Shown in pieces: positions 1 through 64,000 of a DNA stretch of 64,000 bases. Numbering within the stretch: position 1 is the first letter of the stretch; the number at the start of each line of letters is the position of its first letter. This DNA comes from Diphasiastrum complanatum (Eukaryota > Streptophyta > Lycopodiopsida > Lycopodiales > Lycopodiaceae). The stretch spans positions 18,610,149-18,674,148 of the forward strand of contig CM055106.1 of the NCBI GenBank assembly GCA_029204225.1, written 5' to 3'. The translations under genes and the position numbers were made by a program. Under the pieces are notes generated by a model. The model saw only the letters and a program-made list of their open reading frames with translations. It did no database searches and was not told where the DNA came from.

Positions 1-331
1 CTATTGTTGCTTCAAAGCTCGGGTCTTCGTTTTTGTGTAGCTTTTAGAGAAAGCGTGTTCTCGCTTTGCCTTCAGCTTCTAATTGTGCACTGTGTATAGC
101 TTTTGCTCCTTCTAGCCTCAAAAGCAAAAATTGTGCATTGGCTTTTTCGGAAAGTCTGTCCTTGCTTTGCATTCAGTTTACTGCCTTTGCTTAGCTTTTG
201 CTCCGCTGCTATTTCCAACTAGTTTGTCCTTGCTTTGACTGCTTGTCCACAGTGCGTATAATCTCCTGGGGATTGGAAGCGGTCCTTGCTTAAGCAACCA
301 ACCTTTTTTACAACTGGGGTACCCTCTTTCA

Positions 332-1471
332 TTGTCAATATGGTTCCTCAAGAATCTCCTCCTCCTCTACAATACACGGATTTCAATCCTCCTGCTCGGC
401 GTGGAAAAAAGAGACTTGCTTCACCTTCAAGAATCTTTTCCTCCTCTACAGCTCACGGATTTCAATCCTCCTGCTCGGCATGGAGAAAAGAGACTTGCTT
501 CACCTTTAGACCAACCTCCTCGTGCTTTCCCTTCATATGCACGTCATGAAGCTCGCCGTGATGTTGTGAATTTTTTGCTTGTTTCCTCCGGCCAGGTGGC
601 ACCATACTGTCCACCCTATCTTTGCCACCACGTTTCTTCCTCTCTTTTAGTTTCTCAGGTTTTTCCATCTTCCTCTCCTTGTCTTCGTGTTCCATGTGTG
701 GGTTGTCACCTTTATGTGGAAGGTGCCGGTATTTCTCGCCATCAAAACGCTTGCTCTGCTTTTCGCCAGCAACTTGCCTTAACCAATGTTGACCTTGCAC
801 CTCACCCTGCTCCCACTTCGCCACCTGCCATGGCTTGGACTTGGATTCACTCCTTTGATATTTTAGCCGCCTTCCACTTAGGTTTTCCTCGTCCTCGTTT
901 TTATGCACACATACCCTTTGCCTTTCGCTTAGACGTCCAAAGAGCTCTGTCCTTACCTTTGTCTCGTTTGGCTTCCAACCCTTTTGATACCGTAGCTTGG
1001 CATGCCTTTTTTCTTTTCCCTCTCTGGTGTTTGCCTCTACCTCCTCATGGTGGTGATGCCAATCACCAGAAATCTTGCAACATAATTCGTTGCTTTATGT
1101 CAGGAGATTGGAAAAATTTGCATTCGGTGTCAAGCGCTTGTTGCTCAACGAGATTCTATTTCGGATGGTGTTTCTATCCCACATGTTCATCGTCGGTTGC
1201 ATCGTTGTGTTTTACTTGGGCAAGTGGGTACTCGTATTCTCATGCAGCTCGTGCTCTAGCTCCTATGAGTCCAAAAACTCCTTCTGCTACCCTTCAAGCA
1301 TTGGAGCTTCTCGATCCACCGACAAACGATAGTCTTCTCTCTTTTGTTGAGGACTTCAAATCTGATTCTGATCTACAGCTCTTGGAATCCCATTTTCTTA
1401 ATGCTTTTCTGTGCAGTCCTCGTTTGTCAACTGGGGGTCCTTCTGGTATGGTTTTCGAGCACCTTCATTAC
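332..1471 (+). pseudogene. Retroelement N-terminal segment up to the RT entry
   Basis: This open frame runs 380 codons. Around 690-760 it has C-V-G-C and H-Q-N-A-C (a possible zinc finger). It then has a W-x-HSFD...FPRPRFYAHIPF segment, a W-x2-FFLFPLWCLPLPP segment and an APMSPKTPSA segment, and it ends in GGPSGMVFEHLH. That last box is the conserved approach to motif 1/2 of LINE-type reverse transcriptases. Immediately after it the frame stops and the sequence jumps to the TDD box in another frame. The ATG is not a trustworthy start, because homologous-looking coding sequence precedes it in another frame from about 286. Confidence 0.55.
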
Positions 1472-2173
1472 TGATGACACTCATATTGAGGGACCTGCTA
1501 ACGATGTCATTCCAGCTTTTCTGTATTTCTCTCAACAACTCTTAGCTTTGGGTCTCACTGTAAATCCCTCTAAGTGTGTTGCTTGGTGTCCTCAGGGCCT
1601 CCCTCCTGGGCTCCCTTTACATGTTGATGGGATTCGAGCACTCGATATCCCTACAGGTACCTCTAACTTTGTGGCTTCTTCTTTGTGGGACACTTTGGAT
1701 GCGCATCTTCACCGCGTTGATTTGCTACCAAAGCTTGGCAATGCTCAAGTTGCTCTAGGGATTCTCACAAAATGCTTTGCTCAATGGCCAAGTTATAATC
1801 TACGATGTGTTCCTGCCTCTCCATATGTTTTGGCTTTGTTGCAGGCTTTTAATAATACTTTATCAAATATTCTGGGTCACTTGATGGGTCCAGAAACCTT
1901 TCACATTCCCGATGGTCAGTTTGTTAAGCGACAAGTCTCTCTTCCTGCTTCTTCCGGAGGTGTTGGTCTTATTTGCACAGCTTCTATTGCTCCAGCTACT
2001 TTTCTGGGGAGTTGGGCCCTTGTTGCCTTTACACTTAGCTCTCGGTTTCAACCAGCCCATTCTTCTCGATTCAATAGCTCATGTGGAAACGGACAATCTT
2101 TCTTGCCAACAACATCTTCGTGCGGCCAAGGATCTCATCCCTCCACTTGTGTGAGCTTCTTTGCCTCCCTTTG
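1472..2173 (+). pseudogene. Retroelement RT C-terminal half
   Basis: In this frame the first recognisable motif is ITDDTHIEGPAND, the equivalent of the catalytic Y/F-x-DD box of reverse transcriptases. A segment of the form LGLTVNPSKCVAW (the RT motif with the conserved K after the active site) and a long thumb/connection region with the family's KLGN..VALGIL-like spacing follow. Motifs that should lie between GGPSG and TDD are absent. The first residue listed is a frame entry, not a translational start. Confidence 0.55.
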
Positions 2174-2199
2174 AGACTTTGCTCAACCATTAGCGGGCT

Positions 2200-2718
2200 C
2201 ATTTTCAAAAGTATCTTTTGGAGCGATTCCACTCACATGCTTTCACCCAGCTTGTCAGTGATTCACCTTCAGAAGATACTCGAGCTCGCTTGGCTTGTTG
2301 CTCACCATGTTGTTCCACTCTTGCGCGTTCCTTCAGAGCTGTTTGTCACCGCTCTTCGAGTTAGATTGGATCTTCCTCATCCAGTGCTGGCGGTTTGACG
2401 AAATATTCATGTGGTCATCCTCTTAATTCTCTTGACACTCATCTCATGCGTTGCCCTTCTGGTGGGGATCACACCACGACTAACAATTCCATTCGTGACT
2501 TTCTTGCATCTATTGCACATGAATGCGGCTTTCATGTTGTCCAAGAGAAGACTCACATTTTGCCTGTGTCTGATTCCTAGTCGCCTTGACGTTGAGTTGA
2601 CCTTGTTCTTTCGCTCGAGGGGATTCACACCCTTGGGGATGTTGTTGTTGCTTATCCTTCACGAACAGACCTCCTTCGTCGTGCTTCAACTACCCAAGGT
2701 GTTGCTGCTTCTCATGTA
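2200..2718 (+). pseudogene. Retroelement C-terminal zinc/nuclease-like region
   Basis: Coding similarity continues in shifting frames. A segment ending LFVTALRVRLDLP lies in one frame (to about 2398). Then KYSCGHPLNSLDTHLMRCPSG (C...H...H...C cluster) and IRDFLA...CGFHVVQEKTHI lie in the next, up to a stop at 2580. RRLDVEL and GIHTLGDVVVAYPSRTDLLRRA...DKE occur in later frames up to about 2718. The C-H-H-C cluster followed by spaced E, D and K residues is the arrangement seen in R2-type elements with a restriction-like endonuclease. The nuclease assignment is inference. Confidence 0.45.
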
Positions 2719-2990
2719 GCTCAAGATAAAGAGTAGGATCCTAGAGAAAACTTTATTCCTTTTGCATTGGAAACTTATGAGTGTTGCATAAGAAATTCGA
2801 TGATTTATCAACTTGTGCAGGTTTTGTAGCGAAGCTCCAAGGACATGCTTCAATGTGCCGTAGTTGCAAGAACGGCTGTTTCACAACTTCCTGCATTACC
2901 TAAACTTGCAACTATCTTAGCTAGTGACTTACATTGCTTTCTACATGCATTGCTTTGTACTCCGATGGGTTTTCCCATCTTTTATTAATA

Positions 2991-3581
2991 AAAACAGGAA
3001 GTTTATCATCTAAGTTCATGATATGGCACCCTCGAATAGGAAAGCAAAAGAGGCAATGCAATAAGGTCTCTCTTAACGAACTCATAATTCTAAAATAGTT
3101 TATTTGTTAGTTTCTTATATTGCTCCAAACAAGATTTTCCATTTGATTTAAATCTAGGAGAATGATATCCCAAGGTTTTATAGAGCAGAGCCACAAGCCA
3201 CTAGTGATTAAAATGAGGTTGACTCAAATCTCATCAAGATTGTTGGATGACCCTACAAAGGCTCAAAGATTATGTAGATAATAGCACAAATGTTATATGT
3301 AACATTTGTGTAGGTAGGGCCCACAAATTGAGTTGGTCAAGTTTTACGTCATTGTATTAAAACATCTTAACATTTGAAATCTTACAAGATTGATGGTTGG
3401 ATTTAAGTCTTTTATCCAATATTATATGTAGCCCTTGTTTCTCCTTGCAATCTTATCGGTTGTAATTTCGTTCACCTAAAATATAGAGCCCTCATGGATG
3501 AAATGTAAAATACACCACTCCTGAATGGAATCTGAAAATAAGGAGCCCTCTTAGATGGTATCTTTCAACCTCTTTACGGGT
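2991..3581. other. No gene seen
   Basis: AT-rich sequence without a coherent ORF, splice-compatible coding block or recognisable repeat. Confidence 0.5.
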
Positions 3582-3741
3582 GTAATTTTTGGACAAGATT
3601 TTTGTGAGGCATGCTAAGCTTAATCATGTACGTTTCTCATCATATGATGGAAATCACTAACCCGTAATTTTTGGACAAGATTTTTGTGAGGCATGCTAAG
3701 CTTAATCATGTACGTTTCTCATCATATGATGGAAATCACTA
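3582..3741. repeat. 82-bp tandem duplication
   Basis: A 78-bp stretch beginning gtaatttttggacaagattt (3582-3659) is repeated at 3664-3741 with no difference that I can see, giving an 82-bp period. Near identity implies a recent event. No ORF is involved. Confidence 0.9.
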
Positions 3742-3837
3742 GTGAGCTCTCATCCATGACATGCTCCTTTCTGCACGTTATTTGGTTCATAGACATGAGT
3801 TGCAAGATCATAATCATAAAAGGATCTCTTGATCATA

Positions 3838-4555
3838 GTTGCATTGCGATTTAGAATCGTGGTCCGAATCGCGATTTGGAATTTTCCTAGAATCGTTTAG
3901 AATCGTGTTTTTTTTTGGGCAATATGGGTATAAGATGAAAGCTCTAAATAAGAGCATTATTACTGTGTAGTTTGCCGAATGTTTCGATTACATGATGGTC
4001 CAATTCAAATGCATTAATCCATGTTGGGTTCTATCAAGGATAAAAATTCAAAACCAACCTCTAGCCTGTTCGTTACAATCACAGATGGTTCAAGTGAGAT
4101 AGAGACAAAGAACTGTAGAGCAATTGTACCTCGCTTTTTGCTTCGGGGGGGCGCTACCCAGAGGGGGGCGTTGCCCCCCCTGCACCCCCTATATATAAAA
4201 ATGGGGTCCAAATGCGTGCCGAGAAGGGCCCAATCTTTATGGCCCCAACTGTATGCACATTGCACTAAAATCTCTAGTGAAATGATTGCAAAAGTGATCA
4301 TCATCCATAGGCTTAATAGTTTGGGCTGTAGCATTAACAATTATTGAGAACCACAAAAAATAACAACCAAACAACTATTGGCTGTTATCTGTTTGTGCCC
4401 CATCTACTGCACTTTTGGGAGGAAAAAGGCTGGTTTGACCATTGCTCCCCTACAAAAATTTCAGCCATAGGATATTTTTTCAAAAAAATAAAAATTAAAT
4501 TTTTTTTGCACGATTCGTTAGAATCGTAATTCGCAGAATCGCGATAAAGAAATTT
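3838..4555. mobile_element. MITE-like unit with cgaatcgcgatt ends and GC-rich hairpin
   Basis: Clusters of the words gaatcg, cgattc and atcgcgat occur at 3838-3912 and again, inverted, at 4508-4550, so the two ends form imperfect terminal inverted repeats about 700 bp apart. In the middle (about 4141-4195) runs of G and C around gcgctaccc and gcgttgcc can pair into a strong hairpin. No transposase ORF is present. A non-autonomous DNA transposon is the best reading; target-site duplications were not identified. Confidence 0.4.
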
Positions 4556-5887
4556 TAAAAATAATGTCCTCTTCCAAAAATATCCAGGAAAGAGCCAAAA
4601 AAGTATGGAAGGTTTTGCCCTTTTGAAATAAGGACTTACTGGCTTTTTGGTGTTTGGTTTTTAAAAAAGCTTATGTGCCAACAAATATATATCTATTTTC
4701 AAAAAAAAAAATCTTTTCAATACTAATTAAAACCTTCAACTGGTTTGAGCTAGTACAATCGTTACACAGTCTCGATGAGGAATTCTTGAAGACAACCTAT
4801 TTGCAGGCCAATACTGATACTTTGTTGCCAGTTTACTATTGCAAAGGAAGTTGACTAGAACTGCTTAGGAACACAATAATAAAGGTTGACATAGACCAGA
4901 CTCAGAAGTCACTTATGGACCAAGGTAGATTAGCAGTAAACTGATTTCTAGAGAAGTCTTGGAAGGCACTAGCATGAAATATAAGTGGGTGCCCTAGAGT
5001 TTTTGTTTCTCTTGGATATCCCTCTATGTGGTTCATTGGAGTCCTTTTTGTTTCTCTTCAATATCCCTTTTTGCAAGGACATTTGAGTTGTCAAGGCTAA
5101 TTCTCTTTGAGTCAATCATAGTTATCTTAGGGGTAGTTACTAAGGGGAACACCCCTGACTTTCAACTATTTGATGAGATCCTGCCAGATTGATAGCATGA
5201 AGGACTTGGGTTCTGGGAATAGACAGATAGTGCATGCTTTATTAGAACTATTCCTCATCTCTGAGACTTGATTATCGAACAAGAGACCTTAATCACTTAC
5301 TTGCATAAAAATATTCATCACTTTTGCCCAGAAGCACAATCAAACTTATGTCTCCTACAGACATTCACATTGAGATGGTATTGGCAAGACTGCATCATGT
5401 CAAATTTGCCAACCATTGGCACAAGTGCCATAATATCAGATGCTTGGAACTGTCATGCACCTTGAGAAAGGAAGAGTGCAACCTCAAAAAATCAAATTGA
5501 AAATGAATATTACGTGTCACCTGTTTGAAAAATAGGAAACAAAATTAAGTCCAACAAGTACATATATTTTCTTTCGGAGGAGAACCAACTCCATTTGCTG
5601 AAAGTAGCTTGGCAAACTACTTTGCACACAATTACCAAATGTAATTCAGTCAGAACCTTTTACAAGAACTGAACTAAACTGTATGTCAGTAGTATTTTAC
5701 AAGCATCTATCTGCAAAGCAGCTTTCAAGCAGTACAACTACAGAACCGCTGCAGCCTGTAAAATTCTTCATGGAAGCGTTTTAAAAACACTAAAAAACTT
5801 TACCTTTTCATCAAAGGGATTCTGCTGATATGGTACAAGATAATCTGTTAAAACAATCAGCTTAACACAGAAAAGTGCTTTACAATC
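4556..5887. other. No gene seen; 3' flank of SCAMP gene
   Basis: AT-rich DNA downstream of the SCAMP stop codon. The part next to 5888 should contain its 3' untranslated region on the - strand. No other coding block was recognised. Confidence 0.4.
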
Positions 5888-8800
5888 TCAAATCGCTGCC
5901 CGTACAGCACTCCGCGCAAGCTGCCGCTTCATTTCAGCCTCCTTGCCCGTTCCTCTGAAGTAGCTATACACTTGCTGTGAAAAACCAACGTGCACATCAG
6001 TGATATGTTCAAAATACAAACCTAGAATACATAATGAACGAATTATTGGTCTTCATTTTGAATCCTTCCAATCCCAGAACATCTTCATCCAGCAAGGGAG
6101 TCATAACGCTTTGTATATGGATGCCCAAATTACAAGAACCCAAAATCTGAATCCCTATCTGTTTGATTGGAATATATTCAAATTCCCCCTATAGAAGACG
6201 AGGTTACTAAAGGCCAGATTTTTAATGTCAGTAATGTTTCGGTCAAATTATACGTTTCAATCATATCTATTTGTGAAATTAGAATATATCCAATTTCACA
6301 AATTTGTATAGAGAAGTCAGTGATGTCATAAGGTAAAGCTTAGAAAGAATATACGAGCAACTCAAAAAGTCAAAACAATAATATACAATTCAATAAACAA
6401 AAAATCTCAGCCAAACAACATTGCTTATGTCTCATCAGTACCCAAGAATAACTTGTTAACTGGGTTTCGAAAATATCCGGATTCTCTTGGGTAGACCCAG
6501 TGTTGACTGAGAAGCAAAAGACAATTAGTAAGAGGAAAGAAAAAATAATAATACTAATGATAAGAATTCAAATAAAATGAAATTAAAAATTAAATTTTTT
6601 ATAAAATATAATAAAATCAAATAAACAAAACAAGGACCATAATATATAGACAAGTTACCGAGACAAAGACAAAATACAAAATACTAGAAACAAAGTGGGC
6701 TCCTTAGCTCCCCACTTTCTGGACTCTATTATTAATCATCTTAAACATACCAAAAAGCTGAAATGCCAAAGATAAAACCAAAAGAGTCTCAAACAGTTCG
6801 AACTTCTCTCATGAATTTCTTAAACGAGTAACCCTTATGGAGTAAGAAAATGATTAGATTGCTTGACTGGTCTACAAAAGCATCTCTACTAGTACAAAGA
6901 CGAGAAAACCTGTAGAATTGAGAAGTTATCACTCCATATTCAACAGAATCTGAAATATTTGAAGAAATATGAGGCATGCAAATTATGTTCAAGTTCGTGT
7001 ATTCTGGCTGCAGCCTTTTATCAAAACTATCAAGCTTATAGACAGGTCTAAAAAATTGCACTTATCATCACTAGTTGTACAATTAAGTTCACATGAGTCT
7101 TTAGGATAGATTCCTCCACCAAAATGTTAGGGTCTTTATACACTAAAACATATACAAAAAGTCGTCTCCAAGCAACCAGAGGTAGAATCTAGCAAGCAAG
7201 AATCACTTATTGTTTATCAGCACCAAGGCATAGGTAGCTATTTTCCCCATTCATTCAATGTCCTGATTCTTAGGCTTTCCGTAACCCTCAGATGACCAAA
7301 TATAAGGGTTGAAATGTTTTTTTCTCTTGTATGTCCTCATTTGTGTGACTTATTGGAGTTGAACTCATAACCTCAAGTGCAGAAAAAAAAGCTTTCACCA
7401 GCATGTCACTTCTTGGAGGACAAGGATTGAAATAATTGTTGAAGATGGATTTAATGATCTGAAAGAATATCTAGGCTTTTTCTCGTCTAAGAACAGAACA
7501 ACATTCCGAAATGAAGGGGCAAAAGGCATCAGGATCATTGACCTGTGTATGATCTGACCACATGAATAATTTATGAGATTGTGCCTATCCTTGTTTAGGC
7601 AAATGGGCTCATGATCAAGAGGTATCAGAAAGGGATCGGAATTGGATACTAAAAGGTCAATTGGCAAGCTAGCGTAAGAAATTTTTGTTCTAGATTGTCC
7701 TTGAAGTTGGTTGGATAGTTTGTAGAAGGCACAGATGAGTTTGCAACTTGCATTGCGAATGGTCTACAACTAGTCCTAACTTTCTACTTTCTCGGGAAAT
7801 TAATGCCTTACAACAATAATCATTCAAGTCTTATAAAAAACTGTCCCTCAATTCTTTGTTACCACTTGCTTTACATATTTTTTGCTACAGCAAGCAGTCA
7901 CCCCCTGTCTCTCAAAATTGGTTTGCATCCTGCTTCTCAGCAGGACAACCATCATAATCCACATTATGGTCATGATTATACACCAACATTTACATACAAA
8001 TACTTTCCAAGGAGCAACTCTCAAATAGGCAAAGGGTTCCTTTACCTGAAGTACCCACAAGCTGAGCAACAACTCCGTGCTGAATAGGATAGCACCAATA
8101 AGGTAGAATATCTGCAATTTCATTCAGCAAACGAGAAAAAAACATTGTCAATTTCAGGCTCCGCCCCATCCCCAAAGTGTGCATGAAGATAGAGCCTTTG
8201 ACTACCCAATAGAGACAAACTTATTATGATTGCCAAAAGCAAGCAGGACACAGCCACTGACCCCAATCACAACACTTTTGCCGAAAATCTGAAAGAGTGG
8301 TAAAATCCCCCTGCAAGAGATGCATGATGCTCGTATTAGATATTGACATTATAATCAAAGATCACAAATGCTCTCAAATACATACTGAAGAACAATTTTG
8401 ACATTAGTAAGATCAGTTAAAGACTGAACCTTACTAGCATACAGAAATATTAAGCAGGTAAAAAATCTGCTAATCATAAGCTTGCGACCTTCTGATTGGT
8501 GTTTGCTAGAAAATGGTATGTAAACTCACGCTAAAGATCTTCCTTTGAAGACAATGGGTGGTGCCACAACAGCCAAGATACAAAAAACAATATGAAGCTG
8601 GAACCAACCACAATATCCACAGCTCAGTTTACTTATCACTTATGTCCTACAAACTTTGTGAAGTGATAGAAATGAGAAAACTGATATTCAAGCTCTTACT
8701 TTTACTGCAGCAACAAAATATTTTTACAGACTTACAAGATATGCAAGGAAGAACCATCCAAACTTTAATGCACTTTCACTCCTGCAAATAAGAAATGGAT

Positions 8801-11800
8801 GAAATACTTATGTTTCTAAGATGGAAAAGATTTTATGCAACTTAGTATTTCAACTGTTAGTTGAGCTGCTTGCTTGGAAACAAATTCAACACAAACAGAT
8901 ACTGCCATTAAACAGAGTTGAGGTAATAAGCATATAGCAGATCACTATGATTGAAAGATCTCTATTACAAAGATCGACAAAGTTTCTGATTGCCTCATTT
9001 ACTCATGTTCTACTTACCTCATTGCTCGATACAGAGGCCTGTACCATAAAAAATATGAACCAGGTACACCCGCAATTGCATAGATGATGGCAAGGAACCA
9101 GATTTGAACTCCTGAAAATCAAATAAAATCTCTGATCAGTTTTTTCTGCAGGATTACTCTGCTCAAGTTCTAGCCAAAATCTCTTATAGGACATTCAATC
9201 TGTAGAGAATGGAAACTTTGTGTGGCCAAGGATTTACCGTAGGTTGAACTCACAGCATGTACAATCCATGCACCAGTGACGGCAATGAAGTTCCACGCTA
9301 AACAAACCATTATACCTGCACAGTTATCGGCCATAAAACTTCAATAAGGATGTTCAGTCTGGGACAACGACATGAAATCAGCAATGAAACCTTATTTAGC
9401 ATACAACACATGCAAATGCAATCAGATGTAATGTGATACATGAAAGAAAAGGATATTTTAAAAACTGGCCAGACACCATCAAGATGATCTAAGGTTTACA
9501 AGAGACATCTCAGACAAGCCTGTCATTTTACAACAGAAATATCAAAGTATTGTGTTGAAGCTAGCAAAAAGGATGCTTTCAATCTAGCTTTACATACCAA
9601 GCCAGCTCAGGTATGCACGATACTGTAGCCGCTGCAAGTGCACAGGAATGTCTTTACCAATGTCATGATAAATGATTGGAAAAAATCTTGGCCAATTTTT
9701 ATCTTCAAGGACAATGCCAGCTGCCAGTGACACATTTTCACATTTTCAGTTTCACCAGCACTTCTAATGTTCTGCAAGTAAAATATTCTCATAAAAGAAC
9801 AATTAATGAGCTCAAGTCACAGATAAGTCTGCTGAGAAACATACATCTCTTAGGTGCCCCACATATGCTTACCTCGTGCAGCAGCATCCTCCTTACGTTT
9901 CAGTTCCTGCAGTAACCAAAGGAAAATGAAAGAAATCTCAAAGTGGCAAAAATCCTCCCTGAAATGAGCAAATGCATGCCAAAACTTATGTTGCTCGATC
10001 ATTCTAAAAAGTTGTGGAAAAGTAGCAGATTCTTATGGCAACATCTTTTTTTAGAGATTTCAGGGGAGAAAATGTTGGGAGCTCATTAATACCCAACTGC
10101 CAAAAGAAATAATTGCTATACTTCCAAAAATAGGTTCATGTTACCTTGGCCTTGCTTTAAAAGACAGAAATTGAAGCACATTTGTAGAGTGGATATTATC
10201 AGTCCTAGAAACAACCTAAAATCATTGAATTTCATTCTAAACATTCATAATCAGTCTCAAAAAGTTCAAGATGTTCATAGCTTAGCAAACCGAAAACCAT
10301 AGAGAGACTAAGAATCTGCATGAGGAACACAAGAGAGTGGCAAGATAGCATACAACTCTTAGATCACATAACAGTTCCTAGTTAATAAGAAGTTCTATTC
10401 AGAAGTTCATCCTTCATAATGACCGTCAAATAAATTCAACATAACTCTACCTTCCAAGTAATTGCAACTTTTCCCAACCTTACAAAAATGGTTTCCATTG
10501 ATTGGAACCTTGATCCAAATATCATCCTTATTCCCAACCTCACAGCAGACTTTCAAGTAGATGAGCAAAATATCACCCTTGTTACTAAGAAATCAAAGGT
10601 TTCCAATGATTTAGAGTTATCTTGTGAACTTATAAGGAAGTTACTTGTTGCCTCATTAGTTACATTTGAACCACTAAAGTGCAATTATTGAGCACAAAAA
10701 AGGTTCTTGGAAGGTATATGATGTTATGTCAGGGCTGTCCTAGACAGACAATATAGAGTTTTTGAAAGAATATGAACTATACTTCACTCTTAAATTTTTC
10801 AGTGAAGTTCTGAGAATTTGGACTTTAAGTCTCTTCAAACTTCAAGTCTACCCTCATGGTGTCTCACAAAGCTATAAAGCGATATAAATATTTGGGGCTG
10901 GAATTTGAGAATAACTACAAGTGAAACTTAAGAGTAGACAAGAGAGCCCTAGAAGGTCAAAAGGCTCTCTTTATTATACAAAATAAATAGGGATTTGGGA
11001 AGTTCAACTATGCAGTTCAAAGGATGACGAAGTGTCTTCTCATTATTTCGGTCCTACCAAAGTTGCCAGTTGTGGGTTGCCTCGGAACGGTGTCCCGGGT
11101 CCCTGCGTTCCGGAACACTGTCAGCGAAAAAACTGGAAATTTTTTTAAAACTGCCACGAAGCCCCCATTTTCAGCGCGCGAAGAAAGGCTTGTGGAGAGA
11201 GGAATAGGAGGCCAAATGGGTAGTGTGAGCACTCTATGTGGAGGTCATGATGAGTGCAAGGTGAATGTAGCACATAGAAGAGGGCAACTATGAGGCATGT
11301 GACGAATGTGGATTAGTTGCCATGTTTTTGTATCATATACACTTAGGACTGTAGTCTGCACTATGTGATTGCTTTCAAGTTTCAGTTTTGGTATGGAGCA
11401 TGCTAAAGCCTAAACGCTTTGTTCAGTTAGTGAATGGACTTCAATGTAATATGCTTTGTTCAGTTAGTAATAGACTAGTAGCAAGTACTTACAGTTAGTA
11501 ATTACTCTGCTTTGCAATGTGTTTGAAATTTTTTTTACGTCACTACATGTTGTTTTTCCCCACCCCCAACAAACGGTTAAAAAAAAACCAAAAAAGTAAA
11601 ATTTTGCAGCGTTCCAATCCGGAAAACTGCTGAATCCCGGAATGCTTTACTAGATATAGGTAGTATTATTAGCAATTAGCTTTTGCTGTTTTGCTATTTG
11701 CTTTAGGCTCTTAGCTTTTCTCATTCATTAGAGAAACAAGTAGGCTTGCGCCCCACCACAATCATTCCATTCAATTCTCCTATGATCTGAATTCTCTCTA

Positions 11801-14800
11801 TGCTTGGTTTTGTGTGAGTGCTAGTAGGACTAGTATCTCCATCTAGAATTTGTATCACAAATTCTGACATGGTATCAAAGCAGGCTCTTTGGTAAGAGAC
11901 AGAGAGTTTGTATTTGCAGGTGTGCAATTAGATTGGAGGAGCTGAAGTTGCATGTGGAGTCAACGTTGTTAGCAAAACAACGGGAATCTTCTAGGAGAAG
12001 ATTGACGGAAAATTATTGGCTGTCGACAGATCTGAATCAGAATTTTTCTGGTTGTTTGCTAGTTTTCTGGTGCAGGTACATCTGAGGGAGGCAGTATCTG
12101 AACAGGTGACTTCTGAGACAGGCAGATCTGAACAGGTGCTTTTCAGGTGGGACCTAGTGCAGGCCCGGACTGGTGGAGGCTTCTCGAAGGAAGATGACTA
12201 TTGGTTTATTGATTCAGGAGCTTCGAAGCACATGACACCTAGGCGAGACTGGCTATCTAATTTTCAAAAATTAGATGATGGGTCAAATGTGAAGTTGGAG
12301 GACAACTACACATATGATATAAAGGGAGTTGGAAAAGTACAGGTACAATTACCTTCAGGGAAGATTGGAAACATAAAGGATGTGCTTTATGTACCAGGAA
12401 TCAAGAAAAACTTACTCTCAGTATCAGCTATTGCAAAGCAACACATGGTGGTGCAATTTGATGAACAGCGGTGTCTTATCAAGAGGAAAAATGATGAAGT
12501 AGTAGCTGAGGGCATACTTGCAGGGCGGTTGTATAAACTTCAAGCTCAGGTGTGGATCATCATGCAAGTGTTGTGGATACTGGATCATTGAGTAAGTTAT
12601 GGCACGAGAGGTATGGACATCTGAATTACAAGAGTCTACAAGTCTTGAGGAAATTTAACAAGGTTACAGGTTTACCTCAAGTCGTTTCTGATCACAAGGT
12701 TTGTGAAGGTTGTGTCTTAGACAAGCATCATATAAAGAAATTTTTGCCTAGAGAAAGAAAGAACCGGTCTATAGTAGAAACTGCAAGGAGTATGCTCAAG
12801 AGTAAAAATCTTCCAAATATGTTTTGGGGTGAAGCAGTTAAGACGGCGGTTTATCTTTTGAATAGAAGTCCTACAAAGGTTGTAGAGAATCGAACTCCAA
12901 AGGAAGCTTACACGGGTCGGAAGCCAGATGTCAGTCATTTGAGAGTGTTTGGGAGTATAGCTTATTCTTACATACCTAAGGATTCAAGATTCTAAGGCGA
13001 CCAAGTGTTTATTTCTTGGTTATGATAATCAAGAGAAGGGATACAGGTTGGTAAGAAAATAATCATAAGTAGGGATGTAGTCTTTGATGAGGAATCAACT
13101 CATAAAGATACAGAGATATATTTTGATAAGGATCAAGATGGAGGGATCCCTATATTATGTGACGAGTTATTGCAGGAACCTGAATCGACACATGTATCGT
13201 CTACGCCAATTCAAGAACCTAGAGTGACTTTGGTTGAGATAGAAAAGAGGAAGGAGAGGTCAAGTATATGGGATACTTATTCACCTCCTACTTCACCAGG
13301 CAGGAAGCATCCTACATCAGAAGCTAGAAGATTGCCTAGGTGGTACTATGAAACTATCAAGGATAGTGTTATTATGGAACAGGGATAATCCAGTACACGT
13401 GGAACTAGGAGATCAACTAGACTTGAAAAGCAACATGAAGATCAAGATCGACAGGAGGTTCGACAGGAAGATCATCATGAAGATGGGGATGTACATTTTG
13501 CATATATGGCCACAGTATTAGAAACCAAGGATCCATCTACTTTCAGAGAGGCTGAAAAAGAGGATATTTGGAGGAAAGCTATGGATGAGGAGTACGACTC
13601 AATCATGAAGAACAAGACTTGGAGACTTGTTCAGTTACCTACAGGTAAAAAGGCCATTGGATGCAAGTGGGTCTATAGAACTAAGTACAAATCAGATGGT
13701 TCTATAGATAAACATAAGGCAAGATTGGTGGCAAAAGGTTATGCTCAACAGGAAGGGATTGACTATGAGAAAACTTTTGCATCAGTTGCTAAGTCTACTA
13801 CTATGAGGACTGTTTTATCATTGGCAGCTCAGTTTGGATGGGATATTCAACAAATGGATGTAAAGAGTGCATTCCTGAATGGATTTCTAGAGGAAGAAGC
13901 GTGAAGGCGAAGGCGGCATGGGGGCTCTGAAGAGGGTGTGGCAGACCTTGGCCAAGGTTTGTAGAGCGGAGTTCAAAGAAGCAACATACTATTGCTTTAT
14001 CATCTACAGAGGCAAAATATCGAGCTACTACAAGTGCAACATGTGAAGCAATATGGTTGCGAAGGATTCTACATGATCTACATATGGTACAAGATTCACC
14101 TACGGTACTTGCGACAATCAGAGTTGTATTAAATTGGCGAAAAATCCAATTTTTCACAGCAGGACAAAGCATATTGAAGTACAACAACACTTCATCAGAG
14201 AGAAAATTCAAAGTGATGAAGTGGAGCTTATCTATTGCCCTACGGAAGAACAAGTCGCAGATATCTTTACCAAAGGTCTTGGCAAAGAAAAATTTCAGAA
14301 GTTTAGAGAACTTCTAGGAGTAATAGATAACAAAGTAAACATTAAGGGGGAGTGTTAGGAATTAATGTTTATTTGATACCTCTTAATGATAGTTTGGCCA
14401 TGCTTGCGTGCTATTTTTAGGGGCCATTCTATTTATAGTAAATTCGTTTTTTAAGGCTTACACATGTAGGTGGGCGCACTACAAAAAGATTAGTATCTAT
14501 TTAGTACTTAGAAGTTCATTTTTGGTCTTTACCATATATAGGTAGTATTATTAGCAATTAGCTTTTGCTATTTTGCTATTTGCTTTAGGCTCTTAGCTTT
14601 TCTCATTCATTAGAGAAACTATTTAAGTAGGCTGGCGCCCCACCACAATCATTCCATTCAATTCTCCTATGATCTGAATTCTCTCTATGCTTGGTTTTGT
14701 GTGAGTGCTAGTAGGACTAGTATCTCCATCTAGAATTTGTATCACAAATTCTAACAATTAATGCATGTTCATGTGTGCTGAGCAAGAAATACTTAAAATC

Positions 14801-17800
14801 ACATCTACTAATATTTCAAAGGCAATTTATCTATAAGATGAGAGTCAACTCTCATGAATTGGAGATAGACATCAACAGAGGACAGAATATACAATCAAGA
14901 CAAGTAGAAGACTAGGAACATATGATCTTTGTAAAAGGCACATATGCACACCTATAGAGCTCCATAATTTTTATAATTTGAGGCCTAGAAGTCTTCATGC
15001 TTTTTAGAACAGTCTGCAGTAAAACATTAAGTTTCTTTGAAAAATTATTTTTTTCTAAGAAGTTTTTTTAAAAGGATTCAAAGCTAGAATAATTTTGTGA
15101 TCTTGCAATTTCAATGGAGAGACATATCTTCAAATTTTTTGTAATATTGCTAAGGAGAGCAGCTAGAGCAAACGGCATTGGATGATGATCTTCTTATATA
15201 TGTGGCTCTTTCAGGTCTCCAGTGGATATTAATATATCATTCCATTTCATTTCTCTCTCTCAAAAGAACCATCATGCAATCAACCATAGTTGCCCGTTCC
15301 GGAACTTGACCAAAATAAAAATTTAAAAAATACGTATCTTTTTAACAAAGGCTTACATACAAAGCGAACCAAGCACAAATACCGGTGCTTCAAATTCTGC
15401 AGCCAACAACCCAAGCACAAATTCTGAAAGCAAAAAATCATTTGGTAGCAGGTCTTTTACTTCCCAGGGCTTACATAGTCCCTTTCCATTTAGTGATGAT
15501 GGTCACAGCAAGCAGAGAACTAGTTTTCAGACGGGAAATGAGAGAGATGCTAAAAAAGGGAACTGCGGATGTCAAAGATACATCTGTTTTCCTTCTGGCT
15601 ACCCTAAACAAACCTGAAGCGCCAGTATTTGTGCTTGGGTGATTTGGCTATTATGGGGATAAGGTGATTTATCTTGCCTCTGAACGATCTTTAACATCCA
15701 GGTAAGCTTATAAAAGTAGTTCACATCAGACTTTTTCATGCCTGCTGGTTACTATCATCAAGTTTCAGATCCTTGGCTTAAATCTCCCACAATGACAAAC
15801 TAGGCAACTCAGTAGGTCGTAAGATCAGGCAGGGAGATCAGGGCAGGTCGTAAGATCAGTATTGTAGGAAGGATTGAGTGTGCTCTCTCCTGTTTCTGAC
15901 TCTTCCTTTCAGGCGTTCTTGGTCAATTCACAAATCTGCTGGACGATCATAGATATACAACCTGTTTCAGGCTTTAATACCTTTTTTTAAAATTTATTTA
16001 AAAAAATAAATAAAAAATAAAAAACCCGTTCCGAGCCTTGGGTTTCTAAGCAATCAACAAATTTTCCAACGAAAGTTACTATTTGTAGTACAAGAGAACA
16101 TGTAGGTTCCATTTGCACATGATTGATAACGATACAAATTTTAAAACTTCTACAGTGTTTGTGATATTGAATTGCCTGAGGTCCCAACCTCAAATTATAG
16201 AAACAAGATAGTGGTTCAGCATGCTTATCCTCAGAATTGTTGTCACATTTCATAGATTTTAATATTATCCCTAAAAGAAAAAACTGTTACAAGTAGACCA
16301 AGTGGAGAACATTATCTCCAGTATGATTCTACCAATACAGCTTATTCTACTACAATACGTAGCACATAGGAACCTTAAGATCAAGATACCTGCTCTCTCT
16401 TCCGCAATTCATCTTCCTTGTCCTTAAGTTCTTTCTCCTTCCTCTTCAAATCCTAGATTCAGATCAGAGATTAGAAAAGCACGCATTTTGAAACTGAGAT
16501 CGTGACCCCCTTGACACCATGGATACAAACAGACAATGCATAAAATCAAGTTTTAACTAATTCCAATAAGATTGAAGCAAGATATCTTCACAGTGTTCAC
16601 ACACCTTTGTATTACCCAAAGGAATATCTTCAGTTACATCTTTTGTAAAATTTAAAGATGCGGGCTCTGGTGGAAGAGGTGAAAGCCTTGAATTTGTCAC
16701 TTGTGGTACACGATTGAATTGCTGCAAATGCACGAGAAGTGATATCAAATATTTTTTGCAAAAAATGCTTAACTAAAAATTGGATTATTCCTCACCAAAA
16801 CGTACCCTAATTAAAATACCTCATCACACCCCCGCCTTTCAAAATGTTGAATGGCAAAAAAATATGATGCCCATTTTTAGCTGAAAGTTGTCTAAGTTGA
16901 AAAATATTCTATTAAAAAAATGGTCTTTAAACTTTGCATAGGTGAATATAGGTCATAAAATCCTCATTTTCAAAAACCAGAACTTTGAGTGGTAGATTTT
17001 ACATTGCAATAAGACACAACATAATATTAAGCCATTACGTTTTTTTTACAATGTGGCTTCAAGGTGCACAAATTTTTCTCAAAAGGACCCAGGATCGTCC
17101 CAGTTTGCTACAACTCTAGTATTAATCATTCTGAAACATGAAAAACTTTGAGACCGTAGCACCAAGAGTGATAAAATAACAAGCCATTTATGGAATGTAA
17201 GTACATTTGCATGTGTAAGCCTTTCAGGAAGACAACCACTATAGCAATCACATAACTTTAAATTTATTCAGCCATTCAACTATCTAGTGTTGAAACACGG
17301 AATCTTCTAATAGGAAAGCAAAAATGTAGAAGTTAAAAAGCCAAAAAAACTTTCTAAATGTTGACCAAAGTAGAGGTTAATACAAGAGAAAAGGCCAACA
17401 ACCTGGCCTACAATCTTGATAAAGGTAATACTAACCGTATCATAGAAGGAGCTACCACCATAAGATGCATTCCCGGGTATTTGTGAACGAACAACAGGAT
17501 CCTGTTAGAATCACTCAAGCCTTTAAAATGGAGCCATAATAGAAATCTGACATTTTCAAGTGATAAAGAGAATTAAAAAGCTGATCCACGAAGGCAGGAA
17601 AATAGAAAAAAAAAACAAAAAAAAACTAGAAAGCAATTTAAACAATATTTCAAGCATAGAATTAATAAACCGTGGGTGGTTCACCACGGTTCTGAGAATC
17701 GTACGGTTCTCAAATTTTTTTGGCCAGAAGCGTGGTGAACCGTGTAGTTATTACTTAATTATTAAGTTTTTTATTCATTTTTAGTTCATTTTTTTATCAA

Positions 17801-19381
17801 ACATTAAATAATTAATTAATTATTTATTTATGATGAACCGTGCCACGGTTCATGAACCGTGGTACGGTTCAACCCACAGTTCTCAGACCCCACGGTTCTG
17901 AGAACCGTGGGGTACTAATCTTCAGAAAATAGCTCACAACATGGTATCCAAATTGTGAGCATCAAAGGCAATGCAATTACAAACTTGATGAAATGTGGGA
18001 AGATAAAGGTTGTGATTTATCAATCTAAATTTATCTAAAGAAACAAAATGGAATGTGGAAAGAGAAATAAACTCCTTAATTTACCAATGCTCTATGCATA
18101 CTACAATCAAATGCATAACTATACCTAACTAGAGCCATTAGCATCTTGCTTAAAGGTATGATTCACTTAGCCACCTAAACCTTGAAAGTTTTTGACATTC
18201 AATGCTATTGCGAAGCTTTCAAGCATGTCCCTAGTTAGTTCAATTGGCTTTGATGTGAGGATGCATTAGGTTACAGCCTTTACAAGTCATGGCTTTTCCA
18301 TTAACATTGGCCTCAATTTCAGCAGCATGAAGCAAAAGTATTGATAGTAAAGTGCATAGGTTTAACTTTATCAAGAAATGAACATCTAAAAAGTAAAATT
18401 TGCCTACTACAAGGAAGCAATTTCCTCAAAGGCGTGAAGATCCAGTGCTTAAAACATAGAACATTTCCAAATCCCTTCCTAGAAAGTATGCTAGATTAAG
18501 TCATCCACAAAAATCAACATTTTCAGTTCATAAACAAACCATGTTATATGGTTTCAGCTCTGAGTAAGAAATAGAGATTGAGGCGCACAACTATAATAAA
18601 GATCTTCATATTATGAAATTGAGAAAAGGAGTATCGTTTGTATGGTCAACTTGTAACAAAAATAAGAAATATTGTTCTTTGAAATCTGTATCTTATCTTC
18701 AACATGCGCTGCTTATTGCACTCTAGATGGATTCAATTCATGAAAGCACACATTGAGTTATAAATTCAGCCTAAATTTGTATATAAGATACCCAAATTCA
18801 TAAATGAATATGTATCTAATGCCTATTCGAGATGTTCATCTGAAAATGTAAGCGGAAACAAAGTCAAAACATGGCGAATCACAAAGAGATAGATGTGATC
18901 ACCTCTTACATTGAAGGCCCCATTCTACAGTAAATAGAAGACCACCCTAACATTATGGAAGAGATGAGTCATTTAACACATGAATCTTGCCACTTAGTAT
19001 AAAAAACAATACAAGACTGTCTCTTGGAACGTAAAACAGACGAATGCCAAGCTTCACCTAGGTAGCAGTGTTTTATTCTATCATACTTCGCCCCGCTAGT
19101 TAGATGCGCTTAGATAATATCCAGAAGTCGATTTGCAGTGTAGCTCTATAATGAGCCACCGCTTACTTTTGGGAGAATAGTCTTTGGCTGCTTTCCCAAA
19201 AGCAAACACAAACCTTACATAGTTAAGATTTGCCTTTTGAGCGGTGCAACGAAATGCCAGAGTAACAAAAAGCATCTAATATGTAAGAAAAAAAGTGGAT
19301 ATACTTAAGATGCAAGCCACTCACAGAAAATGGATTGACATCCTCCTCGTCAAACGGATTGCTGTCGTATCGACGAGCCAT
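5888..19381 (-). CDS. Secretory carrier-associated membrane protein (SCAMP), 13 exons
   Basis: SCAMPs are four-pass membrane proteins of the trans-Golgi, endosomes and plasma membrane that act in vesicle traffic. Exons on the - strand, in order: 19381-19325, 17501-17436, 16721-16605, 16452-16390, 9906-9873, 9720-9598, 9315-9238, 9111-9018, 8781-8736, 8597-8530, 8310-8262, 8111-8046, 5974-5888. All introns are GT-AG and the joins keep frame to give 315 residues. Visible features: two NPF endocytic motifs (residues 8-10, 16-18) in the start [27 protein letters not shown] (53-61); a charged K/E coiled coil (81-112); four membrane spans near 149-171, 181-203, 219-244 and 263-286; the SCAMP E-peptide [11 protein letters not shown] (201-211) after span 2; and the tail [17 protein letters not shown]. 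Intron 4 (6.5 kb) contains an antisense copia element. No defect was found, and a functional gene is likely. Confidence 0.93.
5975..8045 (-). other. SCAMP intron 12 (2.1 kb)
   Basis: Between the exon ending WVLQ and the last exon. AT-rich, with no coding block. A segment near 7310-7390 ending in gagttgaactcataacctc has a tRNA box-B-like look (see SINE note) but is not convincing on its own. Confidence 0.7.
9907..11653 (-). other. SCAMP intron 4, part 3' of the copia insertion
   Basis: Non-coding on the gene strand. A G/C-richer patch at about 11040-11290 has an 89-codon + strand frame, but it matches nothing I recognise and contains repeated ggaac/gttcc words (cggaacggtg, gttccggaac). It may be a fragment of a DNA transposon. 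Confidence 0.4.
11654..11869 (+). repeat. Truncated 5' LTR of copia element
   Basis: Matches 14536-14756 of the 3' LTR almost base for base, from atataggtagtattattagc to the terminal TGACA. The first about 183 bp of the LTR (U3) are absent and are replaced by unrelated sequence. Confidence 0.9.
12016..12995 (+). pseudogene. copia protease and joined integrase remnants
   Basis: The frame from 12016 contains the aspartic protease box [12 protein letters not shown] and the strand-forming segment up to [11 protein letters not shown]. It shifts near 12590 into a frame with the GAG-pre-integrase signature [14 protein letters not shown] and C-x2-C (CEGC). Then [18 protein letters not shown] joins the zinc-binding end directly to the sequence that normally follows the catalytic Glu (ERKNRS). 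The stretch holding both catalytic Asp residues is gone. The integrase C-terminal region ends in [13 protein letters not shown]. Confidence 0.85.
13506..13904 (+). pseudogene. copia reverse transcriptase, N-terminal part only
   Basis: The frame shows W-K[10 protein letters not shown], [36 protein letters not shown] and ends at [17 protein letters not shown], i.e. the first catalytic Asp region (DVKSAFL). It then breaks off, and the YVDD box is not present anywhere downstream before the RNase H remnant. Confidence 0.85.
13970..14358 (+). pseudogene. copia RNase H remnant
   Basis: Two overlapping frames carry [40 protein letters not shown] and [20 protein letters not shown], the standard end of copia polyproteins, broken by a frameshift near 14130. 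The stop lies 8 bp before the 3' LTR polypurine tract. Confidence 0.85.
14353..14756 (+). repeat. Full 3' LTR of copia element
   Basis: Begins TGTTAGGAATTAATG after the purine tract and ends ATTCTAACA, so TG...CA ends are intact (404 bp). A 5-bp target duplication cannot be tested because the 5' LTR lost its outer end. Confidence 0.9.
14757..16389 (-). other. SCAMP intron 4, part 5' of the copia insertion
   Basis: AT-rich intronic DNA containing one MITE-like unit (15369-15638). Nothing else was recognised. Confidence 0.5.
15369..15638. mobile_element. Short TIR-bounded unit in SCAMP intron 4
   Basis: ccaagcacaaataccggtgc at 15369 and the inverse of 15615-15638 agree at 22 of 24 positions, giving a 270-bp unit with terminal inverted repeats. 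A third partial copy of ccaagcacaaa sits at 15411. The interior is GC-richer than the intron and is open on the + strand for about 80 codons with Ser/Asn/Gln-rich composition. A MITE that picked up a piece of a gene is possible but unproven. Confidence 0.45.
17502..19324 (-). other. SCAMP intron 1 (1.8 kb)
   Basis: Non-coding. Contains the palindromic repeat cluster at 17664-17915; the rest shows nothing recognisable. Confidence 0.7.
17664..17915. repeat. Cluster of ACGGTTC / GAACCGT palindromes
   Basis: About nine copies of acggttc or its inverse gaaccgt occur in 252 bp. They often pair as cacggttctgagaaccgtgg-type hairpins, and the two ends of the cluster are roughly inverse to each other. 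This looks like a fold-back or MITE-type element inside SCAMP intron 1. Confidence 0.65.
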
Positions 19382-19980
19382 AGTTACTCAAAGGAGCCGA
19401 CTTAAGATGCTTCGCACAGTGATGCTTTTAGTTATTCTGTCCCTGAATTGGTACGAGCTACTTCAAATTGAATCTCGAAGATGCACGCAATATTATGCTA
19501 TTTGCAGCATACACTTTAAGGAGATCTACAATCCAATTTCCGGGGATCTTGATCCCAAATAGCAATATCCCACAAAAACAGCCAATACTCGTTCCACAGC
19601 AGCAGATGAAGATGAAGTCAAGAGATCTACGACCTCAGAATCCGTCAAGGAGCTATAAAACGCGTAATCAATCTCTGAAAGATGCAGATCGAAGGATTTT
19701 ACTTCAAAGAACTTCCTGTAATTCATAACCGAGTAAAATAAAACCGCAGTATTATTACCGACCAGATGCTTCAGGGAATCAAAAAGCCGCAACTAAGCCG
19801 CTTGTTTAGCAGCAGCAAAAAGCAATAGCCATAGGCATAAGAGAGCCGGGGCGTTGTCCATCGTTCGCCATCGATCGATCGATCGATCGATCCAGGAAAG
19901 AGGGGAGAGTCGAGAAGAAGAAGCAGAGCGGAAGAAGAAGAAGAAGAGACGAGCGAGTCACATCCCAGCTATAATGTAGC
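19382..19980 (-). promoter_or_regulatory. Probable 5'UTR/promoter region of SCAMP gene
   Basis: Directly upstream of the SCAMP ATG. It holds a short (ATCG)n run (about 19866-19890) and a purine-rich (GAA)n-like run (19910-19950) that reads as pyrimidine-rich CTT on the gene strand, which is common in plant 5' leaders. No TATA box was assigned. Confidence 0.4.
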
Positions 19981-20120
19981 CGCCTTGACTATCGAGATAG
20001 CAGGGGGAGGGCTATTTTTCGACGCCGTGACCATCACGGTAGCAAGGCAAGGGCTCTCATAACCCCTATGGCGGCTTTATTTACACAAATAGCCTTATTA
20101 ATTGTAACCTTTCCGGTACC

Positions 20121-20405
20121 ACTCTCATCCGATGGTTAAAAGTGCTTTATCACGATAAATACAAGATGACAGAACATCCTCAGCATGATGCGTTGTTAAA
20201 AGACATTGAGAACATGTCCCAGTCTCATCCAATGGTAAAGAATGCTTCAGCGCGATGAATACAATATGACAGAACATCTTAAGCATGGCGCATCGTCGAA
20301 GGAGGTAGAACCGTGACGGAATAGGTCCTACTCTCATCCGCCGATGGTTTATATTGCTTTAGGAAGATGAAGTATATGATTGAAGATCTTAAGCATGTTG
20401 GATAG
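20121..20405. repeat. Degenerate tandem repeat, about 100-bp unit, three copies
   Basis: Units begin actctcatccgatgg (20121), agtctcatccaatgg (20221) and actctcatccgccgatgg (about 20330). Each continues with tgctt..., gatgaa/gataaatac, and gaacatc/gatcttaagcatg. Divergence is substantial, so it is old. Confidence 0.7.
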
Positions 20406-20697
20406 ATAGATCATAAGGTGGGACCCTCGGTGGATGCATCATGAGTCACAATGAGAATGATGTATTGGTTTTTGACATGGCTTTGGGTGTCAGACACATG
20501 TGCTTTTCCATTCACAAAGTGAATATGAACCTATTATTCTCAAGAGGCGAACATGATATGATCCCATATGAAGCAAGGCATTCATGACGACTACATGGCT
20601 ATAGCCTTTTCATAGTTGTACATAGTTGTGACGGTGGAGTTGACTACACGTTTGTTTGCTTTTTTTCGTTATGAATCTTTTCAATTGTAACTCAATG

Positions 20698-20699
<2 letters not shown>

Positions 20700-20748
<49 letters not shown>
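20700..20748. repeat. (GA)n microsatellite
   Basis: Uninterrupted GA run of about 24 units. Confidence 0.98.
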
Positions 20749-20751
<3 letters not shown>

Positions 20752-21084
20752 TGGCCCTAATGGATGTTTGGACCATTAAGGGGTGCCTTGGACGTAGGGA
20801 TCGGGCCTAATCTGGATAGTCAAGTAGGACCACGGGGTCACACCCGCGTGCGGTATTAGCATGTGTGTTGCATCCTAGTATGGGATAGGATGTACATGCA
20901 CTGTGCTTGTGCATGGGTCTGGACTATTATGGGTTAGGGGTACCTACATGCAGTGGACAAGTGTGGGAGTTTGGCATGAAATGAGTGTGCTTACATGTGG
21001 ATTCAGTGCATTGGCAGACGAGGTGGGTTCTACACTCTATATATACCCTCACCCGTGTCCATGAGAATCATTGAGAGTCTGCGG

Positions 21085-21110
21085 TTGTTATGGTATCAGA
21101 TTGGTAAGCG
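21085..21110 (+). other. Isolated primer-binding-site-like sequence
   Basis: ATGGTATCAGATTGGTAAGC resembles the initiator-Met-tRNA primer site that follows the 5' LTR of plant retroelements. No matching LTR partner was found in the window, so it may mark a truncated element covering part of 20750-21240. Confidence 0.35.
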
Positions 21111-21254
21111 CTTCCTATCATAGTTGATTTGCCTAACTCCCTAGTGCTCGGGGGCTAGATCAGTGGAGATATAGGATTGGTTGGGTTGGTTTAGTCTACT
21201 GCAATTCCCCTTGGTGTTCTTGGAGCTCTACTCAAATTGGGAATCTTGAAAGAC

Positions 21255-21369
<115 letters not shown>

Positions 21370-21741
21370 TAGGATGTTATGGAGAAAACACATTTTAGAG
21401 CTTTTCATTGGTCCACGCGTGATTAGGGTTCTGACCAACGAGGTGTGTTTGATGGACATGTGTCTTTCAATTTTTATCCCATAAAACTAATGTCATTTTG
21501 ATTGAAATGCTATCTATATATACCATGAGTGTTCTAGAATTCTGCAAAGCATAACCTTCAAGATGAAAAGCATGAGAAGTTAAGGTTTCTCTAAGATTAG
21601 GATTCGAGGGAGGACAAATAGCGATAGTGCTGTGTGTGGGTGTGAGCCATGTAGTTCTTGGCCCCTGCACCTCCAAATATGGGGGTGTACATCTAGGGCA
21701 CATCCCTGAAGTGAAGGCCTCATGTGGCCACCACAAAAGAC

Positions 21742-21745
<4 letters not shown>

Positions 21746-21772
<27 letters not shown>
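21746..21772. repeat. (TC)n microsatellite
   Basis: About 13 TC units, on the strand opposite to the neighbouring GA arrays. Confidence 0.95.
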
Positions 21773-21776
<4 letters not shown>

Positions 21777-21791
21777 TAAACATGTTTGCTA

Positions 21792-22058
21792 GGTGAACAT
21801 ACCTACATAAAATCGTGTCTACATGAGACCGTACGGTGGAAACAACCACCATATCAAAGTACAATTGTTAATAGTTCAAGATTTTAAGTAGGAGATTACC
21901 AAAAATGGTAACTCCATGACAATGATGGATATTAACAATTGTACTTTGATATGGTGGTTGTTTCCACCGTACGGTCTCATGTAGACACGATTTTATGTAG
22001 GTATGTTCACCAGTAGGAGATTACCAAAAATGGTAACTCCATGACAATGATGGATATT
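21792..22058. repeat. 82-bp inverted copy inserted between 47-bp direct repeats
   Basis: 21792-21873 and 21930-22011 are perfect reverse complements over 82 bp. The right arm sits exactly between two identical 47-bp direct repeats (21887-21933 and 22012-22058), with the last four bases (tatt) of the first repeat shared with the arm. This is the layout left by replication template switching through microhomology. It abuts the truncated end of the copia element to its right. Confidence 0.95.
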
Positions 22059-22299
22059 GTCGCGAAACTTTTGCGATCAAATATCGAATATGATGGTACT
22101 TCAGAGGTATATGCTTTGTCTTTGAATGGAAGACAGGATCCTGGGACAGATATATGGCACTTTGAGAATCCATCATCATCGTGCATGGTTCTCCTTGTGG
22201 TATGCCAATTGCCTCCAACATCATCTGCAACCAAACTACCTCATTCGCCACCTTTGAAGCTATGGCATATTCAGCTTCGCATGAGGATTGAGCCACCAA
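22021..22299 (-). pseudogene. copia element 1 RNase H end
   Basis: VAQSSCEAEYAIASKVANEVVWLQ, MMDSQSAIYLSQDPVFHSKTKHI and KYHHIRYLI are recognisable. After that the frame enters the duplicated junction sequence at 22058. Confidence 0.85.
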
Positions 22300-22593
22300 G
22301 GTTTGATTTTTACATATCCAGCTGATTGCTGCTCCGCACGCTATTGAACATCTTCGGAATTGTTGTCATCTTTGCAGCTTGCTTAGCTTGCCTCACTATA
22401 GTGGTGCAGCTCGAATCCTTTTCTTTCGTTGGCTGCTCTGTAGGTTAATCCCATATTTTGGGTACCCTTCAGATATTGCAGGATTCATTTTGCCATTTGC
22501 CAATGCGCCATGCCAGGATTGGATGAGAATTGGTATAAAGCATAGACAGAGAAAGCCAAATCGGGTCTGGTACAAATTGTAAGGTACATTAGA

Positions 22594-22860
22594 CTACTTT
22601 ACATCAATGTGGTGAATTTCCAGATTGTGTTGTGTGGCATATGCAAGGAGCAATCGGATGCTTGTCATCTTCACCATTGGCGAATATGTGTCGAAACAAT
22701 CGACACCATACCTTTGTGTGTAGCCCTTCGCGACAAGCCTTGCTTTGTAATGTCCAACAGTGCCATCTGATTTCATTTTCCTTTTGTGCACCCACTTGTA
22801 GTCGACGATCTTTTTATTTTTTGGTAGTGGCTCTAGTGCCCATGCCTCGTTTCGCCTCAT
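22594..22860 (-). pseudogene. copia element 1 RT N-terminal block
   Basis: W.LEPLPKNKKIVDYKWVHK and [20 protein letters not shown] are followed by IHHIDVK, where the reading frame ends exactly at the first catalytic Asp motif. The downstream RT core is absent. Confidence 0.85.
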
Positions 22861-23066
22861 TGATTAGATCTCCTCTGACATTGCTTGCTTCCAGAATTCT
22901 CCCTCTGGACTCTGGACAACTTCTAAATATGTAGCCGGCTCTTCAGTGAAGTTGCAATATTCGAATTCTGTGTCTTCGCTCCACTGAAGATTGTCAGCGT
23001 ATCGATTTGGAGGTCTTCTTTGTCTTGTTGACTTCTGGGTTCGTTTCGTCGTTGCTCGAATGTTTC

Positions 23067-23879
23067 TTATTCATGGGGTTGATCTTCTGCTTCCTGCTGC
23101 TCTGGAGTATGGGGCTCAACATTCTGATTTGATGCTTGTCCTGGATCTCCCTCTTGAATTGGCAGTAGTGTGAAGATCTCATGGCCTCTTTCATCCTTCA
23201 GTCCAGGGAATGTGGACTCATCGAACTTCACATCTCTACTCGAAACAACCTTCTTTGTGGTTGGATTGTAGAGCCTGTACACTTGTGATCCATTCGAGTA
23301 CCTGACCATGATTGTTTGCTCTGATTTATCATCGAGCTTACTTCTTTTTTCTTTTGGAATGTGTTTGTATGCTGCACATCCAAACACACGCACGTACGAT
23401 AGATCAGAGTTTCTACCTGTCCACATTTTGTACAGTGTTTTGTTTTTCACGACTGTCGTTGTAGATCTATTTTGTAGGTGTACTGCTGCAGCTATTGCCT
23501 CAACCCAGAATTGACTTGGCAATCGAGTCTGTGCCATCATGCATCTGGCTCCTTCGACTAGCGTCCTGTTTCTTCTTTCTGCGACACCATTATATTCGGG
23601 TGTGTACGCAGGAGTGAATTGATGCTTTATCCCCTGTTCTTGGCAGAATTTAAAAAATTTTGTGCTCTTGTACTCACCTCCATTGTCAGATCTGATGACC
23701 TGAATCTTCTTTGAGGTGTGTCTCTCTACAAATGCCACGAACTTCTTGAAAGAGTGAAACGCTTCAGATTTTTTCTTTAGGTAGTAGATCATTGTCATCC
23801 GACTGTGAACGTTAGGAAATACCTCCATCTTGAGAGCGAATCCACTTTCATCGGTCCATAGACATTTGAGTGGACGAGC
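23067..23879 (-). pseudogene. copia element 1 integrase
   Basis: The first catalytic position reads LVHSNVYGP instead of the usual HSD/HTD. It lies just upstream of a frame break at about 23830. The continuous frame 23828-23067 then has the second Asp in VIRSDNGGEYKS and the Glu in YTPEYNGVAERRNRTL, the C-terminal VRVFGCAAYKHIPK segment and a linker rich in Q/E/P before RT. Confidence 0.85.
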
Positions 23880-24470
23880 TCAAGAACTTTTTTTGGCTCT
23901 TCTTCCCTCATGTGTGAATGGATTCCGATGTTGTTTGCCTTTTTGACAGGCTTCGCAAAACTCAGTATCAGGTCTGGATATCTTCAAACCTGTGACTATA
24001 TCTTTCTTGCACATGTCATACAGGCTCCTCATGTTCAGATGGTACATTCTTCTGTGCCAGAGCTGATCTTCATTTTCTGATGCATTTAGTATGCTATCAG
24101 AATTGCTATCTTGGCTTGGTAGAGATTCCCTTCTCTGCATCCAACTGTTAGCAATTTGTTTGTTGTTTTCTCGATCATTCGACATGTATTGCCATCGAAT
24201 AAAACTCGAATTCAAGATCTGCCATCTTGGAGACTGATAGCAGGTCTTTTCTCAATGAAGGTACGTAGAGTGTTCCTGGCAGCTCTGCTTGACTTGACAG
24301 TGTTCGCAGCTGTAGAGTCCCGATGCCTTTAACATCGTGTCGGCTCCCATCATCTAGAATCACTGCTCTGTTGTTTTCGAGCTCTCTGAAGTCGATCAAG
24401 ATTATCTTGTTGTAGGTGATGTGTGAGGTTGCTCCTGAATCAATGACTACATCATAGTCTTGTTCATGTA
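23880..24470 (-). pseudogene. copia element 1 protease/GAG-pre-integrase
   Basis: The frame that ends at 24175 carries DDGSRHDVKGIGTLQL and LYVPSLRKDLLSVSKMADL (C-terminal half of the aspartic protease). The next frame, ending at 23880, carries LWHRRMYHLNMRSLYDM and F-C-E-A-C-Q-K-GK (GAG-pre-integrase zinc site). They are separated by frameshift. Confidence 0.8.
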
Positions 24471-24710
24471 ACTTGTTGAAGCTTCATCAAGTATTGTGAA
24501 AGCTTCATCACCTCTATCTGCATCCTTGGATGACTCTACAACATTTGCTTTTTTTAACTTTGTTCTTTCTTTTTGGGTTGAATATGCAATCGTATGTAGA
24601 GTGCCCCTTCTTCTTGCAATGCATGCAAGGTATCGTTGGATTGAACCATCACTTATTGGCTATGTGTCCTGATTTGTGATTTTTCGTTTTTCTTTTTTTG
24701 ATTCTATTCT

Positions 24711-25494
24711 GCTCTAATTCGTGTTGATCCAAATTGTGTATATATCTCCACTGTGTGGAGTTTAGAAGACAGCTAAACAGAGAATCACAAGACAAGTAAA
24801 CGTTAATCAGCTAGCTGGTTATTCTCTGTCGTGTTGGGAAAAGAGTGAAAGAGGGTGTGAGAAACTAAAATAGCTCGAAAAGAAATGAACACGAAAAGAA
24901 ACGAACTCGAACGAAAAGTATTCGTGCGCAGCGCGAAATGAGCTACATTACTCTTTCTCTAAGCATGACTACGCCTATCAGAAACGAACAGAATGTTAGT
25001 GATAGAAATCACGGTCGATTTGATTACGTAGCCAAACGTTAAGTAGCAAAAACATCAGAAGGATAATTTGTCGCGAACAGCTAGACAAATTATTATTCAC
25101 GAATAGTTTGCAAAGAGTTAGACTGAGCTCGACTGATAATCAGTCACGAATAAGTCGTGAAAGACAAGACTAAATATTAGTCACCAACAGTTAGACTAAT
25201 AATAATTCGCTAAGAATAGATTACCAGATTGAGCAATAAGAGAGTCAGACAGATTATAGAAAAGCATAGCAATATTGACACAAATCTGAACGTAGGACAA
25301 GACAGAGCTGTTATCAGATTAAGTATAGCAAAATATACATGTCAATAATGTTGTTGAGCACAAGACGAAAGCGAAAAAAACTACGTGCTCTACAAAGCTA
25401 ATCCAATCTGTAAGAAGGAATAAACTTATATCTGACAATACAAAAGAATCAATGCGCAAGGCATCTACTTCACCTATCTCTGATAAGTTTCTAA
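24711..25494. other. LTR-like or leader sequence without genes
   Basis: AT-rich with many gaacgaa, cacgaat and agac words, and repeated short motifs (attagactaataataattcg-like). Composition and position suggest the 5' LTR or leader of copia element 1, later split by the element at 25495-27859, with 27860-28050 as a possible continuation. I could not show terminal repeats. Confidence 0.35.
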
Positions 25495-26041
25495 TGCTAT
25501 TATTTTTCACACACACTAGCTGTTGAATACGCAAAATGGTATTCAATATATATATACACAATTTTACAGGTGTGAAGATGAAGAAAGTACAAAGTGGATG
25601 TGTTGTCTGTAGGAGATTGTGGGTGGCTGCTGTCGTTGTCAAATTTGTTAGCATAGTTGCATGGGGTGAGCGTGAAAAAGCCGCAACATCAACCTTTGCT
25701 GAAATGAACGTTGGTGAAGATGTGAAAAATGCAACACTCTGACAAATGCCTAAGGATTTGATTTATAGGGTGCCTTTGCTTTTCCTAGGGCACCTCCGAC
25801 ATTTTGTAAGGCAGTGTTGTCTTTTTCACTGTCACAAAGCACGTGTAAAAACATAGTGTCGCATTTTTTGCATTTTTCACCTATGAAAAATTACTTGTAT
25901 TTATGTAGACAATCGAGTTTCTTTCGCCTGTCTTCTTTTACATTTGAATATGCAAACTGTGCGACAACATGAGTAAAAATGTAGCATGAATAGAGGCAGA
26001 TTAAAATAGGATTTAGGAGAGTAGAGGAGATAAATCCAACA
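25495..26041 (-). repeat. 3' LTR of copia element 2
   Basis: 547 bp on the - strand from TGTTGG to ATAGCA. It contains a TATA-like run (tatatatatacac at about 25545). Homologous to 27339-27859, with several small indels. Confidence 0.85.
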
Positions 26042-26048
26042 CCCCCCC

Positions 26049-26546
26049 TTAATCTGGATCCATGAATGCCTTCATCTTCAGAATAAGCAATGCACAAAAT
26101 TTGTTGTATGCATTAACACTTAATGCCTTCATGAATATATCTGCAACCAATGTGCTTACTCCTAGAGTGAAATCTAGGTTGGTCGATAAGGAAATAGCAC
26201 TCTGATTATCACAGATTGTAGGGCTGTACTGATACAGATTAAGGTTTGATAGTAAATTTCTCAACCAAAACGCTTCCTTAATAGATTGAGAAGCTGCAAT
26301 GTATTCTGCTTCTATAGAAGAAAGTGCGATAGAGGTTTGCTTACGACTGTTCCATGAGATAGGGCCATCGTTGAAGAAGAATGTAAATCCAGATGTGGAC
26401 TTACGATTGTCTACATCTCCTCCCCAGCTTGCATCTAAAAATATCCACAAAGCTGATGAAGATTGTCGTTGCTGACATTTCCATAGCAGATGCACTGGTC
26501 CATGGTAGCTCGAATATATCTTATGACTCTTATGAGAGCCTTCCAA
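26049..26546 (-). pseudogene. copia element 2 RNase H
   Basis: Shows DASWGGDVDNRKSTSGFTFF, KQTSIALSSIEAEYIAAS and CDNQSAISLSTN, with a shortened join to LVADIFMKAL (the HTKHI segment is missing). The frame closes at 26049 just before the polypurine tract. Confidence 0.88.
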
Positions 26547-27261
26547 TGGGTAATGCCAGGATTAGCCATATATTGGCTGAGTGAGCTTACAACAAAAGAG
26601 ATGTCTGGTCTTGTACAGACCATTGCGTACATGAGAGATCCCAATATCAATCGATAAGGATACTCTCTCATCTGCTCCTCTTTCTGCTTGGTCTGGAGAC
26701 ATTGGTCCTTTGACAAATGTAGGCCTGGATCCATTGGTGAGTGAGCTAATTTACAATTCATTAGATTGTATCTGTTAAGAACATTGTGAAGAAACCTTTG
26801 TTGAGTGATGTAAATTAGTCGTCTCGTTCTATCTCTATGGATTTGAATGCCCAAACAAAAGTGAGCTTCGTCTAGATTAGTCATGTCGAACATGAAAACA
26901 GCATCTGCTTAGAATCCTTGACCAAATTGGTATTGTTGCTGAAGAGCAACGTATCATCCACGTATAAGGTGATGATAATGAAGGATTGCTGCACTGACTT
27001 GGAATAGACATTGCAATTAGCACTGCTTGGTTTGATTCTTTGTTCGATGGGGAATGTGTTGATCCTCTGAAAGCAAGCTCTGGCAGACTGTTTCAAGCCG
27101 TAAAGTGCTTTGTGGAATTTACAGACATGATTCTTCATACCTTCCAAAACATATCCTTCGGGCTGGATCATGTAGATGTCTTCTTGTATAACTCCATTCA
27201 GATAAGCTGTTTGTACATCAAGTTGATGTACCTCAAGGTCGGCAGCTGCAACATAAGACAT
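26435..27261 (-). pseudogene. copia element 2 reverse transcriptase
   Basis: The frame from 27261 has VHQLDVQTAYLNGVIQEDIYM (first catalytic Asp), ALYGLKQSARAC and the intact LYVDDTLLF box. A frameshift near 26890 moves to a frame with EAHFCLGIQIHRDR, SPMDPGLHL and YRLILGSLMYAMVCTRPDI. The start is created by a deletion and is not a true initiation site. Confidence 0.88.
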
Positions 27262-27338
27262 GAGGGCTTAGATCGACGAATGCTTGACTACCTTCTACAC
27301 CTGTAACAACGCCATACATATCTCTGATAAGCTCTTGA

Positions 27339-27859
27339 TGCTATTATTTTCACACACACTAGTTGTTGAATATGCAAAATGGTATTCAATATATATATAC
27401 ACAATTTTACAGGTGTGCAGATGAAGAAAGTACAAAGTGGATGTGTTGTCTGTAGGAGATCATGGGTGGTTGTTGTCGTTGTCAAATCTGTTAGCACAGT
27501 TGCATGGGGTGAGCGTGAAAAGTCGCGACGTCAGCCTTTGCTGAAATGAACGTTGGTGAAGATGCGAAAAATGCGACACTCTGACAAATGCCTTAGGATT
27601 TGATTTACAGGGTGCCTTCACTTTTGTAAGACAACGTCATCGTTTTTGCCTGTCACAAATCACTTTTAAAAACACAGTGTCACGTTTTTTGCCTTTTTCG
27701 CCTGTGGAAAATTACTTGTATTTATGCAGACAGTCGAGTTTTTTCGCCTGTCTTATTTTACATGTACATGCAGACTGTGCGACAACATGAGTAAAAATGC
27801 AGCATGAATGGAGGCAGATTAAAATAGGATCTAGGAGAGTAGAGGAGATAAATCCAACA
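27339..27859 (-). repeat. 5' LTR of copia element 2
   Basis: 521 bp, TG...CA ends. Differs from the 3' LTR by scattered substitutions and indels of up to about 25 bp, which indicates an old insertion. Confidence 0.85.
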
Positions 27860-28913
27860 TGTTGTGGCTAACTGTTTTAGCTGAGCTTGGAGTTCAATAC
27901 GCCACACTCGTCGAGCTGCCAGGTGGCAGCTCGAATTGTTTTTGTTCGTGTCGTGTCGCTTCGTTTCGTGCTTCAGGGTTTCCGAGGTATGTTTGCCACT
28001 CGCTTCGCTTTGTTTCATTTTGCTACAAAATTAGTAGCAAGTTGTAGGCTATGAGAAGTAGCACACAACCATAGGTCTCTTTGTGGTACACATAGATGAT
28101 TCTCTTAATCTCTTTCCAACTATCAATGCTTTACATAGCTAAAAAAAAAAATTACTTAGTCCATTAAGGTTGAGTTGCCACTTGACTTGTCAAACAATGA
28201 AGAACAAAAACCAGTTTGAATTGCCCCTACTTTGTAAAAGGCCCTTGCCACCTTATTTTTACCAAGGTGGCGACTGAAGCTCAATCTAATAGGGAGGAAA
28301 GATCGTTTTTTCCACCTTTGTATCATTGGCATGCCTCTATTCTCAATAAGAAATTTTTGGGCTCCCCAATCTAAAAAACCACCCTAAGTTTCGAGTCCTC
28401 CACTATGAACCTTTGACCTAGTATTCACTACAAACCATGTTGTCCCTTTCACCTCCATTCTCCTTGAGGTTGAGCTTGTGTTCTTGGGAGATGCCAATAA
28501 GGCGGTTTAATATAGCTTTATTTGTATGTGACGTTCCATTGGGGCAGCCTTGATCTAGATGCCCTCTTGGATTTTGGATATTTTCAATGCTATGGTATTT
28601 TTGATGTTATCGTTAATGCATTAAATTTTCCTACATGCAGTGTAACTTTTTTATTTTAATACTCATTTGTATGCCTCTACAGTTAATTGCAAACGACATA
28701 TTTCTTGCAGCAATAGGGAGAAAGCCATTTAACTTGGGTGGTTAGGTTTTGTGTAGAAAATACAACATAGAGAACTTTTAGACATTTTTTTATTATATTG
28801 CAATGGAATTTGACATCACTTCCTTTCATTACTCTACAATCTACATAACATATTAGACTTTGCCAAGAGATGGAGCACTAGCTTCGAGGTGAGCTTATTT
28901 CATTGCGGCCAAG
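27860..28913. other. No gene seen
   Basis: 27880-28050 is rich in ttcgtgtcg/cgcttcg words like the LTRs at 58245 and 62705, and has a perfect hairpin cgagctgcc/ggcagctcg at about 27911-27932. The remainder is AT-rich and shows nothing. Confidence 0.4.
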
Positions 28914-29385
28914 TGTCACATCCATGTCCAGTATGTGGGATTCGGAATAATTCCTGACATGGATAGCCGGTCACTCCAGTGTATGTGGTTATTAGTTATG
29001 CCTCGTCATTCCGGGCTTGACCTGTAAAGTAATTAATAATCATATGAGGGCCCATACCTATAATTGGACATAGGAGCACTTGCATGGTATTTGACTGCTA
29101 TAATGCAAGACTAGGAGGTCAATTTCTATTCCAGGTTGCATGGAGATCCTAAGAGGAATATCCTCTCCTCATGGGACAGAATATATACTAGTGGAAACTC
29201 GCCCATCTACCTATTGGATATTCTGATTCTTGTAGCCAGGAGCCCCTCCTCTCTTGCATTCATTCACCATGGCATGGGGGTGAAGTGATTAGGGTATTGA
29301 CTAGCCATTTCCTATTGGTTGGGTGCTCCACTTTTTGGTTGCATGCAACAGGATCTAGTCGGATCTTCACTAGGCGATCCTTACA
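28914..29385 (+). repeat. Lone LTR with TG...CA ends
   Basis: Begins TGTCACATCCATG and ends CCTTACA, one base before a perfect initiator-Met primer site (TGGTATCAGAGC, 29387-29398). 472 bp. The TGTCACA start is frequent in Ty3/gypsy LTRs. No second copy is in the window, so this is a 5' LTR of a truncated element. Confidence 0.7.
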
Positions 29386-30190
29386 ATGGTATCAGAGCTT
29401 GGATTTGCATCAATCGGAATGTGGAGCTGCTTCTTGTTTTTTCTTAGCTTTTTGGTGGTTTCTCCTTGCTTGTTACTTCCAAGTGGTGGAATTGATCTCC
29501 AAGTGAGTGACTTCTCTGAATTTGGTGTACTTTCAGCCAATTGATAATGATTATGGATTTTCTCCATAGATTTTGATGGAAATCAATGGATTGTTTTACC
29601 CTTTTTGTGATTTTTCACCTAGAATTGAAAATTTTGGCTTGGAATTTATCATTGCTACTGATATAGTACGTTTTTCAGATTGTACTTGCTGTTTTACAGT
29701 CATTATTGATTGGATCTAATGATTGCATGTCAGTTGAAAAGTCAAAATGGTGCTTAAAGAGTGACTTTTAGCCAAAAATTGGGGTTTTTGGACTAGAAAT
29801 GGGCTATAAAGACCTTAATTGACTAAAATCAGAACTTTTAGTGTTGGCATGTGATGGATTTACAGGGATTTGGGTCTGAGTGCACTCAATTGTAGGTTTA
29901 ATCCACCAATTTTGGTTAAAATTGGTCAAAATACATGGTTTTTGTACTAATTTTGGGGTTTTTTTTTCACAAAATTCATGGCCAATACTTTGCATACACA
30001 TTTTAAGAGGTGTAATGAAGCTTTCCCAAGGCTGTCATGAAGTTTGGTTAGGATTGGACATCATTGAGAGTCTCAAAATGTCAAAAAATAGTGTATTTTT
30101 GAGGACTTTTGAGCATGAATAAGTCTCATATGGTGGTCTGAACTTGTTGGATCTTGTTACAAGCTGAAAAATATGATGTATTTCCTCTGA
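29386..30190 (+). other. Retroelement primer site and untranslated leader
   Basis: TGGTATCAGAGCTTGG at 29387 is followed by about 800 bp of T- and G-rich DNA without an ORF, typical of a leader before gag. It stops where the divergent gene remnants start, so gag-pol is missing. Confidence 0.55.
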
Positions 30191-30199
30191 CTTGAGCCA

Positions 30200-31773
30200 T
30201 CATGCATCCAATTTGGTTGTGTGAGGCTTAGGCACCATTATGTTGAAGTTTTGCTTGTTGAAGGAGTCCAAAAATGCATTTTTTGCATGATCTGATCTTA
30301 TGATTACTTGCTGGACCTGATAGAAGAGAAGTGGAACAAGGCTTCCAATTTGGATTTCATTCAAATCACCGTGCCATTTCATTTTTGCAGCTTTTGCACT
30401 TTGCCTATTCTTCCTTGAGCCCACATAAATTTCATGTTCCTCACCTTGCACAAGCTGCAAGAAATCATTATCTCGAGGAAGATCTGAAGGTTCGACAGCC
30501 GTAGTTGATGTTCCTAATTTATGAGGCCAATGAAATTCATCAGTTGTTGATGTATGTTCGAGATTGAGCAAACTGATTTTTTGTTCCTCGAAAAAGTCCA
30601 TCCACCAATGCTGATCAAACTCATCAAAAAAATGATAAGCTATTTGAATACTTGATTCCAAAAAATTTAATGAGACAAATGGATCAATCTCACGATGTTC
30701 TCTTTGCGCCTTTTTTCTTCTAGAAAGGACTTCAAGGGAGACAATACAACAAGCTTGATTTGAGTCAATGGAATGTTAAGCAAAAATCGAACTCCTTCAA
30801 GAGGTAGCCACAAAACTAAATTTGAAAATAGTTTGCCCCATAATAATATAATGCCTGATTCGTCACATTTGATTTTAAACTGGTGCTGAAAGCTAATATC
30901 ATTAATATTAGCTATGCATCGCTCTGTTTCGTTGGACGCCTTAACATAATCGTGAAAATCATATGTGTGTCTGATTAATGACATGTTTGGCTTTGGCACA
31001 TACGATTCCTCAACAATGTTTTGAAGCACTAGTAATGAAAATGCTTTCTTGCGTCTCAACCTCTTAGAAAAGCAACTAAACATTTGATCAATTTGTGTGT
31101 GTCCTACCAACAAAAATCCTATTTTTACTTTTTTGAATTTTTTTTTCTCCACCAGCATAGACAAGTATGTCAAAACAGTTTGGTTTTTATTTTCCCTAGC
31201 AGTGTTGTCAAGCTGCAAATAAAGTATTTCTGGAAGATTTTCACCAAATTCGCAAATTATCTTATGTACAATGGTGATCGTCAAATTTGGATCATTTTGA
31301 ACATTGGGATAATTAAAAAAGACCTTGGACTCCAAAGTGCCATTAAACACAAGTGCTCGAACGAGATGAACCTGAATCAAATTTTTGGGCACTCTGAAAA
31401 AATGAGACAACATTATTTTCTTCTGATCCATGCCATCAATAACAAGGCCTAGATATTTTTGTGGACATTCCAAACATTTCTTTCGATGCTTGGCCAACTT
31501 TTGTCTTTCAACTGTTTGTTGATCTCTGTGCAGTTGAAGAGCTTTTGCAGCATCCACTGAAAATACAATGATTCACTTATTTAATAGAATAAAGATCATA
31601 CCATAATGGTGTTCAAAAAGACTGCAAATATTATCCGGCAAGTGAAAATATAAGGAATTAGGCAATTTCTCTCCGTGCACATCTATGAAATGCTTTAGCC
31701 AAGCAGTTGCATTTAGATTATTTTCATTTTTTAACTTTGTTTTATGCTTAGCATGGGTATTAAATTTTTGCAT
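30200..31773 (-). pseudogene. DUF7869-like, DDE-transposase-like gene remnant
   Basis: Two exons join in frame: 31773-31602 (donor ATG/GTATGATC) and 31556 onward (acceptor TTTTCAG/TGGATG). The second exon has LGLVIDGMDQKK, a segment FNYPNVQNDPNLTITIVHKI, LYLQLDNTARENKNQ and GFLLVGHTQIDQMFSCFSKRL. From memory these match a widespread family, often found in transposon-like contexts, annotated as DUF7869. Invariant Asp/Asn/His residues in DGMDQ, DNTARENKN and GHT...ID suggest a metal-dependent nuclease fold, which is inference. The frame closes at 30667 and similar C-terminal sequence continues in another frame from 30661 to 30200, so a frameshift is present. The N-terminal part of the family is missing. 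It points away from the palindrome array. Confidence 0.55.
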
Positions 31774-31824
31774 CAGAAAATATTCATGTTTTAATTTGTA
31801 TTCATCTTCTTAAAACATGAGTAA

Positions 31825-32435
31825 CCTATGCTCAGCATAGGTGCTTGCACCAGTCCTCTCCTCTAACCTATGTTGATCATAGGTTGTGTTCGGGTCCTTA
31901 GTAACATCCTATGCTCAGCATAGGTGCTTGCACCAGTCCTCTCCTCTAACCTATGCTGAGCATAGGTTGTGTTTGGGTCCTTAGTAACATCCTATGCTCA
32001 GCATAGGATTCCGACGTTCTATTCTAACCACGGTTTGACCTATGATGAGCATAGGTTGCATCTGTGGTCCTCTTCTAACCTATGCTCAGCATAGGTTAGC
32101 AAGCAAATTGCGAAGAAATCCTATGCTGAACATAGGTTAGACTAGAGCGCGCGAGTAACGACCTATGCTGAGCATGGGCTAGAAGACAACTAGAGATGCA
32201 ACCAATGCTTAGCATAGGTTGTCACTCGCGTGCGCTAGTCCAACCTATGCTCAACATAGGATGTCTTCGCAATTTGCTTGCTAACCAATGCTGAGCATAA
32301 GTTGGAAGAGGACCAGAGATTCAACCTATGCTCAGCATAGGTCGAAAGGTGGTTAAAATTGAAAATCCCGCCGGCTTCCTATGTTGAGCATAAGTTGTTA
32401 CTAAGGACCCGAACACAACCTATGTTCAGCATAGG
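31825..32435. repeat. Phased array of 15 copies of a 17-bp palindrome
   Basis: The unit is CCTATGCTSAGCATAGG, self-complementary except for the centre base. Copies start at 31825, 31867, 31908, 31950, 31991, 32039, 32079, 32120, 32162, 32202, 32244, 32285, 32325, 32378 and 32419. Twelve of fourteen steps are 40-42 bp, close to four helical turns; the other two are 48 and 53. Spacers of about 24 bp differ between neighbours but are mirrored about 32190. The array lies between the - strand DUF7869-like remnant and the + strand ORF set. It is not a CRISPR array, because the spacers are mirrored and the context is eukaryotic. Confidence 0.97.
31842..32007. repeat. 83-bp direct duplication inside the array
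   Basis: 31842-31924 and 31925-32007 agree at about 80 of 83 positions, each spanning two palindromes. This duplication explains why the left flank has three more palindromes than the right. Confidence 0.93.
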
Positions 32436-32436
32436 T
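31949..32436. repeat. Large inverted repeat made of palindromes
   Basis: 31949-32178 and 32202-32436 are imperfect reverse complements including the spacers (for example gcaagcaaattgcgaag on the left and cttcgcaatttgcttgc on the right). Copies 4-9 pair with copies 15-10 in order. The only length difference is the 48- versus 53-bp spacer. Confidence 0.93.
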
Positions 32437-32707
32437 CGCTACTCGTATTTTTCTTGTTTTACAAGGCTTTGTATGAGAAAAGTGATTTGAGATAGTTTAG
32501 TAAGAATTTTTAGTAAAAAGTGATTTGTTGAATTTTTCATCAAAAGTGATGTGTTGAATTTTTAGTTTTGTTTTTTAAAGATTTTTCACAAAAACGGCTT
32601 GTCTTATTAAAGTTTTCAGTATTTTCATTAAGGTAGTGTTTTGAATTTTCCTAAAAAATCTTTTTTCTTTTTTTGCAGATTTTCAATTGTCTTTGATAAT
32701 TTACGAA

Positions 32708-34938
32708 ATGTCGAGGATTTCTTTTAAATTTTCGGGTAAACCTCAAGATAATCCGTTGAAAGATAAAAAAAAAAATTCATGTACTACTTCACCAAAGGGG
32801 TCAACAACACAAAGCTTTCGGAGCTTTTTATTCATTTAGCTGAGAAGCCTGACAGGGGAGACTCACAATTCAAAGTTCAACCAGATGAGGATCAGGAAGA
32901 AGGCTTTATGAACGTACTTGTAAAGGAGACGGATAAGTCTCGTTCTATTTTCATTCTGAACGAGACTATGATAAAGATTCGACTTTGCCAGGACAAGGCC
33001 ATCAAAGCTTATTTTGATAAAGCTCTAGTTACTTTGGTGTGTAATTATAAAACATATTTTTATTCATGTTTGTCTACATTTGTTTCATGCTTAACATAGT
33101 TGTTACTAAATATAAAATTCTATAAACTTTTAGATAAAAGCCTTTACTCATCATATTTTAAACTTGATTTTTGTTTCTGTCCAGAGCATAAAGCAATGCT
33201 TAAAAATGGTTCTAGTTGCTATTGTTGAGGGGAAAGATCCGGTTTATTCATTACGGAGTTCAAAAGGTGTATGTATTAGACCTCACAGACCTGCTTCTAC
33301 CACTGCTCAGGTCACAAAGCTGGTCTCTAAAAATGTTGAGGATAAAACTGTAGCTATCCCTCATCCCAAAAAAAAGAGATCTCATAATATTTCGGAGTCT
33401 TCTCCCACTAGACCTAAGTCACGTCCAAAGACTATGGCTACAACCCCATAAGTCCATCCCGTCTGCTGAAAGCAAAAAAGCCGCCATCGAACCATCTATG
33501 TCGCTACCTGGTGCATCCATCCGCCCTTTACAAGACAGCTCTGAGCTTGCCAAATTAAAAAAAAAAATTCATAAAACAAAAAAATAAAAGAAACAGCTTT
33601 AATTTTAGATATAAATCAGTGTGATAGGCCACCTGTAGATCCAATAATAGGAGACAGGCCAAACCGAATGAAACCCTGTACATAATTTAAAAATAAAATT
33701 TAAAGATCATAAACAGGCCATAGTTACTCCTCGTGTTGTTTTGGTTGATCCCAACGAATGCAACGATGTTGCAATTATCAAATATATATTTTTTTAGTTT
33801 TATTTCAGGTGTGGGCCCTTGTTGATAAATTTTTTGATAAATGGAAAACTTTCCAAATAAAAGGCCAACCTGCTAAGGGTGCTTCAAAGTCAAAGAAAAA
33901 AGTTGTGAGTACTCAAACTTTGAGGCCAATCCCTACATAAATAGAAATATCAGAGTGGAAGAATATGCAAGGGATTAGCTCTTCAGAGCTAATAATAAGT
34001 GTTCTTTCTAGAGTTGCAGATGGTCAACTTTCTTTGACAAAAATGGGGAAAGAATTTCAAAGGTAATAGTCATAATCTAAATATTTATTTTCATGTTACC
34101 TTTTGTAATAAAGTGATTTTCATGATTTTGTTGGATTTTTAACAATTATACTTTTTAAATGTAGGCATAAATTATTTATGAAAGTTCAAGAAGCCCTTGT
34201 GACAGGGTTAAATTGTCAAGATTTCGATGAGTGCCAGAGGCTTTATCCTCTGAGCAGCCGAAATGAATCTTTGAGTCCATTTCTGATTTTGTTTAGAGAC
34301 ATGGTATTTATTTCACCCACACTTAGCATAGGTGCTTATTAATTGTTTCTTTTCTATATTCTATGTCTCCTATGCTAAGCATAGCTTTTTCTCTATTTAA
34401 TTTAATTTTTATAAGTTAAGTCTCCTATTCTATTTTATATTTTTTGTCTCCCATGCTAAGCATAGCTTTTTCTTTTTCAGTCTCCCGAAAACAAGAAAAA
34501 CAAAGTCCTTTTAGAGCAATTTAAGAGACATATTCTGAAGGCAAAAGCAAAAAAAAAGGACAAGGAGAGATTGGCACGGGATGAGACCATTGCGGAGGAG
34601 GATCCATTAGAGACCTACCTTCCCAAAAGTGTCGATGATCAACCATGCTTTTACTCAGTTGAGGAGGGCCATTGTAGAGAAATTTCAAAATTAAAAAAAG
34701 AAGAAGGCCTTATACACTCTGCATCGCCGATATATCATATGAATTTCAGACGAAAGAATTATTAAATGACGATTCCTCTTTTAAATTCACTGAAATCCAT
34801 AGTTTTATGCAGGGTTTTTTTGAAGTCACAACTTCTCCAATTTGGAGAGTTGTTATTTTTCATTCTTCTTGGCAGTCAGCATCAGTACATAAAGCTCTAC
34901 TAACTTTCTATAATGCGCGAATAAAGAATGATGTGTGG
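32708..34938 (+). pseudogene. Unrecognised multi-exon gene remnant, divergent to the DUF7869-like gene
   Basis: After an acceptor-like ttttttgcag, an ATG at 32708 opens MSRISFKFSGKPQDN. A run of A at 32767-32776 shifts the frame into a 106-codon frame (YYFTKGVNNTKLSELFIHLAEK...). Further blocks follow plausible acceptors: SIKQCLKMVLVAIVEGKDP (33184; ends with a Lys/Ser-rich basic stretch and another frameshift at about 33450), VWALVDKFFDKWKTFQIKG (33809), HKLFMKVQEALVTGL (34165), and a Lys-rich block SPENKKNKVLLEQFKRH (34481) followed by a frame change into FTEIHSFMQGFFEVTTSP. The blocks look like one decayed protein with basic stretches. I know no family for it. Three palindromes like those of the array occur in its introns. 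Confidence 0.45.
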
Positions 34939-35489
34939 TAAGTTTCTAAGTTCCTGAATTATTAATTCGTATTTTAATTCATATTTTTATTTTAAAGTTA
35001 AAATTTTAAACTTATTTTCAAATTTTTAACGTAATTTAAAAAATATTTTTTTCGATACAAGAATTGTAATTTAAAATACTTTTAAAATTCCAAAAAAAAA
35101 ACTATAACTTTTGTTTTAAGTAAGCAAAAAATATTTTTTAGGTATTTTAGTGGTTGTGTATCTAATGATTTTATTTTGAATAGCATTATTATTTAATATA
35201 AGATAATTTTAAGTTATTTATGAAAATCTATCGACCAAATTTTTGTAGCTTGAATTATTTTCTTGCAAAATACAACATTTTTTTTAATATTACAATATAT
35301 TTATTTGAAGCATTTTAAATTTGGATACTTTTTAAAAAAAAATTAAAAATTAAAAAAAAGGATCTCCAAGTCATTTTTTTTTGGTCATTATGTTAAAGGT
35401 GTTCCATACAAGAATCTAGTAATTTGGATTCTATTTGTGGCATTAAAGAGTGTTCTTTTATAATGACTGAGACAACCAAGAGAAATTCT
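34939..35489. other. AT-rich stretch, no gene
   Basis: Very AT-rich with A/T runs. No coding block or repeat was recognised. Confidence 0.6.
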
Positions 35490-36327
35490 AACTTGCTAAA
35501 GAATTAAGTTCCTTTTTATTGATTCTGAAATAGATATGGGATATCTAGGACAATATGGTATTCGGTTTTGTTGAGATCTGTGTTGTTTTTGGGTTAGTGA
35601 ATACACTTGAGACATTTCATCTATACTTAAACGATACATTTTTGTCTCGTCCATGTTGGGGTACAATGAGGAGTGGTATTCTTTGGGTAACACTTAAAGG
35701 AACATAAGGGATTTCAATGGTTAGATGTATCTCCTAGAATTGGTTGTGATTCTGATCCTATAGTTGGATATAGGATAGTTAAATAATCTTTTTGACTTTT
35801 TGGACAAAATAGATCTAGATGCAAAGTATTCTTGGAGGAATAGCTGGTGGTGTTTGGTCTGATAGTGAAAATCCGTATATTTTTGAAGACTGGAAATGCG
35901 GCACTCCTTGGCCTTCTGGCCGTTGCCTTTACCTGAGGGCAGCCTTCAGGATTTGTAAGACACCTTCGACGTTTGGAAGACACCTTCGGTGTTTGAGACA
36001 CCTTCGACATTTGAGACACCTTCGGCATTTGTAGCTTCGGCCTATTGTAGGGCAAGTGTCGTCTGTTTTTCGCCTGTTGAAAACTACATGCAAGCAATTT
36101 TCGTCTGTGTACAAACCCGTGTGAAACTTGCATTGTCGCATGTCAGAAAACTCAGGGTAAAAAGAGTGTCAGGTTTTTTTCATTTTTCGGTTGTGTGAAA
36201 TATGCGAGTAAAAATCCAGATTGTAGCGACAATTTATTTTCTGTAGGTTACATTTGAGAGTATAAAATTTCGAGAAGGAAGGAGGGCTGTTGGCATGAGT
36301 AGGAGTTAGTTTAAATTCCAACACTGC
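35490..36327 (-). repeat. LTR-like sequence with CCTTCG tandem motif
   Basis: On the - strand the segment begins TGTTGGAATTTAAACTAACTCC, similar to the LTR start of copia element 2, and the nearby wording (atgagtaaaaatgcag / gcgagtaaaaatcc) is also similar. At 35958-36035 an 18-21-bp unit (gacaccttcgacatttga) repeats four to five times. No partner LTR or primer site was found; a solo or truncated LTR is likely. Confidence 0.4.
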
Positions 36328-37984
36328 CGCCATAGCTTCTTCTTCTGTTCAACCCTCCACTACTACTACCACATCCGTTCCTTTTTTCCATGTTCCTACC
36401 ACCTCTACCTCTGTTTCCACATCTTCCAATGCCTCCATTCCTATCACTTCGTCCATACCCTTGCTTCTGCTTCTAAACCCCTCCTTCAGATCAACCCTCT
36501 CGACTCTCAGCTCTCTCTTGACACCCTATCGTGGATGAACCTCCTCCATCTTTCACCTCCTCGCCAAGTTTCTTCACCTCCCACATCTCCATCCATCCTT
36601 CACACCACCCTCCAATTCCCCTCTATTCCTCCCATCCCCTCTTTTGAACAATCTGTTCTCACACCTGTCTCCACCTTTGCTACTCCTCTCACACCCCCCA
36701 CATCTCCAGTGAAGGTTGCCGAGGGCTAACGCATTTGCGCAAATAGTATTTATAGCTTCGCCTGACCCCACCGCACCTGACGACATGAATTCTCCAGAGA
36801 AGCTGATTGAAGATGACGACGACACAGTACAGGTTGTCGGGGCTACCTCACAGCAAGCCCCTGCTAGCACCACCGTACCGGCCGGTCCCACAGATATTTC
36901 TACGGCTTACCAAATCTTGGGTACCTTTGTTCGGGAGGCGGTAGCAACCAAAACAAAACTGGACGGCCGCATATTGAAATTGGCAATGAACAACACTCAA
37001 CTGCGGGCAGAAATCAGCCAACTACAGCAAGATTTGCTAATCGCCCAACAACACGAACAAGCAGAAAAACTGAGGTGCAGAAGCTAAAGAAACACAAAGC
37101 GAATCTTCAAGGGTATGTCACGGCCCTTTCCAAGTCTACCACGGACGCTCAAATCAAGGTCCGGAAGATCCAGCAACAGCTCATGCAACGCCTCACTCCG
37201 TTCCAGGCACAAATCACAATGCTGGAAACAGAAAATCTATGTCTAAGAGCGGAGGTGACGACATTACAAGCATAAAAGACAACCTGGATGACACAACCTG
37301 CACCTACCAACAGGCCCCTCAGCCAAGCCGAGGTGGATCTACTCAGCAAGCAAGTGCAGGTTTATACTGACACATTCGCCAAGTACCAGACCGAGTTCGA
37401 CAATTATCCAAGCAAAAAGTGTCTTGAAGGTGTGCCAGAAACACATAGAGCAGCAACCTCAACCAGCCCATGTGGTGATTCCACCAACACCTATGAAAGA
37501 CCCTACTAGCTCTAGTTCCAGCCAAGAGACGGGCAAACATTAAGGAACACCAACACGGGATCAAGGCTCAAATGTAGCCGATGCCGGTGCCCAGGACTTG
37601 AGCCAGGATACAAATTTGAGCCAAAGCCAAGGGGAGCACCAAGCCTTCACATCCTACGGCTCAAGATCCATATCTGCCAGCCGAGCTTTTCGTCGACCGA
37701 AGTCCGTGGGGGAGAAAATCAATGAGTTCCTGACAAAATATCCCCACGAGTCCTCACGAGGCGGCTGGCAGATATCATTTTCAATGCAAACCATAAAAGA
37801 CAACGAGCTGCAAGTTCTTCCAGCCCTCCAACCACAGCCAGAGTGGCGCCAGCAGCTGTTCAAGCGAGACCCTGCGGCCGTCAAGGCCTATGTGACTAGT
37901 CCACGACAATTACGGGTGAACGCGCATTTCCTCCCCTGCACACGCCGATCTAAATGGGCAGAATGCGGCACTCCCCTGGACTAG
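36328..37984 (+). pseudogene. Frameshifted coiled-coil protein, possibly a retroelement gag
   Basis: GC-rich relative to its flanks and open in successive frames: a Ser/Thr/Pro-rich start (36330-36729), then 36716-37087 with an acidic stretch and a helix LNNTQLRAEISQLQQDLL-like coiled coil, then 37081-37275 (another heptad-rich segment), 37288-37509, and 37598-37984 (SVGEKINEFLTKYPHESSRGG...). Frames change at about 36720, 37080, 37285 and 37510. No zinc knuckle, protease or RT follows. Base composition unlike the neighbours marks it as inserted DNA. Function unknown; gag of an LTR element is a guess. Confidence 0.4.
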
Positions 37985-38073
37985 ATCACCATACAGAATT
38001 GCAATTGGCCAACGATTTCTTCAGAACACGGTTGGAATACGACAAGGAAGGTAAGAGTACTTCATCTAAGGAT

Positions 38074-38250
38074 GCTTGAGATTCATTGAAGAAGCTTTAT
38101 GAATCCAAGTCTACTTCTAGAGTGTTGACTCTTAAAACACAAATCTTTTCTTGTTTGCAAAAGAATGAAGAAAGTCCAAATACTTTTATTTTGAGAGTGA
38201 AAGCATTGAATGATGAGTTGGCTTGCATTGATGAGAGCATTAACCCTAAT
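38074..38250 (+). pseudogene. copia gag fragment
   Basis: The frame DSLKKLYESKSTSRVLTLKTQ, ESPNTFILRVKALNDELA matches the UBN2-type gag pattern of copia elements (W/L..LY...S..R...LK.Q.......E....Y..R.K.L...L). It is isolated between unrelated sequences. Confidence 0.5.
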
Positions 38251-41200
38251 CTTTTTGTTCGAGCTTACTTTCTCTCTCTTTCTCTTTTCTCTAACAAAAA
38301 TAGGAAGAAGATTCAAAGCCAACAATTAGCAAATCCAAATAACATCAATATAGCATAAAAACATGAGAGATGGTGGAAGAGAAAAAGCAAGGACATCCAA
38401 TTTGCAAAATGGTAGAGGCTCCACCTTCTTGATTGAACATAAAAAATGAACTACAAAGTACTACTATTTATAGTGGATTGCACTTGGCCTCAATGAACAC
38501 GGAATTTTTTGAAATGGGTCAAAATCCTAAAAAAGAGTAATCATTTTTTAATTTTTTTTCAAAAACATGTTTTTTACATTGGTGTTTTTTTTAAAATCAC
38601 AAAAAATATGCATTTTGACCAAAAAAATATACACCGTCCAAAAAATATATATATATATATTTTTAATAAAACTTTAAAAATAAAAAATGACCACGTGATC
38701 AAAATACACAAACATTTATGGTATTTTAATAGCCTAAATTGACTTTTTTGAAAATAACTCACAAAATACATTTGAAGCTAGTTACGCTAAATCCACAAAT
38801 TTTGATAACTTTTATGTTTTCTTTTTTACAGTTCAAATTCCAAGAAATTCTCATCTTAGCTCAGTGTTTAAAATATTATCAAGACTCTCATTTTCAGTTG
38901 AAGAAGTTTATCGACAATTCTCATATGAGTCAACATCCAATGTTGACAAAAAATTGTGTATTGTGGCTTTGCTATGTTGATGTCGAATCGAAGATGATGG
39001 TTGTGCACTTAATCCAAGACGTTTTTGCAAAATATTTGTTGACTTTCATAAATAGTTCATCATTGTCAACTCAAAATAAAATGCAAGCACATTCACATTT
39101 TGGAAATTTACATTATCAACTCTTGCAACATACCTTTCTAAGAAAGCATTTGCTAAAGTGGTATGCATCTACACATGTACAATTTTCGCCAACATGTCAT
39201 CACTCTGAATGAAGCCAATCACTTTAGCCATTCAGAATGGATGATTTTCACTTTCGAAGCTAGAAATGCAATGAGGCTCTTTCATCGAGGTTTAGGTTAC
39301 CAGACCATTTAGCCTTGGCAGTATTTACAATGACTTTTTCTAGAAAGCAAATGATCCTTCTAAGAAAAAAATTACTATTTAATCTCACATTAAGTTGACA
39401 CATTTCTAGAAACTTGGAAAATAGTGCTCCAAAAAAAAATGACACATACAAATATGCCAATTGTTGAATTCACTTTTTACCGCTTCATTTTAGATTTTTA
39501 GATTTCTTAGTTAGTTTTAGTTATAAATTTCAGAATTTAAGATTTCATTGTAGCCTTTTATTGATTTCATAATAATCTTGTGGGTTTTGTATAAGGCGGG
39601 TTTGAAACATTTTTACAAACACTGAAATTTTAAAGCTCTAAGGTTATTATTGATAATCTACAAATTACTTTTGCCAATGCGTCTAAAGTTCTAACTTGCA
39701 TGATTATTATCTTACTTATCCTCATAAAACAATCATGATCATTGATAATTGTCAATGATTTTAATGAGCTCATTTTCCCATATATACCCAATTAATATTC
39801 TAAAATATGAAAATAGGATTATATGTGCACCACATTAACAAGTATTACATTCTTATAATTGCAAATCACCACAAATGAAATAAAGATTTCAAATTTGATT
39901 TCTAGAACAAATATTCTTATATTCTAATCCGCATCATGGAAAAGAGGGCTCATGACAAAAGTAATAGAATATTTGAGAAGCAAAGAGATCCATAAGATTC
40001 CATATAAAAAATGATCATTGATAAATAGCACCCAATCATTTGAGGACCCTTGGTTCAAATAAAATCTTGAAGTTTCTTAAATTTACACAAAAATAATGTG
40101 CTACAAAGAAATCTTCTTGATTTGAAATTCTAACAATGGTTGATAAAGGTTTTTCTTCTTCCCTCAAACACTACCCATGTGTCGCCGGGGTTTGAACTTG
40201 GATGGTCAATCCCACACCAAGAACCCTCTCCCACCACCTTGCAAACAAAAGATACTTTGCCATATCATCTTTGGTTCATCTTGCTTTTTCCACATTTTTT
40301 GCACACTTGATCAAGCAAGGAAGATACAATTGGCCTTTGAACTACTTACTTTGATGACTATTTTTGCATAGAAGCAAATTAGGCTCATGAGAGGCATCCG
40401 ATATAGAAATGCATTGGAGCTTGTGAAGAAACATTTGGCAAAAACTGTCAATGACAAAAATTTGCATCCATTGCAAGCTATCATCATCAAGTATTCAGAG
40501 GTATGAGCATCATATCAGGTGGGTATCTAGAAAACACAAGAGCAAGAAGGGTTCTACATGTCTAGTGTCCCTTTTGAGGGATAAGGAGACTCTTCTTGGA
40601 GGACTTAATGAAGAGTGACTACTGACCTCCCTAATCCTTCCTTTTCTGATTCATTAACAATCTTTTGTGAAATGGGAATCCCAAATTAAGGTTTGTCCAG
40701 TTTCCACAATTCTAAAAATGTCTTCTCAATGACTCGCTTGAAGCTGATCAAGGAAGTTTCTGACATGGCATAATTTCTAACACTCTTTTCTTGATTCATT
40801 TGGTCCAATTGTACCAGATAGGTTCACGTTAGTTGATATTTCAAGTGAAGAATACATATATCTTGAAGAAGCCTTCTATGTATGCAGACAAACTTTCCAC
40901 CTTTTCAAGGTTTCAGCTATGGAGGTCGTCTATTAGAGAAAATATAAGCAGATCATGAGAGAGTAAAGAGCAGATGAACCTAACTATCACTCTCTGAAAT
41001 GAAATATTGGAAACAGTTTAACAACTGACTCCTAAAACAGCTTAATTTAAGGTGAATGTTTAAGAAAGTTAACCTGTTTCGGATAATTTGCAAACTCTTG
41101 TCACAGTCTTGTCACCGTTACCTCGTATTTAGATGAGTATGTCATGTTACCTTCAGACATTTGATTTGTCCTTCATTTACAAAGTAATCTATTGCAAAAG

Positions 41201-42486
41201 ACCAAGCAAATACCATAATTAGGGAAACATAAGCTAAAACTCACAATGACCCTAAGCTTCCTATTAGATCCTTTAGCTCTGCCAAGTTTGAGAAAGACGT
41301 GAAATATATGATCCATGCATAACTCACTACCATAGAGTGGACAACTGACTTCAGATAAGGCAGAGCTAGGACTTTAGACAAAATTGAACCTCTGCTATCT
41401 GGAATCTGATCAACCTTGATAAAATAACTTCAGCAGAAAACTGTACAGGTGGGCTATGTTTGCAAGAGCAAGTGCCTCTAGAAAATCATCATAACCAATG
41501 AAAATCTGGAGAAAACTTTGTGGACCTCAAATATGGTGTGTATGAAGAGAGCACAAACAATATATATACAGTCTCCGGTTTAACAAGTGGCAGGGCTGAC
41601 ACAGGAGGAAACATAATTGGTGTGAAGTAGTGCTATCAAATGTAAAAGGGAATTGGTAATATTCAGGATGAAGAAGGGCTTCTTCGTTGCATGTGTTGAA
41701 GGAGTTTGATGCATAAATGAAGAAGTGACCCTAACCTTTGGACAGAAAAATAGCAAGGTTTGAGAAAGTTCAGTGGTTATCGATAAACAGCGGACAAAGT
41801 TAAGCAACAGATGTTTGCATAAACCAAGGATTCATGTCCATGAGGTGTGCTTTATTACAAGATAATTGGTAGAAGTTTGAGAATGAATCTTATTTACAAG
41901 ATGGTGAGACATACTAGCAGAGAAAGGTGATGAAGAACCAATTTCTTTTAATCACGTAGAGGAGGCTGAAGCCAAAGTGAGGACAAGTAGGTGGGAGCAG
42001 GTAACCTCGCTGATACCATACTTTTATCTGCACAGGTAGACACCAACCTCTTGCAGAAGTTCAGAGATGACACCAAGCTGTGTCCATAGCTCTATGAACA
42101 AATATCTGCAGTCAGAACTAATTCCTTTCACGTCATGTGCCACTTCCTCTCTACACAAGCTGCATTCAATTTACTTCTTATTTCTCATCAATAATGTGCT
42201 CATGTCCTAAAACCTGGACAGATCAACAAAGATCCTGCAAACAAAGTCACACTAGCATGTTAGTTCTGTTCAAAATAAACTATACGCAGGGTAACCGACC
42301 TTTAAGACAGAAGTTAGCCAGAAATGTGGTGTCAATTATTCCATACATACCACAGGCAGAGGCTGATAGCTACAAATCAAATACAGAAAACAGTGGCAGG
42401 ATAATGCTTGAAAGTGACATTATGAGAACTTGTACACATTTGCAGAAGTACAGGTAAATCACCTGCTGGCAGCACAAGGACAGTTA
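38251..42486. other. Repeat-derived intergenic DNA, no gene
   Basis: AT-rich 38500-40100. At about 40140-40260 the - strand has AGTTCAAACCCCGGC (tRNA box-B-like) about 35 bp after ggtggtgggagagg (possible box A), a SINE-like arrangement. At 42007-42021 the - strand has TATGGTATCAGCGAGG, resembling a retroelement primer site. No ORF with a known domain was found. Confidence 0.4.
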
Positions 42487-45400
42487 TTAGTCTGTCACCA
42501 CTTGAGATTTTGGCCCTTGCTCAGTAAGTATGCAAGAGTATGCCACATAGTTAACACCATCAATCAAAACCACAACGAATATTTGCAGAACATCTGGAAC
42601 ATCCAAGTTTTTGCTGCTTTTATCTTGTTGCACATGGGAACCTGCTAAAACAGACACCACAATGGAAGAACGAGGCCTTGGACGCTGACAGCTTTGTTTA
42701 TCGGACCAATTTTTAGCTGGCCCAACTGCGTTGTAAGAACTCTCAGGAATATTTTGCAGAGCCAACAAATGTTTTGTATCTGGTAAAGAGCAGAAAGCAC
42801 TCTTCTTAATGAGAGGACAAGCATGTGATTTGCAGTGCCTCTTATTGGACTTAGCCTTCCCGCAGTAGGTTGGAACATTTCCTTGGTGAGTTTCTGGTGC
42901 TGGAGATATTTTGTACCGAAACATTTCAGTGCAAGCCCCTCTGCCCAACATATTTCCTGAAATCAATTTGTGCAAGTTTCCATTATCCATGGAACTACTG
43001 ATTGTGTGACATGAAATACCTTTAGCGCTCTATACAAATCAGCCTAACTAGTAAGAGATTAAACTGGATTTAAATGGCATGCATTCAGTCTAAACTAGAC
43101 TTTTGCCAGTATTCACTAATTTTATTCTTTTTAAAGGTTTACTAGACACTTGTGACAAAGCTCACGTGTCACAAAGAAATATTGTATCTGTTTAGAGATT
43201 GGCTTCAATTTGGATTTGTACTGAGACATGTATTATTGACTGTCTAATCAGACCCTTAGTTGAGAAGCAAAAGTTGTTCCTAGCTGGACCAAGGCTTCCT
43301 TTTTATGCAACACTTCAAAATAAGCGTGGAAAGGTGTTAAAAACAATCAAAGCATGAATTGGTATGAATCAAGTCAGGTACATTTATTGCAATGATTAAG
43401 TCCATGCTGTGAGAGAGAGTGCTCTAGAGAGTTACCCGCAAATTTTTGTGAAATCTGTTGCTGCTTGAACCCAGAGGTCTCCAATCTGGTTATAATCTTG
43501 GTCGTGGCAGAGACTTTCCCATTGGTTGGGAAAGCTTTCTGGAATCTGAATGCATTTCTGTTCTGTCTCTGATGTTCACCTAATCCTTTTGAAACCTTCA
43601 AAATGGTTTTCTTAAAAGATTGTAAATCTTGCAGAGCACGTGAAGTCTTGACAGCCAATGTGATTTGCTTGCTTTTCTGACCATCCTGTCCCTTCTTCCA
43701 TTGGTCTTGCTGTGCTGATTGAAGTGTAGTTCTTGTTCCTGCATTGACTTTTGGTACTGTCAAACTCCCATCAGACTTGAGAGACTTGATAATTCCAGGA
43801 AGAAAAGCAGTACGACCACTAGGAGCTGATAAGTTTTTGCTTCTGCATCTATTTGAGTGGCAAAAATTTAAACTGGTCAATTGAATCCCTTTCAAGTTTT
43901 TCAAAATTTTCTTTTCTACCGTGGTCTTCTGCTGCTCTATACCACCGATTATCGTATCTCTACCAGACATTCCATGGCAATCATGAGGCTCCCTCCCTGG
44001 AATACAGTAGTTTGCAGTGGAGGAATTTAAGCATATTTGCTCTATCTCTCTGTCCAATAGATTGAAATTTCTGCTATTAATTGGCATATCAGGATATTTC
44101 AATCCACGCCAAAGAAGAATATCGCCTCTCTTCATGTTTTGTGATCCTGAAAACCTCCAATTAAAAGGTAAACAGAGCATCATGATAAAGCAAAAGCCCA
44201 TTGCAGCAACACCTGCAATTCTTTTGGTATCAAATGTCTCAGCACTAACTTGACAACCCTTAAGTTTGATATTGTTCCTGATTGACCTTTGTAAAAGGAT
44301 GAATCCAGGAATTGGAATGGGTGAAATGCATTTATAAGAAAACACTTTTGTTCCATGCCTAATTGCAAGAGGTCCCAGAGGTTGTCCAGCTGATATATGC
44401 CCAGTTTTTGCAGAACAAGCTGCAGACTGATTAAAGAATGTGAGCTTGGTCCGAAGGCTTATGTTTTCAGCACTGATCAAGTTAATGGTGTTGTTGAGTT
44501 CAGCTATAGTGGAAGAGATGGTCCTCAGATTGTCATCCGTCGAAGCAACGCGCCCTTCTTTCCTCTCTGTTGAACTTCCTTCAGGATCTAAATCTCTCAC
44601 AGTTCCAGCCTCTGGTTTCTGTTTCTCATATGCAGTTTGCCCACAGTAGAATTTCTTGTTGCTGCTCACATGACCACCAGGAAGGTTTTCTAAGAGCAAG
44701 CCATGGTCTTTTCTTTTCCTTGAATTAGCAGCCTTGTTACTTTCACTGGGCAAAGTGATGGGTTCTTCCTGGTGGCTTTTCTCCAACTTCCCCTCAATTT
44801 GAAGCTTCGCATAGACGTTGCATTCATCTGAAAAAGCATTTTGATTCTGGATGCTGTCAGTGCTGCAGTTGTTGCAATCACCAGCCATATCTACTGAATC
44901 AAGAGCATGATTCCCATGAATTTCAAAGCTATTGCTATTCAAATTCTCATCAAAAGTGATCATAGAGTCGAGATGGTGTTGGAAAGAAAAGCTGTGCTTC
45001 ATGCTTGCTTCATTCAAGCTGGGATGAGAAAAATCTGCTGAGGAAGGATTGGTCAAAGTATGGAAATTCCCAGTAAGGAGAGCGGGAAAGCCTGAATACA
45101 ATTGACTAGAGCCATCTACAGTTTCATCTGAATCCAATGAATTTATATCAAAGTTGTCATCAATTTCTTCGAATTCTGGGAAATCACTGGACAAACTTTG
45201 ATCAACCAGCGTAATCTCTTCGTCTTTCTGGCCTTCCTTGTCAAATAAGTGGGGATAATCCACACTAGATTCAGTAGACCCCGAAGTTGGAGGAGACCGG
45301 ATGAACAATTCTGAAGGGCTGGTTATCTCTTGGCCGCAAGAAGGCTGCAGTTGTGAGGCCAAAAGATGAGCAACCGAAGACAAATTGGAGACGTAGTCTT

Positions 45401-45614
45401 GAGAAACCTCCATGGTTCTATCTGCTGATCCTTGAAGGGAGTAAATTGTCCGCGTATGAAGAGGCTCAATTTCTTCGACACGAGCTGATGCATCCAAATG
45501 AAGTGTCACCCAACCGTCACTCGGATCATCACTCTCGCAGACATGTACTGGAGAGTATTGCAAGATATCTTCGTGAATCTCTTCTATATCCGAGAACGCC
45601 GATTCTTCTGCCAT
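42487..45614 (-). CDS. ER-anchored bZIP17/28-type protein with degenerate basic region
   Basis: Two exons, 45614-43436 and 42956-42487, join across a 479-bp GT-AG phase-1 intron to give 882 residues. The ATG at 45614 (MAEESAFSDIEE) is the first in frame; the frame upstream opens only with GTG. Family members (bZIP17/28/49, 620-720 aa) are ER membrane transcription factors released by S1P/S2P under stress. Visible here: an acidic Ser-rich N-terminus; a leucine-zipper segment LRTISSTIAELNNTINLI (heptads L363, I370, I377, N384, L391); a transmembrane span at about 466-486; the lumenal box RGDIL after it; and the family's C-terminal block SSIVVSVLAG...IFVVVLIDGVNYVAYSC in exon 2. The basic region that should precede the zipper (NxxSAxxSR) aligns without gaps to DLDPEGSST and has lost its key Asn and Arg. 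No RRIL-type S1P site is seen (RTTL near 628 is a weak candidate). The uninterrupted 726-codon exon argues against a dead gene. Confidence 0.88.
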
Positions 45615-45899
45615 CTTCTCTTTTTCCACAAATCAAACCTTATCAAACTACATGAACAATTTACAGTAAGTAGTTGCAGATCAAACCTTCAGACTACCTA
45701 CTATGTAAACGAACCCCCTCCTCTTTCTGCAATTAAAAAAACAAAAATCATTGGTCGATCAAAGTTTTAATCTATATCTCACCTCTGTCTAATTCCAAGA
45801 CAAGGACGAATTGGCTGTACAATATATTTAATGTGAATGTGGCCGATCACAATTATCCAACCTTCCACAAAATCTGCTGTACAGAAGAAAAACATCCCA

Positions 45900-46180
45900 A
45901 ATTTCATGTAAAAACAATTCAATAATTTAATCCTTCAAATCTGAGTTGTCAAAAAATCTATCTGATTCGCTGATCACTCTATCAGCTACAACAACACACC
46001 CAAATTCCATTCGATAATCCTTCAATAATCTAATCCTGTAGCTCTGACTTGTCTAAAATACTATCTTATTCCTTAATCATTCTAAATAGGTACAGCAAAA
46101 TTACCCAAAATTCATCTGATAATCTTTCAATGATCAATTCCTTTAACTCTGAATCTGTCTTATACCTTAATCACTCTAAA
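45900..46180. repeat. Degenerate repeats upstream of the bZIP gene
   Basis: About three degenerate copies of a unit near 100 bp share ccttcaataatctaatcctgt-like, gacttgtctaaaatactatctt-like and ttaatcattctaa-like words. Confidence 0.55.
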
Positions 46181-46411
46181 AGCTACTGTGGACTTAAAGA
46201 TTGAAGAGTTTCCTCACTGCAACTACATGATTCTCACCCGTTTTACAGTCGTTTTCGTGTCTCGCACTTCCCCAGATCTTCCCTGAACTTGCTAGAAGCT
46301 ACTGTGGACTTAAAGATTGAAGAGTTTCCTCACTGCAACTACATGATTCTCACCCGTTTTACAGTCGTTTTCGTGTCTCGCACTTCCCCAGATCTTCCCT
46401 GAACTTGCTAG
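46180..46411. repeat. Perfect 116-bp tandem duplication
   Basis: 46180-46295 and 46296-46411 are identical over 116 bp (aagctactgtggacttaaag ... gaacttgctag). It lies about 600-800 bp upstream of the bZIP ATG, possibly within its promoter or 5'UTR intron. Identity implies a very recent origin. Confidence 0.97.
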
Positions 46412-46651
46412 GCACTAAATACCTGTGATGCTGCAAAATGTTGTGTCTAAGCTCACCAAAAGCAGAAGAGATACCGGGCTACTGCTGCCACAACCCACAA
46501 GATAAAACAATAAATCTGTGAGAAACCCACCAAATCACCTCATCATCTCATCAATTCTCGAGCATCCATCCTCCTCCACACTCCTCCCCAAGCTTTCCTC
46601 CACACAAATCCCCAGCCTCTCGCTTTCTTTTCATCAACCAACAGCAAAGCG

Positions 46652-46653
<2 letters not shown>

Positions 46654-46712
<59 letters not shown>
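46654..46712. repeat. (GA)n microsatellite
   Basis: About 28 units. Reads as (CT)n on the bZIP gene strand, about 1.05 kb upstream of its ATG, a usual place for CT repeats in plant promoters. Confidence 0.97.
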
Positions 46713-46717
<5 letters not shown>

Positions 46718-46766
46718 TCTGGATTGTATTTGCCAACGTGGCTGCTTTCTATTTGTGAAAACATGC

Positions 46767-46829
46767 TGACGTGGACCTGGCCAATGGGCGCGACCCTTCG
46801 CCCTTCAAGTCTACGTGTATCCCACGTGG
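46767..46829. promoter_or_regulatory. ACGT-core boxes upstream of the bZIP gene
   Basis: TGACGTGG at 46767-46774 (the core used by ER-stress bZIP factors, UPRE-like), CCAAT at 46781-46785, TACGTG at about 46813 and the palindromic G-box CCACGTGG at 46822-46829 lie within 63 bp. Promoter assignment is by position only. The canonical CCAAT-N9/10-CACG spacing of ERSE is not met. Confidence 0.4.
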
Positions 46830-48149
46830 CAGAGGGGGTGGCTTCACATGAGAAGTGAAACCTCAATAATCGGGTTTGGAGTAGAAATTTCTCGCCCATT
46901 ACCTTTCACAAGGGCCTCGGAGCGAGGGCAAGGTATAGCTAATTGCGACAGAGAGTGTGGGTTGGAGCGTTACGCTCATCATCGAGATGGTGCACAAATC
47001 ATGATAGCATATTTTAATGATTTTAACCATCGAATAAGGGTGAGGCGCGGCCTGCACCCTCAATCACTATAAGCTATGACCCCCCCTTGATGTGCCATCG
47101 ATGCATTATCCTCCCAACATCGAGACTTATGTCATAAAACAAAAGGAAAGCTTCATGTATGTAAAGACAAAATGCTTGTGCATGTAAAGACAAAAGTCCT
47201 CATCTCTTACTAGCATGGTGCCCAACACATTTACATAGCAGGTTAGAGGCCCCATAACATGACACACAGTGAATTTTGGGCTTTTGTTGTCCCACAGTAA
47301 CTATTTAGACATTTATAACTTTATTATATATACGACAACCTCTCTTTACACTTATTGAGGTTGTGGATGTGAGGACTTTTGGTTGGTGGGATTCGCTCAC
47401 GTGTAAAACATCAAATTTGTCCCATAAATGGCACGTGCCTCACTATCATGTGACAAACTTCCATTATTATCATGTGACAAGCCTCCATTTGTGTAGGAGT
47501 TAAACTTCATCCCTTGCTAGAGAGCTTCCTTGGAGGTAAGTACTCTTTTGTGAAAAAATGAGTACTCGCCATAAACTATTCGACAATAGCAAATCAATAT
47601 TTCCAAACAAGGACTTGTTGAGCACTACTTTGTCAAAACACACCAAATAGTTATTCACTAAATTCATACATATGACGTAGACATCCCTTGTTTTTTGCCA
47701 CCAATTATTTAGTAGTATGCACTAGATAACGAGAGGCACAATGTGGGAAATAATGAGTGCTAAGAGGCACAATGTTGGAAATAAAAGCACATGCTCATGT
47801 AGAGTTGCAATAGTGACGAGACAAGATAAACTCACATATCCAGCTTAACATGCAGTGCAAAAATCTTCCCAAAAGACTATGCACTAACGTCATAAAAGAC
47901 ATAATTTTTAGACTCCATTCAAAAGGGTTTCATGTTTTTAAATTCCTATCGTCCGTGAGGGATCAATATTTTTAAGGCTGAAAATTACAACCAACAAGAT
48001 TCTTAGCAAAAAAGTAGGAATGATTATTATAAATTAGGTAATGAGCATTCTAAAGTCCATCTCAATTATCCATTCATGTTATGTATTTCCCTTTGGCATG
48101 AGTTTTAGGCCTTTTTGGTGTTGCAAAAAAAAATTCGAACGTCAAACGC
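46830..48149. other. No gene seen
   Basis: Mixed composition. No ORF with recognisable domain and no repeat structure noted. Confidence 0.5.
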
Positions 48150-48850
48150 TCTGAATCCACTGTTGTTGAGAACCTGGATGGAATTCGAGTCTGTCTGCCG
48201 GCTACTGCCTGCTAGATCAAATCTACAATCCTCTAAAGTGTAGACAGACACTGTTGACCTACGTATAATTGTTTAAGCATTCAACAAGATAAACCAGTGT
48301 GCAGAATAATCAATAAACAGCTGATTACGAACAGATAACAATCAGATATCAAAGCATTCGAGATCATACATATGCATCACATGTACTATATTATCAATGA
48401 TCCTTTTGTAAGAGTGCTTGTGTGACAAACTCACACAACGCGTCGGCGCAAGAGCAACTTTGTCTCTTGCGAAGTATGTCAAATTGTCTCACTAGCGGAC
48501 TTCTAGGACGTCGGCTCAACAACACTATGCTTAGCTTAGGTTGACACTCAACCAATTGACAATCCAACCGATTCTCTCAATTTCAATCTGCTTATATGGA
48601 TGGAGAGAGAAATAATTTAAGTTAATCAGTGGTTACAAGAATGGCTGATTAAGCATATTCCAACGATATTCAGATTGTCCGTGGAGGGGAGACGTCCTCC
48701 TAGTACTTTCTTGATTTCCTCTGTACTTTGAGCGTGAAGATCCGCCGCCTTTCGGTCTTTGTGTCTTCTTCGTCTTCATTTCTTCTTCGGCCTTTGGCTT
48801 TGTAGGGTCGTAGATTTAGTCGGTGAGCAGCCCTTCCACCTGTCAAAGAG
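48150..48850 (-). repeat. Diverged LTR-like sequence
   Basis: Shares ordered words with the LTRs at 58245 and 62705: ctacaatcctctaaagtgtagacagacac, agcattcaacaagataaacca, a run of outagactccaca-type words, and the block ggcgcaagag...tctcttgcg...gtctcactagcggacttc. No partner copy nearby. Likely a solo or truncated LTR of a related copia family. Confidence 0.5.
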
Positions 48851-49021
48851 GCTTAGAACACTTGGATAGGAGCCTAAGTATGCTAAGATGCTACTTTTAG
48901 TTGATCTTTACTTTTTTCCTTAACTCTACTCACCTCTAACACTACCCCAACTAACTCTACTCCACTAAACTAACATTCAACATGGTTTTGGGTGAAATGG
49001 GAAGAGAAGAAGAGAAGAGAT

Positions 49022-49030
<9 letters not shown>

Positions 49031-49093
<63 letters not shown>
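49031..49093. repeat. (GA)n microsatellite
   Basis: About 31 units. Confidence 0.97.
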
Positions 49094-49095
<2 letters not shown>

Positions 49096-50446
49096 TAGCT
49101 CAAATGTTCAAGATGCATGCTAATGGAAAAACTATAACTACTAAACAATAACAAGGAAATGGAAAGCAAATGGAAAACATAACAATAGCATTAGCATGAG
49201 TGCTTAGCAAATCAGAATGCTTTGGCTCTCCAAAATAGTAGAGTCTCCTCCTTCTCATTAAGCATGGAAATATGGTACAAGAGGTGCCTTTTTATGAATG
49301 GGGAAGGCCCTTGCCCCAAAATCCTATTGGCTACTTCTAGAAATATGTGCACTAATCTTAGGCATTCATCTTGGACCCAATCTAATCCAAGGGTCCTAAA
49401 AAAGTACATTGGAATTCACATGATTCATGTGAGTCTCAAATTGGACCCAACTTAGAAAGTTTTACACTAGGTTTATAAACTTGACATTGTGGCCTCAAGT
49501 TTTATTTTATTTACAAAAGGCCCAGTCTTTTATTCTATTTACAACTCAACTTGCGTACTCATTGGGCCATGGTCTTATACGTGCAAGATGTCACGACCCT
49601 CGCAATACTTTCTACTTATCTATTTTCCAATTTTATTTATTTTTAGTATGTTGGGAATACCCCCAACAGGACCCACAGCCTAAAGTAGTGTCGGTCCCTC
49701 GACACTCTGTCGGTTCAGTATAAAGTCTTCTTTGTTTGCCTCTGGTGGATGAGGTATCCTGTAACATCTTCCATAAATGCGATTCTGTCGATTTTCTTCA
49801 AGTCCTTGGGCGCGAAAAGGAACTTGTGGACGCCTGTTAACCAGTTTTGGTCAAGCCATGCTTGAAATCTTGATATGCAATCTATTAGCCACCACTTAGG
49901 CTTTTCCAATAATCCAGAAATCGGCCAGATCCAACATGAAATGAGAAATTAAAATTGATCAAGATTATAAACCTATACAGGGTTTTGATCTACAAAAGAT
50001 CCAATCTACATATGCAAGAAACTCGGTTTTGGTGTAGAGTCCAATCTAGCATGCTCTAGCATTGAAATTATTGAGACATGTGATTGATTTCTTCATAACC
50101 TAAAACACAAGCTCTGATATGATGTGAAGGAGTTGAGATCCATTAAGATTCAAATCTACAATTGATCTTTGGTTACAAAACAAACAACTCACCAATCTTG
50201 CCAATGTAGAAAAATCAGCATCTATACTAAGATTGAGATGCAAACTCTAATAGATCTTGATCAAACATGAACTAAAACATAAAGTACTATTTCTATCCAT
50301 ACAATTACAATACCCTATTGTATTTCACATGTGTGGATCTAAAAATAGCAATTAATGATCACTCTACACAGAATTGCAAGATATCACAAGTATAGTGCAC
50401 CAATGGATAGTAGAACCCAAGAGAATCATGTATAAGCATGAATGAG

Positions 50447-50450
<4 letters not shown>
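49094..50450. other. Repeat-like DNA, no confident gene
   Basis: A 64-codon - strand frame (49909-49715, Trp-rich, KPKWWLIDCISRFQAWLDQN) matches nothing I know. At about 50090-50115 the - strand reads TCATATCAGAGCTTGTG, a mutated primer-site-like sequence, so remnants of a retroelement are probable. Near 49652-49671 a TGTTGGG...CCCAACA palindrome could be an LTR start. Confidence 0.35.

Positions 50451-50537
<87 letters not shown>
50451..50537. repeat. (GA)n microsatellite
   Basis: About 43 units. Confidence 0.98.
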
Positions 50538-50540
<3 letters not shown>

Positions 50541-51447
50541 CATCTCTTCCCATGAGTTACATCCTTTTATAACAGGTCCAAAACCTAAATTGCCACTTGG
50601 TTTCCTTCCAATATGAAAAACCCTACTATTTCTAGGACTAGATTCAATGTACCCTACATTCAAATTTGAATCTACTCAAACTCGACTTCTGCATTTCCCA
50701 CACTTTCAAAAAGTGTTTATTCAAATACTTTTAAACTAATATAACTTTGAAAAATCAACAATTTCATCTCGTATCATTAGCAATGTTGGGTCTTCGTGAG
50801 AGGTTCTGATAGAATCAAATCCTCCATCCTATTGCATCTTCTTCTTTGCTTCGTTGTGCTTGAGAACTCGACAATCGTTGATGGCATGGTTGGTTCTCTT
50901 GCTGTACTTGCAGAAGAGTTTGGTCCTAGGCTTTTGATGTTGTCAATTGTGTTGTTGTGATTGCTGTTTTGAATCAGTTTGCTCAGTTTTTGTTTTCTTG
51001 TCCTTCAAAATTTTCTTTTTCAGGAGCTGTTGCTCGTTCAAATAGAGAGCAACTGTCATCGAATTCGACATGGATAAGCTTTTTCTTCTTACTTCTTCCT
51101 GCAATAAACTGGATTACTAGAATATTGTGAGAGACTGCAGAACTATGGAACATTAGAGGAAGTTTAAACACAAAAAGGGCCTTCTGTCAAGATTCCTTTT
51201 TCATTGTTTATTCACTTCTTTTGTACATGTGGCCCAATAGTTTCTTGACATAGTGGCTGTAACGTAACGTTACTTCTTTGAGTCACATTTTGAGTCTACA
51301 CTAAAAATGGCATAACTTTTGATTGCCACATCAAAATATGACAAAAATTGGTGCATTGGGAAGTGCTTGTCAAGCGCTTTCAATGATATGCTAGATGTCA
51401 TACTTCAAAGCCACTATTAAAAAGTTATAGCAAGTCAAAGATATTGG

Positions 51448-52926
51448 TTGAAAATAGTGACAAAATGCAAAAGAGATCTTGGCACAAATTCATATCTTAT
51501 AGAATGTGAGTTGATATGCATATCCTCTTATTGTCATAATAGAGATTGTCTTGTCCAAAAGACTTTAGAGGAAAATGATGAACTAAAAAGAAATAATGAA
51601 TCATTACAGAAGATAACATTTGATATCAAATTAGAACTAGAGCAAATGCAATCAATCTCACAATTTATTCGATTTGAAAACTTACAATTACTGAAGGATG
51701 TGAAAGTGGCTAAGAAGAAGGCTCTGAGTGACAAACGAAAATGACAAAGTTGCAAGGATATTCAAACTCTTTCAAGAGGAGGTTATCGAAATAGAAGGAT
51801 TCGTGCATTCAAGTAAGCATATTTTGATTTTAGTAACTTGATCAATGACATATGGTTTTATTTCAGGTACGGTGATATTCTGCTAACCATCTAGTGTTTT
51901 TTGCAGATTTGCATTGATAGCTCCTCAAAATATTAAGAACAACGCTTCGTTTGGAATGTTGTTGGGCTCAATATTGATAGGCAAATCCATTGAGTGTATT
52001 ATGATGAACAACAAGAGTTCCAATGTAAAGTGCAAAATTGCAGAGTCTTAGTTGGTGGACATTCAAATTTTTTTAGATAAGACTATAGTTCAGAGTGCCT
52101 GTGATTTTGCAGGTATTAGCAGAGAAGCATATGCAACAATTTTTCAACTTATTAGAAAAGCTTTTAAGCAAGTTCGAATTAGAAAAGTCCCTATCTCAAG
52201 ATCTTATCATTTGTAGAAAGACTCGGAATACATTAAACATACTTATGTATAAGATCATTGGTACACCATTAAATATCGAGGAGGTGTATGAAACTGAAGG
52301 AAGATCAATGTCTTATAATTGATCAAACAACTTCTTTGTTGATCCAAATCACTTGTTAAGATACATGGTCACATTCTATGATATAACCTTTGAAAAGGTG
52401 AATGTTAAAACTATCATAGTACTTAAGTTAGATGAGTCAGAGATTGTGAAAGGGCAGAAGATGGAGAGAGTTAGTATAACTCTCATGAATGGTGCACTAT
52501 CACAAATAGTGGACCAAGGAGATTTCAGATTTAGTGTCCAGTTCACAAATGATATATGGTGGTTGGTAGCTTTTCAGGTAATTTTTCTCATTATTATATT
52601 AGATTCAATAAAAAGTAATAATTCTTATTTAACTAAGTTTGATTTATTCTTTGGACAGGTACTGAAGGAGAATCATGATATATTATCATGGATATTCTCT
52701 AGGTCCTGGATATCTTACCCTAGGATCATCAAGGACCATATGGATGGAGGATTACTCAATGTTTCGGGAGTTGGAGACTTCGATGTTGAATGGCGCTTAG
52801 CAGGAGATTTGAAAACATTTTCAACAGTAAAAATTTGACTTGGAAAACTTTTTGTTAGCATTGGATGTTGATTCATGAAAATATGTGCTGGTTGACTCTG
52901 ATGAAGAAGATGGGTTTTAAAGCTCA
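51448..52926 (+). pseudogene. Unrecognised ORF remnants in several exon-like blocks
   Basis: 51448-51744 encodes a charged, coiled-coil-like segment (ENDELKRNNESLQKI...). 52095-52322 and 52353-52838 encode further blocks. The last ends with PRIIKDHMDGGLLNVSGVGD and FDVEWRLAGDLKT, a well-structured D/H/W-containing stretch that looks conserved. A possible intron (gtaatttttctc...ttctttggacag) splits 52353-52838 at about 52577-52659. A stop and frame changes follow. No known family comes to mind; a transposable-element protein is plausible. Confidence 0.35.
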
Positions 52927-55323
52927 ATGAAAAGGAAAAGGGTGCTAATTATTTATCAAGTATTGAATTGCATTAGTGAAAATTCCTTAAATAATGTACT
53001 ATGAAAGAATTATATGTACATATCTTTTTTATCTTCTTCATTTAAAAAAAAAAATCCTATTAAAAAAGGGTATCTTGTCTCCATATATGGTCTCATTTTT
53101 CTTATGATCGTTTTATGAAGTTAATTAACTTTTGTTGTCCTTATGTTAAACTACACGTATTTTGGTATATTTTCTTATAGGATTTGAAAATTAACTTATG
53201 AACAAAGCACATTACCTAGTAAAAAGAAATCAAGAAACCTTAAAAAGATTACTATTCTTTAGGTCAAAGAACCAAAACAAATGTTATCATAGTGCTCTCT
53301 TCCCACCTTTATTAGTAAGAAAGCCAAAAATGTTTCAAAATACGATTTTAGACCTCTCTTCCCGCCCTTGATTAGTTCTGATGGGAGGTGGGAAAGGAGC
53401 CCAATTTTGAGTAGGCAAAAGGAAGTGAAATAACATGCATTTTGATAGGTGCACATATTACGAGTATGTTATGCCATGTAGTCGATTTTTTGAATATAGT
53501 GATTGTCATGATAACTAGTTTTTTTTGGTTCAATATTGGCAGTATGCTCAGCTGCAACCAAAAGTTCAGTCATTTTTTGCTTAACGAATCTGCTGGGGAA
53601 GGTATGCCGGAAATCCCGATCTCTTTTCGTTGGTTGTTGGTAAAGAGCAAATGGCTGTCATATTTAACGGCATACTATTAGCTCTTCTTTGCTGACTGAT
53701 GGACATTGAAATTTTGAAATGTAATAATAGTGATCTCGTACCTAGATTTTGCTTTTCAATTTAGATTAGCCTTTATAGTTTGTCTTTTTGACAAAGTTGC
53801 ATTTTAAAATATTCCCAATGTTTTCTAGATTACAATTGACAAATGGGATGACTTTTCGGCTTCAACTTGGATCTTCACCTTTCTCCATATCAATATCAAC
53901 AAAGGTTCTAACACCATCTTCATAAGGTAGGATAAATTGATAACATGGGTTGGGGTCCTCCAAGCACCTCATGAAAAGTCTATTTTCATTATTTTACATG
54001 ATTAAATGAAAAGGGTAGGTATCTTATATGTGACACTTGGTCTCTTTCATGATATGCAATCTACATAAAAGCATCTACTATTTGAGATAAAGACATTAAG
54101 AAAGTGATTCATTGATGTTCCTATATTAGGCAATATGAGATATCCACCACCAGGAAGGGGTCTTGGACTGAGGGCGGTATTGGACCGAGGGCAGTAGCCC
54201 GAGGCAGAGTCCAAGGTTGAGGGGTCAAGGAGGTGGACCTTCTCACATGAAGCCAATTTTTACTTCTTCTTTTTTGTAACTTTTCTTTGCTATAATTTTT
54301 TTGTACACTCATCTAAGGGGCTGAAGGTATGTTTAAAAACTCAAATTTTTTTACATGCACCTGTGGAACGTGAATTTTGAAAAAAGCCATTGCATGCATT
54401 CCACCTGAAGAGTAGATGGGTTTCATTTGGAAAAAAGAGAAAAAATGATTTTAGAGATGGGGAAATGAGAATAGTGTGACGATGGATCATGCAAATCCAG
54501 GAAGGAAGATCGGATGCAGCCACGCTCTTTCCAAATGTCACACCCTCTGGAGGTAGACCAGGATCATACAGCTAGTCTTGCCACCATTAACTGGGTGGTC
54601 AATATTTCTTAAGGAGGGAGCTAAAGTACATATATATATATATATGGGTACTTGAAAAGTGGATCTCATTTCTGATGGCTTTAACTGATATCTATACATG
54701 TGATTCTATAGATGTATTATATATTATACAATGCACATCTGCAGTTAGATTAAGTGTTGCATTTCAAGCTGCAGTCTACCCAATCGTGCAAAGATACCGG
54801 AATGTTGATTTGCACTTTGAAGTCGTCTGCGTGGATCGTGGTCGTGCAGATTCTTCTCCGAAGCATGAGATATTCCCTCATTTTTGAAATCTATACAACA
54901 TTATCCTATCATGGGATCTCCTCCCTCTTGTCCTGTAACCGAATGTACTATAAAGATGTCCTCTTGCAGCCATGGTCTCTCTCTCTGTCTCTCCACCTTT
55001 AATTTAGTGCTCACAGGCAGAATAACTGTGTACTCTGAGAATCCACAGTCCCACGTCCCAGCTGAAGAAACAGGTCTGCATGTATCAGACTGACGTATTT
55101 TACCCACAAACGTTGAAAGACATTGCTCTATGCAGATCATGGGCAGTGTTTCATATAGCTTATTGACCACTCACTCAGCTGAGATGAAGACTCAGTTGAA
55201 ACTTGACTTGCCTTTGCTATCAAAAGGAAATTGTTTCTGACCAGGAGATCAATTATGCTTACGCTAGCCTCGGTTATGTATCTGAAGAATTGCTTTTAAT
55301 ATAGTATATAGAAAGTCTGCAAG
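52927..55323. other. No gene seen; 5' flank of GH79 gene
   Basis: AT-rich, with short poly-purine runs and a (TA)n of 8 units at about 54631-54646. The last several hundred bases should contain the GH79 promoter. Confidence 0.4.
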
Positions 55324-55991
55324 ATGATTTGTTTGAGTGTGTACTACGGATTGAAAGTTTTCAGTTCTGCTCTAGTGTTGTGGAATCTACTTCTATTTGT
55401 TGAAGCTTTAGAAACTACTAGAGATATCAAAGTTGAGAAAGTTCAAGTCAGCGTGAATGGAGACAGAAGCATTGCCACAGTGAGTGAAAACTTTATTTGT
55501 GCAACGCTGGACTGGTGGCCGCCGGAGAAGTGCGATTATGGTACCTGCAGCTGGGGACATTCTTCTTTGCTTAATTTGGTATCTCTCTCTCTCTTTCATA
55601 TGTAGAATACGCCTAAATTATTCATTGAAAGTATATGTCCTCTTCCTATCATGCTTGCAGTGAGCATTATATCCAGAATCCTCATAGTCTCTTGTTTATT
55701 TGTATACAGATAGAGTAAGAACGTTTTTTATGTACATACAGGAAAGAGTGTAATCAGAATTTAGCTTCTGCTTTTAGCACATAGTCCACAGTTAATTTGA
55801 GTAGGACTATCATGGTTATGTAAGAAAAGCTCATGATTAAAACTGCATGGCCGATCCAGAAAGATGGGCTTACATATATGCTGTCAGGAAGTGGTTGTTA
55901 ACCTTCCTACTGTAAATTATATGTGGGTGAATGATTACAAGCCTACTTTTGCAGGATCTTAGAAACTCCATTCTTCAAAATGCAGTCAAAG
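55324..55991 (+). CDS. GH79 heparanase-like protein, first two exons (partial)
   Basis: Plant heparanase-like proteins are secreted family 79 glycoside hydrolases (beta-glucuronidase type) acting on cell-wall arabinogalactan proteins. Exon 1 is 55324-55578 (85 codons, donor TTG/GTATCT) and exon 2 is 55955-55991 (acceptor TTTTGCAG/GATC, donor AAAG/GTATGT, phase 1). The N-terminus MICLSVYYGLKVFSSALVLW and following hydrophobic residues form a signal peptide ending near residue 29. Residues 59-73 (CATLDWWPPEKCDYG) are the family's N-terminal signature, followed by SWG and, in exon 2, DLRNSILQNAVK. The next exon (a sequence of the type AFSPLKIRLGG) is not found before the window end, so intron 2 exceeds 8 kb and the gene is cut off. 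It contains the copia element at 58245-63683. The catalytic Glu residues lie outside the window. Confidence 0.88.
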
Positions 55992-58244
55992 GTATGTTTT
56001 TTAAAGTCTTTCATAATAGCTTTATTGGCTTGTTAAAAAGAGATTCCATCATTTATTTCATCTTTGGATTCAAACCCACAAATGTCCACTTACATGGAAT
56101 GCAACTTAATGAGTATGCAGATTTACAAGATCCTCTATTCAATTTATGTTTATATAGACTGTTTATAGTTTTTTTTTTTTGGGTTACTCTTGTTAATAGA
56201 TCATACTAGCATTGCTTGGGGAAAACTTTTTTTCAACCTAACACAAAACCTATAAATTTTTTTTATGTAGTCTTTTCAACAACTCATGGGCCAAAAGCCT
56301 ATGATTCTATTTGGAGAAGGCTAAAAACAAATTCTTTCAAGAAGGCTCAATTTTTTTTATACAAAGCCTTATAATACATTTTAATTTTTTTTCATTAGGA
56401 TTTCAATTGATTCAAACTTTGGGTCATTGTTCTGGAAAGCTGACAGGAATGGAATCGACATCTTTCTCCAAAAATTGACATTGCAAAAAACTTATAGAAA
56501 ATTGGTTTTTTAAAAAATTGGCAACTTCTTTGAGATGTAGAAACAAAATTTGTTTATTGAATTGACTTTGCCAAAAACTTATAGGAAATTGATTTTTTTT
56601 AAATCGACAATTTCTTTGAGATGTAGAAAAAAATTTGTTTATTGTTTTCAAATGCAAGAAATCTATGTGTAGTAAAGTCGGTAGATTCATATAAAAGTTA
56701 TATTACATAGCTTTATCAAGTCAATAGAATTAGTTATCAATGTAAATTTGTAATATAATTGCAAATTGAGATACAAAATTCAAAAGACAAGATCTTTGAA
56801 AAATCGACGACTTTTAAAAAACACAAGAAATTAGGGTGATGCAATAATTAATATCAAAATGTTAAATTTGTACATTTTGATATATATTAGAATTTAATAC
56901 TGATTAAAAAATACTTGTATAATTTTTGTATTTAAAAAGAAGTAAAATCTCATGCACTTTGTTAACACTTTATTATGGGCCACTCAAAGAATGTATTAAA
57001 GCCTAGAGCCAAACTAATTATTTCTAAAATCTTAAATTTACGCAAAAATTTATACGAAAATAAAAACCTATACTTTAATATTTGATAGGCTCTCAGTCAT
57101 AACTTATAATGGCTTAAACATGTAGGTCATGAGAATCTACTAAAAGTTTCTTAGTAGGTGAATTAAAAATCTGATAGGCTTTTTTCAATGGATTATAGGT
57201 TTTTGGCAAGCTATGCATGATACTAGTAGCTTTCATCAAAAGTAGAAGGAAGAAAAAGAGTATCTCTAGGGGGTTCAAACCTATAACCATAGTGCAACCT
57301 TTACTCCACATATCTTGCCATGTGGCAAGGGAGTAGCACGAGTATATTGAATAGTGAATGATCATTTGCCACATTGAAAACAACGATTCTTCCAAATAAA
57401 AAAAAGATTCATCCTCTAGGCTTCATTGAAACCTATGTTGGGTATAAGATATTGCCAGTCTTGTATCAAGCTCTTGAGAGCTATGGTGGATTAAGCTCTT
57501 TGTGATTTCTTGAATGGTAGCAAAACTCTTGGTTGAATTCTTATCTTGGTATAAGAGCCTTGTTGAGGTGTAGTTAGCAATGGTTTCCTACAACCAAATC
57601 TGGGTAGAATCAAAGGAACCTAGCGGTTTAGAGAGAAAGCTATCCAATTTGCTGAAAATTACTCAACATGATAGCAATGATAATAGGTGATAATTCAATC
57701 GAATTTGTCTAAATGGAGCTTGCCTATAGTATGGATAGCTTTAAGGAGTCAGCCTCAATAAAGTTGATTCGTGATGGTACTAAAGTTGCCTCAAGTTAAT
57801 CAAAAGCCCTTGTAAGAAGAGGTCATAGCTAGAGTTTTGAAAAATGTAAAGTCACAAATCTTTCTCTACAAGTTACAAAATTGGCCATTGTAAATTGCTA
57901 CCCATGGTTGCTTTATTGAGGCCTAGCAAATGCCAAAAGGCCATCGTTAGCCATGGACCAAAGAGTGAGGAGTTCACTCAGAAGCAATGGATGAATTTTG
58001 ATGAGCTAGGGTTTCTTACAAGAAAAGTAGTGGATCTTGCTCCATACTTGATTCTTTGTTGTTGAAAGTCGTTGTAGAAAGGTGCCCTAGTGTGATCAAT
58101 TTGCTAGTAGCAAGGCATGGATAGCTACGACCTCAATAGCAAGAAATTTTGCAAGGATCACGATCACCATAGGCCTCCAACATGGAAGAGAGGGAGGACA
58201 AGAGCTGTAGAAGCTCATGGATGACAAACATAGGTTCTTCTTGA
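55992..58244 (+). other. GH79 intron 2, part before the copia insertion
   Basis: AT-rich. No GH79 exon was found. At 57259-57281 ggggttcaaacctataacc resembles a tRNA box B and parallels a segment at 7360-7380, so a decayed SINE is possible. Confidence 0.5.
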
Positions 58245-59194
58245 TGACAATCAAAAGAATCACGAGAGCGAAACAAAACAATTCGAGATGTATGGAGTTC
58301 ATATATGATTGCTAGTCACTGCCAACTGTATCATTCCTACAGTCCTCCAGAATGTAGACATGCACTGCTGTACTATGTTGACAAATTAATGCAGCATTCA
58401 ACAAGATTCAAACCAAGGTGCGAAAATTAGATGAACAAGTGAATCAGACACATGAATGACAACAGACTATTTTGCATTCAAGATCAGACATGATAAGAGT
58501 GATATGTGCGCAAACGACTACAAAATCATCTATTGCTTTTTCTGATTCTTCAAGCACTGCATGCAAATCCATGTAGTGCATTGGCGTGAGAGAAATACAG
58601 TTCTCCCACGAGTAATGTCTCGCTTACTAGCAGACTTGTGGATTTACAAATCCTATCAAAATTGCCTTGCACACAGGCGGACTTGTATTCTATATTTTCA
58701 TTTTCTTGCTTACTAGCATTAGACTACTTCATGTGTATGTGTGTATTATCAAGTATCATCCAAAAAGTATATAGTCGCGTTGTGTAACTCTTAGATTAGA
58801 GTAATTAAGCATCTACAACTAATCACGAATTATAAGAGTGATAGATTAGCCACGACCTAGAGTGTATCTGCTGACTTCATGCTATCAGATCATATATCTA
58901 TATTTCTGGGTACTTGCATAATCTTGCTGGTCCTTTTTGGAGCATGAGGGCAGAAAAGGGTGTTGCGACGATTTTCGTGTCGCTTTGTGCCTTTTGACTT
59001 TCGCGTCGTTTGAATTTCTTCCCCTGTACCTCAAAAAATTCTCTCTCCCAAATCTTTTGCGTTCGTGTCTTCTCCTCAGGGTGTTCGAAACATTTTTGCT
59101 TCGTGTCTTTTGACTTTCGTGTTCACGAACATTTTCGTTAGGCAGAGGGCTAAAAGCTACAAAGCTTTGGTAATAGAAACATTTTGTTTCTTCA
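58245..59194 (-). repeat. 3' LTR of GH79-intron copia element
   Basis: 950 bp, TGAAGAAACAAAA ... TTGTCA on the - strand. High identity to 62705-63683 with scattered differences and a few indels. Confidence 0.93.
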
Positions 59195-59218
59195 GCTCCC
59201 TCTCAAAGCATGATAGCT

Positions 59219-59886
59219 TTACGACTCCGAGACTGCTCCTCTATCAGCAACCATGTCTTTCATTCCGATGAAGGTGGTTTGTAGCATCTTCTTCTCAATT
59301 AGATCCCTAATCAAGTGGTACTTGATCGCGTTGTGTTTCGTCCTTGAGTGAAACACAGGATCTTTCGTCAGATGTATTGCAGATGTGTTATCCATCTGCA
59401 AGACCAGAGGCTCGTTCCTTGTTTCGCCCAATTTGTCCAGAAACTGCCTGAGCCAAATTATCTCGTTGGCCATCTTTGCTGCTGCAATGTACTCTGCTTC
59501 ACAGGATGACTGAGCCACAATGCTCTGCTTCTTGCTGACCCGGAGAATTGTGGCCCCTGACGTGATGGTGCACCCTCCTTGAGATGCTTTTACAATCGTC
59601 CTTGAGGGATGCCCAGCTAGCATCACTATAGGAAAGCATCTTGAAACCTGCATCACGACAATAACACAAGCCATAATCCCTCGTTAATTGAAGATATTGC
59701 AAAATTCATTTTGTAATCTTCCAATGTGTCAAGCCTGAATTCGTGCAGAATTGGCTCATCCTGAAAGGCTGCATAAGCAATGTCAGGGCATGTGTTGTCT
59801 GCAAGGTACATCAACAAACCTATCAGCTTTCTATCCGGGTGTGAGTTGCATTTGTTCTCTCTCTTCTTCAGTCTTCGGACAATCAT
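59219..59886 (-). pseudogene. copia RNase H
   Basis: LIGLLMYLADNTCPDIAYA (59886-59653) precedes DASWASLKDDCKS and, in the next frame, KQSIVAQSSCEAEYIAAAKM, MDNTSAIHLTKDPVFHSRTK, IKYHLIRDLIEKK and MVADRGAVSES. The usual ADIFTK end is altered. Confidence 0.88.
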
Positions 59887-60791
59887 CGTTTGTCAACACC
59901 GTTCTTGCAAGCATTGGAGTATTCGCTCCTTTGCAGTTCAGCATTCCAAAATCCTCTAGGATTTTCTGGGTGTATCTGGACTGGTGAAGGTATAGCTTAC
60001 CTCCCTCATAGTCCCTTTCAATTTGATGGCCAAGGTAGCACCTGGCTTCTCCCAGATCCACGATCTCGAAATGTTTCGAGATGTCTTCCTTCACTTCAGC
60101 AATCAACTTCTCACTCTTGCAAAGTACCAGAGTGTCGTCCACATAGATAGCCAGCCACAATAGTGATCTGCCCATCTGTAACTCTGACATATACATTGGA
60201 ATCAACCATCAGTGGCTTGAATCCTAATGATTTTAGGGCTTGATCCTTCTTTTTGTACCATTATCGAGTTGACTGTGTCAGACCATAGATACTTCTATGC
60301 ATTCTGCATGTATGATCAGGATGTGAATTCGAGACATATCCTGGGGGTTGATCCATGTAGACTTCCTCGTCTAACTCACCATGCAAGAAGGCTGTCTTCT
60401 CGTCCACAATGTGGATCCTGAGGTCATAAGCAGTTGCATATGCAAATAACAATCGTAGGGACGAATGTTTGATGACAGGAGAGAAGCTTTCAGAGTAGTC
60501 AATACCAAATCTCTGAGAAAATCCCTTCGCTACCAGTCTTGCCTTGTATTTCGAGACATTCCCATCCGATCCATACTTGAGCTTGAAAACCCATTTGCAT
60601 TTGACAGTCTTGCGCTTATGTAGTAATGGCTGCATCGTCCATATCTTGTTCTTCCTCATGGATTCCATCTCTTCGTTCATGGCTTGGATCCATTTGTCCT
60701 TCTCTGGACATTCAATCGCTTCCTCAAAAGTCTGTGGTTCACCACTGAATCCACAAAAATCTTCTGATGTAGAAGCAAAGCTGCCTGGCAC
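59831..60791 (-). pseudogene. copia reverse transcriptase
   Basis: 60791-60261 has KTVKCKWVFKLKYGSDGNVS, ARLVAKGFSQRFGIDYSE and IVDEKTAFLHGELDEEVYM (first catalytic Asp present, Val replaced by Glu after it), then IYGLTQSTR. After a frameshift 60205-59831 has IYVDDTLVLCKSE (intact active site), GEARCYLGHQIERD and the region before RNase H. Confidence 0.9.
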
Positions 60792-60898
60792 GTATCTTGA
60801 TGGCGCTCTTCACAGTCTTGTTGACCTTCTAGGAGATCCTCCTGGGACAGGAATGCCTTTGCCTTTGTCTACTCTGCTCGGTCCGAAACCATCCTGGT

Positions 60899-61678
60899 TT
60901 ACAGGAATTGTAGCAGTAGGCTGGCTTTAGAATCTTTCGTCTTCAGATTCGTCACTCGAATGGGAAGCGACTCAAACTCTTTGTTTTTGTGTTTGTCATC
61001 TACTCCCTCTGTCATTGGCGGTAGATCATAATATTGTCTTTCTAGGACTTCATAGCTGACAGGATCATCATTGGCCATTGTCCTGCTCTCATCAAATCTG
61101 ACATCTCTCACTATCTTTACAATGTTCGTGTTTGGCATGTAGACTCTGTAGTATGACGAATTGTTGTCATAACCTACAAGAAATCCTTGTTCACCTTTCT
61201 CATCAAGCTTCTTACGAAGCTTATCAGGAATATGTGCATAAGCTGCATAGCCAAAGATTCTGATGTGAGATAGGTTGGGCTTTCTACCCCACTATAACTC
61301 GTGTGGTGGCGTGTGAGGGACACCAGACTTATCTGTTCTCTTCTGGATGTATGCGGCTATAGCTACTGCTTCAACCCACAGTACCCTTGGAGCATTCGAG
61401 TAGGCCATCATGCATTTGGCAGCTTCCATCAGGGTCCTATTCTTTCTTTCAGCAACACCGTGGTGTTGCGGTGTGTAGGATGTAGTCCTTCTGTGAATGA
61501 TGCCACGATCATTGCAAAAGTCAGTGAAGCGATTCGAGATGTATTGGCCACCTCGATCTGTCCTGATCTGCTTCATTGTGTTGTCTGTACATCTCTCAGC
61601 CCAATTCACATACTTTGTGAATTGCTTCAGATTTATTCTGAATAAAGTACACTCTGGCAAGTTTACTTTAATCATCAA
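60899..61678 (-). pseudogene. copia integrase core and C-terminal part
   Basis: 61678-61292 contains the second Asp in QIRTDRGGQYISN and the Glu in YTPQHHGVAERKNRTL. The C-terminal region carries on in another frame, including KIRIFGYAAYAHIPD-like sequence at about 61260-61200. 61138-60899 holds the linker NIVKIVRDVRFDESR before RT. Confidence 0.85.
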
Positions 61679-62264
61679 TGAAGATTATGTAATACTTTGA
61701 GCCTCCTACTGAGATCACATTGAAAGGCCCATAGATGTTAGAATGCACTAACTCCAAAATCTTGGTCGTTCTGTAGGAGTCTTCGACAAATGGAGTGTGT
61801 GACATCTTACCCTTCAAACATGCATCACAGGTGGTCGAATTGGTTGCATTCGAGATGTTGACCCCTGTTATCGCTCCATGATGGCTTTCTTGGTAAACTG
61901 CCATTGAGTTCATGTGGCATAGTCTCCTGTGCCACAGAGTGTCTGGTGAATCATCATGAGTCTGATGCACCTCATCTGCAGGTAGGCGTACCTTCAGGTG
62001 ATATAGATTACCCTTTCTTCTACCTTGAGTGATCAGGGTACTGGTATTGGCATCAACCACGTTGCATGCTTCGTCAGAAAATGTCACACGCATCCCTGCA
62101 TCTGCTATTCTTGCCACAGAAAGCAAGTCTTGCTGTAGTGTAGGCATGAACAGAACGTCCTTGAGCTGTCTGTCTTTGCCATTCGTGTTGAGCCACAGTG
62201 AACCAATACCGTTCACTTGATGTTTAGATCCATCTCCAAGAAATGAATTTTGAAGGATCTGCAC
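61668..62264 (-). pseudogene. copia protease end, GAG-pre-integrase, integrase start
   Basis: LGDGSKHQVNGIGSLWLN and LFMPTLQQDLLSVARIAD (protease end), LWHRRLCHMNSMAVYQ and C-D-A-C-L-KGKM (zinc site), then the first integrase motif as LVHSNIYGPFNV, with Asn where the catalytic Asp is expected, and YIIFIDD. Confidence 0.88.
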
Positions 62265-62283
62265 TTCTGAAATCAGACATAAT

Positions 62284-62587
62284 TCATCTTGATGTCACGA
62301 AGTGTGAGGTGGCTCCTGAATCTAGGATCACCTCATGTGTGTTAGATGCTGATGCTGCACACACGTCCTCACAAATGTAGGTGGTCGAACAGTTTTTGTT
62401 CGATCTCCCTCCACTTACATAGCTCTTTGCCTGATGTCGTAGGCATATCCTCTGTGCCATCCACCCAGGGGAATAAACCTTCATCCTTGAGTATCAATGA
62501 TGTCTTAGCTTTCCAGGCTAGAAATTTAGATCCTGAAGAATCAAGAACTATACAGATCTTGCTCTGTATGCTGCTGATTGAAGCCAT
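62284..62587 (-). pseudogene. copia gag scrap joined to protease
   Basis: 62587-62369 starts MASISSIQSKI and has KFLAWKAKTSLILKDEGLF, the gag N-terminal pattern, then a frame break. The next frame ending at 62284 goes directly to EVILDSGATSHFVT, the protease catalytic box. Nearly all of gag with the zinc knuckle is missing. Confidence 0.82.
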
Positions 62588-62704
62588 TGCCTCTGAAGTG
62601 TGTTCACTTGTTGATGGTTGTTTGTTTGAATGCTTGGCCTCCTGGATCTGATAGCCCCTTTTGGCTATGTCAGATTATGACAAGGTAGGCTCTGATACCA
62701 CTTA

Positions 62705-63683
62705 TGACAATCGAATGAATCGTGAGAGCGAAACAAAACAACTCAGATGGATGGAGTTCAGATATGATTGCTGGTCACTGCCAGCTGCATCATTCCTACA
62801 GTCCTCCAGAATGTAGACATGCATTGTTGTACTACATTGACAAATTAATGCAGCATTCAACAAGATTCAAACCAAGGTGCGAAAATTAGATGAACAAGTG
62901 AATCAGACACACGAATGACAACAGACAAATTAGTCACACGAATAGTAGCAGACAAAATAACATTCCAGATCATACTATCATCTAGAATAATGATGTGCAT
63001 AATAGCTACAAAATCATTTACTGATTTTTCTAATTCTTCAAGCACTGCATGCAAATCCACGCAGTGCGTTGGCGTGAGAGAAATACAGTTCTCCCACGAG
63101 TAATGTCTCGCTTACTAGCGGACTTGTGGATCTACAATTCCTATCAGAATTGTCTCGCACGCAGGCAGACTTGTATTCTGTATTTTCGTCTTTTTGCTTA
63201 CTAGCAATAGACTACTTCATGTGTATGTATGTATTATCAAGTATCATCCAGAAAGTATATAGTTGCGTCGCGTAACTCCTAGATTAGAGTAATTAAGCAT
63301 CTACAACTAGTCAGGAATTACAAGAGTGGCGGATTAGCCATGACCTAGAGTGTATTTGCTGACGTCATGCTATCAGATCAGATATCTGTACTTCTGGGTA
63401 CTTGCATGATCTTGCTAGTCCTTTTTGGAGCATGAGGGCAGAAAAGGGTGTCGTGATGATTTTCGTGTCGCTTTGTGCCTTTTGACTTTCGTGTCGTTTG
63501 ACTTTCTCCCCCTGTACTGTGAAAAATTCTCTTTTGCGAATCTTTCGCGTTCGTGTCTTCTCCTCAAGGTTTTCGCGAACATTTTCGCTTCATGTCTTTT
63601 GACTTTGTGTTCGCGAACATTTTCGTTAGGCAGAGGGCTGAAAGCTAGCAAAGCTTTGGTAATAGAAATGTTTTGTTTCTTCA
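62705..63683 (-). repeat. 5' LTR of GH79-intron copia element
   Basis: 979 bp. Same ends as the 3' copy. Rich in ttcgtgtcg and tgacttt words near its start and gcggacttg blocks in the middle. Confidence 0.93.
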
Positions 63684-64000
63684 CTTCCTAAATTTACGCA
63701 TGTAGTGCTTGCAAGGAGGCCAGTTGAGAGTATGGCCATGGGTTGTCGCCTCCAGCCTACACTCCATCATGTTGGTTAAGATTTGTTGACCTCCTTAATG
63801 GATCTAAGATTTAAATTTTTTGAGACCTTATTCTTAAATGTCTATAGAAGTAAAAGGGGCCTTTTAAGAAAGTTCATTAGAAAATCTTAGCTTGAAATTC
63901 GTTGAGTGGGCTTGATTGGCAAGATTTAGTTTAACGAGCATTTTAATTCGCTCTGAAATTTTAGGTAAATAGCTAGGCAAATTGCTTCTAGGGCACTTTA
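63684..64000 (+). other. GH79 intron 2, distal part
   Basis: AT-rich non-coding DNA to the end of the window. No exon recognised. Confidence 0.5.

What the first reader, a model, noticed from the sequence alone, without database searches (positions are those of the whole stretch)
31825..32435. Helically phased array of 15 palindromes, about 41-bp period
Fifteen copies of CCTATGCTSAGCATAGG start 40-42 bp apart in 12 of 14 steps, so their centres face the same side of the helix. Each is a perfect dyad around one centre base. This is what a cooperative, dimer-binding protein array would need (iteron, transposase/recombinase-binding or operator array). I know no described plant repeat with this unit. 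The spacers vary while the palindrome and its phase are kept, which suggests selection on the palindromes.
Basis: seen in the sequence. Interest (0 to 1): 0.88.

Follow-up and report, generated by a model that had tools for sequence, protein, structure and literature searches.

The report
Palindrome array inside a plant transposon
The repeated palindromes appear to be a built-in control region in the middle of a very common jumping gene of this plant-like genome, lying between its presumed transposase gene and a gene for a bacterial-type DNA-methylating enzyme, which makes it a good place to test whether jumping genes chemically mark their own DNA.

Summary
The array is real: 15 copies of a 17-bp palindrome at 31825-32435, 12 of 14 steps 40-42 bp; 6 of 15 are perfect dyads. 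It is not free-standing. The exact 17-mer occurs at 1,698 sites in the 1.74-Gb genome. Of the 14 site clusters listed first (all on one contig), 12 have flanks of one transposon family. That element is about 6.9 kb, with an 11-bp terminal inverted repeat AACAYGATGAC and a 4-bp target duplication (exact in 2 of 3 independent insertions). It carries two head-to-head genes, a DUF7869 protein and a protein with an N6/N4 DNA methylase domain, with the array between them. A diverged subfamily has the palindrome in the same place with a 28-bp period, so the palindrome is conserved but the 41-bp phase is not. Best reading: clustered binding sites for an element-encoded dimeric protein, acting on the divergent promoters and possibly on methylation, like VANC motif arrays. 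A Sola1 element of Ectocarpus has a similar opposite-strand methylase gene. Binding and methylation are inferred. The window copy is left-truncated and lacks the methylase domain.

The parts
31825..32435 (.). Central array of 15 copies of the 17-bp palindrome CCTATGCTSAGCATAGG; 31949-32436 is also an imperfect inverted repeat
31825..31907 (.). 83-bp tandem duplication that adds two palindromes in the window copy; the best-matching related arrays match the window from 31908
   Evidence: (83-bp unit, 2.2 copies, 97%)
30667..31572 (-). DUF7869 (PF25273) ORF, presumed transposase gene; the frame continues in 30200-30775
   Evidence: E 2.9e-45; (4267 first-look candidates genome-wide, 131 scored)
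30200..30775 (-). Continuation of the DUF7869 gene in another frame; similarity to other copies stops near 30327, where the window copy is truncated
32708..34941 (+). Remnant of the divergent second gene (likely start at 32708; open pieces 32767-33099, 33134-33451, 34466-34941). About 520 bp present in L035 are missing at about 33774, and the stretch matching L035 8336-9518, which holds the methylase exon in other copies, is missing after 34993
34369..34385 (+). Additional palindrome in a presumed intron of the second gene; copies occur at the corresponding place in L035, L037, L038, L039 and L040
34450..34466 (+). Additional palindrome in the same presumed intron
35383..35394 (+). Right terminal inverted repeat GGTCATTATGTT of the element
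30327..35394 (.). Recognisable extent of the transposon copy in the window (left end lost)

Best explanation
The array is the central non-coding control region of a high-copy DNA transposon with two divergent genes: a DUF7869 protein (presumed transposase) on one strand and a protein with a bacterial-type N6-adenine/N4-cytosine DNA methylase domain on the other. It is a cluster of binding sites for a dimeric protein encoded by the element, most likely the methylase-bearing protein or the DUF7869 protein. Bound there, the protein regulates the two promoters and helps keep the element's chromatin active, possibly by methylating the element's own DNA. Clustering, and extra copies in presumed introns, give element-specific recruitment, as VANC motif arrays do in VANDAL elements. 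Shown here: element structure, gene content, position and conservation of the palindrome. Inferred: binding by an element protein, promoter control, methylation or anti-silencing.
For: 1,698 exact 17-mer sites in the genome and 0 for the reversed control pattern, against about 0.2 by base counting; 13 isolated sites in a 257-Gb prokaryote collection, against about 30 by base counting. Of the 14 clusters formed by the sites listed first (contig C1 below 30.2 Mb; two of them 3.3 kb apart), 12 have element flanks outside the array. Left ends: of 22 junctions (20 of the 40 matches listed, plus L035 and L042), 18 read AACACGATGAC, 3 AACACAATGAC and 1 AATACGATGAC; two later ones read AACACGATGAC (L064, L066) and one AACACGATAAC (L083). 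Right ends: GGTCAT[C/T]AT within 1 mismatch in 21 of 22 junctions. TSD TCAA/TCAA and ACAT/ACAT, the third TTTC/TTTT. Of 134 listed DUF7869 matches, 22 have one of the 150 listed second-gene matches within 9 kb, 20 of them head-to-head; 8 DUF7869/left-end and 5 second-gene/right-end pairs all fit one order (lists; some pairs are duplicate assemblies). N6_N4_Mtase: E 1.9e-12 in L038, 8.6e-10 in L086. L086, whose alignable coding stretches are 76-82% identical, has 11 motif copies (2 exact, 9 with 1-4 mismatches) in the same intergenic position with a 28-bp period. L089 has 5 motif copies where 200 shuffles give a mean of 0.04. L126, a 4.4-kb derivative with both ends, keeps an array of 11 palindromes.
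Against: No binding, expression or methylation data. Palindromes are not better conserved than non-CpG spacers among copies of one subfamily. Two of 14 sampled clusters (L090, L091) have no nucleotide match to the element references; L091 lies by a different, unidentified ORF. Of four more divergent DUF7869 loci examined, two have an array (L086, L087), one has lost the region (L088) and one has only scattered motifs (L089). In L089 the methylase piece tested is below Pfam's cut-off (E 0.046). No ParB or other DNA-binding domain could be shown in the second protein. By my count only 17 of 134 DUF7869 matches and 11 of 150 second-gene matches are free of stop codons, so present activity is not shown. 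Two of 22 gene pairs are not head-to-head.
Confidence: 0.6

Rival explanations
1. Plain autoregulation: the DUF7869 (transposase-side) protein or another element protein binds the array as an operator for the divergent promoters, with no role for DNA methylation.
For: The array lies between head-to-head genes and is nearly dyad-symmetric. The + gene's likely start codon (32708) is about 270 bp from the array.
Against: Motifs also occur in a presumed intron of the second gene, about 2.4 kb from the array in L035. An operator would rarely need 13 sites (general knowledge).
Confidence: 0.2
2. The palindromes bind a host transcription factor that the element exploits as an enhancer.
For: A conserved multi-site cluster upstream of both genes would suit this; 2 of 14 clusters lie outside the recognised element.
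Against: 12 of 14 sampled clusters are element-borne. Host promoters were not searched for the motif.
Confidence: 0.12
3. The array is a by-product: a palindrome prone to hairpins expanded by tandem and inverted duplication, without selected function.
For: 83-bp duplication in the window copy, dyad-symmetric duplicate arms, 28-bp unit in L086 and a roughly 185-bp higher-order unit in L090, no extra conservation of palindromes within the subfamily.
Against: The motif is kept between subfamilies whose spacers differ, and motif copies persist in presumed introns of several copies and in a deletion derivative.
Confidence: 0.13
4. Transposase end-binding or replication iteron array.
For: Repeated dimer sites are typical of such arrays (general knowledge).
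Against: Nearest motifs lie 1,325 bp from the left end and 1,890 bp from the right end in L035; short TIRs and TSDs point to cut-and-paste movement, for which no replication origin is needed.
Confidence: 0.04

Closest known systems
Sola1-1_Ec32, Ectocarpus (PMC12477816)
   Same: DNA transposon with, on the strand opposite to the transposase, an accessory gene with an N4C/N6A DNA methyltransferase domain; [quoted passage not shown]
   Different: 21.5 kb there, about 6.9 kb here. The published protein has a ParB-like domain that I could not confirm here. No palindrome array is mentioned in the passages I saw. Transposase homology to Sola1 could not be tested.
VANDAL21/VANC21 anti-silencing system, Arabidopsis (PMC5735166)
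   Same: Short motif accumulated by tandem repeat formation in introns and upstream non-coding regions of a transposon and bound by an element-encoded protein (passages seen).
   Different: VANDALs are Mutator-like (recalled); the motif is 9 bp and arrayed in one orientation. Here the motif is a 17-bp palindrome and the element encodes a DNA methylase. A VANC homologue was not looked for by name; none of the Pfam scans made named one.
Bdelloid rotifer N4CMT (PMC8885841)
   Different: A host gene fused to a chromodomain there; a transposon-borne multicopy gene here.

Membership tests
Cut-and-paste DNA transposon (class II) | Terminal inverted repeats | tested here: met
   AACAYGATGAC at both ends: 22 of 22 left junctions within 1 mismatch of AACACGATGAC; 21 of 22 right junctions match GGTCAT[C/T]AT within 1 mismatch
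Cut-and-paste DNA transposon (class II) | Fixed-length target site duplication | tested here: met
   4 bp, exact in 2 of 3 independent insertions, 3 of 4 bases in the third
Sola superfamily | 4-bp TSD (recalled from the literature; paper not held) | tested here: met
   4-bp TSDs are shared by other superfamilies (recalled), so this is weak
Sola superfamily | Transposase homologous to Sola transposases | not testable with these tools
   No Sola sequence was at hand; DUF7869 is a domain of unknown function in Pfam; the single-sequence fold has mean pLDDT 32.8
Sola1 with ParB-methylase accessory gene | DNA methylase gene opposite in strand to the transposase gene | tested here: met
   20 of 22 DUF7869/second-gene pairs head-to-head; PF01555 E 1.9e-12. 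That DUF7869 is the transposase is presumed
Sola1 with ParB-methylase accessory gene | ParB-like domain | tested here: inconclusive
   Resemblance by eye only; PF02195 0 matches in the genome, hhalign probability 0.13%, the 15 best hmmsearch scores both ways were all shuffles, AF2 mean pLDDT 38.9
VANC-type anti-silencing system | Motif clusters in non-coding parts of the element | tested here: met
   central array plus copies in a presumed intron of the second gene
VANC-type anti-silencing system | Element protein binds the motif and removes silencing | not testable with these tools
   needs ChIP, EMSA and methylome data
Satellite DNA | Long free-standing tandem arrays without linked genes | tested here: not met
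   short arrays in element flanks at 12 of 14 sampled clusters; L090 may be an exception

The most novel reading that the evidence does not exclude
A land-plant transposon carries its own bacterial-type DNA methylase together with a dense array of that system's palindromic target sites, and uses sequence-specific 6mA or 4mC marking of its control region to resist host silencing: a self-written epigenetic mark.
Probability: 0.3. Interest if true: 0.88.

Novelty: new variant of a known kind. Interest (0 to 1): 0.6.

Why it matters
Methylase genes in algal transposons have been proposed to bind and modify the element itself (PMC12477816, passages), but the passages I saw name no target site. Here such a gene sits next to a conserved, clustered 17-bp palindrome in a genome with many candidate copies (1,150 first-look candidates for the left end, 40 of them scored). 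If the protein binds or methylates that palindrome, long-read modification data alone could show it, and the question whether eukaryotic transposons write their own DNA marks becomes directly testable. Even without methylation, it would be another case of motif arrays evolving with a transposon-encoded regulator.

Tried and rejected
Free-standing regulatory or iteron array: rejected, because flanks and ends show a transposon. Satellite: rejected as the main reading. Structured RNA of a known family: 0 Rfam matches at gathering score in 30300-35500. ParB: tried with Pfam, PDB sequences, NCBIfam and PHROGs, hhalign with shuffled and reversed controls (one of 5 shuffles gave an artefactual 99% on 18 columns, so that test is weak), hmmsearch both ways and AlphaFold2 on 10 sequences; nothing supported it, so I claim only a resemblance by eye. 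DUF7869 as an RNase-H-type transposase: AlphaFold2 without an alignment was useless, so no fold search was made. PADLOC gave bacterial type II methyltransferase models for the L086 methylase piece (best E 8.1e-10) and nothing for the other two proteins given. Phage relatives of a 127-aa methylase piece: none at E 0.01. Prokaryote scan of the 17-mer: 13 single sites, no more than chance. Literature: DUF7869 in 0 papers; DNA transposon + adenine methyltransferase + ParB + plant in 0; other searches; passages of PMC12344493 gave nothing on the point. Selection within the subfamily on palindromes: not found.

Full report
The observation. Fifteen palindromes of the form CCTATGCTSAGCATAGG occupy 31825-32435, 12 of 14 steps being 40-42 bp. 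A hundred shuffled windows gave a mean of 0.10 matches (largest 2) against 18 in the real window. Six of the 15 are perfect dyads and 6 match the 17-mer exactly; 7 have one arm mismatch and 2 have two. The spacers are arranged so that 31949-32436 is also an imperfect inverted repeat, 83% identical over 496 aligned positions. The first 83 bp belong to a tandem duplication that the best-matching related arrays lack, since they match from 31908.

Genome-wide distribution. The genome of the window has 1.74 Gb in 5,176 contigs. The exact 17-mer is found at 1,698 places and the reversed control pattern at none; base counting would give about 0.2. A 257-Gb prokaryote collection holds 13 single sites, where base counting gives about 30. 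A DNA search with the array gave 102 matches from 40 scored of 518 first-look candidates. Copies share not only the array but sequence on both sides of it. As a sample not chosen by similarity I took the 14 clusters formed by the sites listed first (contig C1 below 30.2 Mb; two of them only 3.3 kb apart). Twelve have element sequence outside the array; two (L090, L091) have none at the nucleotide level, and both have spacings near 28 bp.

The element. Comparison of ten-kilobase stretches located the ends. Of 22 left junctions, 18 read AACACGATGAC, 3 AACACAATGAC and 1 AATACGATGAC; at least two share one flank. Three seen later read AACACGATGAC twice (L064, L066, one insertion) and AACACGATAAC (L083). 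The right end, GGTCATCATGTT or close to it, matched GGTCAT[C/T]AT within one mismatch in 21 of 22 junctions; shared flanks reduce these 22 to 18 insertions. The ends form an 11-bp inverted repeat. Three independent insertions had both junctions: TCAA/TCAA, ACAT/ACAT and TTTC/TTTT, i.e. a 4-bp duplication with one base different in the third. L035 is 6.9 kb from end to end (2788-9691). The window copy has lost its left end (similarity stops near 30327), lacks about 520 bp near 33774 and the stretch matching L035 8336-9518, which holds the methylase exon in other copies, and ends at 35394.

Genes. The minus-strand ORF left of the array has the Pfam domain DUF7869 (E 2.9e-45); the genome holds 4,267 first-look candidates for it, of which 131 were scored. 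The plus-strand gene right of the array carries an N6_N4_Mtase domain in other copies (E 1.9e-12 in L038; 8.6e-10 in L086, but only 0.046, below cut-off, in L089). Pieces read DIPYGF and VLDLFSGSGTT, which I take as methylase motifs IV and I from memory. Its upstream part resembles ParB by eye, but every test was negative or uninformative. Of 134 listed DUF7869 matches, 22 have one of 150 listed second-gene matches within 9 kb, 20 of them head-to-head and 2 on one strand; 8 DUF7869/left-end and 5 second-gene/right-end pairs fit one order. Some of these pairs are probably duplicate assemblies of one insertion. Four of the 40 listed right ends have a methylase match 1.1-1.5 kb inside (into which I entered only 6 of the 150 listed methylase matches).

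What is conserved. Six of 18 aligned 41-bp arrays have the step series 42,41,54,40,41,42,40,42,41,40,54,41, symmetric apart from its first step, and two more differ by one base in one step. Several of the 18 were cut short by the search, and not all are independent. Within this subfamily palindromes diverge by 4.1%, all spacer positions by 5.8% and non-CpG spacer positions by 4.7% (palindromes against non-CpG spacers p 0.90), as expected if copies drift after insertion. Between subfamilies it is different. L086, whose DUF7869 protein is 66% identical to the window's and whose alignable coding stretches are 76-82% identical to L035 or L042, has 11 motif copies (2 exact, 9 with 1-4 mismatches) in the same intergenic position, with 7 of 10 steps of 28 bp and other spacers. 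L087 keeps the 41-bp array, L088 has lost the region, and L089 has five scattered motif copies where shuffles give 0.04. So the palindrome, not its helical phase, is the conserved unit; phase coherence is absent in L086 at 10.2-10.6 bp per turn. Extra motif copies sit in a presumed intron of the second gene and near 4.1 kb in L035; none in L035 is nearer than 1.3 kb to the left end or 1.9 kb to the right end. A 4.4-kb derivative (L126) with both ends, lacking nearly all of the DUF7869 exon and three stretches of the second gene, keeps an array of 11 palindromes.

Interpretation. A dimer-sized palindrome, clustered between two divergent genes and repeated in presumed introns, kept by a transposon through subfamily divergence, is best read as a binding-site array for an element-encoded protein. 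VANDAL21 works in this way: VANC21 binds a short motif that accumulated as tandem repeats in introns and upstream regions, and VANC proteins induce loss of DNA methylation (PMC5735166, passages). The methylase gene adds a second possibility, that the element marks its own DNA. A Sola1 transposon of Ectocarpus has an opposite-strand gene with ParB-like and N4C/N6A methylase domains, and its authors propose that such proteins may bind and modify their own element, citing green and red algal cases (PMC12477816, passages). The element here agrees with that kind in gene content, orientation and a 4-bp duplication (the Sola value is recalled), but Sola homology of DUF7869 could not be tested, so I call it Sola-like at most. 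Binding, regulation and methylation are inference.

Limits. Searches score only the best candidates, so counts are lower bounds. Unplaced contigs often duplicate chromosomal copies, so not all copies are independent. By my count 17 of 134 DUF7869 matches and 11 of 150 second-gene matches are free of stop codons, so whether any copy is active is open. Introns are presumed from frames and splice-like sequence, without RNA data. The species is not told; a lycophyte such as Diphasiastrum is my guess from assembly size and number of large contigs, recalled and untested.

Noticed in passing
L091:620-790 (G000:C1:12720400-12722000): A cluster of the same palindrome, 26-32 bp apart, lies beside minus-strand ORFs (722-1273, 1344-1601); the first has no Pfam identity, the second was not scanned. 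Possibly another transposon lineage using the same motif.
   Followed up: partly
L090:400-1260 (G000:C1:5995900-5997500): The palindrome sits in a higher-order tandem repeat of roughly 185 bp (judged by eye) with 28-bp inner spacing.
   Followed up: partly
G000:C1:64737173-64745036: Four right ends of the element repeat at 2,570-2,571-bp spacing, suggesting a tandem array of element pieces.
   Followed up: no
G000:C6:63473316 (L041) and C6:63682892: Two of 22 DUF7869/second-gene pairs are on the same strand, unlike the other 20; possibly a rearranged variant.
   Followed up: no
window 23880-27267: Remnants of a Copia-like retrotransposon on the minus strand, judged by eye from the ORF list.
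   Followed up: no
window 46176-46411: A 116-bp unit duplicated in tandem at 99% matches, apparently recent.
   Followed up: no
genome-wide (G000): N6_N4_Mtase: 150 matches from 150 scored of 1,605 first-look candidates, a large expansion of a bacterial-type methylase domain in a plant-like genome.
   Followed up: partly
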